DNA of 64,000 bases, taken from assembly GCA_016784735.1 (NCBI GenBank), contig JADHUC010000001.1, forward strand, positions 62,001 to 126,000, written 5' to 3'. The notes under the pieces are model-generated. The model ran no database searches. It was not told the origin of the DNA and was given only the letters and a program-made list of their open reading frames with translations. The position numbers and the translations under genes were made by a program. This stretch comes from Pirellulaceae bacterium (GTDB lineage: Bacteria; Planctomycetota; Planctomycetia; Pirellulales; Pirellulaceae). This document shows, piece by piece, positions 1 to 64,000 of the stretch (positions within the stretch are counted from its first letter, which is position 1; each line of letters starts with the position of its first letter).

Positions 1-267
1 GTGGGAATCGTTCTGCATGGTCCAATCCTCCAACTGAAAGAAAGCAATTCCAATCCCCATCCAGCCACTGAACCTATCCGAAGCGCCCCCTCGTGTCAAA
101 ACACTTACCTTTGTTCAGTCGATTCAGCTCGAAGCATGGAAATGAGACTGCAAAACTGCTTGGTCTGTCGTCGGATGTCTGGTCAGTGGGGAGAGGCTGA
201 TGTACAGTGCCAGGAATCCGTTAAGCTATCACAATACACTGAGACTTGCAGAAAGGGGATTGCGACC
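1..267. other. Upstream region without a supported gene
   Basis: The reading frame of the following hydrolase stays open to the window edge, but the translation here is low-complexity nonsense with no signal peptide and no family match. The good start, with a purine-rich ribosome site, lies at 268. I see no gene here; it probably holds the promoter and leader of the next gene. Confidence 0.5.
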
Positions 268-1722
268 ATGGACAAGAGACCCATTTCCAGTTGGATTCGA
301 GTGCTGTTCGGCGCAATTGGGTTCGCTGCAATCACGATCACGTCTTCCGCTGGGGATACACCATCGCTCCGCGCCGGAGCAGCGGTTGTCGACATCACGC
401 CTCAGGAATTCTCGATGAACTTGCCTGGCGGCTTCCGAGGCAATCCGGCGGAAATCGCGCACGATCCGCTGCATGCCCGTGCACTGGTGCTGGACGATGG
501 CGCGACGACGCTGGCGATGGTCGTCGTGGACAATCTGGGCGTGGCTCGTGAAGCGGCCGACGACGCACGGGCGCTCGCCACGGAGCGTTGCGGCATTCCA
601 CCAGAGAAGATCCTCGTAGCATCGACTCACACCCACAGCGCTCCGTCCTCGAATGTCAAAGAGGGCCAACCGGCCGCTGTGGCCTACCGGAAACTGCTGA
701 TCGAGGGAATTGCCGAGTCCATCGTCCGCGCTCACAAAGCACTTCGCCCGGCCGCCGTTGGACATGCCGTGCATCCGTTGCCGGACGAAGTCCGCAATCG
801 CCGCTGGTATCTCAAGCCGGGCAAGATGCCGCTGAATCCCTTTGGCGAGATGGATCAGGTGAAGATGAATCCGGGTACCAGTCCCGAAGTTCTCGATCGG
901 CCGGCCGGCCCCATCGACCCCGACGTGACGATCCTATCGGTCCGGGACACAAAAACCCGCAAACCGCTGGCACTCTTTGCCAACTACACCCTGCACTATG
1001 TCGGTGGCGTGCCGAGGGGCCAGATATCCGCCGACTATTTCGGCGAATTCTCGCGGCTGATGCCATTCCGGTTGCGTGCGGGGGATGACTTCGTCGCCAT
1101 GATGTCAAACGGTGCCACGGGCGACATCAACAACATCCCTTTTCTCATCACCAGGCCCCCGCGCGAGCCATTTGAACAGATCCGCATCGTCGCCCGGAAA
1201 GCAGCCGATGCCGCATGGTTTGCCTGGAAGAAGATCGACGCGCACGACTCGGATCTGCGTCTCGGGATGATCGAACGTGAAATCACCCTGAAGATGCGTC
1301 GCCCGACCACAGAGCAAATCGAGCGTGCCAAGACCATCGTCGCCACGAAGGGCGAAGCCGAACTCGCCAAGCTACCGCGCCTGGCCGAGCCCTATGCCAG
1401 GCGGACGCTGTCGCTCGCCGCGGGTCCCGAGACTCTCAGTGTCCCCTTGCAGACGCTGCGCATCGGAGACTTCGCGATCTGCGCCATTCCCTTCGAGACA
1501 CTGGTCGAAATCGGCCTCGACCTAAAGAAACGCAGCCCCTTTCCCCGCACCATAGTCCTCGGCGTGACCAACGGCTACAACGGTTACCTACCCACGCCCG
1601 AGCAACACGAACTCGGCGGGTACGAGACCTGGCTCGGCACGTGCAGGGTGCAGGAAGACAGCTCGGTGATCATTACCGATCACTTGCTCGAAATGCTTGG
1701 GGAACTGGCGAAGGAAGAATGA
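268..1722 (+). CDS. Exported neutral/alkaline ceramidase-like hydrolase
   Basis: A 484-residue protein. The ATG at 268 follows GAAAGGGG and is the first start that gives a signal peptide (charged MDKR, then a hydrophobic stretch to about residue 28). The mature part opens with RAGAAVVDITPQE, the typical start of the neutral ceramidase N-terminal domain family. The zinc-ligand-type motif ASTHTHSAP lies near residue 115 and a second histidine motif, NYTLHYVGG, near residue 240. The family hydrolyses the amide bond of ceramides, but many planctomycete members of about this size are uncharacterised and lack the C-terminal domain of true ceramidases, so the substrate is inferred only. The gene is convergent with a GBA2-like gene, which would fit glycosphingolipid turnover. 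Export to the periplasm or outside is expected. Confidence 0.8.
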   Translation: MDKRPISSWIRVLFGAIGFAAITITSSAGDTPSLRAGAAVVDITPQEFSMNLPGGFRGNPAEIAHDPLHARALVLDDGATTLAMVVVDNLGVAREAADDARALATERCGIPPEKILVASTHTHSAPSSNVKEGQPAAVAYRKLLIEGIAESIVRAHKALRPAAVGHAVHPLPDEVRNRRWYLKPGKMPLNPFGEMDQVKMNPGTSPEVLDRPAGPIDPDVTILSVRDTKTRKPLALFANYTLHYVGGVPRGQISADYFGEFSRLMPFRLRAGDDFVAMMSNGATGDINNIPFLITRPPREPFEQIRIVARKAADAAWFAWKKIDAHDSDLRLGMIEREITLKMRRPTTEQIERAKTIVATKGEAELAKLPRLAEPYARRTLSLAAGPETLSVPLQTLRIGDFAICAIPFETLVEIGLDLKKRSPFPRTIVLGVTNGYNGYLPTPEQHELGGYETWLGTCRVQEDSSVIITDHLLEMLGELAKEE

Positions 1723-1841
1723 CACGCCTGCCAGTCATGGACAATTCTGTCGCATTGGCGTTCCTGTTCGCGAAGGAGGTCCCCAACGAATTCAGGGCGG
1801 CAACGAATCTAGCACAGATCGACAGTCTTCTGTCGATGTGA
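1719..1841 (+). pseudogene. Possible N-terminal stub of a PIN-domain protein
   Basis: An ATG overlaps the TGA of the preceding gene (ATGA). The first residues, MDNSVALAFLFAKE, resemble the first strand and helix of PIN-domain toxins (an Asp followed by a hydrophobic helix). The frame ends after 40 codons without the remaining acidic residues. It may be chance or a truncated toxin gene; support is weak. Confidence 0.2.
1818..1837. terminator. Hairpin between convergent genes
   Basis: A perfect 8-bp stem, ATCGACAG/CTGTCGAT with loop TCTT, lies between the ends of two convergent genes. There is no clear T tract, so its role as a bidirectional terminator is an inference from position. Confidence 0.35.
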
Positions 1842-1854
1842 TGCCGGGAAGACT

Positions 1855-4800
1855 CTAGGCTCGCAGCTTGAGCTGCAGGGACTCGCCAGCTTCCAGCGTG
1901 ATATCGCGGGCAAAACGGACCAGTACTTGATTGTCCTCGCGCTCGATCGTCGCGGCCTCCGGCCGGTCTTTCACGGTGGCGTCGACGTGAGTCGGGTCGA
2001 ATCCGTCGACATTCAAAGCGATACTCCGTAGCCGCAGCTTGCCGTGCTTCAGTTCGATGCCGCACGTTTGCTCGTTTGCCTGTCGGGTTTGAGTGAAGCT
2101 GCCCCAGCCTTCGGCCGTTGTGAAAGCGGCCCGGAAATCTTCGGGTGTCAGCCGCGGTGTGAATTCCACGTGCCCCTGTGGACCGTGGCAGTTGAAGCCG
2201 CACACAGCTTGGAATACGCCGTAGCTGGCCATGGCCCGGGAATAATGGTCGCTGCACTCGATTTCGTTATACGGGTTGCGAAGGGCGGCGTTGTAGCGGT
2301 CGTGGATGGCTCGGGTAACCGCCAGACCGTTTTGCAGCAGATCGGGTTGATCGAGGCCTTCCCAGATCATGTGCGCGGCGGCCTGGTACTCGAAACCCGT
2401 CATGCACTCGTTGAAATAGCCGTACTGCCAATGGTTCTTGAATGCCGGGTTTTTTCCGCCTTTGGGCCACGAACACATGATCAACCCGGCGTCGCCCGCC
2501 GCAGCGTACCACCGTCCCGGCACGAATCGTTTGCGGAAGGGGCCGACATCCGGCACGAAGCTGTACTTCCATAACGCACGCAGCGCCGATAGCTGCTTGT
2601 CGCGATCAAACAACCGGCCCAGGCCAACCCAATGCGCCCAGGTCTGGCCAAACACCTGGTCGATGTAGCACCCGGAACCAACGCCGATCTTATCTTTATG
2701 CTGAGGATCTTCGATCTGGATAAAGTACTCGCCGTTGTACGTTTCCAGAATCGACTCCTCGCCGCGTCGAGCGATTTCTCGGCACTGTTCGGCGAACTGC
2801 TCGTCGCCCATCTCGGTCGCCATCGCCTCGCCGGCTTTGAGCATCGCCAGGTACAGCGAACTAATGAAGCTGATCTTGCCGTACCAGTTCGCGTCGAGCG
2901 TGTTGGGCTGGGCACCCTCGAGCATTCCGTCCGCGTTGGCGTCGCGTGCGATCATGAACTCGATCGCCCTCTTCACTTTGGGCCAGAGTCGCCGCAAGAA
3001 ACCGTCGTCGGCCGACATCTGGTGCTCGCGCAACATGCCAAGGACGCGACCGCAGTGGCCGTCGTCGGCGTGGTGATTTGAACTGTTCAGATTGGTGCGC
3101 ATCCCGACACCACCGTCGGCGTGCTGGCCAATACCGAAATTGACGCGTTCTCGTTCGATTCGCTCAATTTCCGGAAACAACCGGCCGGGGGCCTGGGCGT
3201 AGTGCCAGACGTGCGTACACGTACCCTGACAACAACCGATGCCCTCCCAGGCCCAGAAGCGGCCATCTTCGAAGCGGTAGCAGGTCGTCGTTGCTAGAGT
3301 CGATGCGTTGGCCAACGTTCGATCCAGCAACCAGTACGGCAGCGTCGAGTCGTACCAGGTCTCGACCCACTTGCGGGTGTCGCCGGCCAAACGATCGAAC
3401 TCGGCCGCAATGTAACGGGCGACCGCCAGTGCCGAGTCGAAACGGGCTGCGTAGTAATGACCAACCAGTGCATTGCCCACCCCGTGGGCACGGAAGTTGG
3501 GGAAATGCCACGTAATGACGAAATCAACAGCCTGCTCTTCGCCCGGTTCCAGGTGCACCGAGCGGCCGAGTTGGCCGGTGAGCGGCACGGCAAGATCGGC
3601 CGTAGCGGCCTCGATCGCGTCTTCTGACGTGATGTCGGCCCGCGAAAAAGGGGTCAGGTCCAATTTATGCGAAGCACCCTCCGGGCCGTTCCGGAAAATT
3701 GGACCTGACCCCTTTTTCGCGTCGAGCAGCGCCAACGTCATCGTGCCGAAATCGCGTTGCTGCTCGAGTGTGGCGTTGTCCAATGGCCGATCGGTAAACA
3801 CGATATCGTCGATGCCGATGTTGCCCCAGCCTTTGCTGTATTGATCGACGATCTGAAGCCGAGCCTGTTTGCCCTCGAACGCTCGCACATTAAATGCCGT
3901 GCGGAACATGCGGTTGTCGTTGCGGCCGGTGGCCGAGGCGACAACCCGGTCATCGACGATCAGATTCACACATGTCCGGTCCTTGTGCGCCCCGCCGCCA
4001 ATGAAGAATTGAATGAAATGCCGTTCGATTTTGAACGGCGGGCTGGTGAGCGTGCCGACTTGGCTGTCCTTTTCGCCCACGTTATTGCCGGGAGCCGAGG
4101 CGTGACTGTTGACGACGCGTTTGCCCTCACCTCCGACGTCGCCTTGATAGTCGGGGATGCTTTTCTTTTCGACGGGACCATCGCCAAAGGCAACGCCTTC
4201 GGTCGTCCATTTCTCGTATTCGGGGCGCTCGAAGTTATCGAATGCAATATCCGGCCTCGGCTCTTCGACGTTTGGCTTGGCAGGCAGTCCGGCCGAGCAC
4301 TCCAGGGCTGCGAGCCCATCGTGTTTCACGATACGATTACGAAGCTCGCCGGTCTGTTGCGATTTGGTTTCCAGGCAGATCGCGTTCTGCAAGTGACCGA
4401 GGATATCTGCATCGACCGCTCGATCGCTGGTGTTCTTCACGCGAAAGCTCATCACGGTGGCCGGCAGCGATGAATCGTCCGCGTTGAGCGGAATGAACGG
4501 CGAGAAGGCCTCGAGCTGCACCTGGACCGGACAGCCCGCGTCGCGATACGTGATGCGGCCGATCGGGTAGCGGCCGTCGAAGCTTACCTGCTTGAACCCG
4601 GTGGCATCGAGCGGGAACTCGGCCTCGCCCAACTTGACCGCGAAGCCGATTTTGAATGGCTGAGTTACCGGCGCAGGGGCCAGGTAGTTCAAGCCCCTCA
4701 TGTTGCTATTTCCGCCGACCCCGATGCCTTCGGGTAACACTGCGTCGCGAGGCAGGATACCGTTCTGGTCGCGATTGAAGATGTCCCACAGCCACAACCG

Positions 4801-5121
4801 GCCGTCGCCCGCGAGGTAGACGGTTCCCGCAAAAAGCCCTCCCACCGGCATGCCAATGTGCATCAGCGCATCGCGGTCCGTATAGGTCTCCTTCTCGCCG
4901 CGGACGAACAGCGAACGGGCCCAGGCCGGATCGAGCTTCTTGTCGATGGGGATCGTATCGAGATACTCATTGCCCTCGAATGGCCCGGCCATGATCGGCA
5001 TCGCACCCGCACCGAAGGCGACTCCAGCCGCGCCCAACTTGATAAAACTGCGCCGTGAAACACCGGAGCTGCACCCGCAGTCCCCTTGGGCACACGACTT
5101 CGAACTCTGATCAGATGTCAT
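1855..5121 (-). CDS. Tat-exported GH116/GBA2-like protein with inserted jelly-roll domain
   Basis: A 1088-residue protein. The start at 5121 is preceded by TAAGGAG; an upstream in-frame ATG at 5169 lacks a ribosome site. The N-terminus carries a Tat-like signal (SRRSFIKLGAAG, residues about 21-32). An N-terminal beta domain comes first, interrupted at roughly residues 285-440 by a jelly-roll-like insert (FDNFERP through IDDIVF). A C-terminal (alpha/alpha)6 domain related to glucosylceramidase GBA2 (DUF608/GH116) follows. The acid/base Asp region is present (NTLDANWYG, Asp about 743). The segment matching the GBA2 nucleophile reads GIGCCQGTCTHVWHYA and shows no Glu at the expected place, so activity as a beta-glucosidase is doubtful. 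Residues about 467-494 are encoded by an inserted palindromic repeat. Confidence 0.8.
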   Translation of the reverse strand: MTSDQSSKSCAQGDCGCSSGVSRRSFIKLGAAGVAFGAGAMPIMAGPFEGNEYLDTIPIDKKLDPAWARSLFVRGEKETYTDRDALMHIGMPVGGLFAGTVYLAGDGRLWLWDIFNRDQNGILPRDAVLPEGIGVGGNSNMRGLNYLAPAPVTQPFKIGFAVKLGEAEFPLDATGFKQVSFDGRYPIGRITYRDAGCPVQVQLEAFSPFIPLNADDSSLPATVMSFRVKNTSDRAVDADILGHLQNAICLETKSQQTGELRNRIVKHDGLAALECSAGLPAKPNVEEPRPDIAFDNFERPEYEKWTTEGVAFGDGPVEKKSIPDYQGDVGGEGKRVVNSHASAPGNNVGEKDSQVGTLTSPPFKIERHFIQFFIGGGAHKDRTCVNLIVDDRVVASATGRNDNRMFRTAFNVRAFEGKQARLQIVDQYSKGWGNIGIDDIVFTDRPLDNATLEQQRDFGTMTLALLDAKKGSGPIFRNGPEGASHKLDLTPFSRADITSEDAIEAATADLAVPLTGQLGRSVHLEPGEEQAVDFVITWHFPNFRAHGVGNALVGHYYAARFDSALAVARYIAAEFDRLAGDTRKWVETWYDSTLPYWLLDRTLANASTLATTTCYRFEDGRFWAWEGIGCCQGTCTHVWHYAQAPGRLFPEIERIERERVNFGIGQHADGGVGMRTNLNSSNHHADDGHCGRVLGMLREHQMSADDGFLRRLWPKVKRAIEFMIARDANADGMLEGAQPNTLDANWYGKISFISSLYLAMLKAGEAMATEMGDEQFAEQCREIARRGEESILETYNGEYFIQIEDPQHKDKIGVGSGCYIDQVFGQTWAHWVGLGRLFDRDKQLSALRALWKYSFVPDVGPFRKRFVPGRWYAAAGDAGLIMCSWPKGGKNPAFKNHWQYGYFNECMTGFEYQAAAHMIWEGLDQPDLLQNGLAVTRAIHDRYNAALRNPYNEIECSDHYSRAMASYGVFQAVCGFNCHGPQGHVEFTPRLTPEDFRAAFTTAEGWGSFTQTRQANEQTCGIELKHGKLRLRSIALNVDGFDPTHVDATVKDRPEAATIEREDNQVLVRFARDITLEAGESLQLKLRA
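3641..3721. repeat. Palindromic REP element inserted in frame inside a gene
   Basis: Two perfect 26-bp inverted arms (3641-3666 and 3696-3721, core GGGGTCAGGTCCAATTT) flank a 29-bp loop. The element is 81 bp, a multiple of three, and adds about 27 residues (KKGSGPIF to TPFSR) without breaking the GH116-like frame. The core resembles the GGTCAGGTC-type palindromes known as REP elements next to RAYT transposases in many bacteria; that family link is from memory. Confidence 0.85.
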
Positions 5122-5178
5122 GGCAGTGGACTCCTTAGATGGTACGCCGCTCGCGGCTGAGTTTTGCACGTTTCATAG

Positions 5179-5230
5179 TAACCCGAAGCGTAAGCGAGGC
5201 AAATATGACGCCCCTCGCTTCTTTCGGAGT
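5179..5230. repeat. REP hairpin, TAACCCGAAGCG family
   Basis: TAACCCGAAGCGTAAGCGAGG is followed after a short loop by an imperfect inverted copy (CCTCGCTTCTTTCGG). The same arm recurs at 7021-7074. It lies in the gap between two divergent genes (GH116-like and sulfatase). Confidence 0.7.
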
Positions 5231-5396
5231 CAGGTGACGGTCGCGAGCCTCGGATACATCGTCGCGTTGTCTCGCCGTGGTATCGTGCGGTAGAATACGT
5301 GTGATCCGCAGAATGCTGGCAACATAAAAAGGGCGACCCTCATAACGCTAAGGTATTCCTGAACTACCGACCCCTCAACCTTTGGACAGTCCTGCC

Positions 5397-6923
5397 ATGA
5401 AGACACCTGCTATTGCCGTCTTCGGAATACTGCTATCCTTCGCGCCTGGTACGGCTGCCGACAGGCCGAATGTACTGCTGATCGTTTCTGAGGATAACGG
5501 GCCGGAACTGGGGTGCTATGGTGACCCGTATGCACGCACGCCGAATCTCGATCGTCTGGCCGCCGAGGGCGTGCGGTTCGAGAACGCCTTTGTGCCCTAC
5601 TCCGTCTGTTCGCCTTCGCGAGCCTGCTTCCTTACCGGGCTACATCCGCATCGGAACGGACAGATTGGCTTGGCGACGCACAAATTCGCGATGTATCGCG
5701 AGGACACGCCCAGTTTTGTCACGCTGCTGAAAGCGAAGGGTTACCGCACGGGATTGGTCGGAAAACTGCACGTGAATCCTCCATCTGCATTCCCGTTCGA
5801 CTTCACGGCGATACCCTCGGCGAATTTCCAGCGCAAGCAGTCGCCGGTCGACTACGCCGCCGCGGCCGCTCGGTTCTTCGAGCAATCCGGCAATGCACCG
5901 TGGTTCTTGTCCGTGAACTTCCCAGACGCCCATCTGCCTTTTCTGCGTCAGGTACATGCACTGCCGGCCGAGCCGCTCGCCGCCGACGACGTCAAACCCA
6001 TGCCGTGGATCGGTGTCGACACACCTCGGCTCAGAGAACAAGTGGCCAACTATTACAATTGTCTCGAACGTCTGGATCACGCAGTCGGGTTGCTGCTCGA
6101 CGAATTGCAGAAGACCGGGCGGGCCGACAATACACTGGTTTTCTACATCGGCGATCACGGCGCCCAGTTTCCACGTGGCAAAGGTACGGTTTACGAAGCG
6201 GGGCTGCGCGTTCCTTTGATTGTTCGCTGGCCGGGGCAGTCGCAGGCCGGACAGGTCCGGCAGGAACTCGTTTCCACGCTCGATCTGCTGCCAACCGCGC
6301 TGGTCGCCGCGGGCATCAGACCGGCAGGCAACCTGCCAGGCCAGGCCCTACAGCCGTTGTTGGCAGGCGTCCCCGCCCAGGATTCGCAGCGATACATCTA
6401 CGGCTTCACGACCGGATCGTTTCCTGGTAACTGTTTCGTCCAGCATTCGGTGCGCGATGAACGCTTCAAACTGCTCTCCAGTCCACGGCCCGGCACGGAC
6501 AACCTGATTTCCCGGTCCTACCTCGACGAATCGCACCCATACTTCGTCGTCTCTGGAGCGACCGCCGCGGACCAAGCCGCGATCGCTCCGCACGTACGCG
6601 ACGCATTCGACCGATGGAGCCGCCCGCCACGTTACGAACTCTATGATCTCAAGAGCGACCCTCACGAATGGCACAATCTCGCTGACGACCCGCAGTTTGC
6701 TGCAGTCAAAAACCGGCTAATCAAAGCCCTTGCCGACATGCAGCAGCGCACACACGATCCGTTTCTCGATCCAGCCAATATCGAGGCGTTCGTGGCCGAA
6801 CAGCTCGCGAATCGCGATCTCCGTTATCGCAAAAAGAAGGACTTTCGCTGGTCCTACCTTGAATCGTTTCCCGCGTGGCGCGCGAACTGGCGCCCGGCCA
6901 CCTCCTCTGAGGCCAGACCATGA
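5397..6923 (+). CDS. Exported sulfatase (formylglycine type, family S1)
   Basis: A 508-residue protein starting at ATG 5397; the TTG at 5382 is less likely. A signal peptide runs to about residue 21 (ending GTAA). Metal-binding SEDNGPE follows (residues 31-37), then the sulfatase signature CSPSR with Cys71 as the residue converted to formylglycine, the second metal site YIGDHGAQF near residue 250, and a C-terminal YELYDLKSDPHEWHNL block typical of the heparan-N-sulfatase-like branch. It should hydrolyse a sulfate ester or sulfamate on a glycan or glycolipid in the periplasm after maturation by a formylglycine-generating enzyme, which is not encoded here. Length and motif order are complete. 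The exact substrate cannot be read from the sequence. Confidence 0.93.
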   Translation: MKTPAIAVFGILLSFAPGTAADRPNVLLIVSEDNGPELGCYGDPYARTPNLDRLAAEGVRFENAFVPYSVCSPSRACFLTGLHPHRNGQIGLATHKFAMYREDTPSFVTLLKAKGYRTGLVGKLHVNPPSAFPFDFTAIPSANFQRKQSPVDYAAAAARFFEQSGNAPWFLSVNFPDAHLPFLRQVHALPAEPLAADDVKPMPWIGVDTPRLREQVANYYNCLERLDHAVGLLLDELQKTGRADNTLVFYIGDHGAQFPRGKGTVYEAGLRVPLIVRWPGQSQAGQVRQELVSTLDLLPTALVAAGIRPAGNLPGQALQPLLAGVPAQDSQRYIYGFTTGSFPGNCFVQHSVRDERFKLLSSPRPGTDNLISRSYLDESHPYFVVSGATAADQAAIAPHVRDAFDRWSRPPRYELYDLKSDPHEWHNLADDPQFAAVKNRLIKALADMQQRTHDPFLDPANIEAFVAEQLANRDLRYRKKKDFRWSYLESFPAWRANWRPATSSEARP

Positions 6924-6926
6924 AAC

Positions 6927-7251
6927 TTGATGCTCGATGAGCGGGAGAAGGTCACGTAGCCCCATGGCGTGCAGGCCGAAGACGGTACGATCTATACCGC
7001 TCCCAATCCGCTATGACACGTAACCCGAAGCGTGAGCGAGGACGTAACGCATTGCCTCGCTTACGCTTCGGGTTTCTATTGAATGTGCCAAACTCCACCG
7101 GGAGCGGTATACATCATGTACGATTACAACCGCACGCCCGACGGCACCGTCCTGATGGCCACCTTTTGGGGAAGACGACGTACGTGCCGGGGAGCCGGTG
7201 ACCGACAAGGTGCGCATGCGAGTAGAAATCGACAGACTCCGGAAAAACTAA
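6927..7251 (+). pseudogene. C-terminal remnant of a BNR/sialidase-like protein, split by a REP
   Basis: Three short frames in order recall the end of exo-alpha-sialidase-like proteins: LDEREKVT, stop, then HGVQAEDGTIY (to about 7000); after a REP hairpin, VYIMYDYNRTPDGTVLMATF (about 7110-7170); and after a frame change at a TTTTGGGG run, EDDVRAGEPVTDKVRMR up to the TAA at 7249. The remnant therefore shows an in-frame stop, an insertion and a frameshift. The family call is from memory of the pattern; no N-terminal part is present. Confidence 0.6.
7022..7074. repeat. REP hairpin, TAACCCGAAGCG family
   Basis: Arms AACCCGAAGCGTGAGCGAGG (7022-7041) and its inverted copy with one mismatch (7055-7074) enclose a 13-bp loop. 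It sits inside the sialidase-like remnant, interrupting it, and about 100 bp after the sulfatase stop. Confidence 0.85.
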
Positions 7252-7448
7252 ACGACAAACGACACGTTTGGAAGGAAAAACTGTTGGCCACATCGGAATC
7301 CGTCGTTGCGTAGCTCAATGGGAAACGGATAATGGCTGCAGCCGTTTCCTTATCACAACTGGAGGAACCCATTGAGAATCGTCTCGCCGCTTCGGACCGC
7401 GTTCTGGCGAACGCAGCTACATTGAAACGATCACGCAAGGAGGGGCCT

Positions 7449-10067
7449 ATGTCACGCAAAAGGAAACGAAAACGCAATCGTACGGCGAAACGCCATTCGG
7501 CGAACGCAGTTCAAGAGCAACCGAAGGCTGCCGCAAGTCCGCTCGAACGGCTACTGGACATCGCGGACGAGCAGCCGGATCCGCGTGACGCTTTGGAAAT
7601 GTTTCAAACGGCTTTGGACGAATGCCAACACCTCGCCGGCGTTTCCGTGTTCGAGAACGCTGATGGACTCTTGTGGGACATCCCCGATGCCAGGTGCTAT
7701 TTGCGGGCCGTCTTTGGTGTTGCCGCTTCGTTGTGGCGGCTGAACCGCGTCGAAGAAGCGGCCAGGCATTTTGAGGAGGTGTTGCAGGCGGACCGGGCCG
7801 ACCATCTATTCGCTCGCTATTGGCTGGCCGCTTGCCGGCTGGACGCCGGTCGCCTGGAGGAGTTGAAGCCGCTGCTGGACCGCTACGACGAACCCACTGC
7901 CTTCTGGCGGTATGCCCAATCGCTGTGGACTTTCGCGACCGATGGCAATTGCGACGAGTCGTGCCGGTTGCTGAACGAGGCCCACCGGTTGGACGCGCGG
8001 TTCGTGGATTACTTGCTGGGCGACGGGTTGGTGCGGGCCGACCAGCCGATCCGTTTCGAACAGGGCCGCAATGCCACACACAGCACCGCGCGGTTGTTGC
8101 TGCCCGCCTGGCGGTCCGTTCCGGGAGCTGCCTCGTGGGTGCGGCGCGCGCTCCGCGTACCGCTCGGTCAGGCCAAAGCCGTGCTGCCGTTTCCGCGCGA
8201 ACAGTTGCTGGATTTGCCGCAGCAAAACGCCTCCTGGCAAGTCGGCCTGCGGCAGTTGGACCCGGACCAGCCCGGCGACGAACCTTGTTGGGTCCTGGGC
8301 GTCGCCGACGTGAACGCTGAGCAAATGCGTTGTCTGACGGTGATCGAAGGCGACCCCACGCCCGACGCGGTGTGGCGGGAAATGCTGACCGCTTTTTTGC
8401 AGCCCATCGACAGCATGCCGCAACGCCCGCGACGGCTGGAAGTGCCGCGGCCCGAATACCGCCGGGCGTGGCGCAGGTTGCTGGACGAGCTCGATGTCGA
8501 ATGCCGCGTGACCTACAATCCGCAACCGGTCAGCCAGTTGTTGGAAGGGATGGCCGACCTGATGGCGGCCCAGCGGTTGCCTCGCTTGGCTGACGACTTC
8601 GACGCCCGCGACCTGCCGCCCGGTGACGCGACTTGGCAAATCGATTTCTTCCACCAGCCGACGATGATCTCCAACGAAGACATCGGCGTCGAGCGTCCCT
8701 GGTCGGTGTTGGTGATGGACAAGGCATCCGGCTACGTCTTGTGTACCGAAATGATTCCGGGCGAACCTACCGCCGAACGGCTGTGGGAGTACGCCGCGCG
8801 CGTGATGCTGCAAGTTCCCGGGCGGCCGCGGCGGATCGAGGTGTCGGATTCCGACGGCTACGATTTCCTCCGGCCCAGGCTGGAAGCGGCGGAAATAGAC
8901 TGCGTGTTGTTGGACGAGTTGCCGGAGTTGCACTCGTTTTGTCTGCAGATGGCCTCCAGCTTCGGCGGGCCGGAAAAGTGCGCCTTGGCCGATGGGCAAG
9001 ACGTGGACCGCGACGGCATGGAGTCGTTCTACTACGCGGCGGCCCGCTATTTCCGGCAGGCTCCCTGGAAACACGTGCCGGGCGAAATCCCCATCGAAAT
9101 CGACGTTGGCGGCTTCGGCACGCGCTACGCGATCGTGCTGGGCCGTACCGGGGTGACGTTGGGCCTGGCGGTACATGAAAGCTGGCAGGACGCGGCGGAC
9201 ATGATCAGCGGTCGGGCCAGTTGGGCGGAGCTGTCGGGTTTCGCGGTTATTTTCGAGGAAGAATCGGTGTTGGCTCCGGCGGACGTCTATCTGGTGGAAC
9301 GCCACGGTTGGCCGATCGCTTCTCCCGAAGCGTACCCTGCGGTGATGCGTTTTCGCCCCGGATATGAACCTGGTTCGCCGACGGCCGACGAGTTGGAATT
9401 CCTGGCGGCATGTCTCAATTGCCTGCCTGCCTTCGTGGCGGGCGATGCGCAAACGAAGACGTATCCACCGTCGGACGACGGAACGCAGAGGGAAACGCGG
9501 TTGAGTTGGGTGTCCGGTTCCCACCGCAATCCGGTACGCCGCGAGCAGTCGAAGTCACCGGCCACCAGAGTCTCCGGCCCGGCCGCCGTTCAGCACGTGA
9601 ACCGCAAACGCGATACATACTACCTTCATCAAGGCCGCACCAAAACCGGCAAGCCCAAGTACTTTTTCTCGAAGAAATCCGAAGGAGAACTTTGTCAGCA
9701 GTTGCCCGACGGGTTTGAAATCTACGAGAACCCGCGTGGTCAGGTTTATTGTCGCCGCATTCAACCGAAGCTGATCTCGGAACAGGAAATCGAGGTGATG
9801 CGGAAAGCGATACAGAATTGCGGCAAGCAATCTTTTGCTGGAGTGGACGTCAAAGGCAAAAACATCATCGTCTATGAAGGTGAGCATCCCTGTCTCAAAT
9901 TCAGCCTATGCAACGATGACAAGCGGTTGTTCGAGGCATCGCGATGGTGCTATCGCGGCTCGATCGACGGCTGGTTCCCCTTGTCGAGCGGCCCGAAACC
10001 GCTGTCCCAACTGGCCAAGGACTACTGCCGGCACATCGGCGAAGAATCGTTTTTTGAGTTGATGTGA
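7449..10067 (+). CDS. Large TPR/DUF6930/DUF7309-like protein of unknown function
   Basis: An 872-residue soluble protein. The ATG at 7449 follows a strong AAGGAGGGG. The order is: a very basic start (SRKRKRKRNRTAKR); TPR-like helices at about residues 30-220; two tandem copies of one domain at about 276-370 and 413-507 (both with a PTA/PTP..W motif and RPRR(I/L)EV), which I take for DUF6930; a DUF7309-like domain at about 523-660 (VPGEIPIEIDVGGFGTRYA); and a C-terminal domain at about 717-872 beginning RDTYYLHQGRTKTGKPKYFF, seen in other bacteria as a stand-alone protein. No catalytic motif is evident. The next gene starts 29 bp downstream on the same strand, so they likely form an operon. 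A stem-loop (GGAAACGG, 7321-7349) lies in the leader. Confidence 0.8.
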   Translation: MSRKRKRKRNRTAKRHSANAVQEQPKAAASPLERLLDIADEQPDPRDALEMFQTALDECQHLAGVSVFENADGLLWDIPDARCYLRAVFGVAASLWRLNRVEEAARHFEEVLQADRADHLFARYWLAACRLDAGRLEELKPLLDRYDEPTAFWRYAQSLWTFATDGNCDESCRLLNEAHRLDARFVDYLLGDGLVRADQPIRFEQGRNATHSTARLLLPAWRSVPGAASWVRRALRVPLGQAKAVLPFPREQLLDLPQQNASWQVGLRQLDPDQPGDEPCWVLGVADVNAEQMRCLTVIEGDPTPDAVWREMLTAFLQPIDSMPQRPRRLEVPRPEYRRAWRRLLDELDVECRVTYNPQPVSQLLEGMADLMAAQRLPRLADDFDARDLPPGDATWQIDFFHQPTMISNEDIGVERPWSVLVMDKASGYVLCTEMIPGEPTAERLWEYAARVMLQVPGRPRRIEVSDSDGYDFLRPRLEAAEIDCVLLDELPELHSFCLQMASSFGGPEKCALADGQDVDRDGMESFYYAAARYFRQAPWKHVPGEIPIEIDVGGFGTRYAIVLGRTGVTLGLAVHESWQDAADMISGRASWAELSGFAVIFEEESVLAPADVYLVERHGWPIASPEAYPAVMRFRPGYEPGSPTADELEFLAACLNCLPAFVAGDAQTKTYPPSDDGTQRETRLSWVSGSHRNPVRREQSKSPATRVSGPAAVQHVNRKRDTYYLHQGRTKTGKPKYFFSKKSEGELCQQLPDGFEIYENPRGQVYCRRIQPKLISEQEIEVMRKAIQNCGKQSFAGVDVKGKNIIVYEGEHPCLKFSLCNDDKRLFEASRWCYRGSIDGWFPLSSGPKPLSQLAKDYCRHIGEESFFELM

Positions 10068-10096
10068 TTTGCCAAGATCTCAAGTAGAGAGCAAAC

Positions 10097-11293
10097 ATGA
10101 ATATCCAAGATACGGATGCGTGGAAGGCTGCGGAATGGCAATATTCGGCAATGCAGGCTGCATTGATGTTGCCGTTTCCCGGTCTGGCACGGTCGCCCGG
10201 CGAGGTCATCGAGGAACTCGAAGAGATCGTGCGCGAGTGCCCGGAATTCTATCCCGCTGTCCTGGAACTTGTCTTGCGCCGCATGGCCGATGGAGCGGAC
10301 GGTTCCGCGGCGGAGCAGATTGAAACGGGGCTCCGTCTCATGCTCGACGTGGGAGATCCCCAGCACATGGAAGAGGAGGCCACCGCCCTTCACGATAACC
10401 TTGAGAACCTGTGGCGATTCGATCTGTGCAAACGTTGCTTGGAGGTCCTGGTCGAGCGTTTTCCGGACAAGGCACTGTTTTGGGATTACCTGGGAAATGC
10501 TACGGCACAATTGGGAGACGTCACGGAGGCCCTGCGCCATTCTGCCAAAGCAACGGACATGGCGCCCGACAACGCCTTTTTTCGCAGCAACCATGGTTTG
10601 CACCATCTCATGGACGGCAATGCCAGCGAAGCGGAGATTCATCTGTCGGCTGCGTTGCGTCTTGACCCGGAGAACGAAGTCACAAAGGGCAACCTGGAAG
10701 TCCAAAAGTATATCGCCCGGCACGGCGGCAATTTCTCCGATTACCTCGTCCGTCCCGTGGACAGGGAAGAGATCGAGCGACTATCGGATGACGAGGATTT
10801 TGAGCCGCGGGATCAATTGTGCGCGACTTACAACGCCGATCGCATGCAGGCATTGGGCCGAAACATGGCGGCCGGGGCGGACACTCGCGGCCGGTGTGCC
10901 GACGTCATCGCAACGCTCCAGAGTTTCTTCGATTTCGTTGATCGGGTGTCGAACATGACGGGGTTGCTGCACGAAGACATCGGCCACGTGTTTCGGCATT
11001 TCAATGCGATCATGCACAAGTTCATCTTCAAGTTCGGCGACGTGGATCGGGAAATGATTGAAGACGTATGCGAGTCCCTGCTGGTGTACTACGGCTTCCT
11101 GGCCCGTCTGGAACTCGTGCCGCCTGCCGAGTTCAAGCAGTTTCAGGCGATGGTGCGCCGGAACAGAAAGGGGCTGATCGAAAAGATGGAAAGATATAAC
11201 GCGATCCGTCACGATCCCGGATTGGACGAGGAAGAAAAGGAAGCAATTCGTGAAGAACTGTTCGAGGACGATCATTTGTGGCCACATCTGTGA
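10097..11293 (+). CDS. TPR-repeat protein, partner of the upstream large protein
   Basis: A 398-residue soluble protein. Residues about 90-200 form TPR-like helical repeats (LFWDYLGNATAQLGDVTEAL, then a unit with DNAFFRSNHGLHHLMDG). The second half is helical and charged, with no recognised domain, and ends in an acidic run. There is no signal peptide or membrane segment. The start at 10097 is 29 bp after the upstream stop, with AGTAGAGAG ahead of it. The gene pair is co-oriented and probably co-transcribed, suggesting a scaffold or regulatory partner. Function is unknown. Confidence 0.75.
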   Translation: MNIQDTDAWKAAEWQYSAMQAALMLPFPGLARSPGEVIEELEEIVRECPEFYPAVLELVLRRMADGADGSAAEQIETGLRLMLDVGDPQHMEEEATALHDNLENLWRFDLCKRCLEVLVERFPDKALFWDYLGNATAQLGDVTEALRHSAKATDMAPDNAFFRSNHGLHHLMDGNASEAEIHLSAALRLDPENEVTKGNLEVQKYIARHGGNFSDYLVRPVDREEIERLSDDEDFEPRDQLCATYNADRMQALGRNMAAGADTRGRCADVIATLQSFFDFVDRVSNMTGLLHEDIGHVFRHFNAIMHKFIFKFGDVDREMIEDVCESLLVYYGFLARLELVPPAEFKQFQAMVRRNRKGLIEKMERYNAIRHDPGLDEEEKEAIREELFEDDHLWPHL

Positions 11294-11305
11294 TCTGGGC
11301 CGGCG

Positions 11306-11345
11306 GTTTGCCGTGCAGATACGCATCGTGCGGCTCTCGAGCGTC
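11306..11345 (-). repeat. 40-bp fragment of a RAYT transposase gene
   Basis: This segment matches 12331-12370 at 38 of 40 positions. In the minus frame it reads LESRTMRICTAN, part of the RAYT transposase motif ahead of its HUH site. It lies just after the TPR gene. Confidence 0.6.
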
Positions 11346-11350
11346 GTTTG

Positions 11351-11374
11351 GAATGCGGACAACACTCCGCATTC
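11351..11374. terminator. Perfect 9-bp hairpin after the TPR gene
   Basis: GAATGCGGA and TCCGCATTC enclose a CAACAC loop 58 bp beyond the TPR stop and just past the end of the VapC-like gene on the other strand. It could end transcription from both sides or be a REP unit. There is no T run. Confidence 0.45.
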
Positions 11375-11381
11375 GTTTGAT

Positions 11382-11831
11382 CTACGGCTCGATTACACGA
11401 ATGGCCGCGGTCCGGGCAGCGTCGCGCATTCTCATGTCGGCCGTGACAACACTTTGTATCTTCGCCGCTCGCAGCGCCCCTAAATGCAATCCATCGAGAG
11501 ACCGAAGCATGACGGGCGGCGTTGCGCTCAAAGACTCGTCAAGCAACTGTCGCGATTCTAATGCAACGTCTTCGCCCCAAGGGATGAGGTAGTAACGTCC
11601 AGCACTGACATGCTGCTCGAAAAGTTGGAACAGGCGCTTCGCAGAACCGCCCGCAATTTCGCCCCTCGATTCCTTGCCGCACAAGGCGAAATACAACTCG
11701 ACCCGGTGAAGAAAACTGATGGCCAGGTCTTCCGGTTGCTGAATGAGAAGCCGCAGGTAGTCGCTGGAATCCGGCTCAGGAGCATACAGCTTGATCAACG
11801 CCGAGGTATCCCAGTAAATCGCGTTGGCCAT
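11382..11831 (-). CDS. vapC: PIN-domain toxin, VapC type
   Basis: A 149-residue PIN-domain protein. Acidic residues fall at the usual PIN positions: Asp8 in IYWDTSALIKLY, a Glu in HRVELYFAL near residue 45, Asp in LDGLHLGAL near 113, and Asp in VVTADMRM near 131. The fold acts as a metal-dependent RNase, and VapC toxins cut tRNA or rRNA. The ATG at 11831 follows the antitoxin stop by 3 bp (TGA TTT ATG), so translation is coupled to the upstream antitoxin gene. Size and motifs look intact. The RNA target cannot be read from the sequence. Confidence 0.9.
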   Translation of the reverse strand: MANAIYWDTSALIKLYAPEPDSSDYLRLLIQQPEDLAISFLHRVELYFALCGKESRGEIAGGSAKRLFQLFEQHVSAGRYYLIPWGEDVALESRQLLDESLSATPPVMLRSLDGLHLGALRAAKIQSVVTADMRMRDAARTAAIRVIEP

Positions 11832-11834
11832 AAA

Positions 11835-12092
11835 TCACAACCGCTCCTCGCGTAGCTCGTCCCAAAACTGTTGCTTCGTAGATTTTCGCTGACCGACGCG
11901 AGCCGCCTCGGCAGCCGCTGACAGTTCATCCGCCCATTCTTTCCGGGCGATGTCGTGCGTTTCTTTTGGAACAACGCACGTCAGACGCGCCGTAGGCCGC
12001 CCGCGGACGGTAATTACGACTTCCTCGCCTTCTGCCGCGAGTTGGACCAATTGGCTGAGATTGCTCTTGGCTTCGCGTAGATTGGTAATCAT
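11835..12092 (-). CDS. Phd/YefM-family antitoxin
   Basis: An 85-residue protein. The start MITNLREAKSNLSQLVQLAA is the classic Phd/YefM N-terminal DNA-binding fold, followed by GEEVVITVRGRPTARLT. The acidic C-terminal half (RKEWADELSAAAEAARVGQR) would bind and block the PIN toxin encoded 3 bp downstream. I chose the ATG at 12092; longer frames upstream do not look like the family. No clear ribosome site precedes it. A tandem 9-bp repeat abuts the start and may be the autoregulatory operator. Confidence 0.9.
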   Translation of the reverse strand: MITNLREAKSNLSQLVQLAAEGEEVVITVRGRPTARLTCVVPKETHDIARKEWADELSAAAEAARVGQRKSTKQQFWDELREERL

Positions 12093-12109
12093 GTAGTCAC
12101 TGTAGTCAC
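12092..12109. promoter_or_regulatory. Tandem 9-bp repeat at the antitoxin start, possible operator
   Basis: TGTAGTCAC occurs twice head to tail (12092-12100 and 12101-12109), touching the antitoxin start codon. Phd-type antitoxins bind repeats near their own promoters, so this is a candidate operator by position. Binding is inferred. Confidence 0.4.
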
Positions 12110-12162
12110 TTCGGTGCGACGTGTCAAATGAAAACAAGGAACTTGGTTTCTCGGCCCTGCTC

Positions 12163-12495
12163 GAAATTCCAATGATTGGACAACAAGCAGTACGCTTGTC
12201 GCGGCCTTCGGCCGCAACGAAAACTCCCGGATTTTGAACAGAAGGAAACAGAGTACGCAGAGTTTGTACCCTTCGTTCTCTCCGTTGCCTCCTGTTCAAG
12301 AAATGCTCGCAGGGCGCGCGAAACTTGACTGTTTGCCGTGCAGATACGCATCGGGCGACTCTCGAGCGTCTTCTCGATGACCCGCTCGAAAGCTTCGAAG
12401 TCGGCATCCTTCAGGAACCGGCGCATCCTGCCCACGCTGCGGTTCAAGACGTGGAACACCATCCCACCAGGAGCGACTCGGGCAGCACGCGGCAC
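12163..12495 (-). pseudogene. Decayed RAYT (REP-associated tyrosine) transposase, N-terminal part
   Basis: The minus strand reads VPRAARVAPGGMVFHVLNR, then GRMRRFLKDADFEAFERVIE and ESRPMRICTAN (12495 to about 12331). This is the usual start of TnpA_REP transposases. About 135 bp of unrelated sequence (12196-12330) follow, then AYCLLSNHWNF (12195-12163), matching the HUH motif region CLMPNHWHF with the second His changed to Asn. The catalytic tyrosine half is missing. It is therefore an interrupted, inactive copy. Confidence 0.7.
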
Positions 12496-12709
12496 GCCGA
12501 CAGTCTCGCCAACGAGGCCCAAATCGATAACAATTAGATCTGTCTCGTTTATCTGCCTCCGATGTTCGAGAGCGCCGTACGCTGTCCGTCGGAGGACTGT
12601 CATATGCTACCAAAATACAAACGTTGTGAAGCGGGAGCCTGCATCCCAGAGATCGCATGACTATGATTGTACGTACCCAATCTGTGTGACAGTGGATCGG
12701 GAGCACAAA

Positions 12710-15700
12710 ATGGAAATGGACGCTCTGATTCGTTCGATCTCTTTGCGAGATCGGCACTACATGTTCCTGCTCGGTGCCGGGGCTTCAATCACGTCTGGAG
12801 TTCCAACGGCGACGGACTGCATCTGGAACTGGAAACGCCAGATCTTCCTGACCAGCAATGATACTGTTGCTCCAAAGGCCCTCGGCGATGTTTCGCTGCC
12901 TCACGTCCAACGTCGAATTCAGCACTGGCTGGACGATCGAGGTGCGTACCCAGAACTGTGGGACGATGCAGAGTATTCGTTCTATGTGAATGAGTGCTTC
13001 CCACGGCCTGCCGATCGTCAACAGTTCTTCAAAAAGTTGCTGCAGAACGGGCAGCCACAGCTCGGGTATCAGTGCCTGGGACTGCTGCTGCGGGCCGCGA
13101 AGATTAAGTGGCTGTGGACGACGAATTTCGACGACCTCGTTGAACGTGCAATACCGAGTGACCACGAACATCCGCTCCTTCAGGTGGGAATGGACTCCGC
13201 TCGGCGCATCGATGACATCCGGCGTGAGGAACCTGACCCGGTTCAAGTCTTCCTTCACGGCGATTATCGATACGACCCACTGCGAAACACGGAACGTGAA
13301 CTGTCGGCAGATTCGCTCGATGCGGCCTGTCGGCGACGTCTTGTCGATCTGTGTAACGATTTGCCACTGGTCGTACTTGGCTACAGCGGTCGAGATGATT
13401 CGATAATGTCGGCCCTAGCTCAGGCGTACTCACAATCAGGACGGGGCGGGATTTACTGGGGCTGTCTTTCTGGCATAGACCCACCTGGTAGGGCTGCGGA
13501 GCTACTCGACACAGCCCGAGAAAACGGTGTCGATGCGGAAGTCTTCTTTATCAGTGGATTCGATGATTTCATGAGTCGTCTCGCACGATGGTGGCTTCGC
13601 TCTACCGAATACCGGGGGTCTCTTGAGAGTCTTCTCGCTTCCAAACCCCTTCCGGCTCAGTTCTCACTTTCCCATCTCTCGCCTGACTTTGACTGGGCAC
13701 TCAGTAACGCATTTTCGATTCAGCTTCCGACAGAGTTGTTCCAGTTTAAGATGACGCTTTCCGGTCCGGATGGAAACTGGAAGCAACTCAAGTCATTGAT
13801 TGCCGAGCGCGATATCGAGGCCGGATTCGTGAAAACTCACGTGCTGGCCATTGGGCGATCATCTGAGATTCAGCAGGTATTCGGCGACCGGCTGGAGACC
13901 GAGGTCGAGCAAGTTTCGCTTTCAGGCGACGAATTCTCGATCTCCAACGGCATCGTCAGGCAGGTGCTACAGTCGGCATTCGTCGCATCGCTGGCCGAAA
14001 GAGGTTTCATTCGGGACGGTCGCTACCGTCTCCGGTTGCCTGACGTGCAGACACATTCATTTCGCAACGTGGCGTATCGATACAGCGAAAGCGTTGAACT
14101 CGGTTTCGACTGCATCGACGAGAATGTGTACGTCACGCTTCTTCCGGACGTCAGAATTCACATCGGTGAAGATGCTTGCGTCGACAGTGAAACAATCAAA
14201 GCCGTCAAACGCGACATACTGTGGCGTCAACGAAATGCGGAGTTCTGGGATACGATCAAGGCATGGACGAGGAGATTGTTTGGCAACGAGGGATGGCGAG
14301 TCGTCTATCCGCCGGGGGCTGAAACTGGGTTTGAGTTCACCGTCGCCAAACATGGGCCACTGTTCTCCCGATATCTTTCCTCAAAGCCAAAAGTCACTCC
14401 TCCTGCTGTCGCGCAAAAGGCCGCTCCGTTTGAGCAGTTTTCAGCCTTCGAAACCAATGAGCCATACCTGTTGTTCGGAAACAGCGGGAAGTCAAAGCAC
14501 CCAATCACGGGCCTCGTCAACTCGGGAGGTCCATACGAATCGTTTAACGAATTGCTTCACTCGCATCGTGACATCCGGCTTGGCGTCGTTTGCCAGGAAG
14601 GCCGCGAGAATCTGCTCGCTCAGTTTCTGCGACGTTTTGGTCAGCCGGTGTCAGTTGAGCGTGGCGACGACGATGATTATGTCGTGGATTTTCCCGGGTT
14701 CGAGTCTGCATTTGGATGCAGGCTGGCGATCCCATCGCCGGGCGATCCCGCCTGGATCAATTGTCAGATTCCATGCGACGGAACAGCGGTTGATGTGAAT
14801 CGACGAATCACAGGCGAGTTGACAACCGCAATCAGACAGATTTCCGCAGCCGACCAGGTCGATGTCGTACTGGTTTTCATACCGAGCACATGGAAGCCGT
14901 TTGAAAACATCGCGGAAGGTGCCCTCTCGCTGAATCTTCACGATCAGGTCAAGGCATTCTGCGTCCAGCACCAAATCCGAAGCCAACTGCTTCGTGAAGA
15001 AAAAGTGAGCAACGAACGATCCGCTCGAATCTACTGGTGGCTCTCACTCGCTTTCTTCACGAAGTCTCTCCGCGTTCCCTGGAGTCTGGCCAACTCGCCC
15101 GAGAACGTGGCTTACGCGGGAATCGGGTACAGCTTCGATCCATTGCAGGAGTCCCGAAAGATCGTGACGGGCTGTTGCCACGTCTATGACTCGGCGGGAC
15201 TCGGGCTGCGTTTTCGTCTCGGCGAACTTGAGGACCCGATCTGGCGACGCGACGAATTCTCGCGTCGCAAGAATCCGTATATGTCGCGCGACGATGCATA
15301 CCGTCTGGGGATTCGAACTCGACAACTGTTCTTCGAGTCGCACTCAGACAAACCCGACCGCGTGCTCGTGTGCAAGCAGACACATTTCCTCGACGACGAA
15401 ACCGAAGGCCTGCTCTCTGCCCTGCAGGGCATCGACCATGTCGATCTTCTGACCATTCAGTTCGACGGTGCATGGCGGTTCTGTGCATTCGACCCGCGAA
15501 AATCGCAGGCGCACGGATACCCAATTCGACGCGGCTCAGGAGTCCTTCTGGATTCCAATTCATTCCTGCTCTGGCTTCACGGCAATGTTCTGGGCACCAA
15601 CGTGAAGAACGACCGTTGGGGCTACTTCCAAGGGAAATCACGGATTCCCTGTCCGGTTCGTGTCACCCGGTACTCCGGCGATACGTCGATCGAAACTCTG

Positions 15701-15859
15701 AGCCGTGATCTTGTCGGCCTGACGAAGATGGACTGGAACACATTCGCCCTGTACCGAAAACTGCCGGTCATCATCACGACGCCACAAAAGATCGCCAAAA
15801 TCTCGCGACTCCTTGGCCGCCTGCCCGTTGACACCTATGACTACCGACTGTTCATGTGA
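12710..15859 (+). CDS. Single-chain SIR2-APAZ-short prokaryotic Argonaute (SPARSA-type defence protein)
   Basis: A 1049-residue protein. The ATG at 12710 follows GGGAG by 6 bp and puts the SIR2 glycine motif 20 residues from the start. SIR2 NADase domain (about 10-300): FLLGAGASITSGVPTA, WLWTTNFDDL (Asn139), VFLHGDYRYD (His183), LGYSGRDDSI (Asp229/230); the catalytic residues are kept. An APAZ-like region covers about 310-575. A MID-PIWI region (about 580-1049) opens with EPYLLFGNSGK..GPYE, then VVLVFIPSTWKPFE and a PIWI core (WWLSLAFFTKSLRVPW, AYAGIGYSFD). The slicer acids are absent (Gly805 region; CKQTHF where an Asp is expected), as in other short Argonautes. Known split relatives use guide RNA to sense invading DNA and then deplete NAD+, killing the cell. 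Here both partners are one polypeptide. A toxin-antitoxin pair lies upstream. Confidence 0.9.
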   Translation: MEMDALIRSISLRDRHYMFLLGAGASITSGVPTATDCIWNWKRQIFLTSNDTVAPKALGDVSLPHVQRRIQHWLDDRGAYPELWDDAEYSFYVNECFPRPADRQQFFKKLLQNGQPQLGYQCLGLLLRAAKIKWLWTTNFDDLVERAIPSDHEHPLLQVGMDSARRIDDIRREEPDPVQVFLHGDYRYDPLRNTERELSADSLDAACRRRLVDLCNDLPLVVLGYSGRDDSIMSALAQAYSQSGRGGIYWGCLSGIDPPGRAAELLDTARENGVDAEVFFISGFDDFMSRLARWWLRSTEYRGSLESLLASKPLPAQFSLSHLSPDFDWALSNAFSIQLPTELFQFKMTLSGPDGNWKQLKSLIAERDIEAGFVKTHVLAIGRSSEIQQVFGDRLETEVEQVSLSGDEFSISNGIVRQVLQSAFVASLAERGFIRDGRYRLRLPDVQTHSFRNVAYRYSESVELGFDCIDENVYVTLLPDVRIHIGEDACVDSETIKAVKRDILWRQRNAEFWDTIKAWTRRLFGNEGWRVVYPPGAETGFEFTVAKHGPLFSRYLSSKPKVTPPAVAQKAAPFEQFSAFETNEPYLLFGNSGKSKHPITGLVNSGGPYESFNELLHSHRDIRLGVVCQEGRENLLAQFLRRFGQPVSVERGDDDDYVVDFPGFESAFGCRLAIPSPGDPAWINCQIPCDGTAVDVNRRITGELTTAIRQISAADQVDVVLVFIPSTWKPFENIAEGALSLNLHDQVKAFCVQHQIRSQLLREEKVSNERSARIYWWLSLAFFTKSLRVPWSLANSPENVAYAGIGYSFDPLQESRKIVTGCCHVYDSAGLGLRFRLGELEDPIWRRDEFSRRKNPYMSRDDAYRLGIRTRQLFFESHSDKPDRVLVCKQTHFLDDETEGLLSALQGIDHVDLLTIQFDGAWRFCAFDPRKSQAHGYPIRRGSGVLLDSNSFLLWLHGNVLGTNVKNDRWGYFQGKSRIPCPVRVTRYSGDTSIETLSRDLVGLTKMDWNTFALYRKLPVIITTPQKIAKISRLLGRLPVDTYDYRLFM

Positions 15860-15889
15860 TGGTTGCGAGGGCAGATGAACGGGAGAGGT

Positions 15890-16108
15890 CTAATTTAGCG
15901 CAACGTGTTCCGGCTTCAAGGCCCGATCTTCCTTGGCTGGCCGCGAGAGTGTAACGTGGATTCGAGCCCTAATTGCTTGGCCATTTTCTTCACCCAGTCC
16001 TCGTTTCCGTACTGTGGGCAGGTCGGGAGACCAGCCCACAACAGGGCGGAGCGTTTCCAGTTCGGCCTCCGTCAGCGGTTGATTCACCAGATCTGCCCCG
16101 GTATTCAC
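15890..16108 (-). CDS. Small ORF coupled to the nucleotidyltransferase remnant
   Basis: A GTG at 16108 overlaps the stop of the preceding ORF (GTGA) and opens 72 codons beginning VNTGADLVNQPLTEAELETLR. The middle (PVVGWSPDLPTV) is encoded by a REP hairpin at 16014-16039, so the original protein was probably altered by the insertion. The tail ends KPEHVALN. I do not recognise the family; coupling and position suggest the third gene of a small decayed operon. Confidence 0.35.
   Translation of the reverse strand: MNTGADLVNQPLTEAELETLRPVVGWSPDLPTVRKRGLGEENGQAIRARIHVTLSRPAKEDRALKPEHVALN
16014..16039. repeat. REP hairpin, GTGGG..GGTC family
   Basis: Arms GTGGGCAGGTC and GACCAGCCCAC (one mismatch) enclose GGGA and are followed by AACAGGG. 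This matches the third hairpin of the array at 42382-42407 and its AACAGGG flank. Here it lies inside a small ORF. Confidence 0.7.
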
Positions 16109-16296
16109 TTTTCGCGCTCTGCCGCTTGCCGCCTGACCAATTGCAACTCCTCGACCACGCCGAGTTCCGAGGCCCACTTGTGGAACACATCCACATCGTT
16201 CGTAAATCGTGGTTCACCGTAAGCCATGCTCGCCATCGACCCGACAATTCGATAGGGCACGGACTCGCGCTCCAAAAAATCAGCGACCTTCTGCAT
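16105..16296 (-). pseudogene. Internally deleted nucleotidyltransferase (MNT-like)
   Basis: The frame MQKVADFLERESVPYRIVGS is followed by MASMAYGEPRFTNDVDV, a typical nucleotidyltransferase core with the G-S motif and the D-V-D metal pair. It then jumps straight to FHKWASELGVVEELQ, which looks like the end of such a protein. The 63 codons are far shorter than the 150-200 of intact members, so most of the middle has been lost in frame. The gene overlaps the next ORF (GTGA) and follows another small ORF by about 20 bp. Confidence 0.55.
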
Positions 16297-16315
16297 CAAC
16301 TCATGCGGCTTCAGT

Positions 16316-16549
16316 TCAGCCTTCGATATCGTTCACTACTCCAGGGTCCACCACCCCGTGGCGTATGCGGCGAGCAATCTCCTGATTCACCGTCTCTTCG
16401 CTCCAGTCCGTTGGCGGTTCAATTATATCGCTCTTGTCGAAGACGGACCCACTGACCAAGAGCCGCAGTACGAGATTTTGGTGTCCCTTCGACCGATCCC
16501 TAAGGCGCTCAGGTGGCGCACACCCGAACAACGAAACGCCGGTTGCCAA
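16316..16549 (-). CDS. Small hypothetical ORF ahead of the nucleotidyltransferase remnant
   Basis: The last part (about 40 codons, IEPPTDWSEETVNQEIARRI..GVVDPGVVND) has the composition of a real helical protein. The first part does not, and the start is unclear. It ends about 20 bp before the nucleotidyltransferase remnant in the same direction, suggesting one former operon. No family recognised; it may be a C-terminal fragment. Confidence 0.35.
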   Translation of the reverse strand: MATGVSLFGCAPPERLRDRSKGHQNLVLRLLVSGSVFDKSDIIEPPTDWSEETVNQEIARRIRHGVVDPGVVNDIEG

Positions 16550-16570
16550 CCTGCATGGGTCACATCCACC
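16547..16570. repeat. Dispersed repeat CAACCTGCATGGGTCACATC, copy 1
   Basis: The 24-bp segment is identical to 19609-19632 and related to 19771-19790. It follows a short palindrome, GGTTGCCAACC. The surrounding stretch 16550-16929 shows no gene I can support. Confidence 0.6.
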
Positions 16571-16929
16571 CGGGTTACTTTCTCAACAAGGACTGTCAAA
16601 CCCAAGCGAGTTGGGACGCCTTGCAGAACTCACCCGTCGGCGCACAGGCTGCCCCTGCAGAATGGCATTCACCCATCCGCCACTTGGGCCTATTGATGCT
16701 GAGAATTCGCGTCGGCCGTCACCGCCTCAGGTAGGCCGGCGCAATCGCCGCCATCCTGCTGATGTGTGTCGGACATCAGTAGATAATCGTCCACCAGTCG
16801 AGCTATTCGCCGGCAGTGACGCCGATTGAAAGAAAACCGCCGCCGACCGTCGCAAGAATTCCACATATGAAAAGATGAATGTAGCGTATCGTGATTCCTG
16901 CAATTGTAGGGAGGAATGTCGCCAAGACG

Positions 16930-19011
16930 TCAATCGAAAACGTGATCGAGCTTTGCAGTTGGTAGTCGTTTTCGGACCGTTGCGTAATAGACGCGGATTT
17001 CTTTTTTGAGTCCGAGTTCCGACACGTCTTCGATAATCCGGCGGTTGGTCAGTCTAAGATTGATGACGCGGCGGAAAAGTCGCATCGCATCGGCTGTGTC
17101 GCCCTTTTCTGCAGCAATCGTCGCGATTCGACCGAGCCAGCTAGGATCTTCCGACGGCGCGAGACGTCGCTCGGCAACGGGAAAGATCGCTTCGGCCTGC
17201 CGCCAATCTTTCAAGTCCAGATACGACTCGAAAAGCGTGAAGGACGTTTCTTCCATAAGGTCGTCTTTCGTTGCTTGCTTTATGGCGTGCCTTAATAGCG
17301 GGACCGAACGGGCCGGCATGTCCATGCGGTTGACGATCCATCCGAGGGTTGACGCCGCGGAAGCATCCACGCCATCGGCCATCGCGAGCCGTTCCGCGCG
17401 AGTGATATATTTGCCTTTCGGCATTCCGGTCGTTTGGCCCAAGATTCGTCTCAGTAGCCGCTCTTCGTGGTAATCCCAGACATCCTGCGCTTCGAGCCAT
17501 CGCCATAAGATTTCCTCGTCTGCACGAAGATGTTTCGACAGATGGCGACCGGTCATTTGGCCCACCGCTCCTTCAGCAAGGCGCGGATAGCTCTTGGCGT
17601 ATTTGTCGATCACGTCGAGCGTCAACCTAACGGCTTCTTGTTCTCGATGATTGCGAATCAGGAAAGCCGTCAAGTCGGAATATAGCCAATAGTGCTCGTT
17701 GAGGGTCGGCCTGTCCGTTTCATTGAAGCGGTCTTCGCAAAGTTCGACCCCTCGCCTCAGGGCGGTTTCCTCCTCGGTCGTTTCATTGCGACCGCGATAG
17801 TATTGCGCCCGCTCGCGCCAATATTTCGGACTGTTTTCATCCAATGGTTCCCGCTGTCGGATTCGACCTTCAATAACCTGCGCACCGGACGCCATTTGGA
17901 CAGTGCCCGCAAGGTGTGCGTTCAGGGGCAAATTGTGCTTCTCTCGCATGTCGGCCGCTTCGATCATGATCTCCTGCGCGCGATCGGCCTGATTCAGCGC
18001 AAGCAGGCATTGGGCCAATTTCTCTCGAACATCGACCGCGAAGAGCTGGCGATGTCGCTCTTCCGATAGCCGGGCCGCGTACATCCAGGAGACTCGTTCG
18101 ATATCCTGCGCGCCGAGTGGCGAGTCGATCGCTCGTCGCAACAGCGGTTCGGCCGCCTTCGGCTGGTGTTTATCCATTAGCATTTCGGCGATGTTTCGCA
18201 TGTCCGTTGCCAGTGGTGGCCGAAAGACCTCCCCCATCCAGTCGAGCTGATTGGGCTTGAGCGAGTATCGCCCCTGATTATCTAGATGGCCAATGGCGGA
18301 AAGATAATTCATCGTCGCTTGCGTGTCGGTCGGACGGGCACGTACAAAACCGGCCAGTCGGTCGAGTTCCGCTTCGTGGAGATCCATGCGGGCCAATTGA
18401 CATAGTCGCTGGCGCCACCAAAATACGGATGCACCCGATTGAAAGTAGCCGCGGAATTGCTCAGCCCGATCGTTCGGCTCAGCCGTTTTCGCCCGCTCTT
18501 GCTCGTAAGCTATAACCTTCTCGATTTTCGCGTCGATCCAATCGAGCTTTCGTTGCGGGCTCCATGGCTTCGGCTCGGATTCACTTCCGTGCTCGATAAA
18601 AAGCTGCTCGTCGAGCGAGATGTTCACAATCCGCGGAGCGAACGTTTCGACCAGCACGAGCGCGAAGTCCCACGCACCGTCCTTGCGGGCTCTGTAATAT
18701 AAGTTATCGATAACCGAGCGGTCGATTTCCGGGTCAAATTGCCAAAGCTCGTCAACCGCGTCGCACGCTTCGGCATATAGGCCGGCACGGAGGAAGATGT
18801 TGACCTTTTCGGTCGCTTCTCGCGCCGTCTTCGGTTCGGCGGTCAAGAACTCGACGGCCCGATCGACCAGGTTCACTTCACCGCTTAATAGCCGGGCGGA
18901 TAGGTCGCCGTTTGCCGACCACCACTCGACCCGATCCTTGGCCTGCGCAGTGGATTGCAGGGTAATCAGTACGATCGTTAGAGCAAGCCAAGAGATTCGA
19001 CTAACAGACAT
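16930..19011 (-). CDS. Exported TPR-repeat protein of unknown function
   Basis: A 693-residue protein. The ATG at 19011 follows AAAGGA and begins a signal peptide (SRISWLALTIVLITL, cleavage after about residue 24, QSTAQA). The rest is helical with many degenerate TPR-like units (for example AYEQERAKTAEP, DKHQPKAAEPLLRRAI, QADRAQEIMIEAADM and KGDTADAMRLFRRVINL). There is no enzyme motif or membrane anchor. Such long secreted TPR proteins are common in planctomycetes and probably serve in periplasmic protein assemblies. It stands alone, with a repeat-rich gap upstream and defence remnants downstream. Confidence 0.75.
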   Translation of the reverse strand: MSVSRISWLALTIVLITLQSTAQAKDRVEWWSANGDLSARLLSGEVNLVDRAVEFLTAEPKTAREATEKVNIFLRAGLYAEACDAVDELWQFDPEIDRSVIDNLYYRARKDGAWDFALVLVETFAPRIVNISLDEQLFIEHGSESEPKPWSPQRKLDWIDAKIEKVIAYEQERAKTAEPNDRAEQFRGYFQSGASVFWWRQRLCQLARMDLHEAELDRLAGFVRARPTDTQATMNYLSAIGHLDNQGRYSLKPNQLDWMGEVFRPPLATDMRNIAEMLMDKHQPKAAEPLLRRAIDSPLGAQDIERVSWMYAARLSEERHRQLFAVDVREKLAQCLLALNQADRAQEIMIEAADMREKHNLPLNAHLAGTVQMASGAQVIEGRIRQREPLDENSPKYWRERAQYYRGRNETTEEETALRRGVELCEDRFNETDRPTLNEHYWLYSDLTAFLIRNHREQEAVRLTLDVIDKYAKSYPRLAEGAVGQMTGRHLSKHLRADEEILWRWLEAQDVWDYHEERLLRRILGQTTGMPKGKYITRAERLAMADGVDASAASTLGWIVNRMDMPARSVPLLRHAIKQATKDDLMEETSFTLFESYLDLKDWRQAEAIFPVAERRLAPSEDPSWLGRIATIAAEKGDTADAMRLFRRVINLRLTNRRIIEDVSELGLKKEIRVYYATVRKRLPTAKLDHVFD

Positions 19012-19065
19012 CGTTTGTCCTTTGCCGCTTAAAGCACACTCTTCGTCTAAGAACCGCCACCACAA

Positions 19066-19503
19066 TCATGATTGTACCAGTCCCACCCCTTTTCGATGTA
19101 ACGAGTTTGTGACGAGTTTGTGATATTTCTTGATGCGAGGCAAATGAAAAAACGCGCGAGCAAGGGTGACTGCCTGGCTCGCAGGAGGGCAAGGGGGGCA
19201 AACTCCGGATTCGGGATTCATTTCCAACACCTGTTCAATCGATTTCGCAATGTCATCGGATGGAACTTTACGGCGCCAGGCAGTCGGCAGTGTGGTTTCC
19301 TGGCAGGCCGAATATTGTCTGGAGAGAAACTTGTCGATAATCCCGAGTTCAAGCAAACGCTGTTCGAGAGATTCCCCGCGGCGATAGGCAGAGAAATGAA
19401 AGGAGCCGGGGTCGCTGCTGCTGCAGAGAGAAAACGGCGCGAGTGGATCGTTGTTGAGCCCATCTGCGATTAGGGTGACGGAACAAAGGCAAAACACCAC
19501 CAA
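19066..19503 (-). CDS. Unrecognised ORF in a repeat-rich gap
   Basis: A 145-codon frame on the minus strand. A stretch near its middle (YRRGESLEQRLLELGIIDKF) looks protein-like, but the ends do not, and no family is recognised. It may be a gene remnant; the gap 19012-20004 otherwise holds only repeats. Confidence 0.2.
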   Translation of the reverse strand: MVVFCLCSVTLIADGLNNDPLAPFSLCSSSDPGSFHFSAYRRGESLEQRLLELGIIDKFLSRQYSACQETTLPTAWRRKVPSDDIAKSIEQVLEMNPESGVCPPCPPASQAVTLARAFFHLPRIKKYHKLVTNSLHRKGVGLVQS

Positions 19504-19608
19504 GGGTTCGTTGCGGCGTCAGCGGTGGCGTTTGTGAAGCACGTGTTGAATCAGGTCGGCGCGCAGTTGCCTTCTTATGAGCGTTGCCGGTTGACTGCGG
19601 GGCACTCG

Positions 19609-19632
19609 CAACCTGCATGGGTCACATCCACC
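19609..19632. repeat. Dispersed repeat CAACCTGCATGGGTCACATC, copy 2
   Basis: It is identical over 24 bp to 16547-16570. It lies in the gap between the TPR gene and the acetylesterase gene. Confidence 0.6.
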
Positions 19633-19770
19633 TCGGTAGTTTGCGCGGCCAAGAGGATCTGGTCAGTGTCATCTAATTGGTGGCGCGAAACGGTCGATTC
19701 TCAACTCCCACTGCCGTTCTCGCCAACTGACACAGGAGTATCCGTCATGAGTCACGAACGCCAAGGTTGA

Positions 19771-19790
19771 CAACCTGCGTAGGTCACATC
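19771..19790. repeat. Dispersed repeat CAACCTGCGTAGGTCACATC, copy 3
   Basis: A variant of the copies at 16547 and 19609, again preceded by a GGTTG half that makes a small palindrome (GGTTGACAACC). Confidence 0.5.
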
Positions 19791-19858
19791 GCCCTCTGAA
19801 TTTAGCCGGAATCCGAAAGTATCGGGATGATGACGCCGAGAGTTGCCCTCGGGAATAC

Positions 19859-19898
19859 GTCCCCAATCAGGATGATCCGTGCGGCAGGCGTGTCGGAC
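19859..19898. repeat. 40-bp dispersed repeat, copy 1
   Basis: It shares 36 of 40 positions with 44015-44054 (core GTGCGGCAGG(C/T)GTGTCGGAC). Both copies lie in intergenic DNA. Confidence 0.6.
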
Positions 19899-20004
19899 TG
19901 CTGCGCGTTGGCTGTAGCTCCCGAACAGCGTCAAAACGAGAGTGCCCGCAACTGGTATCTGTCGGGGGCCTGCTTCATCTATTCGTCTCCTTTCAGCATC
20001 GCAG

Positions 20005-21936
20005 TCATGGCTCGGCCCTGGCCTTTTCCAAGATGGGTGTGATTTCTGCGATGGTCGCTTCGGCTTCCTTGATCCGGCGTTCGGTGTCAGCGAGTTCCAG
20101 TTCTTTCATCAGCAAGCCGCGAATGCGTCTGGCCTGACTCTTCAGATCCGTGTTCGGAGGAAGCAGGAACTTGATCGGCGTCTCTTCCAGAATCCAATCG
20201 TCACTTCGCTGCGTGGCAAGGGGGACGCCGCGGCTGCTGACGACGTTCGACATCGGGTTGCGCGCCCAGGCGTGGCGGTAATGCACGGGTTCCGGGACGA
20301 ACCGGTTGCTTAGGACAAGGACGTCGCGTTGATACTTCGGTCGGTTGCGGTTGTCGACCGAACCGTCCGTGTACCACGCCACGTCGGCCGGATAGAAGCG
20401 CCGATCCTTGCCGGCGATGGCGAAACCCAGCACCTTGTCGTCGCTGTCATCTTTTGTTTTGATGTCGGTGCTCATCGTCAGCCGGATCGTGCCGTCGACA
20501 GTTTGCGCTTCCTTGATCGACGGGGGAAGCCAGTACTGGTGGGCATCGCCGCCTTGAAACATGTCGTACTGCGCGACCAGCGCCCATTTGGCGGCGCGTT
20601 CGCCGGCGGGGATCTTGATCTGTGGGTGGTACCAACTCTTTCGAAGGTCGAAACAACTGACAAAACCGATTCCCGTATCCCCAGCGTCGTGGAGATCGCG
20701 AAATGTCTTGTACTGCGCCTCGCGTAGGAGCACGCCGATGTCATACATCGGCTTAAGGTAATTCTCGCGGGTCTGCGGCTCGCCCGCGGTGCATTGCGAG
20801 ATGATGCAGAACGGCATCTGCGCATCATCGAACGCCGCGCGCCAGCCGGCAATCATTCTCCCGAAGACCTGGTAGTACATCCTTGCTCCGGCCGAACCGT
20901 TGAAGCAGTTGTTGAAACCCTGGTGAAACACGGCGCCTTTGACGGAAAGGCCCTCGAGGGGTCGGATGACGCTTGCGTAACAGAAGCCGGGTCGGTTCTT
21001 GTCGGCGACCGGGCCTGGCCGCAGGTCACTTGGCGGCTTGCTGTCTGCCGGCACGGGCTGGCCCTTGGCCTTGAGATTCTTGATTCGGTTCTCGTAGCCC
21101 GCAATCCGCGCCTCGAGGTCGGCCTGCGGATCGAACGCGGCGATCCTGTCGGCCCAGTCCTTAAGCATGTCGCGCGTTTCCTTGCCGTCGATCTTCGAAA
21201 TCACGCCTTGCGGGGTCCACGTCTCGACGGTCGTTCCGCCAATCGAAGCGTCAATGAGTCCGATCGGGACCTGGGTGGCCATGTGAAGGCGTCGACCGAA
21301 GACATACCCTATGGCCGAGAATTCCTTCACGGTCTCGGGCGAACAAACCTCCCAGTCGCCCTTGCGGAAATGCCTGCTCGACCACGAACTCCACTCGTGC
21401 AAGCGCTCAAAGCTTCTGACGGAATCGAAGCCCTTACCCCGCGGTGGGGTCAACAGCCGGATCTGCGGAAAGTTCGCCGAAACGACCTCCAGTGGTCCGT
21501 CGTCCACTTTGCTAAGGTCGAATTCCATATTACTCTGGCCACCGAGAATCCAGACATCACCGACGAGGATGTTCTCCAGTGTCAGCGTCTGGGCCTTGCC
21601 CTTGACCGTCATGGTCTGCGGCGTGCTGTTGGCGGGCATCGGCTGGAGGGCGACCTGCCAGGACCGGTCAGCCGCCGCCTTGGCCTTGGCCTGCTGGCCC
21701 GCGAACGAGACGGTGACCTCCTCGCCCGGCTCGGCCCAGCCCCATATGTTCAAGGGCTTGTCGCGCTGGAGGACCATGTTCGTCTGGAAAACGTTGCTCA
21801 CACACAGGTCTTTTCCGATAGCCGGATCTTGGACGACATCCTCACGAGGCATTTTCTGCGGAGCGTCCTGGGAGCAAGCATTCCCCGAGCAGAGCAAACT
21901 AACAATCAGAAACGACAAAGACAGATGACGAAACAT
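20005..21936 (-). CDS. Secreted sialate O-acetylesterase (SASA domain)
   Basis: A 643-residue protein. The ATG at 21936 follows AAAGGGACT. The signal peptide runs to about residue 21 (LLCSGNAC, possibly a lipoprotein cleavage site). A beta-sandwich (about 45-125) is followed by the SGNH-like catalytic domain with WILGGQSNMEF, putting the nucleophile at Ser135. The middle segment (GAVFHQGFNN, near residue 330) replaces the usual Q-G-E-x-N block of this family with Q-G-F-N-N, so the second conserved block is altered. The enzyme would remove O-acetyl groups from sialic acid or other glycans outside the cytoplasm. The C-terminal 40 residues form a charged helix, which is unusual for the family. 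It is followed upstream by a DUF6288 gene in the same direction (58-bp gap). Confidence 0.88.
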   Translation of the reverse strand: MFRHLSLSFLIVSLLCSGNACSQDAPQKMPREDVVQDPAIGKDLCVSNVFQTNMVLQRDKPLNIWGWAEPGEEVTVSFAGQQAKAKAAADRSWQVALQPMPANSTPQTMTVKGKAQTLTLENILVGDVWILGGQSNMEFDLSKVDDGPLEVVSANFPQIRLLTPPRGKGFDSVRSFERLHEWSSWSSRHFRKGDWEVCSPETVKEFSAIGYVFGRRLHMATQVPIGLIDASIGGTTVETWTPQGVISKIDGKETRDMLKDWADRIAAFDPQADLEARIAGYENRIKNLKAKGQPVPADSKPPSDLRPGPVADKNRPGFCYASVIRPLEGLSVKGAVFHQGFNNCFNGSAGARMYYQVFGRMIAGWRAAFDDAQMPFCIISQCTAGEPQTRENYLKPMYDIGVLLREAQYKTFRDLHDAGDTGIGFVSCFDLRKSWYHPQIKIPAGERAAKWALVAQYDMFQGGDAHQYWLPPSIKEAQTVDGTIRLTMSTDIKTKDDSDDKVLGFAIAGKDRRFYPADVAWYTDGSVDNRNRPKYQRDVLVLSNRFVPEPVHYRHAWARNPMSNVVSSRGVPLATQRSDDWILEETPIKFLLPPNTDLKSQARRIRGLLMKELELADTERRIKEAEATIAEITPILEKARAEP

Positions 21937-21993
21937 TTCAGTCCCTTTCGATGAAATTGCTGCACTTGCCGCATGAGTCGCACCTGCCGAGCG

Positions 21994-24399
21994 CTACTCG
22001 ATGCGGATCAACTCGGGATACTCGTCCGAGGCTTCGATGGCGCGGACTGTCTCGCGGACGACCTTGGCCTTTTCGAGGCTCAATTGCCGAGGAAAATTCT
22101 CCTCGTCGTTTTCAAAGTAGTCGGCGATCTGTTCGAGTTCCGCAGTGGTCGACTTCGCGTGGGCACCGTACCCGAGCAGGATCTTCATCAGTTCGGGCGT
22201 TCGCTTCTCGCTGGCCCAGGGGTTTTGTGTTCGTGTGTACGTCACACACGCACCGATCCCTTCTTTGACCCGATGCTTGGCCAACAGCCGAAGCCCCTCG
22301 AGGCGGATCCCGTCGGCGAACATGATACCGCTGGGGGCCGGCTCGACAACAGCGTGGCAGATGGCGGGCAGCAAGGGTTCGATTTCTTCGTAAGAGAGAT
22401 TTCGGTAAACCGATCCGATGCTGCCTCGGGCGCGGCCGTCCTCGTTGCAGAGCCCGGCCCGAACCGCCGCATAGAGCGATTCGCGATCGACGCCCTCAAG
22501 CGAACGCCCCAGCAGGCCGCCCCGTTGGTTGAACAGGGCGAAGCAAAGGTAGCGTTGCTCCATATTGCGAGGATCGTTTTTCGGGTCGCTCTTTGTGAGC
22601 CTGACGAGCATGTCGGGAACGGCTGCTTTAGCCGGCTCCCCAATTCCTGCCAGCGCGTCGGCGGCCAGGATCCGTAGCCAGAGGTCGTCGCTGCGGAATG
22701 CTTTGACCAATGCCGGTACCGCCGCCGCGCCGCGCTGGCGCTGCATCTTGATCGCTTGGCAGGCGCCGTATCGAGTATGGAAATCCGGGGCGTCGAGCAA
22801 CCGGATCAAGTGGGCGGTAACATCGTCCTCCCGCCGTCCCAGCGCCATCGCAGCCCGTTCGCGCACGGTGGGCGACCAACTGCTTAGATGGGTGACGAGT
22901 TGCTCCGTGCCAAGCTCGTCGTACGCGCTGTTGCGGTCCTTGTTGCTCCAGCCGCGACCGTCGTTGATGAGGCTTTGGGCGACGGATGCATCGATCTGCG
23001 GGAAGGAACTCTCCCGTCTGCCCGTCAAGTAGATCTTCTTAAGCGGCATAGCGTAGGCCAGCAGATAGCCGCCCGTGCAGTCCCAGTTCCCGTAACTGTC
23101 GTGCCTCAGTTGAGGCGGCCCCTGGTGAAGGAAGGTTCCATCCCAGCGCCTCGCGAGATCGAAATACCATGCGCCGAACTCTTGCATCCAGGCCCCGGTG
23201 GCGTGGGGGCCGGACTGCGCCACGCCCGGCAGCGACCAGAGGATGTTGAAGAAATTGCCGGTGTGGCCCGTGTCGCGCTCGGGGCCGTGCGAGGCGACGC
23301 TCATCCGCGAGAAGAACTCCGCCCCTTCCGCCTCGCCCAGCAGGTTGAACATCACCGACGCCATGCCGCACTTGCCGTTGTCCTCGTGCGTCTCGATCCA
23401 AGGGTGGTGATCGCCGTAAGGGACGGCCCCTTTGCCGATGTAAAACCGAATCAGCCGCGCGCTCTTCTCAATCGCTTCGCCCAGCTTCGGATCATCGACA
23501 CCGGCCTCGCGCGCCAGGATCAGCGAAATGGTCAGCGGCAACCCCGGCGAGTTCATCATCCCGTAGCCGCCCAGGCGCCCGTCGGGCCGCGCGAAGCGGT
23601 GCCCCCACGAACCGACGATGCTCTGGCCGTTGGCCGCCTCGAGCGCCAACCTCCGCAGGCCCGGCATGACCGAGTCGTCGCCGGTCTCCATCACATACTC
23701 CGAGAGCAACATGATCACGTAGCCGTAGTACCAAGTTTGGAAACTGTCGGCCGAATAGTCCGCCGCCCATTGGGCCTCTTTCTTCACCAGCGGAAGGTAT
23801 TCGGGGTCTCCACTGGCCAACAGCGCCAGCGCGTTCAGCGACCGCGTGATTGGGTTCTGCCGGTAGGAGGGGTCCGCGATCCGCAGGGCCAGCGCGTTGC
23901 ACCCCTGCTCGAGAATGCGTTGCGACTTCGGGCAGTCGTACGGCGCGGTGGCGCTGTACGTGCCCAGGACGGGCAGTTTCACGACGACATTCTCCGTCTT
24001 GCCGGCTCGCCAGCGGATCAGCGACAAGTTTCCGCTGCCCGCCTCCGATTCGGCGGTGGTGAGCGCCTTGCCCAGCTCGGTGCGCGGGTCGTAGGAGAAC
24101 GGCTTGCCGCCCACGCCGAGGATCACATCGCCGACCGCGAGGATTCCGTCGGCGGGGGAATTCTTCTCCACCTCGGTGATCGCGATCTGCCGCGCGTCCG
24201 TGGTTACGAGCCTGTCACTGAACATCCACCCGCGGGCACCGGTGGCCCCGAGCGTCCAGTCGTGGTTGGCGCCCTCGGGGATCTTGTCACCCTGAGTAAA
24301 GTCCGGATTGGCCGTTGTTGCAGGACGCGCGGCTGCGGCGATAGAAGAAAACATCGTCGCAACGGCGACGGACGCGACGATAAACTGCTTTACGATCAT
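21994..24399 (-). CDS. Exported DUF6288-type protein with PDZ-like and HEAT regions
   Basis: An 801-residue protein. The start at 24399 follows AGGAGG by 6 bp. The signal peptide ends near AAAARP. A PDZ-like domain (about 50-140: TEVEKNSPADGILAVGDVIL) is followed by a large alpha/alpha-barrel-like domain (about 150-530; WYYGYVIMLLSEYVMETGD, YGMMNSPGLP) and HEAT-like repeats (about 535-650; REDDVTAHLIRLLDAPD). This arrangement matches the DUF6288 family of planctomycetes and verrucomicrobia. Activity is unknown; the barrel suggests a glycan-handling enzyme or a binding scaffold. It probably forms an operon with the acetylesterase downstream. Confidence 0.8.
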   Translation of the reverse strand: MIVKQFIVASVAVATMFSSIAAAARPATTANPDFTQGDKIPEGANHDWTLGATGARGWMFSDRLVTTDARQIAITEVEKNSPADGILAVGDVILGVGGKPFSYDPRTELGKALTTAESEAGSGNLSLIRWRAGKTENVVVKLPVLGTYSATAPYDCPKSQRILEQGCNALALRIADPSYRQNPITRSLNALALLASGDPEYLPLVKKEAQWAADYSADSFQTWYYGYVIMLLSEYVMETGDDSVMPGLRRLALEAANGQSIVGSWGHRFARPDGRLGGYGMMNSPGLPLTISLILAREAGVDDPKLGEAIEKSARLIRFYIGKGAVPYGDHHPWIETHEDNGKCGMASVMFNLLGEAEGAEFFSRMSVASHGPERDTGHTGNFFNILWSLPGVAQSGPHATGAWMQEFGAWYFDLARRWDGTFLHQGPPQLRHDSYGNWDCTGGYLLAYAMPLKKIYLTGRRESSFPQIDASVAQSLINDGRGWSNKDRNSAYDELGTEQLVTHLSSWSPTVRERAAMALGRREDDVTAHLIRLLDAPDFHTRYGACQAIKMQRQRGAAAVPALVKAFRSDDLWLRILAADALAGIGEPAKAAVPDMLVRLTKSDPKNDPRNMEQRYLCFALFNQRGGLLGRSLEGVDRESLYAAVRAGLCNEDGRARGSIGSVYRNLSYEEIEPLLPAICHAVVEPAPSGIMFADGIRLEGLRLLAKHRVKEGIGACVTYTRTQNPWASEKRTPELMKILLGYGAHAKSTTAELEQIADYFENDEENFPRQLSLEKAKVVRETVRAIEASDEYPELIRIE

Positions 24400-24523
24400 C
24401 AGAAACCTCCTGGTCCTTTTTGTCGGAAACGTCCATTCTATGCTTCAATCGTCGATCTATTAGCGTGGCATCCTTCATGCACGGGTCGCCCGTTTGCGAA
24501 CTGGAAAAGTCTCATCGCTCCGG

Positions 24524-24910
24524 TCATTCGTCTTCGTTGATCCAGACCGTCATCGCGCCCTTCTCGCGATTGCACCAAGCATAGTACGGCACGGCCGTTC
24601 CGAGCGTCTTGTGCAGGTCGGAGTCGAACGCGTGATGCCCACGAATCGGGGCGTCAGACACGCCCGCTGCCCGGTCGAAATTCGTAACATGCCCATCCGC
24701 TTCAAGGCAGTCGAGCGCATGCGGGATGGTTACCTCATGATGTGTCTTCTGCCGTTTTGCCCAAAAGCCGTCAACCAGTTTGACTCGATCGTGCGCCACG
24801 TCCGTCAGCCCCTTTGCCGGCGGTTCGTCCGCCGTGGCCGTATGGGTGAAGGCGATTACGAAGAACAGGATGTAGGTAGACCACGCGTGAAGGTTGAAAC
24901 GGCATAGCAT
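24524..24910 (-). pseudogene. Internally deleted GH127 (DUF1680, beta-L-arabinofuranosidase-like) gene
   Basis: A 128-codon frame has a good signal peptide (to ATADE) and the N-terminal GH127 pattern KLVDGFWAKRQKTHHEVTIP, HVTNFDRAAGV and HHAFDSDLHK. Directly after this comes TAVPYYAWCNREKGAMTVWI, the usual C-terminal end of the same family. Intact members have 600-680 residues, so about 500 central residues, including the catalytic Cys/Glu site, are missing while the frame is kept. It is a deletion derivative and cannot be active. Confidence 0.75.
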
Positions 24911-24940
24911 TCCAAAGAGTTCCTCTCATCCGACCCGCCA

Positions 24941-25108
24941 CTACTTGAGCTTATTCTCAAACCAGACCGGCCCGCCGAACTTGCCGGTTACGACGATGTC
25001 CAGATCGCCATCCCCGTCCAGATCGACGACCGGGATACTCAATCCCAGCCCGATGCCCTCGTCGTAGGTGATCGCGTGCTTGACCCACTCGGGGTTTGGT
25101 CCGGGTCT
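24941..25108 (-). pseudogene. C-terminal remnant of a VCBS/FG-GAP repeat protein
   Basis: The minus frame reads WVKHAITYDEGIGLGLSIPV, then DLDGDGDLDIVVTGKFGGP and WFENKLK before the stop at 24941. It is a single calcium-binding FG-GAP blade and tail, as found at the end of planctomycete secreted VCBS proteins. No start or other blades exist upstream; it is a fragment. Confidence 0.7.
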
Positions 25109-25203
25109 TTCATTTCAAGGACTGGACGTTGGTTGTTCTCCTGTTCGGGGGCAAGAGTGCGGTCAAAACGCGCGGCACGCTAGGGCGCCATATCCCTCGG
25201 TCT

Positions 25204-26475
25204 TCATTGCCGCCAAGGCGCACGCAACGCTTCGCTGCGGAGTCGATTGGCAGGCTCATCGTTAACAAACTCGTTCTTGATGGGGTCATAGTCAAGTTCG
25301 CGGTCCAGGAAGATCGCGATGTTGGCGGCATGGCAAGCGATGTGGGCTTGGCAGGCGACGTCAGCGTTGGCACGTGGGATCTTACGTGACTTCACGCAGT
25401 CGAGGAATTCACGAATGTGGAACGTCGCCGGATAGCCGCCGATCTCGGCGACTTTCCGGCCAGCCAACAGCGCCGGTGAACTCAAGGCTAGCTTCCCGCT
25501 GTCGCCCGCTTCTACCCAACCCTTATCGCCCTCGAATCGCACCGGGCAGGACCCTAGGCCAAGCCAGCCGTCGCTCCGCAGCACGAGTTCGACGCCGTTC
25601 GCGTAACGCGCGGTCGCGCGGTTTGCCACGACGGGACGGTACTTCACGGGCGCGGTATCGTCGGCGTTGTTCGCCCATTGACACAGGTCGACGGTGTGCG
25701 ACCCCCACGGCAGCACACCGCCGCCGACCATGCCCCCACCCTCCTCGAAGTTGAAGCATCGCAGGTTCGCTCGACTGTACGGCCGCCATGCCGCCGTGCC
25801 GAGGTGGAGGTCCCAGTCCAACTGCTCGCGGGGCGGTTCCGGTTCCGACGAGGCCCAGCCGCTCATGCGCGTCCCCAGTCCCATGGGATGGGCGTGGACG
25901 GCCCGAAGCGTGCCGAGTTTCCCGCGGCGGGCCAACTGAACAGCAAAGACGAAATGGGGCAGGTTGCGCCGTTGCGTGCCCGCCTGAAAGATGCGGCCGC
26001 TGCGTCGGAAGGCCGCCGCCAGAGCGAGACTCTCCGCTATGGTCTTCGTGCACGGCTTTTCGCAGTAGACGTCCTTGCCCGCCTCCGCCGCCAAGATGGA
26101 CGCCATCCCGTGCCAGTTCGGGCCCGTTGCGATCAGTACTGCCTCGATGTCTGTGCGGGCGAGCAAGTCGCGAAGATCGCGATACGTGGCGCAGTCCTGA
26201 TTGCCGTTCTGTGCGTCGATCCGATTCTTCGCAGCCTGGCGGCGATCGGCCCGTACGTCACACACCGCCACGAATCGCGCATCCGGCTCGCGCAGAAAGC
26301 ATCCCAAGTCATAGGACCCACGACTGCCGATGCCAATAGCCCCCATCACGATCCGATCACTCGGCCCCGCCGCGCCGTCTCTCCCGAGAGCCGTGGCGGG
26401 AATCACCGTAGCAGCGCCCAAGGCCTTCGCCGAACGCGCAAGCATGGCGCGGCGGGAGATTCTGAGATTCTTCAT
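25204..26475 (-). CDS. Tat-exported Gfo/Idh/MocA family oxidoreductase
   Basis: A 423-residue protein. The ATG at 26475 follows AAAGGAG. It has a Tat-like signal (ISRRAMLARSAKALGAAT), then a Rossmann fold with GAIGIGSRGSYD (about 47-58), the substrate-side motif YCEKPCTKT near residue 140, and the C-terminal alpha/beta domain ending in YDPIKNEFVNDEPAN, typical of the planctomycete group. Members oxidise sugar hydroxyls (often at C3) with tightly bound NAD(P). Folded export by Tat fits a cofactor-bound periplasmic enzyme. Its neighbours are a GH29 enzyme and remnants of GH106 and VCBS genes. Confidence 0.9.
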   Translation of the reverse strand: MKNLRISRRAMLARSAKALGAATVIPATALGRDGAAGPSDRIVMGAIGIGSRGSYDLGCFLREPDARFVAVCDVRADRRQAAKNRIDAQNGNQDCATYRDLRDLLARTDIEAVLIATGPNWHGMASILAAEAGKDVYCEKPCTKTIAESLALAAAFRRSGRIFQAGTQRRNLPHFVFAVQLARRGKLGTLRAVHAHPMGLGTRMSGWASSEPEPPREQLDWDLHLGTAAWRPYSRANLRCFNFEEGGGMVGGGVLPWGSHTVDLCQWANNADDTAPVKYRPVVANRATARYANGVELVLRSDGWLGLGSCPVRFEGDKGWVEAGDSGKLALSSPALLAGRKVAEIGGYPATFHIREFLDCVKSRKIPRANADVACQAHIACHAANIAIFLDRELDYDPIKNEFVNDEPANRLRSEALRAPWRQ

Positions 26476-26644
26476 GGCGGAATCACTCCTTTTAAGTGCG
26501 CAAACTTGTTACCGCTTTCTCTCAGCAATTCGTTCGAGGCATCAACCAGCTATACTATGCCAAAGCTTTCGCAGGAAATCGAGGCTGGCGGAAAAAGAAG
26601 CCGGCGAGTCCCCGCACTCCGAGATCGCTGCCACCATATCGAAC

Positions 26645-26866
26645 TTAAGGACTTGACTGCTTTCGTTCACCGACGATCCGATTCGCCCACAGGTTGGCGA
26701 CCTCGATCTTCAACGTGTTTGGACCGGGCCTGATGTGTTGAGTGATATCCACGCGATAAGGAGACGTCCAGACAATGCCTACACTCTTGCCATTGAGGCA
26801 AACCTCAGCAATCTCTTTTACGTTACCCAAGTGTTGACTCCGGAACTCGTGGTGTCCCTTAGTTCG
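26645..26866 (-). pseudogene. C-terminal tail remnant of a GH106-like or GH2-like enzyme
   Basis: The minus frame reads LGNVKEIAEVCLNGKSVGIV, then WTSPYRVDITQHIRPGPNTL and VANLWANRIVGE, ending at 26645. This is the galactose-binding-like sandwich found at the end of GH106-type enzymes; the intact gene at 44336-47896 ends with a similar block. A stop lies just upstream, so it is a fragment. The remaining gap to 26476 shows no gene and may hold the oxidoreductase promoter. Confidence 0.65.
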
Positions 26867-26876
26867 AGTCTAGTCT

Positions 26877-27890
26877 TCATTTGGGATCCTCCCGCGTTAC
26901 CTCGGGTTTCCACAGCTTTCCGATTTCAGCCAAGGTCTTGATGCTTGATTCTATGATCTTGCCGTTTCGATTCGGGCCGACATTGAGCAGGAAGTTGGAA
27001 TTCCTGGCATGCGCTGTCGCCATGTGACTCATGACGCCCTTGGCGCTTCCGGAGCGAAACCCCTCGTTCCAGAACCACTTCTGCTCCAGTTTCCAGCAGG
27101 TCTCGCCCGGCGCCGTATTGGTTTCCGGAAAGTGTCTCAATTCCTTTACGGCGATGTCGACGTAGGGCGTTCCTTTCTTGCCCCAATCCCACCAGTTCGA
27201 GCTGGCAAGGATGCCGGGACCGAGGCTTCTGACAAAGGCTCTTGCTTCCGCGGCCGGCATGATCTGGTCGTCAAGTGCATCATTCCAGATGTAGAAGACG
27301 TCTGGGTACTTTTCGACCAGCTCGGCGATCTGGTTCTTCTGGAACTCGATCTGCTCTTCCAGGGAATGGGGCGCCGGATCGCATTCGGGCGGTAGGACCT
27401 TGAACTTCCCCTTGTTCTTCCCTTTGTCAAAACCGGGATGACGCCAGCAGTAATAAAGTCCCACCTTCAGGCCGCGACTCTTGAACGACTTGACGAACTG
27501 CGCCACAAGATCCTCTTTGTAGGGACATTCCGGGTGCATTACGTCGTATGTCGTGTGCTTACTGTCCCACAAACAAAACCCCCCGACGTGCTTTGCCGTC
27601 AGCACGCCATACGTCATGCCGGCAGACAGCGCCGCCTCAGCCCACGCGTCGGTGTCGATCCTACCGCCGGGATCGAAGGTGGAGGGATCAGGATAGCCGG
27701 AGACCCATTGGACGCCCTCGTATGTTGCCATGTTGTAGTGAATGAACATTCCGAATTCCAGTTTCCGGAAATCTTCCTGCAACTCCTTGACCGATTTCCG
27801 CGCTCCCGCGACGGCCCTCTCATCAGCCCACGCACCTGACACCGCTGCCAGCGCCAGGGCGCCGATTGCAGCAAACATGATCGATTTCAT
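26877..27890 (-). CDS. Secreted alpha-L-fucosidase-like protein (GH29)
   Basis: A 337-residue protein with a signal peptide to about residue 22. GH29 features are LEFGMFIHYNMATYEG (about 44-59), LTAKHVGGFCLWDSK (97-111) and VGLYYCWRHP. The nucleophile candidate is Asp204 in YIWNDALDD. It ends after the TIM barrel with ARNSNFLLNVGPNRNGKI, a hallmark of the family, and lacks the C-terminal beta-sandwich of longer members. It would release L-fucose from glycans in the periplasm. The Tat-type fucose-isomerase-like gene at 33668 and a second GH29-like gene at 58915 fit fucose handling. Confidence 0.85.
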   Translation of the reverse strand: MKSIMFAAIGALALAAVSGAWADERAVAGARKSVKELQEDFRKLEFGMFIHYNMATYEGVQWVSGYPDPSTFDPGGRIDTDAWAEAALSAGMTYGVLTAKHVGGFCLWDSKHTTYDVMHPECPYKEDLVAQFVKSFKSRGLKVGLYYCWRHPGFDKGKNKGKFKVLPPECDPAPHSLEEQIEFQKNQIAELVEKYPDVFYIWNDALDDQIMPAAEARAFVRSLGPGILASSNWWDWGKKGTPYVDIAVKELRHFPETNTAPGETCWKLEQKWFWNEGFRSGSAKGVMSHMATAHARNSNFLLNVGPNRNGKIIESSIKTLAEIGKLWKPEVTREDPK

Positions 27891-28008
27891 AGCATTCCCT
27901 TTCTTTTTGTCTTGCTATTCGCCTGCGCCGGGATCCGACTTATCCAGCGTCTCGAGTTGTTCGAGGATCTTCTCGGCGGCTTGTTTGGCTCAGATATCTG
28001 ATGATTGA

Positions 28009-30882
28009 CTACGCATCGGGAAATAGTCTCTTCAAAAGGTCGGCATCCAACTCGGCTTTGGGAGCGAAGGCCGCGGAGTTAACGTACCGCAGCAGGCTGT
28101 GCAGCAATTGGCGGCCCTCCGGTTTGTCATGCAGGCCGAGCAGATCGATGGCACAAATCAACATCTTGCCCTGGTGGACCTTGGTTTCAAAGATCAGGCC
28201 GAGCTTGTGGTTTCGTTCGAAATTGTCGATCACCTGAACGATGGGGCGATAGTCGTCAGGCGTGTCGTCCAGGATGATCGGGCGGGAGTTTTTCACCAGG
28301 TGCCACCACTGCCAGTTGCTGTGGAATTCCGTGGGGAACTGGGCCAAAGCACGCGTCTTTGGATCGCAGAGAAAACCCAGCGTACCAGGCGCCACTTCGA
28401 TGCCACTTCGCTCGGCAGCGCGGCGGAACATGGGGAAACACCAGAAGTCGGTCTGGAACGAGCCCTTGATGCTATGAGGCAGCCCGTCCAGCTTCGGAAG
28501 CAACAGGACCTTGCCGCCTGCGCCGAGATGCTCTTGCGTCGCGGCGTCTGTGAAACTGTCCGTTACCATCACGCCCGACGGCACGTTCGTGTCGACCTTC
28601 GGCGGAAAGACCCAGATCTTGTAGTCGTTGCGATACTTGGTACCCTCGACGGCCACCGTGATCGTCAGTTTCTGCGACGCAGCAATATCGCCCAGCGGTA
28701 AGGCGAACATATCGACCTCGAACACCTTGCCATGCTCGATCGTCACCGGATGGAACGCACCAGCGGCCACCTTCTTCCCGTCGCTACCGCTGACCGTCCA
28801 CGTCACACGAGCATCGAGCAGGTCCGTGGGGCCATAGTGGGCGACCTCGACGCGGCCAACGAACGTCTCGTCGGTCGTCCAGGTGTACTTCTTCATGCGT
28901 AGCAGCGGCACCGTTTCGCAGCAGAACTGTCGCCACGCCTTGAGCGTAATGAGACCCTTCGACTCCATGAACACGTTGAGCATGCCGACCAGTGCCGTGC
29001 CTTGGCCCGGGAAATCCTGCAAATCGAGCAACTGGAACCCGCCAAAACCGGGCGTTCGCAACGACGCCTCGATATCTTCGCGGTGACAGATCACCGACAA
29101 CGCGCCCGAAGCACGCACAAAATCGTGAGCTTGGTCGAGCATGCCTGCCTCGCGGAGCCGCTCGCGGAAGATCTCCAGGTTTCGCGCCCGCGTCACACCC
29201 GTGTACTTCGGAATCTCGCGGAAGTCGGGAGAGACCTGGAACGAACCGTTCTCGTGACTGACCACCGGGACCGGAACGCCGGCAATCGACTCGCTGAAAT
29301 CGACCATCGTCGAAGGCGAAGCGTGTTCGATATGGGGGTTGGGATAGTCGCCCTGGAAGAACGCCCCGCGCACCGGCAACGTCTTGCTTGTCTTGCAGGT
29401 GACCCAGAAGTCGTCCCCCTCGGCCAGGCTGGGCGCCCAATGCATGTTGTTCGAACCCTGCGCGTACAATCGGCGCGGATCGATCTCCCGATAATAGGCC
29501 ACCATCTCGAACATGCCCTGGTTGCGCCCCAACTCGTTGCCGAGCGTGAACATCACGAACGACGGGTGGTTGCCGTAGGCCTTGAAAATCAGCTCGCCCT
29601 CGCGCTTCGCGTAATCGTAGAGCGAGACCTTGGTCGTGGTGCTCTCCACGTCGAGCCGGTCGACGTTGTGTTGTGCCGCCTCCGTGCTTTCCGGCACGTT
29701 GAACCCGCTGCGTTTGTTCGGCAGCTCCGGCTGCAGATACATTCCCAGCTCGTCGGCCGCCTCGAACGCGGCGCGGGGCGGACACCACGAATGGAAACGG
29801 TAGTGGTTGATCCCGTACGACTTGGCGATGGACAACACCCGCAGCCAACCGGCCTTGTCCATGGGCGGATAACCGGTCAGGGGAAAGAAGCAACAATCGA
29901 GTTTGCCCCGGAGGAAGACAGGGCGGCCGTTGATGGTGAATTGGTTTCGCCGCGTGGCGAAGCGCCGCATGCCGAAGTTCACGCTCCGCTCGTCGCGGTG
30001 CGATACCCCGCCGGCCGTCGATTCAAGACACAGATCCAAACGCAGTATGGCCGGTTGAAACTCGTCCCAGAGCGGAACGTCGTCGCCTAGCTCATAGGTG
30101 AATTCTACGACGTTCTCTCGCTCGGGTGCCTGAAATCTGACCGATTGGGTCTTGAACGTTGAGGGTTTGTCAGCATTGTAGCTTTTGCATCCAACCGCGA
30201 TTTGTCCCATGGCCGCTTGGCCCGTGATGTTGCCGATCTTCGCGCGAACGACCGCCTGCTTCTCTTCAATGTCCGGATAGACCTGCACGTCGTCCAGCCA
30301 GACGGGGGCTGTCGCGCGAAGTTCGATCTTGCCGACGATACCGTTCCAATTCGTCTGCGTCCGTTCATCGACGGCGTGGGACGGGCCGACCGGGGGCAGG
30401 CGGGCGTTATCGACAAGCACGGTGATCGTGTGCTCGCCCGGCGTCAATGCCGCGGTCACGTCGAAAACCTGCGGTGCGCTGAGCGTGTTCTCCCAGCCAC
30501 AGAACGTCTGATCGACCCACACCCGAGTGTGTTTAGTGCGTTCCAAGAGCAGCGTGATTCTCTTGCCTTTCCAGGCGTCGGGAATCATCACGCGACGCTG
30601 GTACCAGGCCGGCCCCTTCCAATACCACACCCGCGATAGCCGATCGATGCATTGTTCGTCTTTCTTGATGCCCTTCTGGTTCTCGTCGGTGGTGCCGGGC
30701 AGTTGGACGGTGTCCTCGAACTCTTGGGAAAACCACTGTTTCGCGACACCGACGTCCTCGTCGTCGAGACGGAATTTCCACGTACCGGCCAACGGGAGCG
30801 TCGTCTCGTCCGCCACGGCGGAACTCGCGTGGCCGACAAGGAATGTTGCCAGCAGGAAGGTTTGGGGGAAGTGTTTCTTCAT
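28009..30882 (-). CDS. Secreted GH2 glycoside hydrolase (beta-galactosidase/glucuronidase-like)
   Basis: A 957-residue protein with a signal peptide to about residue 24 (SSAVAD). Sandwich domain 1 (LPLAGTWKFRLD) covers about 28-190, the Ig-like domain about 190-305 and the TIM barrel about 315-600. Acid/base is Glu450 in FVMFTLGNELG, nucleophile is Glu544 in VSHENGSF. A C-terminal part of about 350 residues includes a region resembling a glutamine-amidotransferase-like fold (LLPKLDGLPHS). The product is an exo-beta-glycosidase, but the sugar cannot be fixed from the motifs. Only a weak ribosome site is visible. It lies between GH29 and S9 peptidase genes on the same strand, with small gaps. 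Confidence 0.9.
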   Translation of the reverse strand: MKKHFPQTFLLATFLVGHASSAVADETTLPLAGTWKFRLDDEDVGVAKQWFSQEFEDTVQLPGTTDENQKGIKKDEQCIDRLSRVWYWKGPAWYQRRVMIPDAWKGKRITLLLERTKHTRVWVDQTFCGWENTLSAPQVFDVTAALTPGEHTITVLVDNARLPPVGPSHAVDERTQTNWNGIVGKIELRATAPVWLDDVQVYPDIEEKQAVVRAKIGNITGQAAMGQIAVGCKSYNADKPSTFKTQSVRFQAPERENVVEFTYELGDDVPLWDEFQPAILRLDLCLESTAGGVSHRDERSVNFGMRRFATRRNQFTINGRPVFLRGKLDCCFFPLTGYPPMDKAGWLRVLSIAKSYGINHYRFHSWCPPRAAFEAADELGMYLQPELPNKRSGFNVPESTEAAQHNVDRLDVESTTTKVSLYDYAKREGELIFKAYGNHPSFVMFTLGNELGRNQGMFEMVAYYREIDPRRLYAQGSNNMHWAPSLAEGDDFWVTCKTSKTLPVRGAFFQGDYPNPHIEHASPSTMVDFSESIAGVPVPVVSHENGSFQVSPDFREIPKYTGVTRARNLEIFRERLREAGMLDQAHDFVRASGALSVICHREDIEASLRTPGFGGFQLLDLQDFPGQGTALVGMLNVFMESKGLITLKAWRQFCCETVPLLRMKKYTWTTDETFVGRVEVAHYGPTDLLDARVTWTVSGSDGKKVAAGAFHPVTIEHGKVFEVDMFALPLGDIAASQKLTITVAVEGTKYRNDYKIWVFPPKVDTNVPSGVMVTDSFTDAATQEHLGAGGKVLLLPKLDGLPHSIKGSFQTDFWCFPMFRRAAERSGIEVAPGTLGFLCDPKTRALAQFPTEFHSNWQWWHLVKNSRPIILDDTPDDYRPIVQVIDNFERNHKLGLIFETKVHQGKMLICAIDLLGLHDKPEGRQLLHSLLRYVNSAAFAPKAELDADLLKRLFPDA

Positions 30883-30918
30883 GATGGTTTACCCGTCATA
30901 GCAGGAGCTGCTCGGTGC

Positions 30919-32988
30919 TTACCGTGGACCGGGCGGCAAGTGTTCGAGGAGATACCGCGTCATGAGCATTCGCAGGTGGACCGCCGTGCCACGACCTTCG
31001 CGGAGCCCGTGATCACGATTGGGATAAGCCATGTAGTCGAACTGCTTGCCCAGTTCGATTAGGCGATCCACAAGTCCTTCGGTGATCTGAAGATGGGTGT
31101 TGGTCTCGCCCGTACCGTGAATGATCAATAGGTCTCCCTTCAAGCCGTCGGCAAAGTTGATTGGCGCGGACCGGCGGTATCCATCTGGATTCGTCTCGCG
31201 GGTCTCCATGTAGATCTCCTGAAACCACGCGTTGTAGAGGTGTGGCTGCGGCTTGGGCGCGACGGCGATCCCGACGTGGTAGACATCGGGCCTGCGGAAC
31301 ATCGCGTTCAGAGTGTTCGAGCCGCCGCCGCTCCAACCCCAAACGCCCAGCCGGGACAGGTCGACGTAAGGGCGGGTCCGGGCGAGTTCTTTCACGCCCG
31401 CCGCCTGCTCCTCGGTGGAGAGCGGACCGAGGCTTCCGAAAATGGCTCGCCGCCACGCGGCCCCTTTCGGTGCCGGTGTGCCCCGGTTGTCGATGGACAC
31501 GACCAGATAACCGAGGTCGGCGATCAGACGATGGTAGTCGGCATGGACTTTCCCCCAGGCGTCCAACACGGTCTGTGCGTGCGGCTCTCCATACACGTAG
31601 ACAAGAACGGGGTATTTCCTTGAAGGATCGAAGCCCTCCGGTTTGATCATCCACGCGTCCATTACCACGCCGTCGCCGATTTCGAGCTGGAGGAACTCCG
31701 TTGGCTGCGAGATCATTGACTCCATCTTCGCGCGTAGTTCTTGATTGTCTTCCAACGTGCGTACGACTTGGTGTTCAGGCAGTTGCACAAGTTCGGTGAT
31801 GGGGGGAGTGTCAAAAGTCGAGTAGGCATGGAACGCCCACCTGGCATCAGGAGAGAAGTCGTAGTCGTGTGTGCCGGGTTGATCCAAGGGGGTGACTCGT
31901 TCGGGCTCTCCAGTTCCGTCTAGGCGTACACGGTAGAGATGTTTCTGGGTCGCATTGTCAGGTGACGCGTAGTAGTAAAACCAGCCTCCAGCCTCGTCCA
32001 CCACGGCTCGTTCGATAATGTCGTAATGGCCGGGTGTCAGGAGATACAGTTCTTGGCCGTCGCGCGAGTAGACATAGGCGTGGCGCCATCCGTCCTTTTC
32101 GCTCAGCACAATGAATGCCTGGCCGCCGCGGATCCACGTCAGCCCAGCATTCTTGCCGTAGCTGGCGATGACCCAGGCCGGATCGGATTCGTGGAAGATA
32201 CGCCGGATGGCACCGGTGCGGACATCGGCCAGGAGAAACTCACGCTCGTCTCGGAATCGGCTCAGCTTTTCGATCAGCAGTTCATGTGAATTCCCAGCCC
32301 AATCGACCTGCCCCAAATAGAACCCTTCGGCCGGAATGGCAATTGGGAGCCAGCGTGTCTCTTTGCCTTCGGCGTCGACGACACCGACACGCAGCGTCGG
32401 TATAGCCTCGCCCACCCTGGCATATCGGACCTCACTTACTCTCGGATACGTCGGGTCGCCCGGAACGAGGACCGACCGGAGTTTCACGCCGGAATCGTCC
32501 GATTGCACGAAGGCAATCCGCTGTCCATCGGGGCTCCATACTGCGCGACTGTTGGAAACCGGGCTGTCGGCTACACTGTTCGTGAGAGGAATCTTCCGGC
32601 CACTGCTCAGATCGCGCACGTACAGATTCCCCTGTTCCGAGGAGATGACGCCTTGACCGTCCGGGGAAATGTTGCCGGATCTGCGGGCCTTTTCTTTCTG
32701 AGATGGGTCCAGCACCGTGCGCTTGCCGCTCGCGGCGTCATAACACACAAGTACCCGCTCTTTCTTATTGGGAACCGACTCCAGAATCGTGTAGCCCGAA
32801 CTATCGGAAAGCCAGTCTGCCCGAAATCTTCTGGCGCGGAATTCGTCCCGATCGTAGATGGCACGCAATCGCGCCTCCGCTTCTTTGAGCATGAGTTCCT
32901 GAGAAGTGTCTGCGCGAGTATCCGGTACAGCGACGGTGCCGAGACTACCGACCAAGAGAAAGCAAGCCAAAGGAATACTCGTTTTCAT
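30919..32988 (-). CDS. Secreted S9 family peptidase (dipeptidyl-peptidase IV-like)
   Basis: A 689-residue protein. The start at 32988 follows GGGAGCTAGGTGA; the signal peptide ends near DTRADT. An eight-bladed propeller with TolB-like WSPDGQRIAF blades (about 50-420) precedes the alpha/beta-hydrolase domain: GVWGWSGGGSN (Ser553), IIHGTGETNTH (Glu628 where DPP-IV has Asp), and NRDHGL (His660). Classical enzymes release Xaa-Pro dipeptides; the Asp-to-Glu change suggests a variant subfamily or altered activity. It may help degrade glycoprotein backbones. Confidence 0.88.
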   Translation of the reverse strand: MKTSIPLACFLLVGSLGTVAVPDTRADTSQELMLKEAEARLRAIYDRDEFRARRFRADWLSDSSGYTILESVPNKKERVLVCYDAASGKRTVLDPSQKEKARRSGNISPDGQGVISSEQGNLYVRDLSSGRKIPLTNSVADSPVSNSRAVWSPDGQRIAFVQSDDSGVKLRSVLVPGDPTYPRVSEVRYARVGEAIPTLRVGVVDAEGKETRWLPIAIPAEGFYLGQVDWAGNSHELLIEKLSRFRDEREFLLADVRTGAIRRIFHESDPAWVIASYGKNAGLTWIRGGQAFIVLSEKDGWRHAYVYSRDGQELYLLTPGHYDIIERAVVDEAGGWFYYYASPDNATQKHLYRVRLDGTGEPERVTPLDQPGTHDYDFSPDARWAFHAYSTFDTPPITELVQLPEHQVVRTLEDNQELRAKMESMISQPTEFLQLEIGDGVVMDAWMIKPEGFDPSRKYPVLVYVYGEPHAQTVLDAWGKVHADYHRLIADLGYLVVSIDNRGTPAPKGAAWRRAIFGSLGPLSTEEQAAGVKELARTRPYVDLSRLGVWGWSGGGSNTLNAMFRRPDVYHVGIAVAPKPQPHLYNAWFQEIYMETRETNPDGYRRSAPINFADGLKGDLLIIHGTGETNTHLQITEGLVDRLIELGKQFDYMAYPNRDHGLREGRGTAVHLRMLMTRYLLEHLPPGPR

Positions 32989-33382
32989 TCACCTAGCTCC
33001 CGTTCGCGATGATTTCATCTCTGATTCGCCTCTAGGTGTAACAAGTGAGAATGAACCGTTCGTGCCAGTTTCGAGGATCTTATCGTGACGGCACTCCATT
33101 GTGAAGCTCTTGGTGCCGAAGGCAGCCACCGGAACGGCGTTATCGCCCTTGGGAAATCTCAGAGGCTTCCTGAGCCGGTCGAAGGCCGCGCGAAAGGGGA
33201 GTGTTTTCTCGAGATACGCGTAGGAATAAATCTCGGCATCGTTATCCGCGTCGGGCACTTCCATGTCGGCGTCAGGAAATCTCTCGTTCAACTCCTGACG
33301 CAATCGCTCGACGGTCCCGCTTTGGACGGTCCCCGCCGGCGCCTGCGAGCCAACACAACACAACACTCGCCGCGGCAACCAT
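32989..33382 (-). pseudogene. Small exported protein gene with an apparent frameshift
   Basis: The ATG at 33382 gives a signal-peptide-like start, MVAAASVVLCWLAGAG, whose frame soon stops. The overlapping frame (stop at 32989) carries a protein-like sequence, QSGTVERLRQELNERFPDAD, AYLEKTLPFRAAFDRLRKPL and FGTKSFTMECRHDKI. Joining them needs one shift at the GGCGGGGACC run near 33330. This is either a real frameshift or a sequencing error. No family is recognised. It ends right before the start of the S9 peptidase gene, so it was probably the first gene of that operon. Confidence 0.5.
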
Positions 33383-33667
33383 CGTAGATTTGGACACCAC
33401 GCTTCCTCCCTCTGGGTTTGGGAAAGCTACTTATGCCAACAGACATTCCAAATGTTTATCCATTGGCCGCCGGGGAAGCAAGCGAATCCGCGTCCAAAAT
33501 CAGCTAGTGCGAAATTCTGGAGTTCCCCTCGCCACTCGTCGCCAGGCGCACCTGTTACAATAAGCGGCTAAGTAGGCCTGGAGCGGGTCCAGGCGGTTCC
33601 AGATAGGAAATGTCGGGGAGACGGTGCGATGCTTGTTTCCCCGCGGCGCATTCCAGGAGAGAGGAAC
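33383..33667. other. Divergent intergenic region
   Basis: No gene is seen. It separates the minus-strand S9 operon from the plus-strand isomerase-like gene, so both promoters probably lie here. A small hairpin, GCCTGG..CCAGGC (33576-33594), is present. Confidence 0.4.
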
Positions 33668-35221
33668 ATGGCCAAACATCAGTGTTTCAACAAGTCGAAT
33701 TGCGTGGCATGTTTTTCCGCTGGCGGCCTCACCCGGCGTCGGCTGCTGGGCCTTTCCACCGGCGCCCTCGGGCCGCTGTTGCTGTCTACCACGCGCAACC
33801 CGATCCTGGCCGCATTGGCCGAGGAGCTGGCGGAGATCGCGCCGTTTAGGCCCTGCGGGCCGGGGGCTGCCTATGTCCCCCGAGTCATGGCCGCGGCCTA
33901 TTATCGGCCGCGCGACCCCAAAACGGGCCTCCCAAAATATGGTCCACAGACCAAGCTTTGTGACCAAAACGCCCTCTATGAAGAGTACTCTGCGCAGCTC
34001 CGCGAAGCGGCGAACGCTCTCAACATGAAGTTGGATATTGCAGCGGCCCCGCTCTTCACCGCTGAGGATGCGCGCGGGTGGAGGGCGCAGGTGGAGAAGG
34101 AGAAGCCTGATGGACTTGTCGTGATGAGGCTGGATTTCACTGCGGGGCCGATGATGGAGGTCGAGACCATCTTGCTCGAGCTCGATGTGCCGATGCTGTT
34201 CTTCGTGCCTAACCAAAGGATGTTCGGGTGGGGTGCCTATGGTCTCCAAGAAAGGCATACGCGTCCCGGCCGACTGCTTTGTGCCACGCAAGATTTCGGC
34301 TATGTCGTCAGCCGGCTCAATCATCTCGGGGCTCGCGCCAGACTGCGTGAAATGCGTTTCGTCAACGTCACCGGCAACGCTCGTACCGACGCCCGGCTCG
34401 AGTTCTGGGGCTCCCGTGTGCGGCGCGTGCCGCTGTCGCTGTGGCACGATCAGTTCATTCAGCAAAAAGTCAAGGTCAATGCTGAAGTCAAGGCGATCGC
34501 GGACTATTACATGCGCACGGCCCGACGGATCGTCAGCCCCAGCCCGGAGGCCGTGCTCGATGGGGCACTGTGCTGTATCGCGGCGCGCAACATCCTTCAG
34601 GCAGAGCAGGCCGATGCGTTCACGATGAATTGTGGCCCCGCCGCCGGTGGCCCCACCATGCCGCACAGCGCGGCGCCTTGCCTTGCGTTCGCGCGAATGA
34701 TGGACGACGGCGTGCCGGCAATCTGCGAGCAGGACCTGACGTGCGGCCTGTGCATGGCGTTGTCCCAGTGGCTGTTCGGCCGGCCGGGATTCTTGCACAA
34801 CTTAGGGTGGGACACGTCGATTGCCGATGGCGGTTGTTTCGTCGCGACGCATTGCACGGGACCAACCCGGCTTCGCGGCACGAGCGAGGAGCCGGTTCCG
34901 TTCGAGTTGCGGTTTCACCACGGGCAGAAGGATCCGATGCCCATGGCCATCTGGACGAAAGGGCAGGAAGTCACATGTATCAAGGCAACCCAGAACAAGC
35001 CGGTATTGAGCATCGTAACGGGCACCGTCGTGGATATGCTGGACCCCAAGCGCGGCGGATCCTGCACGCAGATGGTCCGTTGGAAGCCGGACGGCGACTA
35101 TGACGTTCTCAAGCACCCCAACGTGGGCGGGCATCATCACGTGTTGCTGTTCGGCAATTGGAAGAAGGAGCTTCTCGACTTTTGCCAGTTAGTCAAGATC
35201 ACTCCCGTGGGCGCAGTGTAG
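33668..35221 (+). CDS. Tat-exported L-fucose isomerase-like protein
   Basis: A 517-residue protein. The ATG at 33668 follows AGGAGAGAGGAAC. It begins with a Cys-rich stretch, then a twin-arginine signal (TRRRLLGLSTGALG, about 23-36). The mature part shows the L-fucose/L-arabinose isomerase fold: KPDGLVVMRLDFTAG, AFTMNCGPAAGG, PAICEQDLTCGLCMALSQWL (near residue 360), and a C-terminal GGHHHVLLFGNW block. Known relatives interconvert ketoses and aldoses in the cytoplasm with a divalent metal, so export is unusual. Planctomycetes have many such secreted members of unknown activity. Its single plus-strand position among minus genes suggests its own promoter. Confidence 0.75.
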   Translation: MAKHQCFNKSNCVACFSAGGLTRRRLLGLSTGALGPLLLSTTRNPILAALAEELAEIAPFRPCGPGAAYVPRVMAAAYYRPRDPKTGLPKYGPQTKLCDQNALYEEYSAQLREAANALNMKLDIAAAPLFTAEDARGWRAQVEKEKPDGLVVMRLDFTAGPMMEVETILLELDVPMLFFVPNQRMFGWGAYGLQERHTRPGRLLCATQDFGYVVSRLNHLGARARLREMRFVNVTGNARTDARLEFWGSRVRRVPLSLWHDQFIQQKVKVNAEVKAIADYYMRTARRIVSPSPEAVLDGALCCIAARNILQAEQADAFTMNCGPAAGGPTMPHSAAPCLAFARMMDDGVPAICEQDLTCGLCMALSQWLFGRPGFLHNLGWDTSIADGGCFVATHCTGPTRLRGTSEEPVPFELRFHHGQKDPMPMAIWTKGQEVTCIKATQNKPVLSIVTGTVVDMLDPKRGGSCTQMVRWKPDGDYDVLKHPNVGGHHHVLLFGNWKKELLDFCQLVKITPVGAV

Positions 35222-35337
35222 TGCTACCCCTCCGGGAATATGCGGACCGTCGACTGGGGAGGAGTGTGCTTGCGGGAGTGTCCCATTCTCGTCCGACTTC
35301 GACGTTTGTTGAGGGCAGGGTGAGGGGTGGAAAATCC

Positions 35338-37416
35338 TCATCTGCCGCTCGCAGTAACACTTGGTTTTGAATCAAAAGGCTCGATCGGCTTGATGGTTCT
35401 CAGACTGCTCTGAACGCCCGACTCAAGAACGATTTCCCGCACCATCAACCAGTTGGGGCCCTGGTGGGCGACGGCCCGAATGCGGATCGCCTTGACAAGC
35501 TGATCTTCCAGTTCGGCCTTGGCGACCCCGTTGTGGAAGTCGGCCAGCTTCGTAAATGTGTTCCCGTCCTTGGAAACTTCGAGCACGCCATGGGCTAACC
35601 GAGCGGCAACGATGTCGGGGATTCCCGTATGGACTTCCACCCGGGTGAGCTTGTACGGATTCTCGAGCACAAGCGTGACGGAGTCGTCGCGCTTTATCGC
35701 ACGATCGTTCCAGTAATAGGTTTTCGGGTCACCGTCGAAAGCATATTCGAGGTGGTAGTTCTTCCAAGTGCCCGATGTACTCGTCAAGCTACCGGGCCTG
35801 GCCAGCGTGGGTCTGCGGTCGGCCGGGATGAACTCGATGTGGTACCGCACCCCCAGTTGGCCCAACCGCATGCAGTGTTCTTCCAGGCGGTGGCTGAAAT
35901 TCTCCCAGTCACGAAGTTCTTTCGGCGACCAGACCACTTCGGCCAGGGCCAGCAGGCGAGGAAACAACTGTTTGTCGACGCCAGCTTCCGTTCGGTCGAT
36001 ATGCGACCAGAAGTTGGCCTGAGCGCCCAGGATGTGTTGGGCCTCGGCGGACGTTAGTGCCTCAGGAACCGGTTCGTAGCTGTAAGTCCTTTTCGTGGAG
36101 ATGCGCGCGTAGGGATAATCGAAGTAACAATGGGATGTTGGGCTCATAACCGCGTCGTGTCCAGCTTGGGCCGCGGCAATCCCACCAGCAATGCCCCGCC
36201 AGGACATGACCGCGGCGTTGGGAGCCAGTCCTCCCTCGAGAATCTCGTCCCACCCGATGAGCCGCTTACCTTTGTCGTTGAGGAACTTCTCGATCCGCTT
36301 GACGAAGTAACTCTGAAGTTCATGCTCGTCCTTGAGGCCTTCGTCCTCTATTCGAGCCTGACATTTGGCACATGCTTTCCATCGATGCTTGGGCGCTTCA
36401 TCACCGCCGATGTGGATGAACTCGGACGGAAAGAGGTGACACACCTCCTCGAGTACGTCCCTTAAGACTTCAAAAGTTCTCTCATTACCTGCACAGAGAA
36501 TGTCCTTGTGAATGCCAGGTCCTTGGAAGAAGGGATGGATTTCGAAGGGTCCGCCAGTGCAGGACAGCTCGGGATATGTGGCCAGGATTGCCAGCGAGTG
36601 CCCCGGCATCTCGATCTCCGGCACGATGGTCACATTGTGCCGGATTCCGTACGCCACAAGCTCCTTGATCTCGGCCTGGGAATAGAATCCCTGTCGTTCC
36701 GGCGGCTCGTTGTACTTCGCAAGAAACTTCGAGCCAAACTCGGTGAGCCTGGGATGCTGCTTGATCTCTACGCGCCAGCCTTGGTCGTCCGTCAAATGCA
36801 AATGAAGCCGGTTCAGTTTGTACAACGACATCAATCGGATGGTGCGCTTCAGGTAGTCCACGGACCAGAAAGTGCGACTGCAATCGATCAGGAGTCCCCG
36901 CCACGGAAACCGGGGCCTATCTTCGATTTGCACACATGGGATGTTCCAGGTCGTGATTTTCTCGGCAGCAGTGCGTGTTTCCATCTCCGGGGGTAGGAAT
37001 TGCCGCAGAGTCTGAACGCCGTAGAACAGGCCTGCCGGCTGCCGCGCACGAACGACAATTCCCGTCGGCGAGACGCTCAATTCGTACCCTTCCGGGCCCA
37101 GGGCCTCGTTGCCTTCAACGATCGTCAGCCGGATCGTGTTCTCGGATGTGCTCGACGCGCCGGTTTGCTCCACCAGAATCGCATCACCGGTCGCGTTGCC
37201 GAGCACTTCGGCCAAATAGTGTCCGACGGCCGCGGCCGGACCCGTGTCGACCAGGATCCTGGTCGTCGCCTCCAAAGTAAACACCCCGTCACTATGGACC
37301 AACTTCACGGGTGCGGGGATAACGGAGAAGGCTTTTTCGAGTTCGTCACCCGCCCGGGCCGGAACGGCGTGCAAGAGAAGGCTGAGGAAGAACATCCAAG
37401 TCAGTATGCGTGTCAT
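35338..37416 (-). CDS. Secreted beta-N-acetylhexosaminidase (GH20)
   Basis: A 692-residue protein. I take the ATG at 37416, behind GGGGAGAACC, over the ATG 21 bp upstream; both give a signal peptide (to ARAGDE). An N-terminal GH20b domain (about 25-165) precedes the TIM barrel (about 168-500) with FPWRGLLIDCSR, LHLHLTDDQGWR and the catalytic pair Asp339-Glu340 in IHIGGDEAPK. An F5/8-type sandwich tail (about 555-670; PYKLTRVEVHTGIPD) probably binds carbohydrate. It should remove terminal GlcNAc or GalNAc from glycans or glycoproteins. All key residues are present. A Gfo/Idh gene lies upstream in the same direction (57-bp gap). Confidence 0.93.
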   Translation of the reverse strand: MTRILTWMFFLSLLLHAVPARAGDELEKAFSVIPAPVKLVHSDGVFTLEATTRILVDTGPAAAVGHYLAEVLGNATGDAILVEQTGASSTSENTIRLTIVEGNEALGPEGYELSVSPTGIVVRARQPAGLFYGVQTLRQFLPPEMETRTAAEKITTWNIPCVQIEDRPRFPWRGLLIDCSRTFWSVDYLKRTIRLMSLYKLNRLHLHLTDDQGWRVEIKQHPRLTEFGSKFLAKYNEPPERQGFYSQAEIKELVAYGIRHNVTIVPEIEMPGHSLAILATYPELSCTGGPFEIHPFFQGPGIHKDILCAGNERTFEVLRDVLEEVCHLFPSEFIHIGGDEAPKHRWKACAKCQARIEDEGLKDEHELQSYFVKRIEKFLNDKGKRLIGWDEILEGGLAPNAAVMSWRGIAGGIAAAQAGHDAVMSPTSHCYFDYPYARISTKRTYSYEPVPEALTSAEAQHILGAQANFWSHIDRTEAGVDKQLFPRLLALAEVVWSPKELRDWENFSHRLEEHCMRLGQLGVRYHIEFIPADRRPTLARPGSLTSTSGTWKNYHLEYAFDGDPKTYYWNDRAIKRDDSVTLVLENPYKLTRVEVHTGIPDIVAARLAHGVLEVSKDGNTFTKLADFHNGVAKAELEDQLVKAIRIRAVAHQGPNWLMVREIVLESGVQSSLRTIKPIEPFDSKPSVTASGR

Positions 37417-37473
37417 TGCAGGTTCTCCCCGGTTCATGCATTGGAACGGCTACTCTTCCACTTGGTTCCCGAC

Positions 37474-38742
37474 TTATATCGTCCACGGCTCGCGTTTGGC
37501 GCGGTCGAGCCAAAGATTCGCTTCCTCGTCCCCGACGAACTCCTCTTTCGCCGGATCCCACTTGAGCGGCCGGCCGAGCCACTGCGCGATATTACCCATG
37601 TGGCAGATCACCGCGGCGCGGCAGCCAAGCTCGACGTCGGCAACCGGCTTACGGCGGGTGCGAACACAATCCAGGAAGTTGGCCGCATGGTTGTGGTTGA
37701 AGTAGCCGTGGATCTTGTCCAATCCCCGGGACTCCAAAACCAACTCCTGCTGCGTATAGCTGACGGTGACCCACGCACAAGTAACCATGTCGATGGTGCC
37801 CAGCTCACCGACGAACTTGACGTCGTTGCCGGGCGTGCGCCGGTACATGACGCGGCCGTCGGCATAACGAAACTCAACCCGACGTCCCCCGTTCTTGCGC
37901 GGGTCCAGCGGCACAACTTCGACCGGGTAGGTATCCTCCGTTCCCAGGCCCAACTGGGCCAAATCGAACAAGTGGGCGCCCACGTCCGTCGTCCCCCCGC
38001 CGCTGAAGTCGCGGAAAGGTATCCAACCCTTGGGCCGGTGCAGGGCCGCATTATACGGTCGCCACGGCGCCGGGCCGAGGAACATGTCCCAATCCAGGTG
38101 CGTGGGAACCGGCTGGGCGGGAAAGCCGCACGGCCGCGACGCGTGCCAGGTACCGACCTCGACGAATCGCAACTCGCCGAGACGGCCGTTGCGCACGAAG
38201 TCGCAGGCGACACGGGCGGCCGGATTGGAGCGATTTTGTGTGCCCACCTGAAACACGCGCTCGTATCGACGGGCCACGGTGACCGCGGCCCGGGCCTCGC
38301 GAATCGTGAGCGACAACGGCTTCTCACAGTACACGTCTTTGCCCTGCCTGCACGCCCGCACGGCGATGGGCACGTGCCAATGGTCGGGTGTGGCGATGAC
38401 CGCCACGTCGACGTCGGCCCGATCCAGGAGTCGGCGGAAGTCGCCGTACTCGATACAGTCGCGGTTGCCGTGCTTCGAATCCACACGGGCCTTGGCCTGT
38501 CCGCAGCGTTGGGTGTCCACGTCGCAGACCGCCAAGCACTGGATTCTCGAATCCTTCAAAAAGAGCTCGTGCACCTGGCTGCCACGCCCGCCGACTCCGA
38601 TCATCCCCATCGTGATCCGATCGTTCGCCGGCGCGCGATCGGCCGCGCCGAGAGCCGATGAGGTGATGACATAGGGGGCTGCGGCCGCCGCGACCGTTGT
38701 GATGAACTCACGGCGATTCGGATCGTTGGGGTCTGAACGCAT
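37474..38742 (-). CDS. Tat-exported Gfo/Idh/MocA family oxidoreductase
   Basis: A 422-residue protein; the ATG at 38742 follows GAGGAGGG. It has a short Tat signal (PNRREFITTVAAAAAPYV), Rossmann motif GMIGVGGRGSQVHE (about 45-58), YCEKPLSLTIREAR near 140 and a C-terminal domain with GGGTTDVGAHLFD and the tail WDPAKEEFVGDEEAN. It is a paralogue of the enzymes at 25204 and 42436. Relatives oxidise or reduce sugar hydroxyls with NAD(P), sometimes as the first step of oxidative glycoside cleavage. It sits directly upstream of the GH20 gene, so the two are likely co-transcribed. Confidence 0.9.
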   Translation of the reverse strand: MRSDPNDPNRREFITTVAAAAAPYVITSSALGAADRAPANDRITMGMIGVGGRGSQVHELFLKDSRIQCLAVCDVDTQRCGQAKARVDSKHGNRDCIEYGDFRRLLDRADVDVAVIATPDHWHVPIAVRACRQGKDVYCEKPLSLTIREARAAVTVARRYERVFQVGTQNRSNPAARVACDFVRNGRLGELRFVEVGTWHASRPCGFPAQPVPTHLDWDMFLGPAPWRPYNAALHRPKGWIPFRDFSGGGTTDVGAHLFDLAQLGLGTEDTYPVEVVPLDPRKNGGRRVEFRYADGRVMYRRTPGNDVKFVGELGTIDMVTCAWVTVSYTQQELVLESRGLDKIHGYFNHNHAANFLDCVRTRRKPVADVELGCRAAVICHMGNIAQWLGRPLKWDPAKEEFVGDEEANLWLDRAKREPWTI

Positions 38743-38817
38743 CGTGTAGGCCCTCCTCAGATAAAGAGTTCTTACGCGTCTATGCGAACCGTAGGAGGCA
38801 TTGGTCGATAGCGCGGC

Positions 38818-41238
38818 CTATTGACCCTCCTGGATCATGTTGGTGCGGGCCAGAACCACGTCGTTCCGCCGCTCTTTGGGGATCACCTCTAGATATATCA
38901 TCCTGCCCGATCGGACTTCGCCTTCCACGATGGTTTGGCTGGGAGCGTGCAGTTTGAAGTCCACGTCCCACTGCTTTGGCCACGCCGGCAGCAGGCGGAT
39001 TCTTCCCGGCTTGCCACTTCGAATCTCCTCTGGCGAAGCGTGGGTCTGCATCAGCATTTCCTGCATGCCGATCATGCCGCTGCCGCCCCAGTTGTGGTCG
39101 GGGGCCCAGTCGATGGTATGGGGCCAGAACGCCGGAAAACGGTAGGGGCCATTGTCCATCTTTGCGGAATTGAGCTTCTGTGCAAGTTCTGTATCACCAA
39201 GCCTCGCCGCATGGATATTGGCCTGCTCCCAGGCCCGCGTGGCGAATCGGTCTTTCCCGGTGGCCAGGGATGTCCGTTTCATCAGGTCCAGACCGGACAG
39301 GCCCAGGCCGTGAAGCTCATAAGGATAGAGCGGGAACATTTCGGGACAGTGCCAACTGCGGTGACCGTGATTCTCCGACGGCTTCAAGTAGCTGCCGCCG
39401 AACTTCTCGCTGTTGCCGGTCGGCATCTGCGGCAGGCGATCGAGGATGGTCTGCCAACGCTTCTTCTTCTCCGCGGAGGTGTACTTCTCCGACAAGCTCA
39501 TCAGTCCCGTCAGGACGCACCGGAGACCGGCAATCACGCTGGTCGGATTCCGCGCGTCCCAATGTGCTTCGAGCGTATTGGCCGGATAGATCACCAGCCG
39601 GCGGTCATCATTCAGTTCCTTACCCGTTAGCTGTTTGCAGCGATAGCGATAATGTTCATCATAGAAAATGACCGACTGCTCGATCAGCGGCAGGTATCTG
39701 GCAATGTCAGCTCCCGAGAACTGATGATACTGCAGTATGAGCCAGGACCAGTCCAATTGCTCCTCGTAGACCTTGCCGCCTGCACGGTTGACCTGGATAC
39801 CAATCTCGAAATCCTTGGGCCGGCCGCGACCTCCCCCCTCGAAGAATCCGTACTGGCAGGCGCCGGGCAACCCCGTAATGGCCGACTGCTCCTCGAAGCA
39901 ACACCCATCGTGTTTCCAGTAATGCCGCACGCGGGCCGTGGCGTTGGGAAGTCCATTCAAATAGTAACGGAACCCCGGCAGCAGCAGATCGAAGTCGCCG
40001 GTCTTTAACAGGGGTCGGTACACCAGCCGCTGGTTCTGGGCGGTGAACGCCGCGCCCCATTGACGGTGGTCGGGCGTGTAGCCGGGTCCTTTCTTGCCAT
40101 TGACATAGAGCGGGTCGAAGGTGAACAGGCCGCCGTTGAAGACTGTCGGCTCACGACCGCTGACGTTGCTGGCCAGCATGTAGCGGAAGAGTTGGTAGTT
40201 GCGGCCCAGGCGCCAGCCCACGTCCTGTTCGCCGCGGCCGGAGTTGATGACCAGGTGGCTTCGGCTCCAGAAATCGGACCACCACTTCTTATTCTTCTTC
40301 CATGAGTCCTGATCCTCTTGGGGCGATAGCTCGATCAACTGTTGCAGCGCGGCGTCCCAGGTGTCTTGTTTCTCAACCTGGTCGGTATGCAGGCAAACGC
40401 GAACACGGTGCGACTGCGCGGGGGTCTTGCTGGCATACCCCCAGCCGCGAAACGGGCATTCGGCGTACTTGCCGCTCGATTCACCCGCCAGGGAAAAATT
40501 GTCACCTGTCAACGCTCCGCCCCAGACAAGATTGTCAAGGGGATTGACCATCTCGTGGCGAACCGGTTCCAACTCCTGCTGTTTGACCTGGAAGTTAAAG
40601 CAGTCCATTTCATTGTCCACCCGGTGATGGAAACGGACGAGCTTCGTGTCAGCGCGGATTTCGTCTTTGTAGAGAAAGACCTTTCCCGGATAGGCGTCGT
40701 AGTTGATCATGCACATGGCACGTTGACAATGCTTGTTCCCGGCGCTGGACAATTCGATCGTCTCGGTCCGCCATGATTCGTAAGTCGCCTCAGCGGTAAC
40801 GGGATCGTCCGACTCGATGTCGAGGTGGACGATGGGCCGAAAGACTTCGACCCAAACCTTGATCGCAAGAGATTTCCCGCCGGGTTGCTTTGCGGTGATC
40901 AGCACATGCCCTTCGCGCAGTTTCAGTTCTTGGTGGAAGCTGCCGTTTTCGAAAGGATTGGGAGTGAGTGTGACCCGAAATCGGCCCAGCTTGAGCAGTG
41001 CGCCGTTCTCGTCCCGGCAACCGGCCCTGTCGACGTAGCAAAGCAGTTTCCCGTTCTCCACCCAGACATTCACGCCGACGTCCCCGCCGCTCACGGGCAT
41101 GGACTCGCCGGAGTGTTTGCTCGGTGTGGTCCAGGCGACGTTGTACGCATCCAGCCAAGCGAGATCGTCCGCCGATGTCGCCTCGATACAGCACACGCTT
41201 AGCATCGCCGTCATCGTGGCTCGCTTCATCATGGTCAT
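38818..41238 (-). CDS. Secreted DUF5703/GH95-like glycoside hydrolase
   Basis: An 806-residue protein. Its ATG at 41238 overlaps the stop of the upstream isomerase gene (ATGA), so translation is probably coupled. The signal peptide is short (MLSVCCIEATSAD). The N-terminal DUF5703 sandwich is clear: YNVAWTTPSKHSGESMPVSG and GDVGVNVWVENGK. The (alpha/alpha)6 catalytic part (about 350-730) includes QWGAAFTAQNQRLVYRPLL and NWGGSGMIGMQEML. The C-terminal sandwich (RIRLLPAWPKQWDVDFKL) is typical of GH95/GH65 relatives. It is likely an exo-alpha-glycosidase acting outside the cytoplasm; the sugar is unknown. It forms an operon with the sugar isomerase/epimerase. Confidence 0.85.
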   Translation of the reverse strand: MTMMKRATMTAMLSVCCIEATSADDLAWLDAYNVAWTTPSKHSGESMPVSGGDVGVNVWVENGKLLCYVDRAGCRDENGALLKLGRFRVTLTPNPFENGSFHQELKLREGHVLITAKQPGGKSLAIKVWVEVFRPIVHLDIESDDPVTAEATYESWRTETIELSSAGNKHCQRAMCMINYDAYPGKVFLYKDEIRADTKLVRFHHRVDNEMDCFNFQVKQQELEPVRHEMVNPLDNLVWGGALTGDNFSLAGESSGKYAECPFRGWGYASKTPAQSHRVRVCLHTDQVEKQDTWDAALQQLIELSPQEDQDSWKKNKKWWSDFWSRSHLVINSGRGEQDVGWRLGRNYQLFRYMLASNVSGREPTVFNGGLFTFDPLYVNGKKGPGYTPDHRQWGAAFTAQNQRLVYRPLLKTGDFDLLLPGFRYYLNGLPNATARVRHYWKHDGCCFEEQSAITGLPGACQYGFFEGGGRGRPKDFEIGIQVNRAGGKVYEEQLDWSWLILQYHQFSGADIARYLPLIEQSVIFYDEHYRYRCKQLTGKELNDDRRLVIYPANTLEAHWDARNPTSVIAGLRCVLTGLMSLSEKYTSAEKKKRWQTILDRLPQMPTGNSEKFGGSYLKPSENHGHRSWHCPEMFPLYPYELHGLGLSGLDLMKRTSLATGKDRFATRAWEQANIHAARLGDTELAQKLNSAKMDNGPYRFPAFWPHTIDWAPDHNWGGSGMIGMQEMLMQTHASPEEIRSGKPGRIRLLPAWPKQWDVDFKLHAPSQTIVEGEVRSGRMIYLEVIPKERRNDVVLARTNMIQEGQ

Positions 41239-42143
41239 TTCTTGATCTGCTCCCATGCCTTCTGCGCCCGGTCGAGTTTGCGGGGAATGTCGCCGGTTTG
41301 CGTGTAGCCCATCGTGCCCAGCGGGCCTTGGTAGTCAATCTCGCGGAGCATGCGGACCAGGGGCACCATGTCGAAGCTGCCTTCGCCCAAGATCTTGTGC
41401 GTGGCCTTATCCTGGTCCGTCCCCTGGATGACGACGACCATCAGGTAGGGTTTTGCTCTCGTCAGGTCCTCGCGCAGCTTGTCGAGGTTTCGATTTCCCA
41501 CGGCCTGCCAGTGGTGCAAGTGAAACATCACGCCGACGTTCCGCCGATCGACGGCTTTGGCGATCCGCACATTGTCGTCGATCGTTTCAATCCAATTGCC
41601 GATGTGCATGTACGGCGCGACGCCGCCGAGGCCGTACTTCTCTGCATCGTCCGACATCTCGCGGAGGATCTTCACCGCCATCTCAACCGCCTTCGGGTCT
41701 TCTCGATCCAGCTTCTTACGACTGCCGACCGACGGGATCAAAACGACCCGCGTGTCCTTCAGCAGCGGCAGGTTTTCCTTGATCACCTGCGGGTACGTGC
41801 CGTCCTCGATGTAGAAACGCGCGTGAATCGCGGTCAATCGCATGTTGTGCTTCTCGAGCGCCGCGAGATAGGCCGGCAGCATTTTCAACCGGTTAGGATC
41901 GTCCTTGAGCGAGAGCATCGCGCCGCCATAGCCGCACTCGGCAAGGGTATCGATTTGCGTGGCCGGCTCGCTCCACTTGTACCTGTAAAACCAGTTGGTC
42001 ATCGCGAAGTGGTGGTCTTGCCAGTGCAAGTCCTGCACCAGATCGACCTGCATCGGCTCCTCGGCCGACAACGCAGTCGGACTGACCGCCCACGCACAGA
42101 CAATCGACACGAGCAGCGGCGTTCTCAGGGGCAATCGCGTCAT
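41235..42143 (-). CDS. Exported sugar phosphate isomerase/epimerase-like TIM barrel
   Basis: A 302-residue protein. The ATG at 42143 follows AAGGAGACACC, and the signal peptide ends near ALSAEE. The rest is an AP-endonuclease-2-like TIM barrel: ECGYGGAMLSLKDD, MRLTAIHARFYIED, VVLIPSVGSRK, NVGVMFHLHHWQAVG and MVVVIQGTDQDK. Cytoplasmic members isomerise or epimerise sugars. Exported ones next to Gfo/Idh genes are candidates for 3-keto-glycoside lyases or 3-keto-sugar isomerases. It overlaps the downstream GH95-like gene by 4 bp and follows a Gfo/Idh gene across a REP array. Confidence 0.82.
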   Translation of the reverse strand: MTRLPLRTPLLVSIVCAWAVSPTALSAEEPMQVDLVQDLHWQDHHFAMTNWFYRYKWSEPATQIDTLAECGYGGAMLSLKDDPNRLKMLPAYLAALEKHNMRLTAIHARFYIEDGTYPQVIKENLPLLKDTRVVLIPSVGSRKKLDREDPKAVEMAVKILREMSDDAEKYGLGGVAPYMHIGNWIETIDDNVRIAKAVDRRNVGVMFHLHHWQAVGNRNLDKLREDLTRAKPYLMVVVIQGTDQDKATHKILGEGSFDMVPLVRMLREIDYQGPLGTMGYTQTGDIPRKLDRAQKAWEQIKK

Positions 42144-42200
42144 CGGTGTCTCCTTGGAGTTGAATCGCTAGAGCATGTTGTCATTCGTTCTTAGCGGGTA

Positions 42201-42407
42201 GCGAAAGTCGCCAAGACTTTCGGCCAGTTGTCCAGCGGCCGAAACTCTACGCGAGTTTCGCTACGACCGCAATTGATCTGGTTGTGGGTGGGTCTCGCTG
42301 GTTGTGGTCGGGTCTCCTGACCCGACCACCGTGTTGACCGAAGGTCTCCCGTCCCGCCAGTGGAGACCTTCGGTCGGTGAAGTGGGGTGGTCAGGAGACC
42401 ACCCCAC
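42201..42407. repeat. Array of five REP hairpins
   Basis: Five palindromes lie in a row: CGAAAGTC/GACTTTCG (42202-42222), CGAAACTC/GAGTTTCG (42240-42260), TGGTCGGGTC/GACCCGACCA (42305-42328), GACCGAAGGTCTCC/GGAGACCTTCGGTC (42336-42375) and GTGGGGTGGTC/GACCACCCCAC (42382-42407). All stems are perfect. The first two also sit in an outer inverted pair (TAGCGAAA / TTTCGCTA). The array occupies the gap between two co-directional genes and could attenuate or protect the transcript. Confidence 0.85.
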
Positions 42408-42435
42408 AACAGGGTCCGCCCCATAACAGGGCGCA

Positions 42436-43881
42436 TCACACTTCGCTCTCGGCCGGCACCACGAACGGTTCGCGATACTCGCGCGTGAGCATGGCGTCGG
42501 CCGCGGCGCTGCCGACGAACTGCTCTTTGTCCGGATCGAATTGGAGCCAGGGGCCCACGGTGAGCTGGGTCTTTTCGATATCGACCCCATTGTCGGCGAG
42601 ATGCTTCCGCGTTCGCTCGAACGTGTCGTTCGCGTCGTCGAACAATTTGTGGGATGCGAGCTGGTCGAGGATCTCTTGCGGGCCGGTCTGATGTCCGAGC
42701 CGATACGAGATGTTCCCCAGGTGGCACAGCCCGGCCGAGAGGTGCCCGCCGAAAACTTCTGCGTTCAAATGGTCGCGGTCGCGGCTGCGGACCGCCTCGA
42801 TGAAATTGCCGAAATGGTTGTCGCTGGGGCCTGAAAATTTCTCGACCAGCTTGCCATCCGGATCGAAAAACGCACTGCTGCCAGCAGCCATCCCGATGTA
42901 GCCCTCGCTGCCGGTGAAAACCGCACCGCCGTGACGGTGAAACTTGGGAGTCGGCAGCCCGCGAACTTCCTGCACGAAGGTGACGTCGCCGAAATCATGT
43001 ACGGCCACCTGCGTGTTGGGCGTCTGGGCGGAATCCGCGTAGCCAACCCGACCGCCGTAGCACATCGTCGCGCTGGGCAGTCGCGTCACGCCCAGGCCGA
43101 AGCGGACCAAGTCGGCCCGGTGCACGTCGCTGTTGCCGATATCGCCGTTGCCCGTTTCCCAGAACCAGTGCCAGTCGTAGTGGAAGTTGCGTCGCGTGAT
43201 CGGGCTCATCGGCGCGGGCCCGGCCCAAAGATGGTAGTCGACACTCGCGGGCGGCTTGCTTTCGACGGCGGGTCCGATCGAACCGCGACGCTTGTAGGTG
43301 ATGCTACGCGCCAGCGTGACTTTGCCCAACTTGCCTTCGGCCATGAACCGGGCGGCCGCCTTGCAAGTTCCGTCCGAGCGATATTGCGTGCCGACCTGAC
43401 AGATGCGGTCGTACTTCCGTGCCGCCTGCACCATGCGCCGGCCTTCGCTGATGTTATGGCTGACCGGCTTCTCGACGTAAACATCCTTGCCCGCCTGCAT
43501 GGCCCAGATGGCGGCCAGGGCATGCCAGTGATTACAGGTGGCGATCGAAACAACGCCGATCGACTTGTCGTCGATGATCTTTCGCAGATCCTGATACGCG
43601 GCCACCTTGCGTTTCTGACGTTTGCCCACGGCGTCGGCATGGCGTGCGGCGCGGCTCATGTCCGCATCACAAATCGCCACCACGTCGCAATCGCCGCGGC
43701 CGACAAAGGCCCCGGCATGAGCCGGACCGCGTACGCCCGTGCCGATCACCGCAACGGACAACCGCTCGTTGGCGGAAGCTTTCTTCGGCTCCTCGGCGGC
43801 AGAAGCAACCAACGCAGGCCCGGCCAATGCCGCGGTGGCCGTCAGGATCGAATCTTCCAGGAATTGACGTCGAGTGAACAT
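42436..43881 (-). CDS. Tat-exported Gfo/Idh/MocA family oxidoreductase
   Basis: A 481-residue protein; the ATG at 43881 follows AAAGGAG, and the longer upstream frame is not family-like. It has a Tat-like start (TRRQFLEDSILTATAALAGP), Rossmann motif AVIGTGVRGPAHAG (about 45-58), YVEKPVSHNISEG near 135 and GNGDIGNSDVHRADLVRFGL, the mark of the planctomycete long subgroup. The C-terminal extension (FERTRKHLADNGVDI to WLQFDPDKEQFVG) is also typical. It would oxidise a sugar hydroxyl outside the cytoplasm. With the isomerase and GH95-like genes downstream it forms a plausible three-gene set. Confidence 0.9.
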   Translation of the reverse strand: MFTRRQFLEDSILTATAALAGPALVASAAEEPKKASANERLSVAVIGTGVRGPAHAGAFVGRGDCDVVAICDADMSRAARHADAVGKRQKRKVAAYQDLRKIIDDKSIGVVSIATCNHWHALAAIWAMQAGKDVYVEKPVSHNISEGRRMVQAARKYDRICQVGTQYRSDGTCKAAARFMAEGKLGKVTLARSITYKRRGSIGPAVESKPPASVDYHLWAGPAPMSPITRRNFHYDWHWFWETGNGDIGNSDVHRADLVRFGLGVTRLPSATMCYGGRVGYADSAQTPNTQVAVHDFGDVTFVQEVRGLPTPKFHRHGGAVFTGSEGYIGMAAGSSAFFDPDGKLVEKFSGPSDNHFGNFIEAVRSRDRDHLNAEVFGGHLSAGLCHLGNISYRLGHQTGPQEILDQLASHKLFDDANDTFERTRKHLADNGVDIEKTQLTVGPWLQFDPDKEQFVGSAAADAMLTREYREPFVVPAESEV

Positions 43882-44335
43882 GAATCGGCTCCTTTCATCA
43901 CCCCGGGACGGGTAGCCTTTGGTCTCGCCGAGGTCGATACAGCCGACGCGACCAAGCCACGAGCCCAGAGCCCAGTGTATCACAATGACGGCGTTCCAGG
44001 TTGGCTACGACGTAGTCCCAAATCAGAATGATTCGTGCGGCAGGTGTGTCGGACCTCTGTACTTTAGCGCAGTCCAAAAGTGCAGAGTGGTCGATTTCGC
44101 CGACGCGCGTCACTGCATCCTGCTAATTGGTGCGCGAAGTCCCCTGGATTGCCCGTGACGGCGCGTGAAGAAGAATCCCGCGAAGCCCAGGCCCGTCGCC
44201 GTCGCAAACGCGCCGCCCGCCGATTCGCCTCGGCCCTGCAAACGGCTGATGGAACTTTGCAGAGCCAGTCCGCTCGGTGTAAGCTATTGCCAAGGTAACG
44301 GTTACGGAAGATGGCGTAGAATGGAAGTGGAGACG
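43882..44335. other. Divergent intergenic region with a dispersed repeat
   Basis: No gene is supported in this 454-bp gap between the divergent oxidoreductase and GH106-like genes. It contains the 40-bp repeat at 44015-44054 and probably both promoters. The frame of the GH106-like gene stays open back to 44165 but has no signal peptide there. Confidence 0.5.
44015..44054. repeat. 40-bp dispersed repeat, copy 2
   Basis: It agrees with 19859-19898 at 36 of 40 positions. It is placed between two divergent genes. Confidence 0.6.
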
Positions 44336-47300
44336 ATGAGAAGAGTTCTTATTGCAATGATCCTAATCCAGAGTGAATTTCTCTTTGCCGCCGAATCCTT
44401 AAGAAACGGCTTCCAATTGCCAGCAAACGAGTATCGGCCGGAAACATGGTTTCATCTTTGCAGTAGGAATATCACCAAGATCGGCATCACAAAGGACCTG
44501 GAGGCGATTAGGCGTGCGGGTCTTCGAGGAATCCACCTGTTCAGCAAGGGAAACGATAGACCGGATAGAATATGGCCGAATGTTAGGCAGGTTAAGACGC
44601 TGTCACCCGAGTGGTACGAAGCGGTTACGCACGCGGCGGGAGAATGCAAGCGACTGGCTTTGAGCTTCACCCTACATAATTGCCCGGGGTGGTCACAAGC
44701 CGGCGGACCATGGGTTCCCGTTGAAGAATCCCAGCGCAGATTGGTGCATACAATCAGGCAAGTCACGGGCGGAAGCCCCTTCAGTTCGACCTTGCCTGTG
44801 CAGAACGACGAAGAGTTGAATTACCAGGATATCTGTGTTCTGGCATTCCCTACGCCGAAAGACGATACGGTCAAATACCTAGTTCCAAGCAAGATAGAGA
44901 CCAATAACCCAGAGGTCTCTTGGGGACCGATCATTGATACGAAGAGGAGATTGAACCCTAGACCACGCAGCGGCGCTAAAGAAGGAGTTGTCTATGACAA
45001 TAACATTGTGAACAAGGTTAATGGCAGCGACACTTGGTTGCAGGTTTGGTTCGATGAACCGGTCACCCTGCGCGCCCTGGAATTGCCGCCGGGCAATAAA
45101 CTATATGTGAATAAGAACAATCCGGTTGTGGATGTGAATCTACTGATCGAACAAGTAGATCATAAGGGTACGATTTCCTCTGTTGCGGAGCGCCAAATAC
45201 CTTCGACCAGTTGGCAGGACGGCAGGGTGTCGCTGACGTTTGCGCTGCCTGAAACGACCACACAAGGGCTCAGGATCACGTTTCGGGGTTCGCATCCTAT
45301 CACACTCAGGTATCTCTATTTCAATGGCTGTGCCCGGGTGGACAACTGGGAAACAAAGGCAGCACTGGCTTGTCGCTCCCTTGAGCAGCAGGATGTTCCG
45401 GAGCAGGATCCCGCCTGCTTCATTGAGTCGGAATCGATCATTGACCTGTCGGACAAACTCGATCCCGCCACCGGGAGATTGAACTGGAATGTCCCTGCGG
45501 GTAAATGGACCGTGGTTCGTTTTGGCCATAGGAATACGAGACACAAGAATGGCCCCGCTACATCTGAGTCCACGGGGTGGGAATGCAGTAAGTTCGATAA
45601 GCAAGCGATCGAGAATCATCTTCGCAATGGAATGGTCGGGAAGTTGACGGCCGACGACGGTTCGATAGGCAAAGGCCAGCTCAATGGCTTGCTTCTTGAT
45701 AGCTGGGAGAGGGGTACTCCCACATGGACGATGAAAAGCGATGGCATGTTTGAGGAGTTCAAAACCCGTCGCGGGTACGACCTGCGGCCCTTCCTACCCG
45801 CATTGATGGGCTACGTGATTGATGACCACCGTTACACCGAGCGGTTTTTGCGGGACATGCGTCAGACCATAGATGACCTGTTCGTTGACAACTACTTTGG
45901 CCATTTCAACAAAGTGGCTCATGGGTATGGCGCTGTCACGTATGTCGAAGGTGCTGCTGGAGAAGTGATTCCGGGTGATCCTTTGCGCTATTTTGGAGTG
46001 TCGGATATTCCGATGCCCGAATTCTGGTACCCCCATCCGCCTTCGAACCCTCACCAGGGCCGCAACGATAAGCCCATAGGTGCCGCTGCGTCTGCAGCGC
46101 ATATATACAATAAGCAGCGTGTTGCTGCCGAGGCTTGCACGATGCTCGGAACGAGGTGGACGGAGCACCCCTACGCGGTCAAATATCTGGTTGATTACAA
46201 CTTCACGCTCGGCGTGAATCACCTCGTTTTCCACTCGTTTACCCATAATCCCTATGAAGATGTGGTGCCGGGATCGACTTTTGGTAGTCATATTGGCTTT
46301 CCCTGGGTGCGCGGCCAGACCTGGTGGAAGCATATGCCGGCATTCACCGAGTATCTTGCGCGCTGCCAGTATTTGCTGCAGCAAGGCGAGTTCTCGGCTG
46401 ACGTTTTGTGGTATCTGGGCGACGATATCGCCCGCCCCGAACCGCAGGACCGGTGGTTCTTTGGCGAGAACTTCCTGTACCCTTCACCGGATGCTGAAGT
46501 CGAAACCAAAGGCTACCGCTTTGATCACCTCAATAGTGAGGTCCTCAACTCTCCGCGAATGTTTGTCAAAGACGGCAGAATCTGCATCAAAGATGGCGGC
46601 GAATATCGGGTGATTAAACTACGCGGTTCCGAACGGATGACCTTGGAAACAGCAAGAACATTGGAGGAATTGACAACAGCAGGCGCGGTGATCTACGGCA
46701 ACAAGCCGCAGTATTCACCTACGCTGATGGACGGGCCGGAGGACGAGGCGGAGGTCAAACGGATTTCCGACACGCTCTGGGGGAAGGGCAAGTCGGGCGT
46801 CAAACAAACCGGCAAAGGCAGAGTCTACTGGGGCAAGAGCTTCAAAGAGGTGATGGCTGCAGAACAGATTGAGCCGGATGTCACTTTCCCCAAAGGCGCG
46901 AATATTTCCTGGATCCACCGCAAGGTCGGGGATGCCGATGTCTACTTCCTGTATAACGGGTCGGACAACGAACTTGGTGTGAGTGTCAGCTTCCGCATTC
47001 AGGACAAAGCCCCCGAGATCTGGGATCCGATGACGGGGAAGCAGGGCCTTGCGAACGTTTGGCGAGAGGCGGGCAACCGCACGGATGTGGCTCTTCGCTT
47101 CGATCCGAACGGCAGCACCGTTGTGGTCTTCAGTCCAGGAAGAGAGCAGCCCGCTTTCACCAAACTCACGCATAACGGAAAAACGCTTCTGGATAGTGAT
47201 CCCGCATGGCTCAGCATTCCACAGGAAGCCAAAGCGATGACGGGCACCTCCGGCACCGGAGAAGATGGAGAACGGAAAAGGGTCTCTCACGGACAGATAC

Positions 47301-47896
47301 AGAGAGCTATCGCTCAGCTTGATCACAGCACGTTCACAGCATGGGAGGCTGGCAGTTTCATCTTGGAAGACTCCGCCGGAACGACTCGAAGAATCCAGAC
47401 CAAGAAACCAACTTCGATCGCATTGAATGGATCCTGGAAGGTCTCTTTTGAGTCCGGCTGGGATACTCCGGCTTCACTTGACCTTAAGGAACTCAAACCG
47501 CTGAGCGCACATACCGCGGAAGCCGTCAAGTACTACTCAGGTACGGCAACCTACGAAAAGGAGTTCGACCTGACGGCTGCTCAAAAAGCGATCCGCCTGA
47601 GTTTGGGCGAGGTGGCGGTCATCGCCGAGGTCTGGTGTAACAGCAAGAAGGTGGGCACACGCTGGGCGCCCCCGTTTGCCTTCGACCTTTCGGAGTTCGT
47701 CAAACCGGGCAAGAACAGGCTGACCGTGAAGGTGACCAATACCTGGCGGAACCAGCTCATCTATGACAACACTCGACCAAGAGACAAGCGCAAGACGTGG
47801 GCGACGAGTTCACCTGGGAGTTCGACGGAAGCACCTTCGCCATCAGGACTGATCGGACCGGTCGAGATCTATGTGGGAGATGCGATCCACCTATAG
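44336..47896 (+). CDS. Secreted GH106-like glycoside hydrolase (alpha-L-rhamnosidase type)
   Basis: An 1186-residue protein. The ATG at 44336 (with GTGGAG ahead) starts a clean signal peptide, RRVLIAMILIQSEFLFA; the ATG at 44321 is an alternative. GH106-type features are YRPETWFHLCSRNITKIGIT then DLEAIRRAGLRGIHLF, TLHNCPGWSQAGGPWV (near residue 120), LDSWERGTPTWTMKS and NHLVFHSFTHNPYED (near 630), and the sandwich tail GEVAVIAEVWCNSKKVGTRW. Codon use is a little richer in A/T than its neighbours, hinting at later acquisition. The family removes alpha-linked rhamnose from pectin-like glycans; exact activity is inferred. Confidence 0.85.
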   Translation: MRRVLIAMILIQSEFLFAAESLRNGFQLPANEYRPETWFHLCSRNITKIGITKDLEAIRRAGLRGIHLFSKGNDRPDRIWPNVRQVKTLSPEWYEAVTHAAGECKRLALSFTLHNCPGWSQAGGPWVPVEESQRRLVHTIRQVTGGSPFSSTLPVQNDEELNYQDICVLAFPTPKDDTVKYLVPSKIETNNPEVSWGPIIDTKRRLNPRPRSGAKEGVVYDNNIVNKVNGSDTWLQVWFDEPVTLRALELPPGNKLYVNKNNPVVDVNLLIEQVDHKGTISSVAERQIPSTSWQDGRVSLTFALPETTTQGLRITFRGSHPITLRYLYFNGCARVDNWETKAALACRSLEQQDVPEQDPACFIESESIIDLSDKLDPATGRLNWNVPAGKWTVVRFGHRNTRHKNGPATSESTGWECSKFDKQAIENHLRNGMVGKLTADDGSIGKGQLNGLLLDSWERGTPTWTMKSDGMFEEFKTRRGYDLRPFLPALMGYVIDDHRYTERFLRDMRQTIDDLFVDNYFGHFNKVAHGYGAVTYVEGAAGEVIPGDPLRYFGVSDIPMPEFWYPHPPSNPHQGRNDKPIGAAASAAHIYNKQRVAAEACTMLGTRWTEHPYAVKYLVDYNFTLGVNHLVFHSFTHNPYEDVVPGSTFGSHIGFPWVRGQTWWKHMPAFTEYLARCQYLLQQGEFSADVLWYLGDDIARPEPQDRWFFGENFLYPSPDAEVETKGYRFDHLNSEVLNSPRMFVKDGRICIKDGGEYRVIKLRGSERMTLETARTLEELTTAGAVIYGNKPQYSPTLMDGPEDEAEVKRISDTLWGKGKSGVKQTGKGRVYWGKSFKEVMAAEQIEPDVTFPKGANISWIHRKVGDADVYFLYNGSDNELGVSVSFRIQDKAPEIWDPMTGKQGLANVWREAGNRTDVALRFDPNGSTVVVFSPGREQPAFTKLTHNGKTLLDSDPAWLSIPQEAKAMTGTSGTGEDGERKRVSHGQIQRAIAQLDHSTFTAWEAGSFILEDSAGTTRRIQTKKPTSIALNGSWKVSFESGWDTPASLDLKELKPLSAHTAEAVKYYSGTATYEKEFDLTAAQKAIRLSLGEVAVIAEVWCNSKKVGTRWAPPFAFDLSEFVKPGKNRLTVKVTNTWRNQLIYDNTRPRDKRKTWATSSPGSSTEAPSPSGLIGPVEIYVGDAIHL

Positions 47897-48187
47897 TCCA
47901 GCAGCCCGACGCCTTTCTGGCTTCCCGCCCCAAGCGCTGGCGGCCGTCTCCCGGGCGCTTCGAGTTGATCGGCGGTCCTGCCTCACGCGTCCCGCCGACA
48001 CCCGAGCCACCCGAACAGCTCGACCTCATCGCCGCCCGAAACCGTTTTCGCGGCGGCTCAGGCTGAATTGACGCGAGGCTTTCAGCCTGCAGGGACCCGG
48101 AGGCTCCCTCGTCCGGACCGGGAGGTCCAGACCACTGTCGGGCTCTTCCCGGGCCGCATCTACTTAATGACTCTGGACGCCGAAAAC
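47897..48187. other. Intergenic stretch without a recognised gene
   Basis: A plus-strand frame ending at 48066 contains a proline-rich protein-like segment (ASRPKRWRPSPGRFELIGGP), possibly the end of a lost gene, but no start or family can be assigned. Confidence 0.25.
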
Positions 48188-48478
48188 TTATCCAACTTTT
48201 TCAATCAAAATTTGCCTGCGTCGATGTGGGTCGATTAATCCCGAACCGCGGCAGTTGACGCGAGACCGCTGTCGCACGAGGACCCTATTAGTCGGCGATC
48301 CAGTGAGCCTTCCAGTGTCGCGGAAACTGACATTGTCGTAGCAGCGCGGATGGAGAGGCTGAATCTTGAGGGGCCTGGGCGCCAGTGAGTGGTCAGAAGT
48401 TGCATGGTACGTCTCCTGCAATCGCGCCACGAAATCGTCGCGAACGGCGGCCAGTGCCTCAGCGTACTGGCCCGTTTT
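48188..48478 (-). pseudogene. Possible lost C-terminal part of the FG-GAP-like gene beyond a stop codon
   Basis: Directly after the TAA of the gene at 48479 the same frame continues with KTGQYAEALAAVRDDFVARL and QETYHA, which is helix-like and fits the preceding VYRL. The frame then decays into unlikely sequence. A recent nonsense change is the simplest reading. Confidence 0.4.
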
Positions 48479-49201
48479 TTAGAGGCGATACACTTTTGGC
48501 AGCTGCCTTTCATCGACCAGGGCGAAGAACTCATCCGCCAACCGCTTGAGCGCATCGCCCTCGTCACGGACCACCACCGCCTGGGTCTTCTTGTCGAGGA
48601 AGTGGCCGACGATGATATCGCCGCGGCCGTCTCTGGCGACCCACTGCGTCTTGCCGGTGTCGGCATCGATGCACCATGTCCCGTCCTTGGTCGCGTGCAG
48701 CACGGAGAAACGCCCGGTGCCGTGCAGGTCGAACACTGGCAAGCGGCTCTCGTCGCCGTGCAGGGTGCCCAGCGGCTCGCTCTCCCAGACCACCGAGCCG
48801 TCGTCGTAGCGGATGCGTTCGATCCGGGCCCCGGGATGCTCGCTGCGGCAGCGGAAGATGTCCGGCTTGCCGTCGGCGTCGACGTCCTTCACCTCGGAGA
48901 TGATCGGGTGGAAGGCCATGCCCGGCACGCCCTCGAAGCCCTTCATCGGCCAGGCCTTCTTTACGCCGGGGATCTGCGCCCAGTCGGCGGCGGTGATCTT
49001 CAGCATGTTCACCCGGACAATCTTGCCCCACTTGTCCTCGCCGAGGGCCCACTTGCCCTCAGGACACAGGTGCATGTTGGCTTTCTGGTAATGGAGCGTG
49101 CCCGCCTCGTCGCCGGCGCTGTGCTGGAGCGACTGTCCTCGCGCGGTGATCGCACCAAGGCAAAGCAGTCCGGCTGCCAAGCTGCAGAGCATTCTTGTCA
49201 T
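48479..49201 (-). CDS. Small secreted FG-GAP/VCBS-like protein
   Basis: A 240-residue protein. Its ATG at 49201 overlaps the stop of the upstream gene (ATGA). The signal peptide ends near ARGQS. The central part has a calcium-loop-like SEVKDVDADGKPDIFRCR (near residue 105) and blade-like repeats (RLPVFDLHGTGRFSVLHA, GRGDIIVGHFLDKKT), so a partial beta-propeller is likely. It is small for the family and may be shortened at the C-terminus by a stop codon. Translational coupling to the upstream hydrolase-esterase suggests a shared role in glycan binding. Confidence 0.65.
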   Translation of the reverse strand: MTRMLCSLAAGLLCLGAITARGQSLQHSAGDEAGTLHYQKANMHLCPEGKWALGEDKWGKIVRVNMLKITAADWAQIPGVKKAWPMKGFEGVPGMAFHPIISEVKDVDADGKPDIFRCRSEHPGARIERIRYDDGSVVWESEPLGTLHGDESRLPVFDLHGTGRFSVLHATKDGTWCIDADTGKTQWVARDGRGDIIVGHFLDKKTQAVVVRDEGDALKRLADEFFALVDERQLPKVYRL

Positions 49202-52200
49202 GGTTTTATTCCTACGCGTCTTGCCTTGCGGCCTGCGTCTATCCCTTCCGCGGTCGTGGCTCTTGCCAACAGCCGCTTCGCGAGTTCGAGATACGCCTTA
49301 CTGCTCAGGTGACCGTTCTTGTCGGTCCAGGCCCAGGCCTTGAAATTCTTCTCGTTGGAGCCGTGGTCGAGGTCCAGCAGGTGGGCGTTGCGGTCCTCGG
49401 TTGTCACCTCGATCTGCGCGTTCAGGATCGGCACGAAGCTTTCGTCCCTGTGTTGGAACAAGTGTTTTCTGACAAAGATCGGCAGGTCTGGTATCTCGGT
49501 GTCTTTACGGAACGCCGCGAACAGTGCCCGCAGGTTCTTTCCGTACTCCTCTGCCTGCGGCCGGTCCGACTCGCCCTGATCCCAGTAGAGCCCGATCACC
49601 TGGACTTGGTCATAGCGCTTCTGCAAGTCGCGCATGGCGGCGCGATAGTCGCTCATGAATGCGACGTAGTCCGGTCCGCGGCCAGCCGCCCATTGCGAAT
49701 ACAGGTTGTGTCCTCCCGGTCCATGCTTGATGAGAAACTTTTCGAGCCGAGGGTACTGCTTCTCGAGCAGCATCGCCATCGGCAGCTCAATCCCGTGGCG
49801 GTTCGGATCGCGGTAGCCGCCGCGTAGGTTTTGACCGGGCGTCAGGCGTTCAAAAGGGCCTGAGTTCCCGGGTTTCCAGATGTAGCATCTCGGGTAGGCA
49901 TCCTTCGTGGTGGGGATTCCTACTTCCTTGGCGGTCGAGCCCGGGATCGTCGGATGCTTCTTTGCCATGCCGGACTTCTCGTTGCTCTCGGGCGAGAAGG
50001 CCGCCACGCCACCGGCATTGGATTGTCCCGCGATCAAAAAGACCAATGCCTCCCCCGCCGAGACTTTCGCTTCCGCCTTTTCGACTTCCGGCGTCAAAGG
50101 GTTCATTTTGCTGCGCGGCGTCATCACAAACGCGAACCGTTCCAGCTTGACCGCGTCGGCCACGTCGCTACCGAAATGCAATCGCCGGATGAAGCGTTTG
50201 GCCGGAGCCGCACACGCCACAACCACGCGCTCCCCGGGGCCGAGTGCGTGCGCGTGGTCGACCGTCTCCCGGTCATCCCAACTGTCGTGATAGGTGACGG
50301 TCACGGTCACCTTCGCCGGTCGCTTGCCGTGGTTGACCATGAGCAATCCGGCCTTGTCCATAACGTCCTTGAAGCCGCCATAGCTGGCGGTGCTGACCTC
50401 TCGGTGCTTGCCCGAGAACTTCCTGCGGTAGGGCCCGTTGAAGAGCTCGACCTCGGCGAGCGTCGGAATCTTGTTGATGAAGTCCGAGGCGATCAGATCG
50501 AGTTCATCGACCGGCAGTCCTCTTGACGAAGCAAAACTCCCTTCGCGGCGAGACAGGAAGAGGGTTCGTTCGCCGCCCTCGCCGTAGTTCAGTGCCACGC
50601 TCGCGGCGGGCTTGCTCAACTTCGTGCAATCCCAGACACCGGCGCGTTTCTCGGCCAGGGCCTTGTCCAACGCCTCCCGCCAGGCGTCGGCGGGCGCGCC
50701 GATGACGGTCGCGTCCGGCAAAGCGTCCGCGCCGCCGGCCGTCTCGATGCGGGCCGGATATCGCGATGCCTCATCGGCCCTTGCGAGCCGCTCGCGAAGA
50801 TCGAGAACCGCCAGCATCCACGCGTCCGTCGAATCGCCCGTCACCCGCTCGATCTCATAGAAATCGTCGTGGCTGGTGATCTTCGGCAGCGGCGAGACGT
50901 CATCGAGGAACAGGTCGACCGCCAGCCGACCGAATTGTTCCGCTCGATGCAGATACGCCACGTTCCCGGTCAGGTCGTAGGCGGTGAACATCAACTCGAT
51001 CGCGTCCGACATATTCGCGCCCCAGACCGACCACTGCACCTCGGGGTTGATGCTCATGTAGACCTCGGCCGTATCGAGCACGGCCCGATAGTAGCGCTTA
51101 CGAAGCGCTTCGGAGTCGTTGCGCTTGGTCCGGTCGTGAAGCAGCAGCGCGAACCCGGCGTAGTGCTTGCGGTCCTGCCAGGGGCCGCCGAGGATGTCGA
51201 GTCGATCGGGGTTGTATCCGCCCGTGGCGCGCAGGTAGCTCTTGACCGGCCCCACGCGCTTGATGTCCAGCAGGTTGTCGGCCAGCTTGAGATACGCGGC
51301 ATCGTTCTTGCGCCCGTACTCGCGCATCTTCTCTGCGAGTTCCAGCTCCTTCTCCTCAATCACCTCTGCGCAGTCGTCCAGGATATTCGCGGCATACATG
51401 TATCCCTCGTACCACGCCCACTCGCCATAGCTGCTGCACGGCGCCAGGTGGCCGTTGGTGTCGCGGAGGCTTTCCCAGCGATTGAGGATCGTGTCGATAG
51501 CCCGCACGTACTCCGGGTCGGGATTCGCGAGGTATGCCTCGACCCAGGTGGCGATCATCGCCGACCCGGGCCAGGGGAACTCCATCCCGCCACTGGGCCC
51601 GTGCTGGTTCGAGTTGGCGTGCCGGTTGAAGTTGCCGGTCTTCTTGTCGGCGACGTAATGATCCCACAGCCCCATCGCATACTTCTGCAAGGCCGGCGGA
51701 TTCAGCTCCCAATACGGCCAGGGCCGATTGAACTCGAACGTCCCGCCCCCGCCGTCCTTGGCGACGTTCCAATAGGTGTGGGTGCCCCAGGGATAAAGCC
51801 CGATCCCCGTCTGCGTGTTTTCCATCCACCATGCGGCGGTCTTGTCCGCCTCCTGGGCGTAGTGCTCATCGCCGGTGATCTTGGTGAGGCGGTGCATCAA
51901 TTGCAGGAGCGCCAATTGATCGAGCGGGTCGGCCTGACCGTAGTTGCGATCCGATGGCCGGCACTCGCGGTCCCGCTCATACCCGGGCATGAACGGCTTC
52001 CGCTTGACGTGCGGAAACGGGGGAGAACTCATGTTGCCGGTGTGCCGGACGATCCCCGTCACAAACAGCGGCGAGGGCTTACCATAAACGTCGCGGCCGT
52101 GCTCGATCATGAAATCGGCGTAGGCCCTGGCGATCTCCGTGTAATTGTAGTCAGCCAGTATCTTGCACCATTCCCGCTGCTTCTCCGGTGTCAAGGGTGA

Positions 52201-52290
52201 TTCAAGGGACGCCTTGTCCTGCGCCTGAACGGTGACAACGGTTCCCAGCAGCAAGGCTGTTGCAAGAATGACACTTTGCAGTTGGTTCAT
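49198..52290 (-). CDS. Secreted two-domain protein: alpha-barrel hydrolase plus SASA acetylesterase
   Basis: A 1030-residue protein. The ATG at 52290 (GGTGGAACGC ahead) starts a signal peptide to VQAQD. The first part (about 30-560) looks like an (alpha/alpha)6 toroid acting on a glycan: QADPLDQLALLQLMHRLTKI, GGMEFPWPGSAMIATWVEAY and YGEWAWYEGYMYAANILDDC. A beta-rich linker (about 600-725) follows. The C-terminal domain (about 730-1020) has VFLIAGQSNAGG, GIELPMAMLL and GLYWDQGESD, the blocks of SASA-type carbohydrate acetylesterases. It would cut and deacetylate the same substrate. The next gene overlaps its stop. A duplicated GH95 tail lies just upstream. Confidence 0.82.
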   Translation of the reverse strand: MNQLQSVILATALLLGTVVTVQAQDKASLESPLTPEKQREWCKILADYNYTEIARAYADFMIEHGRDVYGKPSPLFVTGIVRHTGNMSSPPFPHVKRKPFMPGYERDRECRPSDRNYGQADPLDQLALLQLMHRLTKITGDEHYAQEADKTAAWWMENTQTGIGLYPWGTHTYWNVAKDGGGGTFEFNRPWPYWELNPPALQKYAMGLWDHYVADKKTGNFNRHANSNQHGPSGGMEFPWPGSAMIATWVEAYLANPDPEYVRAIDTILNRWESLRDTNGHLAPCSSYGEWAWYEGYMYAANILDDCAEVIEEKELELAEKMREYGRKNDAAYLKLADNLLDIKRVGPVKSYLRATGGYNPDRLDILGGPWQDRKHYAGFALLLHDRTKRNDSEALRKRYYRAVLDTAEVYMSINPEVQWSVWGANMSDAIELMFTAYDLTGNVAYLHRAEQFGRLAVDLFLDDVSPLPKITSHDDFYEIERVTGDSTDAWMLAVLDLRERLARADEASRYPARIETAGGADALPDATVIGAPADAWREALDKALAEKRAGVWDCTKLSKPAASVALNYGEGGERTLFLSRREGSFASSRGLPVDELDLIASDFINKIPTLAEVELFNGPYRRKFSGKHREVSTASYGGFKDVMDKAGLLMVNHGKRPAKVTVTVTYHDSWDDRETVDHAHALGPGERVVVACAAPAKRFIRRLHFGSDVADAVKLERFAFVMTPRSKMNPLTPEVEKAEAKVSAGEALVFLIAGQSNAGGVAAFSPESNEKSGMAKKHPTIPGSTAKEVGIPTTKDAYPRCYIWKPGNSGPFERLTPGQNLRGGYRDPNRHGIELPMAMLLEKQYPRLEKFLIKHGPGGHNLYSQWAAGRGPDYVAFMSDYRAAMRDLQKRYDQVQVIGLYWDQGESDRPQAEEYGKNLRALFAAFRKDTEIPDLPIFVRKHLFQHRDESFVPILNAQIEVTTEDRNAHLLDLDHGSNEKNFKAWAWTDKNGHLSSKAYLELAKRLLARATTAEGIDAGRKARRVGIKP

Positions 52291-52303
52291 GCGTTCCACC
52301 ACT

Positions 52304-52672
52304 TCACTTATCCAACCCGTAACGGTTGCACTTTCCCTCTTGTGCAGGCGACGGTGCGACCATCGGTTGCGGGATCGTGCCGCCGCAGTATAGTAGCGCC
52401 TCCTCGCCTTGCCGTAAGTCCAACTCGTACACGCCGCCGCCCAGGTCGCGCAGAGAGACTTCCCGCTTGCCTGCGGCGCGTACCGGACCTGGAAGGTTCG
52501 GCTTGACGCGACAGGGTCCGCCGGCGAGGCTCTGGACGCGCACCCACTGCGTGCGACCACCTTTGCGTACAGCGCTGACCAGGAACGCTCCGGCCGTGCG
52601 CAGGTTGTGAAAGACGGCGTTGGGCCATTGGTCCGGCACGGCCGGGAAGACGCGGATCGCGGCCTGCATCTC
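52304..52672 (-). repeat. Duplicated GH95-like C-terminal tail (369 bp)
   Basis: This segment encodes 122 residues (from EMQAAIRVFPAVPDQW to the stop) that match the tail of the intact gene at 53493-53861 with 14 differences. The copy is joined in frame to a RAYT transposase tail. It lies 13 bp from the start of the next gene. Confidence 0.88.
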
Positions 52673-52903
52673 ACTTCCCACAAGCATCACACGAAAGGCT
52701 TGTGAGAACGGCGAGGCCGGCTTCTGCTCGACCCCCGCGGAAACGAACTGTCGGTAGGCCGCCCGCAACTGCTTTGCGTCCGGTCCGAATTCCCCCAACA
52801 CTTTCTCGTAGGTCATCCAAGCAAAGGTCCTCCGCGGATTGTGGTAACCGGGATAGCTGCTCCAGCGATACTGCTCCGGTCGCTCGACGCAGCCAGCATG
52901 AGC
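52670..52903 (-). pseudogene. C-terminal fragment of a RAYT transposase fused to the duplicated tail
   Basis: The minus frame reads CVERPEQYRWSSYPGYHNPR, then TYEKVLGEFGPDAKQLRAAY and RQFVSAGVE, ASPFSQAF, the standard end of REP-associated transposases. The N-terminal HUH part is missing. At GSE the frame passes directly into the duplicated GH95 tail, giving a 234-codon chimeric ORF (52304-53008). Confidence 0.8.
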
Positions 52904-52925
52904 CGTATGATCCCTTTCTGAGGCC

Positions 52926-53186
52926 TTATCCACGTCGTGAGCCCTTTGAGCCCTTTGTGAGCCCTTTCCGCGAAAGCATGTAGTAGGTCCCTTTCCCGGT
53001 CGTTCCAACCCTTGTCAAAACGCCTTGCTTGGCGAGAGCGTCCAGATGCCGTGATGCTGTTGGCTTCGACACTCCAAAGGCCGCCTGATATTCTCGGTTT
53101 CCTATCCGACCCCGAGCTTTCAGCAAGGATACGAGTCGTTTTTCGCGATCCGATAGCCCCAGTCGATCGCAGGAGACAAGGACGGA
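52926..53186 (-). pseudogene. Winged-helix remnant, as at the end of RecG-like ATP-binding proteins
   Basis: The minus frame reads LGLSDREKRLVSLLKARGRI, GNREYQAAFGVSKPTASRHL and DALAKQGVLTRVGTTGKGTY, a clear winged helix-turn-helix with wing, ending KGLTKGSKGS. A stop lies just upstream. This tail is common at the C-terminus of AlbA/RecG-like regulators; the rest of the gene is absent. Confidence 0.7.
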
Positions 53187-53492
53187 CTACGCAATGGGCA
53201 ATCAAAAAGTCATCCTTCATATTTGATTCAATGAGTGGGTCGGTCTCAAGAGCTCGCCCGCCGCCGCTCCGCTTGAATCTCAAGACCGTCGAGACATGGC
53301 GGTGTTTCGCCATGCGGTTCCAACTCGATGGCAATTGTAAGAAGAGGCCTGAAGTTGAAGACTTTCATTGGAGTGGATATTCTTGTGTTTGTTCTCCAGA
53401 CGGGAGCGCATTTGCCTGATTCTCAGGTGCTTCATTCCGTGGACCTCTGGCCGACGGCGTACTCGGTGCCAATATCGTTCTTGACGCCACAT
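53187..53492. other. Gap without a supported gene
   Basis: I see a small palindrome, CATGGCG/CGCCATG (53294-53313), and no protein-like frame. It separates the winged-helix remnant from the GH95-like gene. Confidence 0.3.
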
Positions 53493-55862
53493 CTACCTGC
53501 CCAAACCGTAACGGTTGCACTTTCCGTCCTGTGCCGGCAATGGGGCGACCATCGGTTTCGGGGTCGTGTCGCCGCAGTAGAGCAAGGCCTCCTCGCCTTG
53601 CCGTAAGTCCAACTCGTACACGCCGCCGCCCAGGTCGCGCAGAGAGAATTCCCGCTTGCCTGCGGCGCGTACCGGACCTGGAAGGTTCGGCTTGACGCGA
53701 CAGGGTTCACCGGCGAGACTCTGCACACGCACCCACTGCGTGCGACCATCTTTGCGTACAGCGCTGACCAGGAACGCTCCGGCCGTGCGCAGGTTGTCAA
53801 AGACGGCGTCGGGCCATTGGTTCGGCACGGCCGGGAAGACGCGGATGGTGGCCTGCATCTCGCCACTTGCCGGGAACTCGTCGTAACATTGCAGAAGCAT
53901 CTCGTGGACGTTCTGAGCAGCGTAGACGGGCGTCTCCAGGCAGGGGTTCTTTCCGCCATAGTGGTTCATGCTGTTGGGACAGTTGATCGGATTGACCATG
54001 AAGCGGTGGAGATCGCCCAGCGCCTTGTCGCCCTCACCCAAAAGCGACCAGATTGCAGAGGTGCCGGTGAATTGGAAAGGGGCGATGTCGCGGCCGCCCT
54101 TGTTGACTTCCGCAAAGTTCCTGATCGATTGCTCCATCAGCGCACGTTCGGCCGGAGTCTTGCCGGTCACCAACTGCAGCGGGTGCATCATCTGCATATG
54201 GCACCAATGGCGATGGTTGCGGTTGAACGGCATACCTCGCCCGACCATGAACCCGGTCTCGTCGACGGGGTAGTCCACGAGATTTGTCAGGACATCGCGA
54301 TACCTGGCCAACGCAGCATCTTCGACACCCAGACGTTTGCCCGCCGCCAGTACGGCATGACAGGCCCAGCGCAGCATCGACAGTTCGTAATTGGCGTCCG
54401 GCGCATCGCCGTACTCGGGCGAGTGCGAGACCGGAGCATGATACTTTCCGTCGCGCTTCTCCAGGCGGTGGATTTGGTAGTTCGCGGCACGACGCAGGAT
54501 CGGATAGACGGTCTCACGCAGCACCGCATCGTCCATTGAGCCGCGGTAGATCAGCCAGCACGCGTGCATGGCCCACACCAAGTGCCCGCCCGTGTTCTGA
54601 AAACTCCTGGCGTCGATATCCATCGGCTGATACAGATCTAGCCCGGTGTTCACCGGCAAATAAGCCGAATCCTCCTGCCACTGGATGGGCCGGACGTTCT
54701 TGATCAGGTTGTCACGATGCCTGCCGATATTCCGGATTAGAGATTGACCTAGATCCAACCGGTTGGCTGTCGGCATCGGATAGTAGCAGTAGGGAATGTT
54801 GAAATCCCAGTGCGAGTCGGCCCACCTCGATGGAGTCTGCCAGATGCCCGCCGTATCGATCATCACGCGGTCGGCCCTGGTGGCCGAACCAAGCTTGTAC
54901 ATCGTCGTCCAGTACACAGTCTCAACCTCTGTGTCCGGAACACTGACGAAACTGGCCGGGTAATAGGCATGCCACCAGTCGTAGTGTTTCTGTTTCCAAG
55001 CATCATAGGCCGGGCCTGTCAGGTCGCAGACCTTCTTGACCACAGCGACGGCCTCGGCGACGGGATCGTTACCTTCTTTTGGCCAGCGGTTGGCAATGCT
55101 GACCACCAGACGTTTTTTGCCCTTGCCCGTCTCGATCATTCTCCACGCTGTGCAGTGCCGCGATCCACCAAGCATGTCCTGGATGCAGATGTTGACATCG
55201 TCGACCGACTTGACGACCGCGTCCGGATTGGGTGGAAAAGGTTCCGTGGGATAACGAGATTTGTATTGCTTCTGGAGCCCGAGCAGATCTTCCTTGGTGC
55301 GGGCATAGCCGGGGCGGGTAGGCATGGCGTTTTTGTCTGGCTTCCAGGTGAGCTGGCCCGGGCCCTCGCCGCGGGCCGCCTCCAACTCGGTTACGATGGC
55401 CATATCCTCGGCGTGGGTGAAGTGTCGGATCTTCCAGGCGCCCTTCTCGGTGTTGATCGTCCCGACGACTTCAGCGTCGTAATAGGATAATCGCAAATCG
55501 CACCCCGTTAGTTTCCCCACGGATGCCAGGTAATGCGACCCGATCTGCAGCCGCGCGCGGGTATAACCGCTGAATCCTTGTGTCATGGGACGATGGGCCT
55601 GAACGTCGCCGCGAAAGGCCTGTATCCGCAAGGCATTGTCCTCGATCCAGAACATCGAGCCAAGCATTCCATTGCCTGTCCACGGCGCTTCCCGCCAGTT
55701 GCCCGGTAGACGTTCCCAGATCATGTCGTGGCGGGCGAGGAACGTGGGCCAATGAACTCTAGGGATGGGATTGATTTTCGTTTCTTCCTCGGCGGCGAGG
55801 GCAGATGCCAGCATAGCCGAGATTATCAGGACGCCTGCCATCAACTTCTTCAATCTTGTCAT
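53493..55862 (-). CDS. Secreted GH95-like glycoside hydrolase
   Basis: A 789-residue protein; the start at 55862 has AAAGGA about 12 bp ahead and gives a signal peptide (VLIISAMLASALAAEE). The N-terminal sandwich has REAPWTGNGMLGSMFWIED, like GH95/GH65 enzymes. The (alpha/alpha)6 barrel (about 310-650) includes WADSHWDFNIPYCYYPM, NTGGHLVWAMHACWLIYRGS and RNHRHWCHMQMMHPLQL. The tail has EMQATIRVFPAVPNQWPDAV, the family's usual end-domain pattern. It may be an alpha-fucosidase or alpha-galactosidase. The last 122 residues are duplicated at 52304. It probably shares an operon with the small sandwich protein upstream. Confidence 0.85.
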   Translation of the reverse strand: MTRLKKLMAGVLIISAMLASALAAEEETKINPIPRVHWPTFLARHDMIWERLPGNWREAPWTGNGMLGSMFWIEDNALRIQAFRGDVQAHRPMTQGFSGYTRARLQIGSHYLASVGKLTGCDLRLSYYDAEVVGTINTEKGAWKIRHFTHAEDMAIVTELEAARGEGPGQLTWKPDKNAMPTRPGYARTKEDLLGLQKQYKSRYPTEPFPPNPDAVVKSVDDVNICIQDMLGGSRHCTAWRMIETGKGKKRLVVSIANRWPKEGNDPVAEAVAVVKKVCDLTGPAYDAWKQKHYDWWHAYYPASFVSVPDTEVETVYWTTMYKLGSATRADRVMIDTAGIWQTPSRWADSHWDFNIPYCYYPMPTANRLDLGQSLIRNIGRHRDNLIKNVRPIQWQEDSAYLPVNTGLDLYQPMDIDARSFQNTGGHLVWAMHACWLIYRGSMDDAVLRETVYPILRRAANYQIHRLEKRDGKYHAPVSHSPEYGDAPDANYELSMLRWACHAVLAAGKRLGVEDAALARYRDVLTNLVDYPVDETGFMVGRGMPFNRNHRHWCHMQMMHPLQLVTGKTPAERALMEQSIRNFAEVNKGGRDIAPFQFTGTSAIWSLLGEGDKALGDLHRFMVNPINCPNSMNHYGGKNPCLETPVYAAQNVHEMLLQCYDEFPASGEMQATIRVFPAVPNQWPDAVFDNLRTAGAFLVSAVRKDGRTQWVRVQSLAGEPCRVKPNLPGPVRAAGKREFSLRDLGGGVYELDLRQGEEALLYCGDTTPKPMVAPLPAQDGKCNRYGLGR

Positions 55863-55923
55863 CACGGAGGTTTTCCTTTGGGAGGTGGAAAGGTTGGCAT
55901 TCGACGTCTGCCGGTCATGTCGC

Positions 55924-56766
55924 CTATTTCGCGAGGAAGATGATTTCGCCCAGGCTGTTCCAGCGGTTGATGGTGTTGCCGTGGCCGGTGAGGCGAACGT
56001 AGCGGGCAGTGAACGGTTCGAGCCAGCGTCCAGCCAGTTGCATGCCACGTAGGGCGTAGCCCCTATCATCGTCCAGCCACACCGCCGCTTCACCGTGCGA
56101 CAGGGTGGCTGGTCTGGAGGAGACTCTTGGGGCTCGTTCTATATTTTCAGAAGCTACCGGCGACACAATCCGGAAATCGTCCCACAGGGCCTCGGCGATC
56201 TGGCCGCCGGCGCGCGTTTGCGCACGGAACCCAACGCGCACGATGCGCGTCAGATCACCCTTGCCACGTCCGATCCAGCCGTACTTGGATTTCTCGCCCT
56301 GGCTGAAATTCCAGGTGTTCCATCGCCCCACCCCCAACTGGAACATGCGGTGCTCTTCGACCTTATTGCCGTCGACGTCGTAGAACTCGACGCCCCAAAT
56401 GTAACCATCGCGGTTCAGCGGCTTGATCTTGATCGAGAATGACCATCCCGTCAGGTCGGTCTCCGGGATGTCCACGCTCATGTTCACCAGGCCATAGTTG
56501 TCGTCGGCAGACTTCCAGGTTGTCTTGACGGCGCCGGTGCCCTCGCGAACGTCATCCGTGACAACCTGTGCGTTTGCCTCGACGCACTTGTACCCGGGTT
56601 TGCACGTCATGCCCTCGAGGGAATCGAACGAGACCGCGACATCATCGGCCGCCTTGGCGCTTGCCCCGATCCCGGATGCCATGATCGCCAGCAGCGCGAT
56701 ACCGACCACCAACGGTCCGTGCCTTTGGGCACTGGTGTCTCGAAACAGTCTCATGCAGGTCTGCAT
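55924..56766 (-). CDS. Secreted beta-sandwich, probable carbohydrate-binding protein
   Basis: A 280-residue protein. The ATG at 56766 follows AAAGGAGGAAGGGG. A signal peptide with a long n-region ends at SAKAAD. The body is a jelly-roll-like fold (TTWKSADDNYGLVNMSVDIP, WSFSIKIKPLNRDGYIWGVE, IVRVGFRAQTRAGGQIAEAL) followed by a short region, ARYVRLTGHGNTINRWNSLG, that resembles the start of an F5/8 domain. No catalytic residues are seen. It lies 61 bp upstream of the GH95-like gene and may assist its substrate binding. Confidence 0.65.
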   Translation of the reverse strand: MQTCMRLFRDTSAQRHGPLVVGIALLAIMASGIGASAKAADDVAVSFDSLEGMTCKPGYKCVEANAQVVTDDVREGTGAVKTTWKSADDNYGLVNMSVDIPETDLTGWSFSIKIKPLNRDGYIWGVEFYDVDGNKVEEHRMFQLGVGRWNTWNFSQGEKSKYGWIGRGKGDLTRIVRVGFRAQTRAGGQIAEALWDDFRIVSPVASENIERAPRVSSRPATLSHGEAAVWLDDDRGYALRGMQLAGRWLEPFTARYVRLTGHGNTINRWNSLGEIIFLAK

Positions 56767-57007
56767 TCCCCTTCCTCCTTTTGATCGCGTTGAACTCGTC
56801 CATGATAACCACGTCAGGAACTGACTACGACCTGGGAAGTGCCGTTGGCGTTTACGCGTGCAATACAGATCGTCGCCTGCTATGCTTTGGTCGTCGGACG
56901 TGGGGCGCGTTTACGACGTGCCGGATTTCTCCCGATTCACTTATTGGGTTGCCCGGAGCCTTTTCACAGTTCATCCGGGCGTGATCCAGAAGATCGAGGA
57001 GCAAAAG
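56767..57007. other. Divergent intergenic region
   Basis: No gene is seen; the promoters of two divergent genes probably lie here. The plus frame stays open from 56858 but lacks a ribosome site and signal peptide until 57008. Confidence 0.4.
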
Positions 57008-58870
57008 ATGAGATGCCTGATGAGAATCGTTTGCGTCACAGTGGCCCTCATACCCATGTCCGCCGCGAACGTCCACGCCCTTTCCGGACCGTTCGACGGG
57101 AAAACGTTCCAAGGCCGCATCGCCTACAGCGCCGACGGGAACTTCAATGACCCCGACGATTGGGCCGCCTCGCCCGTGGCGCTGGCGATCTTCGCGGAAG
57201 CCGGAGTCAAGGATCGGTTGGTCCACTTCGACTACAACTGCATCGTGCCCAAAACGGACGCGGAGTGGGAGAAGACGCACTCCGAGTCCGTTCTGGGCAC
57301 GGCAAAGCTGTACGGCTACGATCTGTCCCTGTTCCATGATTGCCAACAGGACCTTGACGGCGCCGTGACCAGCATCACCCGGGCCATCGACGCGTCGTCG
57401 GCCGACAATCCGCTGTACTTCATCGTGGCCGGCCCCATGGAAGTTCCATATCTTGGCATTCAGAAGTCCGATCCCCGCAAGCGGAAGTTCGTCTACTGTA
57501 TTTCGCACAGCCGCTGGAACGACGGATTCTCATCGGCCTTGCGGCACGGCTTCTTTACCTGCAACAAGCGCCATGTGATTGATTCGGGCGTCAACTGGGT
57601 GCAGATCAAAGACCAGAACCGGCTCCTGAGCCACAGCCGCTATGGTCGCCCCGCCCAGCCAGAGGAGTTTCAGCATTACTTCTGGATGCGGGATTCAGAC
57701 GATCCAAAGGTGCGTTTCCTGTGGACGCGGATGCAGATCTCGACGCGGCCGGACCCCTCCGACGCCGGGATGGCGTACTTCCTCGTCACCGGCGACGAAC
57801 AGGCCGACCCCAATAAGCTCAAGCGGCTCCTGAATGACAGTATCGTGCCGATACCGATTGCTGCCAGACGGCAGGTACGGCTGGAAGCGGAGAACTTCGT
57901 CCATCTGCACGGCTACAAATTGGAGGACCGCAACGATCGTAACGCATCGCATCGGCTCAACGTCGCACCGTCCGGCGGCAGTTCGATGGGCCGCATCCGC
58001 ACGCGTCTCGCTCAGCCATACACTGCTGACCAGGGACGCTACGACGTGGACGTGAGGTATTTCGATGGAAAAGGGCACCGTTGTCGATTTGCGCTGTTCG
58101 TCAGCGGCGCGGCACAGGGTGAAGCCTTTGAATCGCCAGGCGGCGGGCACGGCTGGACGACGCACACCATCCGCAACATCGAGATCCGCACGGGCGATGA
58201 AGTCACGCTTGAAATCAACGGACGCGCACGCGTCGATTACGTGCAGCTCAACCACCGGGCCCTCATTTCGGACGCCCGCGACTCCGCAAGTCCAGTCTCC
58301 GTCGCCACGGCAGAGCTCGACGACCCCGACGCCTTGCCCGGCCAAATCATCGTGGCAGGCAAGAATCCCGGCTACCTGAAGTACAGCGGAGGCGGGCCCG
58401 CCTTCCTGTGCGGCCCCGACAACCCGGAAACATTTCTCTTCCTCGGGGAGGTGAACCCGGACGGGACGCGGGCCGGCGGTCAGCAGCAGATGGTGATCGA
58501 CCGGTTGGTCAAATCCGGTGCCAACGCGTTCCACTGTCAGATGTTTCGCATGCGCCGCTCGAACATCAAGGACGAAGGAGACGACCAACATTGCCCGTTT
58601 GTCGACCACGATCCGAAGCAGCCGCTCAACCACGCCATACTCGACCAATGGGACGGGTGGATCAGCCAGCTCGAAAAGGCCGGCGTCATTATCCACTTGG
58701 AGTTCTACAACGACGCCACCGATGTCGAGATGATGGGATGGACGCTGGACGAAAACGGCCACCTGCATCCTGATGAGAAGCGGATGTTTGAAGGGATCGT
58801 CAAGCGCTTCAAACATCATAAAGAAGACGAAATCGCGCTCTACATCCACCGAACCGCGAATGGGAGATGA
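57008..58870 (+). CDS. Secreted multidomain protein, nucleoside-hydrolase-like plus truncated glycosidase
   Basis: A 620-residue protein; the ATG at 57008 follows GAGGAGCAAAAG. The signal peptide runs to VHALSG. The first part (about 30-290) resembles DUF1593/nucleoside-hydrolase-like folds (RIAYSADGNFNDPDDWAASP). A CBM-like sandwich follows (about 300-430; RLEAENFVHLHGYKLEDR). The last part starts as a TIM-barrel glycosidase (GPDNPETFLFLGEVNPDG, MVIDRLVKSGANAFHCQMFR, LEKAGVIIHLEFYND) but stops at FKHHKEDEIALYIH, where such enzymes would go on for 150 or more residues with a catalytic Glu. It therefore looks truncated at its C-terminus. Confidence 0.6.
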   Translation: MRCLMRIVCVTVALIPMSAANVHALSGPFDGKTFQGRIAYSADGNFNDPDDWAASPVALAIFAEAGVKDRLVHFDYNCIVPKTDAEWEKTHSESVLGTAKLYGYDLSLFHDCQQDLDGAVTSITRAIDASSADNPLYFIVAGPMEVPYLGIQKSDPRKRKFVYCISHSRWNDGFSSALRHGFFTCNKRHVIDSGVNWVQIKDQNRLLSHSRYGRPAQPEEFQHYFWMRDSDDPKVRFLWTRMQISTRPDPSDAGMAYFLVTGDEQADPNKLKRLLNDSIVPIPIAARRQVRLEAENFVHLHGYKLEDRNDRNASHRLNVAPSGGSSMGRIRTRLAQPYTADQGRYDVDVRYFDGKGHRCRFALFVSGAAQGEAFESPGGGHGWTTHTIRNIEIRTGDEVTLEINGRARVDYVQLNHRALISDARDSASPVSVATAELDDPDALPGQIIVAGKNPGYLKYSGGGPAFLCGPDNPETFLFLGEVNPDGTRAGGQQQMVIDRLVKSGANAFHCQMFRMRRSNIKDEGDDQHCPFVDHDPKQPLNHAILDQWDGWISQLEKAGVIIHLEFYNDATDVEMMGWTLDENGHLHPDEKRMFEGIVKRFKHHKEDEIALYIHRTANGR

Positions 58871-58914
58871 TCATCTCACGCTTTCGCATCACACCAGTTT
58901 TCGGAGCAGATCTA

Positions 58915-59976
58915 ATGACAGAGCGACGACGGATCTTACTATCAGCGATATTGTTCCTAATCCCATTACAGGCTTTCGCCGGTACCGGCGACACGAGTTG
59001 GATGCCCAGAGCACAATACGGGATCTTCATGCACTATCAGCACCGCATTTTGCTCGGCTACTCGTACGGCACGGCGGCGCTGGGGACGAAGCCGGAGCAT
59101 CCCCCGAACTCGGAGATGACCGCGAAAGGCTGGAACCGTTTCGTGGATGGATTTGACGTCCAAGGATTCGCCGACCAGATGGCCGAGGCGCAAGTGGGCT
59201 GGGTGCTGTTCTGTATCGACGACCACTATTTCGGCTGGCCGTGCGCTCCCAATCGCACGTTTGACAAATACACTGGATACGCACCGGGCGAGAGGTGTTC
59301 CCGCCGGGACCTTATCGGCGAAGTGGCCGACGCGCTGGGCGCCCGTGGCGTGAAGCTCATTTGCTACTACGCGGGTATGAACGGGTGCATGCGGGATGGC
59401 AAGTCGGCAGCGGGGCTGATGGACGACGGCGACGCAACGACCCCGCCGTCGGCCGAGTGCCGCAAGCGGCGGATCGAAGTGCTCAAGGAGTTCGCCGACC
59501 GGTACAAGGACAAGGTGGCAGGTTGGTGGTTTGACGCGGTGATGCCCAATTCGTACAGAGAGCAACCACACGACTGGCGGGAGATCAAGTCGGTCGTGCA
59601 CTCGGCCAATCCCAAGAGCGTCATCGCGTTCAGTTGGGGACGCAATCGGCAAGCCTGCATGTGTAAAGGCGTCGATGACTTCACGAGTGGCGATTCCTAT
59701 AAGAAGCAGGATCTCACGCGCCTGACGCCGAAGAATATGCCTGCACACGAGGGCCTCTTGTGGCACGGCAAGATCTATTGCGGCAACGTGTACCACGGGC
59801 AGGGAGACGCCAACCAGTTCAGGGATGAGGAACTGATCGAGTGGATCAACACCTGCAACCGGCAGGGGGGCGTTTGCACGCTCGACTGGCCCTTTGACCC
59901 CGAGACCGGCCTCATCAAGCCGTTTGGCATGGCGCAGATGAAGAGGATCGCTCAGGCCGTCAGGCGAGGTGAATAG
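58915..59976 (+). CDS. Secreted GH29-like alpha-L-fucosidase relative
   Basis: A 353-residue protein. The ATG at 58915 (GGAGCAGATCTA ahead) begins a signal peptide to AFAGT; an ATG at 58867 overlapping the preceding stop gives no better start. TIM-barrel features are MPRAQYGIFMHYQHRILLG, AEAQVGWVLFCIDDHYFGWP, LGARGVKLICYYAGMNG and VAGWWFDAVMPN with Asp207 as the nucleophile candidate. No C-terminal sandwich is present. Divergence in the His-rich motif (FCIDDHYFGW instead of AKHHDGF) means substrate preference may differ from fucose. The genes before and after run in the same direction. Confidence 0.7.
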   Translation: MTERRRILLSAILFLIPLQAFAGTGDTSWMPRAQYGIFMHYQHRILLGYSYGTAALGTKPEHPPNSEMTAKGWNRFVDGFDVQGFADQMAEAQVGWVLFCIDDHYFGWPCAPNRTFDKYTGYAPGERCSRRDLIGEVADALGARGVKLICYYAGMNGCMRDGKSAAGLMDDGDATTPPSAECRKRRIEVLKEFADRYKDKVAGWWFDAVMPNSYREQPHDWREIKSVVHSANPKSVIAFSWGRNRQACMCKGVDDFTSGDSYKKQDLTRLTPKNMPAHEGLLWHGKIYCGNVYHGQGDANQFRDEELIEWINTCNRQGGVCTLDWPFDPETGLIKPFGMAQMKRIAQAVRRGE

Positions 59977-60001
59977 CTCTCGTCATGCAAAGGATTACGC
60001 T

Positions 60002-61816
60002 ATGCAGTCAAAGGTCACGTTCCTCTGTATTGCGGCTCTCCTGACCGTGGGCGTGTTGGTTCCGGAGACAAGCGCCAAGAGCCTCAAGGTGGCGGTTGTT
60101 CAGACGTTTATTGAGCCGCGCTTGGAGGACAACCTGGCGAAAGTGCTGCGCTTCATTGATCGAGCGAAAACAGAACAGTGCCGTCTCGTGATTCTGCCGG
60201 AGCACGTCCTGTTGCCGTTTGAGGCGCCCGACAAACCGACGAAAGCCGAGTTGGACGCGGCATTTGAGCAGATTCGGCGCCGAGCACAGTCGACGAAATT
60301 ATGCGTTGTCTTTTCCGACGGATACCGCCGGAAGGAGGGCGGCGCATACCAGACACACGGAATCGTCTACAGCGAGGACGGGACACATTCCGTGTTGTAT
60401 CGCAAGAATCTTGATGTGCCTCGGCCGTTCGTCGTGGACGGCGTGTCGTGCAACTTGTCCGTCTGTTCCGACCGTGGTTACTTGGAACATTCGGACCTGC
60501 CGTGCCTCGCGCTGGGTTCGCAGGTCATCATCGACAGCTCGGGCGGTCATGGTGGCGACGACGGCGGCAAGGAACTGCCCCTGATACGTTACCGGCCGTG
60601 GGCGGCCAGGACGGGGGCATGGGTGATTGTCTCGAATCCGGTCCATGAGGACACGGATTTTATGGGGCGCAGCCCCTGGGGCGGCGGTAGCGCGATCATC
60701 CGCCCGGATGGATCCGTGCTAGCCAGACTCACGTACGAGAAAGACACGATGATCGTCGAGGAGATCGACGTGGACTTGGCGTCGCGCACGGCAGCCCAGC
60801 GGCGACTCAACCATCCGCTTTTCAAGCCGTTTTGGGAGCAAGGCAAGTCGTTGCTGGCAAGTGGGTCGGTCCGATCGACAACGAATGTCAAGCCATTAGC
60901 CTCCAAGCAGCGCGAGATCAAGATCGCCGCCGCGCAGATGGCGTGCTCGCGGGACATGAAAAAGAACGTGCAGCGAATCCGCGGCCAAATCGTTCGCGCG
61001 GCCGAGCAGAAGGCCGACATCATCGTCTTCCCCGAGTTGGCCGTGACCGGAAGCCTCGCTGACGACATTCGCGCGGCAACTCCAGACGATCTGGACGGCG
61101 CACTGCGTGATATTTGCGCGGAGGCGGAGATGCGCGAGGTTTACGTGATCGTGGGAATGCCGGCCTTTACCGGTGACGGACGAAGCAACTGCGCGGTTGT
61201 CATCGGCGACGACGGCAGCGTGAAAACGCGCTACGCCCAGTTGGCGACAAGCCGCGGGGACCTGTTCCAAGCCGGGCTGAGCGCCAAGTCCCTTTGGTTC
61301 AGCTTGAAAGGCGTACCGTCGATCGTGACCGTCGGCGACGACGCGAACTGGGTGGAGATCGGAGACCTGGCGGCCAGTCGCGGTATGTATCTGCATTTTC
61401 ACATCAGCTACGAATCGGACGCATCTCCCGACCGTGCCGTACTGCGAAGACAGCGCAGCTTGCTCGCTCTCGGTTACGCCAAGTATGGTGCAATCGTCAA
61501 CGCCGCCGATCCCGCTGGATTGAAGAACCCGAGCGCGCCGGCCGACGGAATGAGTATGATTGTCAGCCGCGAGGGCGGTCACAACCAGCCGGCGCCAAAG
61601 GGCGTCGAGTATTACCTCCCGTATCAAACCAGTGTCGTAAAGAGCGCCGGCGCGGGGCCGGCCATGATCGTCGCCACGCGGAAAACGGCCACCGCCAACA
61701 ACATGGACCTTGCCCGATTCTGGAGAAATCGAAACCGGCGACAGGGAAGCCGACCCGCACGATGCGACTGGATCACGGGCGGCGCGGCACTGATCAGCGG
61801 AGATGGACCGCCATGA
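60002..61816 (+). CDS. Secreted protein with two tandem nitrilase (carbon-nitrogen hydrolase) domains
   Basis: A 604-residue protein; the ATG at 60002 follows AAAGGA. The signal peptide ends at ETSAKS. Domain 1 (about 28-275) keeps the Glu-Lys-Cys triad: VILPEHVL (Glu67), YRKNLDVP (Lys135), SVCSDRGY (Cys155). Domain 2 (about 305-560) has IVFPELAVTG (Glu345) and VKTRYAQL (Lys408), but IVTVGDDANW has Gly445 where Cys is expected, so it is probably inactive. The family cleaves nitriles or amides; an exported tandem form is unusual. The C-terminus is basic. The next ORF overlaps its stop (ATGA). Confidence 0.82.
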   Translation: MQSKVTFLCIAALLTVGVLVPETSAKSLKVAVVQTFIEPRLEDNLAKVLRFIDRAKTEQCRLVILPEHVLLPFEAPDKPTKAELDAAFEQIRRRAQSTKLCVVFSDGYRRKEGGAYQTHGIVYSEDGTHSVLYRKNLDVPRPFVVDGVSCNLSVCSDRGYLEHSDLPCLALGSQVIIDSSGGHGGDDGGKELPLIRYRPWAARTGAWVIVSNPVHEDTDFMGRSPWGGGSAIIRPDGSVLARLTYEKDTMIVEEIDVDLASRTAAQRRLNHPLFKPFWEQGKSLLASGSVRSTTNVKPLASKQREIKIAAAQMACSRDMKKNVQRIRGQIVRAAEQKADIIVFPELAVTGSLADDIRAATPDDLDGALRDICAEAEMREVYVIVGMPAFTGDGRSNCAVVIGDDGSVKTRYAQLATSRGDLFQAGLSAKSLWFSLKGVPSIVTVGDDANWVEIGDLAASRGMYLHFHISYESDASPDRAVLRRQRSLLALGYAKYGAIVNAADPAGLKNPSAPADGMSMIVSREGGHNQPAPKGVEYYLPYQTSVVKSAGAGPAMIVATRKTATANNMDLARFWRNRNRRQGSRPARCDWITGGAALISGDGPP

Positions 61817-62331
61817 GTCACATCACGGCGGAAAACTGCATCGCCACGTGGGACGCCCGTCTAATGCGCGAAAGCCATTCCGCATTGGGACAAGATGGAA
61901 AACCGTTTGCCGCGTGGAAGGATGGCTCTGGCAAACCGCGGCATTACACGAATTTCGACGCCGATCAGCCTTACGGATGCTTCAGTTCCGACCGCATCGA
62001 CTACGGGCCGACGAAAGGCCCGTTTGTTTACGGCTGCATTGCCTATCACGTCGCCCGGCAGCGACTGAACCGATTCCGCGCGTTGCTCGCCGTCGGTTGC
62101 CGACAGCCGCAAGACGGCTGGTTCGAAAACTGTGCGGTTTTCGTCGAGCCGGGCCGGCCGGACATCCGCCCGGTTCAATCAGCAGTACTTCGATCGGCTG
62201 CGGCAGCGTGTCGTCGTCGCTGGGGAGCGCGGCATTTACGTGTCCGTGATGTTGTTTCAAGGTTGGAGCGTCGAGAAGAAGGGCCAAGTCGGAAATCCCT
62301 GGCGAGGGCATCCGTTCAACAAGGCGAATAA
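61813..62331 (+). pseudogene. Start-coupled ORF, probably truncated by rearrangement
   Basis: The ATG at 61813 overlaps the nitrilase stop (ATGA). The first 80 or so codons look protein-like (HYTNFDADQPYGCFSSDRID, GPTKGPFVYGCIAYHVARQR), but from about 62130 a different frame is clearly coding, so this ORF is broken. Family unknown; it may be the beginning of a gene later joined to the glycosidase fragment downstream. Confidence 0.35.
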
Positions 62332-62860
62332 CATCAATGGTATCGACGGGGATCGGAACGACGATGGCGAAGGCCCAGAGATCCACACACTGGAGTCGCA
62401 AAAGAAGATTACGGAAATCCAGGAAAAGTACGTGCGGAAGATTATTGATACAGTCAACGATTTGAACAATGTGCTCTACGAAATAGGTAACGAGATGCAC
62501 GTCGGATCCGTCCCATGGCAATACCACATGATCGAATTCATCCGTACGTACGAGAGAAGCAAACCTAGACAACATCCGATCGGGATGACGGGCGCCCCCA
62601 TCGCGAACGCCGCGCTGTTTGACAGCCCGGCCGATTGGGTATCGCCGACGGGAAAGGACGGTTACCGATCCGACCCACCCCCGGCCGACGGGCGCAAAGT
62701 CGTCATCGCCGACGTAGATCACATCTGGCCCAAGCAGCACCAACAATGGGTATGGAAGAGTTTCACTCGCGGACTGAACACGGCTTTCATGGATCTGTAC
62801 GGCGAGACGAAGATCGGGCGGTTCATCCCGTCCGCGCACGTCGGCTGGCCTCGGGACTTT
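62171..62860 (+). pseudogene. Fragment of a secreted TIM-barrel glycoside hydrolase
   Basis: The frame reads RFNQQYFDRLRQRVVVAGER, YVSVMLFQGWSVEKKGQ, NPWRGHPFNKANNINGIDGD, DTVNDLNNVLYEIGNEMHVG and DVDHIWPKQHQQWVWKSF, a cellulase-like barrel with the NEMH acid/base. There is no proper N-terminus; the upstream frame differs. The end (GETKIGRFIPSAHVGW) abuts a convergent gene. Intact relatives of this planctomycete family are longer at both ends. Gene fragment. Confidence 0.7.
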
Positions 62861-62870
62861 GTCCAGGAGC

Positions 62871-64000
62871 CTACCTGCGGAAGATCTCCACACCACACAG
62901 TGCGATGTCCGACTGCGTCAGCTCGATATCAAGTAAGCCGTCGGCAACCGCGATGCGTTCGAATCTTCTGCTTGCGGCGTGCAGTCTTTCCAGGCCGTCG
63001 GTGCTGAGGCCTTGAAGAACGGTCTTTCTCTCGATCTTGATGTCGACGGTTGGCTGCCAGAGTCTGCCTTGGACGAGATGCGCAAAGTGCAACACCACAT
63101 CGTACGTGCCGTCCGGTACGGTGATGAGATAGTGTGTGAGCTGGGTGCGCCCGGTACGGTAGATCTCGTCGTTCTGCGTCTCGTGGATGTCAACATCGCC
63201 GAGAACCTGTCGTGGCCGGCCGAGCAGAGAATCGCCAATGTAACCGTATCCGCCACGCTCGAAGATCTGGTCGGGGAGCCACGTGTTCCCCTGGCGGTCG
63301 ATCGTCTCCTCCCAGGTATAGCCAACGTTAATGCGGATGGGTGAGCCTGCCGCCATCCGGTTCCGGTATTCCGGTTTCGCTGCGAGCGCGTCGGCGAGCG
63401 GCGAGCCCGGGCCTTGCCAGTCTTCGGGCAGGCCCAGCAAGGCCGGGGAACACGGGGCCATCGGAAGCGACGATTCGACGGCGGCGACCATTCGGCGCGG
63501 ATGCCAGGCTGCCAGGAGTGCCATGTCCTCGCCGGTCAGAAAGCCTTTCGCCACGAGGTCCTTCAGAAGGTCGTCGGTGACAAGTTCGGCCGGATCGGGA
63601 TGCACTCGATACTCCTCATCCCGGACCTTCTCAAGCGGACATGCTTCGACAAATCGAGAGTGTTGTCCGGCAGCGAGGAACTTGTCTGTGGGGCGGAGTA
63701 CGGCCCACATGCCTTCCAGATCCTGGGGACGCCAGTCGAGAATGAAGGGGCCTTCGGCGCGCGCGGTTTCGCCGGCATGCCACACGTTGCGCGCCCAGTA
63801 GAAATGCGGGCTCAACAGCGCGTCGTCGGTCCAGACGAAGCAGGCGTATCTGCAGTCGGCGAACACATTCCCAGCCAGAGCAAACCGGTCGATCGTATCC
63901 GTCCGGCCTTGCATGCGGCTCTTCATCACGCCGGTGGTCCCGCCCACGCGCCCGCCGGCGAACAGGTTGCCGATGATACGGCTGTGGCGCGAGATGGGGC
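62871..64000 (-). CDS. Secreted right-handed beta-helix protein with malectin-like C-terminus (5' end outside window)
   Basis: An open frame of at least 376 codons runs to the window edge. The first visible part (HSRIIGNLFAGGRV..GNVFADCRYACFVW) has the repeated short turns of parallel beta-helix enzymes (pectate-lyase-like). The C-terminal domain (about the last 165 residues) reads AAGSPIRINVGYTWEETIDR, DVDIHETQNDEIYRTGR, VPDGTYDVVLHFAHL and is malectin-like, binding sugars. The stop at 62871 touches the end of the GH fragment. The start and signal peptide lie beyond the window. Confidence 0.8.
   Translation of the reverse strand, partial: PISRHSRIIGNLFAGGRVGGTTGVMKSRMQGRTDTIDRFALAGNVFADCRYACFVWTDDALLSPHFYWARNVWHAGETARAEGPFILDWRPQDLEGMWAVLRPTDKFLAAGQHSRFVEACPLEKVRDEEYRVHPDPAELVTDDLLKDLVAKGFLTGEDMALLAAWHPRRMVAAVESSLPMAPCSPALLGLPEDWQGPGSPLADALAAKPEYRNRMAAGSPIRINVGYTWEETIDRQGNTWLPDQIFERGGYGYIGDSLLGRPRQVLGDVDIHETQNDEIYRTGRTQLTHYLITVPDGTYDVVLHFAHLVQGRLWQPTVDIKIERKTVLQGLSTDGLERLHAASRRFERIAVADGLLDIELTQSDIALCGVEIFRR

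Follow-up and report, generated by a model that had tools for sequence, protein, structure and literature searches.

The window analysed here, a 64,000-nt stretch of DNA from a Pirellulaceae bacterium, carries a complete gene for a 1049-residue protein in which SIR2, APAZ and MID-PIWI parts are joined in one polypeptide. We consider it highly probable (about 0.9), with function assigned by homology, that the product belongs to clade S1A of the short Argonautes and is a single-chain protein of the SPARSA type, which would deplete NAD+ through a guide-directed SIR2 domain. The domain content, the intact SIR2 dyad and 5′-phosphate pocket residues, the lost slicer residues and the membership of the fused clade are established. 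The gene lies on contig C83 of its genome and shows the following features:

12698..12702 (+): putative ribosome-binding sequence GGGAG, 5′ of the ATG (read by eye from the sequence)
12710..15859 (+): SIR2-APAZ-MID-PIWI short Argonaute gene, complete, 1049 aa, clade S1A type (translation, PADLOC, AlphaFold2 model, fold matches)
12710..13600 (+): SIR2 NADase domain, residues ~1–297 (Pfam, PDB sequence search, 101-sequence alignment, fold comparison)
13124–13126 (+): SIR2 catalytic N139 (alignment)
13256–13258 (+): SIR2 catalytic H183 (alignment)
13661..14380 (+): APAZ (N-L1-L2-like) region, residues ~318–557 (fold match, PADLOC Aga models)
14381..14425 (+): joint of the two modules, residues ~558–572 (alignment, fold comparison, tree set)
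14426..15856 (+): MID-PIWI module, residues ~573–1049 (alignment, TtAgo comparison, fold comparison)

Reading frame, modules and active sites

Translation of positions 12710–15859 (+) from ATG to stop gave 1049 codons with no internal stop. The stop-to-stop frame extends 5′ of this ATG, to a GTG at position 12338. The ATG at 12710 is preferred as the start because homology begins there (the PADLOC alignment begins with residue 1) and because the GGGAG lies just 5′ of it. The full-length PADLOC models PDLC02384 (957 bits over residues 1–1049) and PDLC02420 (636 bits) both cover the whole protein, and scores of this size place the family match far beyond chance. A Pfam search of the 1049-aa protein found SIR2_2 as its sole family (3e-11). 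The best PDB matches by sequence were both chains of the Geobacter SPARSA complex, the Ago chain aligning to residues 576–1049 (E 1e-52) and the SIR2-APAZ chain to residues 14–441 (E 1e-34).

An AlphaFold2 model built from an alignment of 44 sequences had a mean pLDDT of 86.1 and a pTM of 0.79. Comparison with solved SIR2-APAZ/pAgo complexes, which the first-pass annotation had proposed, showed its two halves to match both SPARSA chains: residues 573–1049 the Ago chain 8y7z_B (Z 41.1, rmsd 2.0 over 446 residues), and residues 1–557 the SIR2-APAZ chain 8jl0_A (Z 28.1, rmsd 4.0 over 519 residues). The VIA-align list was made up mostly of matches to the MID-PIWI half; the SIR2-APAZ match appeared in two of its rows (8jl0_A and 8y80_E) and in the Foldseek list. 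Argonautes containing N, L1 and L2 match the predicted fold from residue ~317 on.

The GAGAS motif of the SIR2 domain corresponds to residues 22–26. In an alignment of 101 sequences (92 fused, including the window protein, and nine split), G22, G24, S26, N139, D141 and H183 showed no variation. N139 and H183, the catalytic Asn-His dyad of SPARSA, are equivalent to N142 and H186 of GsSPARSA, both required for its NADase activity (PMC10781750). Deacetylases share the SIR2 fold and were weak matches in the PDB sequence search, which might suggest that the domain works chiefly in deacylation or signalling, not as an effector that depletes NAD+. However, the closest solved homologue, GsSir2-APAZ, is a NADase that requires the equivalent Asn and His (PMC10781750), and the NAD+ hydrolase ThsA was among the other profile matches, leaving that role with next to no probability.

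The MID 5′-phosphate motif (H744, K748, Q759 and K785) was invariant in the 101 aligned sequences and forms a pocket of the HK type expected of clade S1A, a motif class described earlier (PMC6299218). A slicer-active planctomycete Argonaute was sought by a Pfam Piwi search, which returned only two long Argonautes. Both lacked the first Asp, and the tetrad comparison was therefore made with the Thermus Argonaute TtAgo, encoded on plasmid pTT27. Its tetrad D478/E512/D546/D660 falls on G806/P856/Q890/Q1026, the E512 column being loosely aligned. Since the D478, D546 and D660 columns are all replaced, a canonical slicer is excluded despite the less certain E512 column, and the PIWI half is predicted from these residues to be unable to cut. 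The window protein has Cys888 where its relatives usually have His, and its loop 843–855 is a few residues longer than theirs.

The initial description of the protein thus stood in its main points: a single uninterrupted 1049-residue frame, an intact SIR2 site (GAGAS, Asn139, His183), an APAZ-like linker (8jl0_A fold match over residues 1–557, PADLOC Aga models) and missing slicer acids, all four TtAgo positions being replaced. The two findings that it had named as speaking against it did not appear: the region it gave as 580–1049 does match MID-PIWI (residues 573–1049), and the full DEDX tetrad is absent on alignment.

Fused and split relatives

Search of a genome collection with an alignment of fused proteins identified 424 relatives, while a search of genome contigs with the window protein alone as the query found none. 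The best 80 of the 424 relatives, which are the loci most similar to a fused query, all cover that query end to end, each as one uninterrupted frame; the split sample comprised nine. Fused relatives span Myxococcota, Nitrospirota, Planctomycetota, Pseudomonadota, Acidobacteriota and Gemmatimonadota, and are also found in Bacteroidota, Bacillota, Chloroflexota, Verrucomicrobiota and others. Complete fused SIR2-APAZ-Ago genes were present on seven viral contigs (IMG/VR; L132–L137 and L140), where they are probably cargo of prophages or mobile elements. Split copies occurred in the same phylum as the window (genomes G139, G189 and G464) and on plasmids of rhizobia and other alphaproteobacteria. 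Indirect support for a planctomycete host came from genome G515, of the same class as the window's genome, one of whose proteins is identical to that of a Planctomycetales MAG.

A few loci stood apart. The fused copy on a contig labelled Methanobrevibacter (L102) was nested among Bacteroidota, by horizontal transfer or a binning error. At L023/L145 (G382:C1:4910000-4922000) the frame begins at query residue 180, without the SIR2 half bearing the Asn, and an ATPase-like frame overlaps the start of this truncated relative, which may be a chimera or a pseudogene. At L149 (168–3450, minus strand), from the same phylum as the window, an inactive 672-aa long Argonaute adjoins a 420-aa SIR2-like protein.

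The phylogeny of fused versus split forms suggested by the first-pass annotation placed them on the two sides of one branch of a full-length tree (92 fused, nine split). The window protein grouped with the other fused proteins, as expected of clade S1A, and one change parts the two forms. In a tree whose outgroup comprised other short and long Argonautes, split SPARSA and fused proteins were sister groups, with moderate support (87) for the fused group, and the other short Argonautes sampled fell outside the SPARSA group. The window protein lies on a long branch (end branch 0.93) near the Myxococcota protein L052, its nearest sampled relative (41% identity), and Nitrospira proteins, its exact sister being unsure. 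It is quite improbable that the window protein and its neighbours in the tree (from Myxococcota, Nitrospira, Planctomycetaceae and Gallionellaceae) make up a deep sub-branch of the fused clade that differs from tested SPARSA systems in guide or target choice or in activation threshold. A single-chain Sir2-Ago from Paraburkholderia graminis was reportedly tested by Zaremba in 2022; we know of no tested member of the window protein's own sub-branch.

The covalent link and the separate clades of fused and split proteins could be taken to mean that the link fixes SIR2 and MID-PIWI in a silent state, with an activation unlike that of split SPARSA (for example, without a tetramer). However, the joint is only ~15 residues long, lies at the position of the gene boundary in split systems and is nearly constant in length (in almost all of the 92 fused proteins, fixed landmarks on either side are 28–33 residues apart). 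It matches the neighbouring chain ends of split short-Argonaute complexes, in which the two ends lie near each other (PMC10954474). In addition, an engineered single-chain AfAgo, examined in a discussion of single-chain APAZ-Agos, showed the same behaviour as its split counterpart (PMC10954474). It is therefore speculation that release is changed, and we regard such fusion-specific control as quite improbable; the earlier suggestion that fusion alters how the effector is restrained found no support here.

Genomic surroundings

The fused gene stands alone in the window. On the minus strand 5′ of it is a toxin–antitoxin pair, a PIN toxin with a Phd-type antitoxin. A 47-nt direct repeat (11306–11352 and 12331–12377; 89% identical, 1025 bp apart) flanks this pair, and its core has no other copy in the genome sequence searched. 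On the 3′ side, roughly 1 kb holds no intact gene, only a nucleotidyltransferase-like remnant, before TPR and carbohydrate-related genes follow. Further features of these flanks are:

7332–10067 (+): 911-aa protein with DUF6930 and DUF7309
12124–12603 (−): broken frame, REP-associated (IS200-type) transposase-like fragment (by eye; no Pfam match)
16105–16323 (−): 72-residue remnant, weakly nucleotidyltransferase-like (DUF2204 below the cut-off, AbiEii weaker)

PADLOC gave no defence match among nine neighbours of the fused gene, and an Rfam search around it gave no match. When a dedicated partner gene was sought across the 92 fused loci, no neighbour family recurred in most of them, as would be expected if the gene is self-contained and resides in regions of defence or mobile genes. 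The commonest neighbour family, resembling a type I restriction-modification subunit, was present at 12 of the 92, followed by recombinases and mobilisation genes (functions read from sequence). The GC content of the fused gene is 55% and that of the window 59%, weak evidence that the gene may have been gained horizontally.

The fragments on either side and the divergence of the protein, with its long end branch, might point to an inactive remnant in a decayed insertion zone. Against this, the 1049 codons contain no stop, every catalytic and pocket residue is retained and the full-length fold is confidently predicted, and we therefore judge a remnant highly improbable.

Proposed mode of action and place among known systems

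A functional single-chain SPARSA-type protein would hold a short 5′-phosphorylated guide RNA in its MID-PIWI half, and the guide would pair with ssDNA belonging to a plasmid or phage invader. The guide/target duplex in the APAZ/MID/PIWI channel would lead to assembly and rearrangement, switching on SIR2, which would hydrolyse NAD+ so that the cell stops or dies before the invader spreads. The guide and target type, duplex-triggered activation, NAD+ depletion and abortive infection are most likely those of GsSPARSA and its relatives. The domain matches, the intact SIR2 dyad and the SPARSA fold matches support the likely defence role put forward at first.

The closest solved system, GsSPARSA (Geobacter sulfurreducens SIR2-APAZ/Ago; PDB 8in8, 8jkz, 8y7z), has the same modules and fold. 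It consists of two genes and two chains, whereas the window has one single open frame instead of the separate SIR2-APAZ and pAgo genes of two-gene SPARSA (S1B), and identity in the aligned MID-PIWI part is 25–26%. SPARTA and SPARDA share the MID-PIWI fold and an APAZ-like partner with the window protein, but their effector is a TIR or a nuclease rather than SIR2. Clade S1A/APAZ group Ia (PADLOC PDLC02384) agrees with it in domain order, length, single chain, intact SIR2 site, HK-type MID motif and lost tetrad, and differs only in sequence (identity to the sampled relatives no higher than 41%, loop 843–855, Cys888).

The fused chain had first been thought unusual, a view at odds with the full-length PADLOC models, the S1A literature and the best 80 of the 424 relatives, all fused. 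Ryazansky 2018 counted 102 short pAgos whose single chain also contains SIR2 and APAZ, all on one monophyletic branch, and assigned 117 proteins, mostly fused, to APAZ group Ia (PMC6299218). The fused SIR2-APAZ-pAgo clade was named S1A (PMC11156904), and NADase effectors have been noted to be sometimes fused to pAgo (PMC10810196). With the fused form present in PADLOC, in these reports and in PMC10954474, the window gene is a new sequence of a known class, a clear but unexceptional representative of a described, bacteria-wide group. As a diverged planctomycete addition to this defence class it leaves the picture of Argonaute defence unchanged, and the protein could serve as a test case for the activation of single-chain SPARSA.
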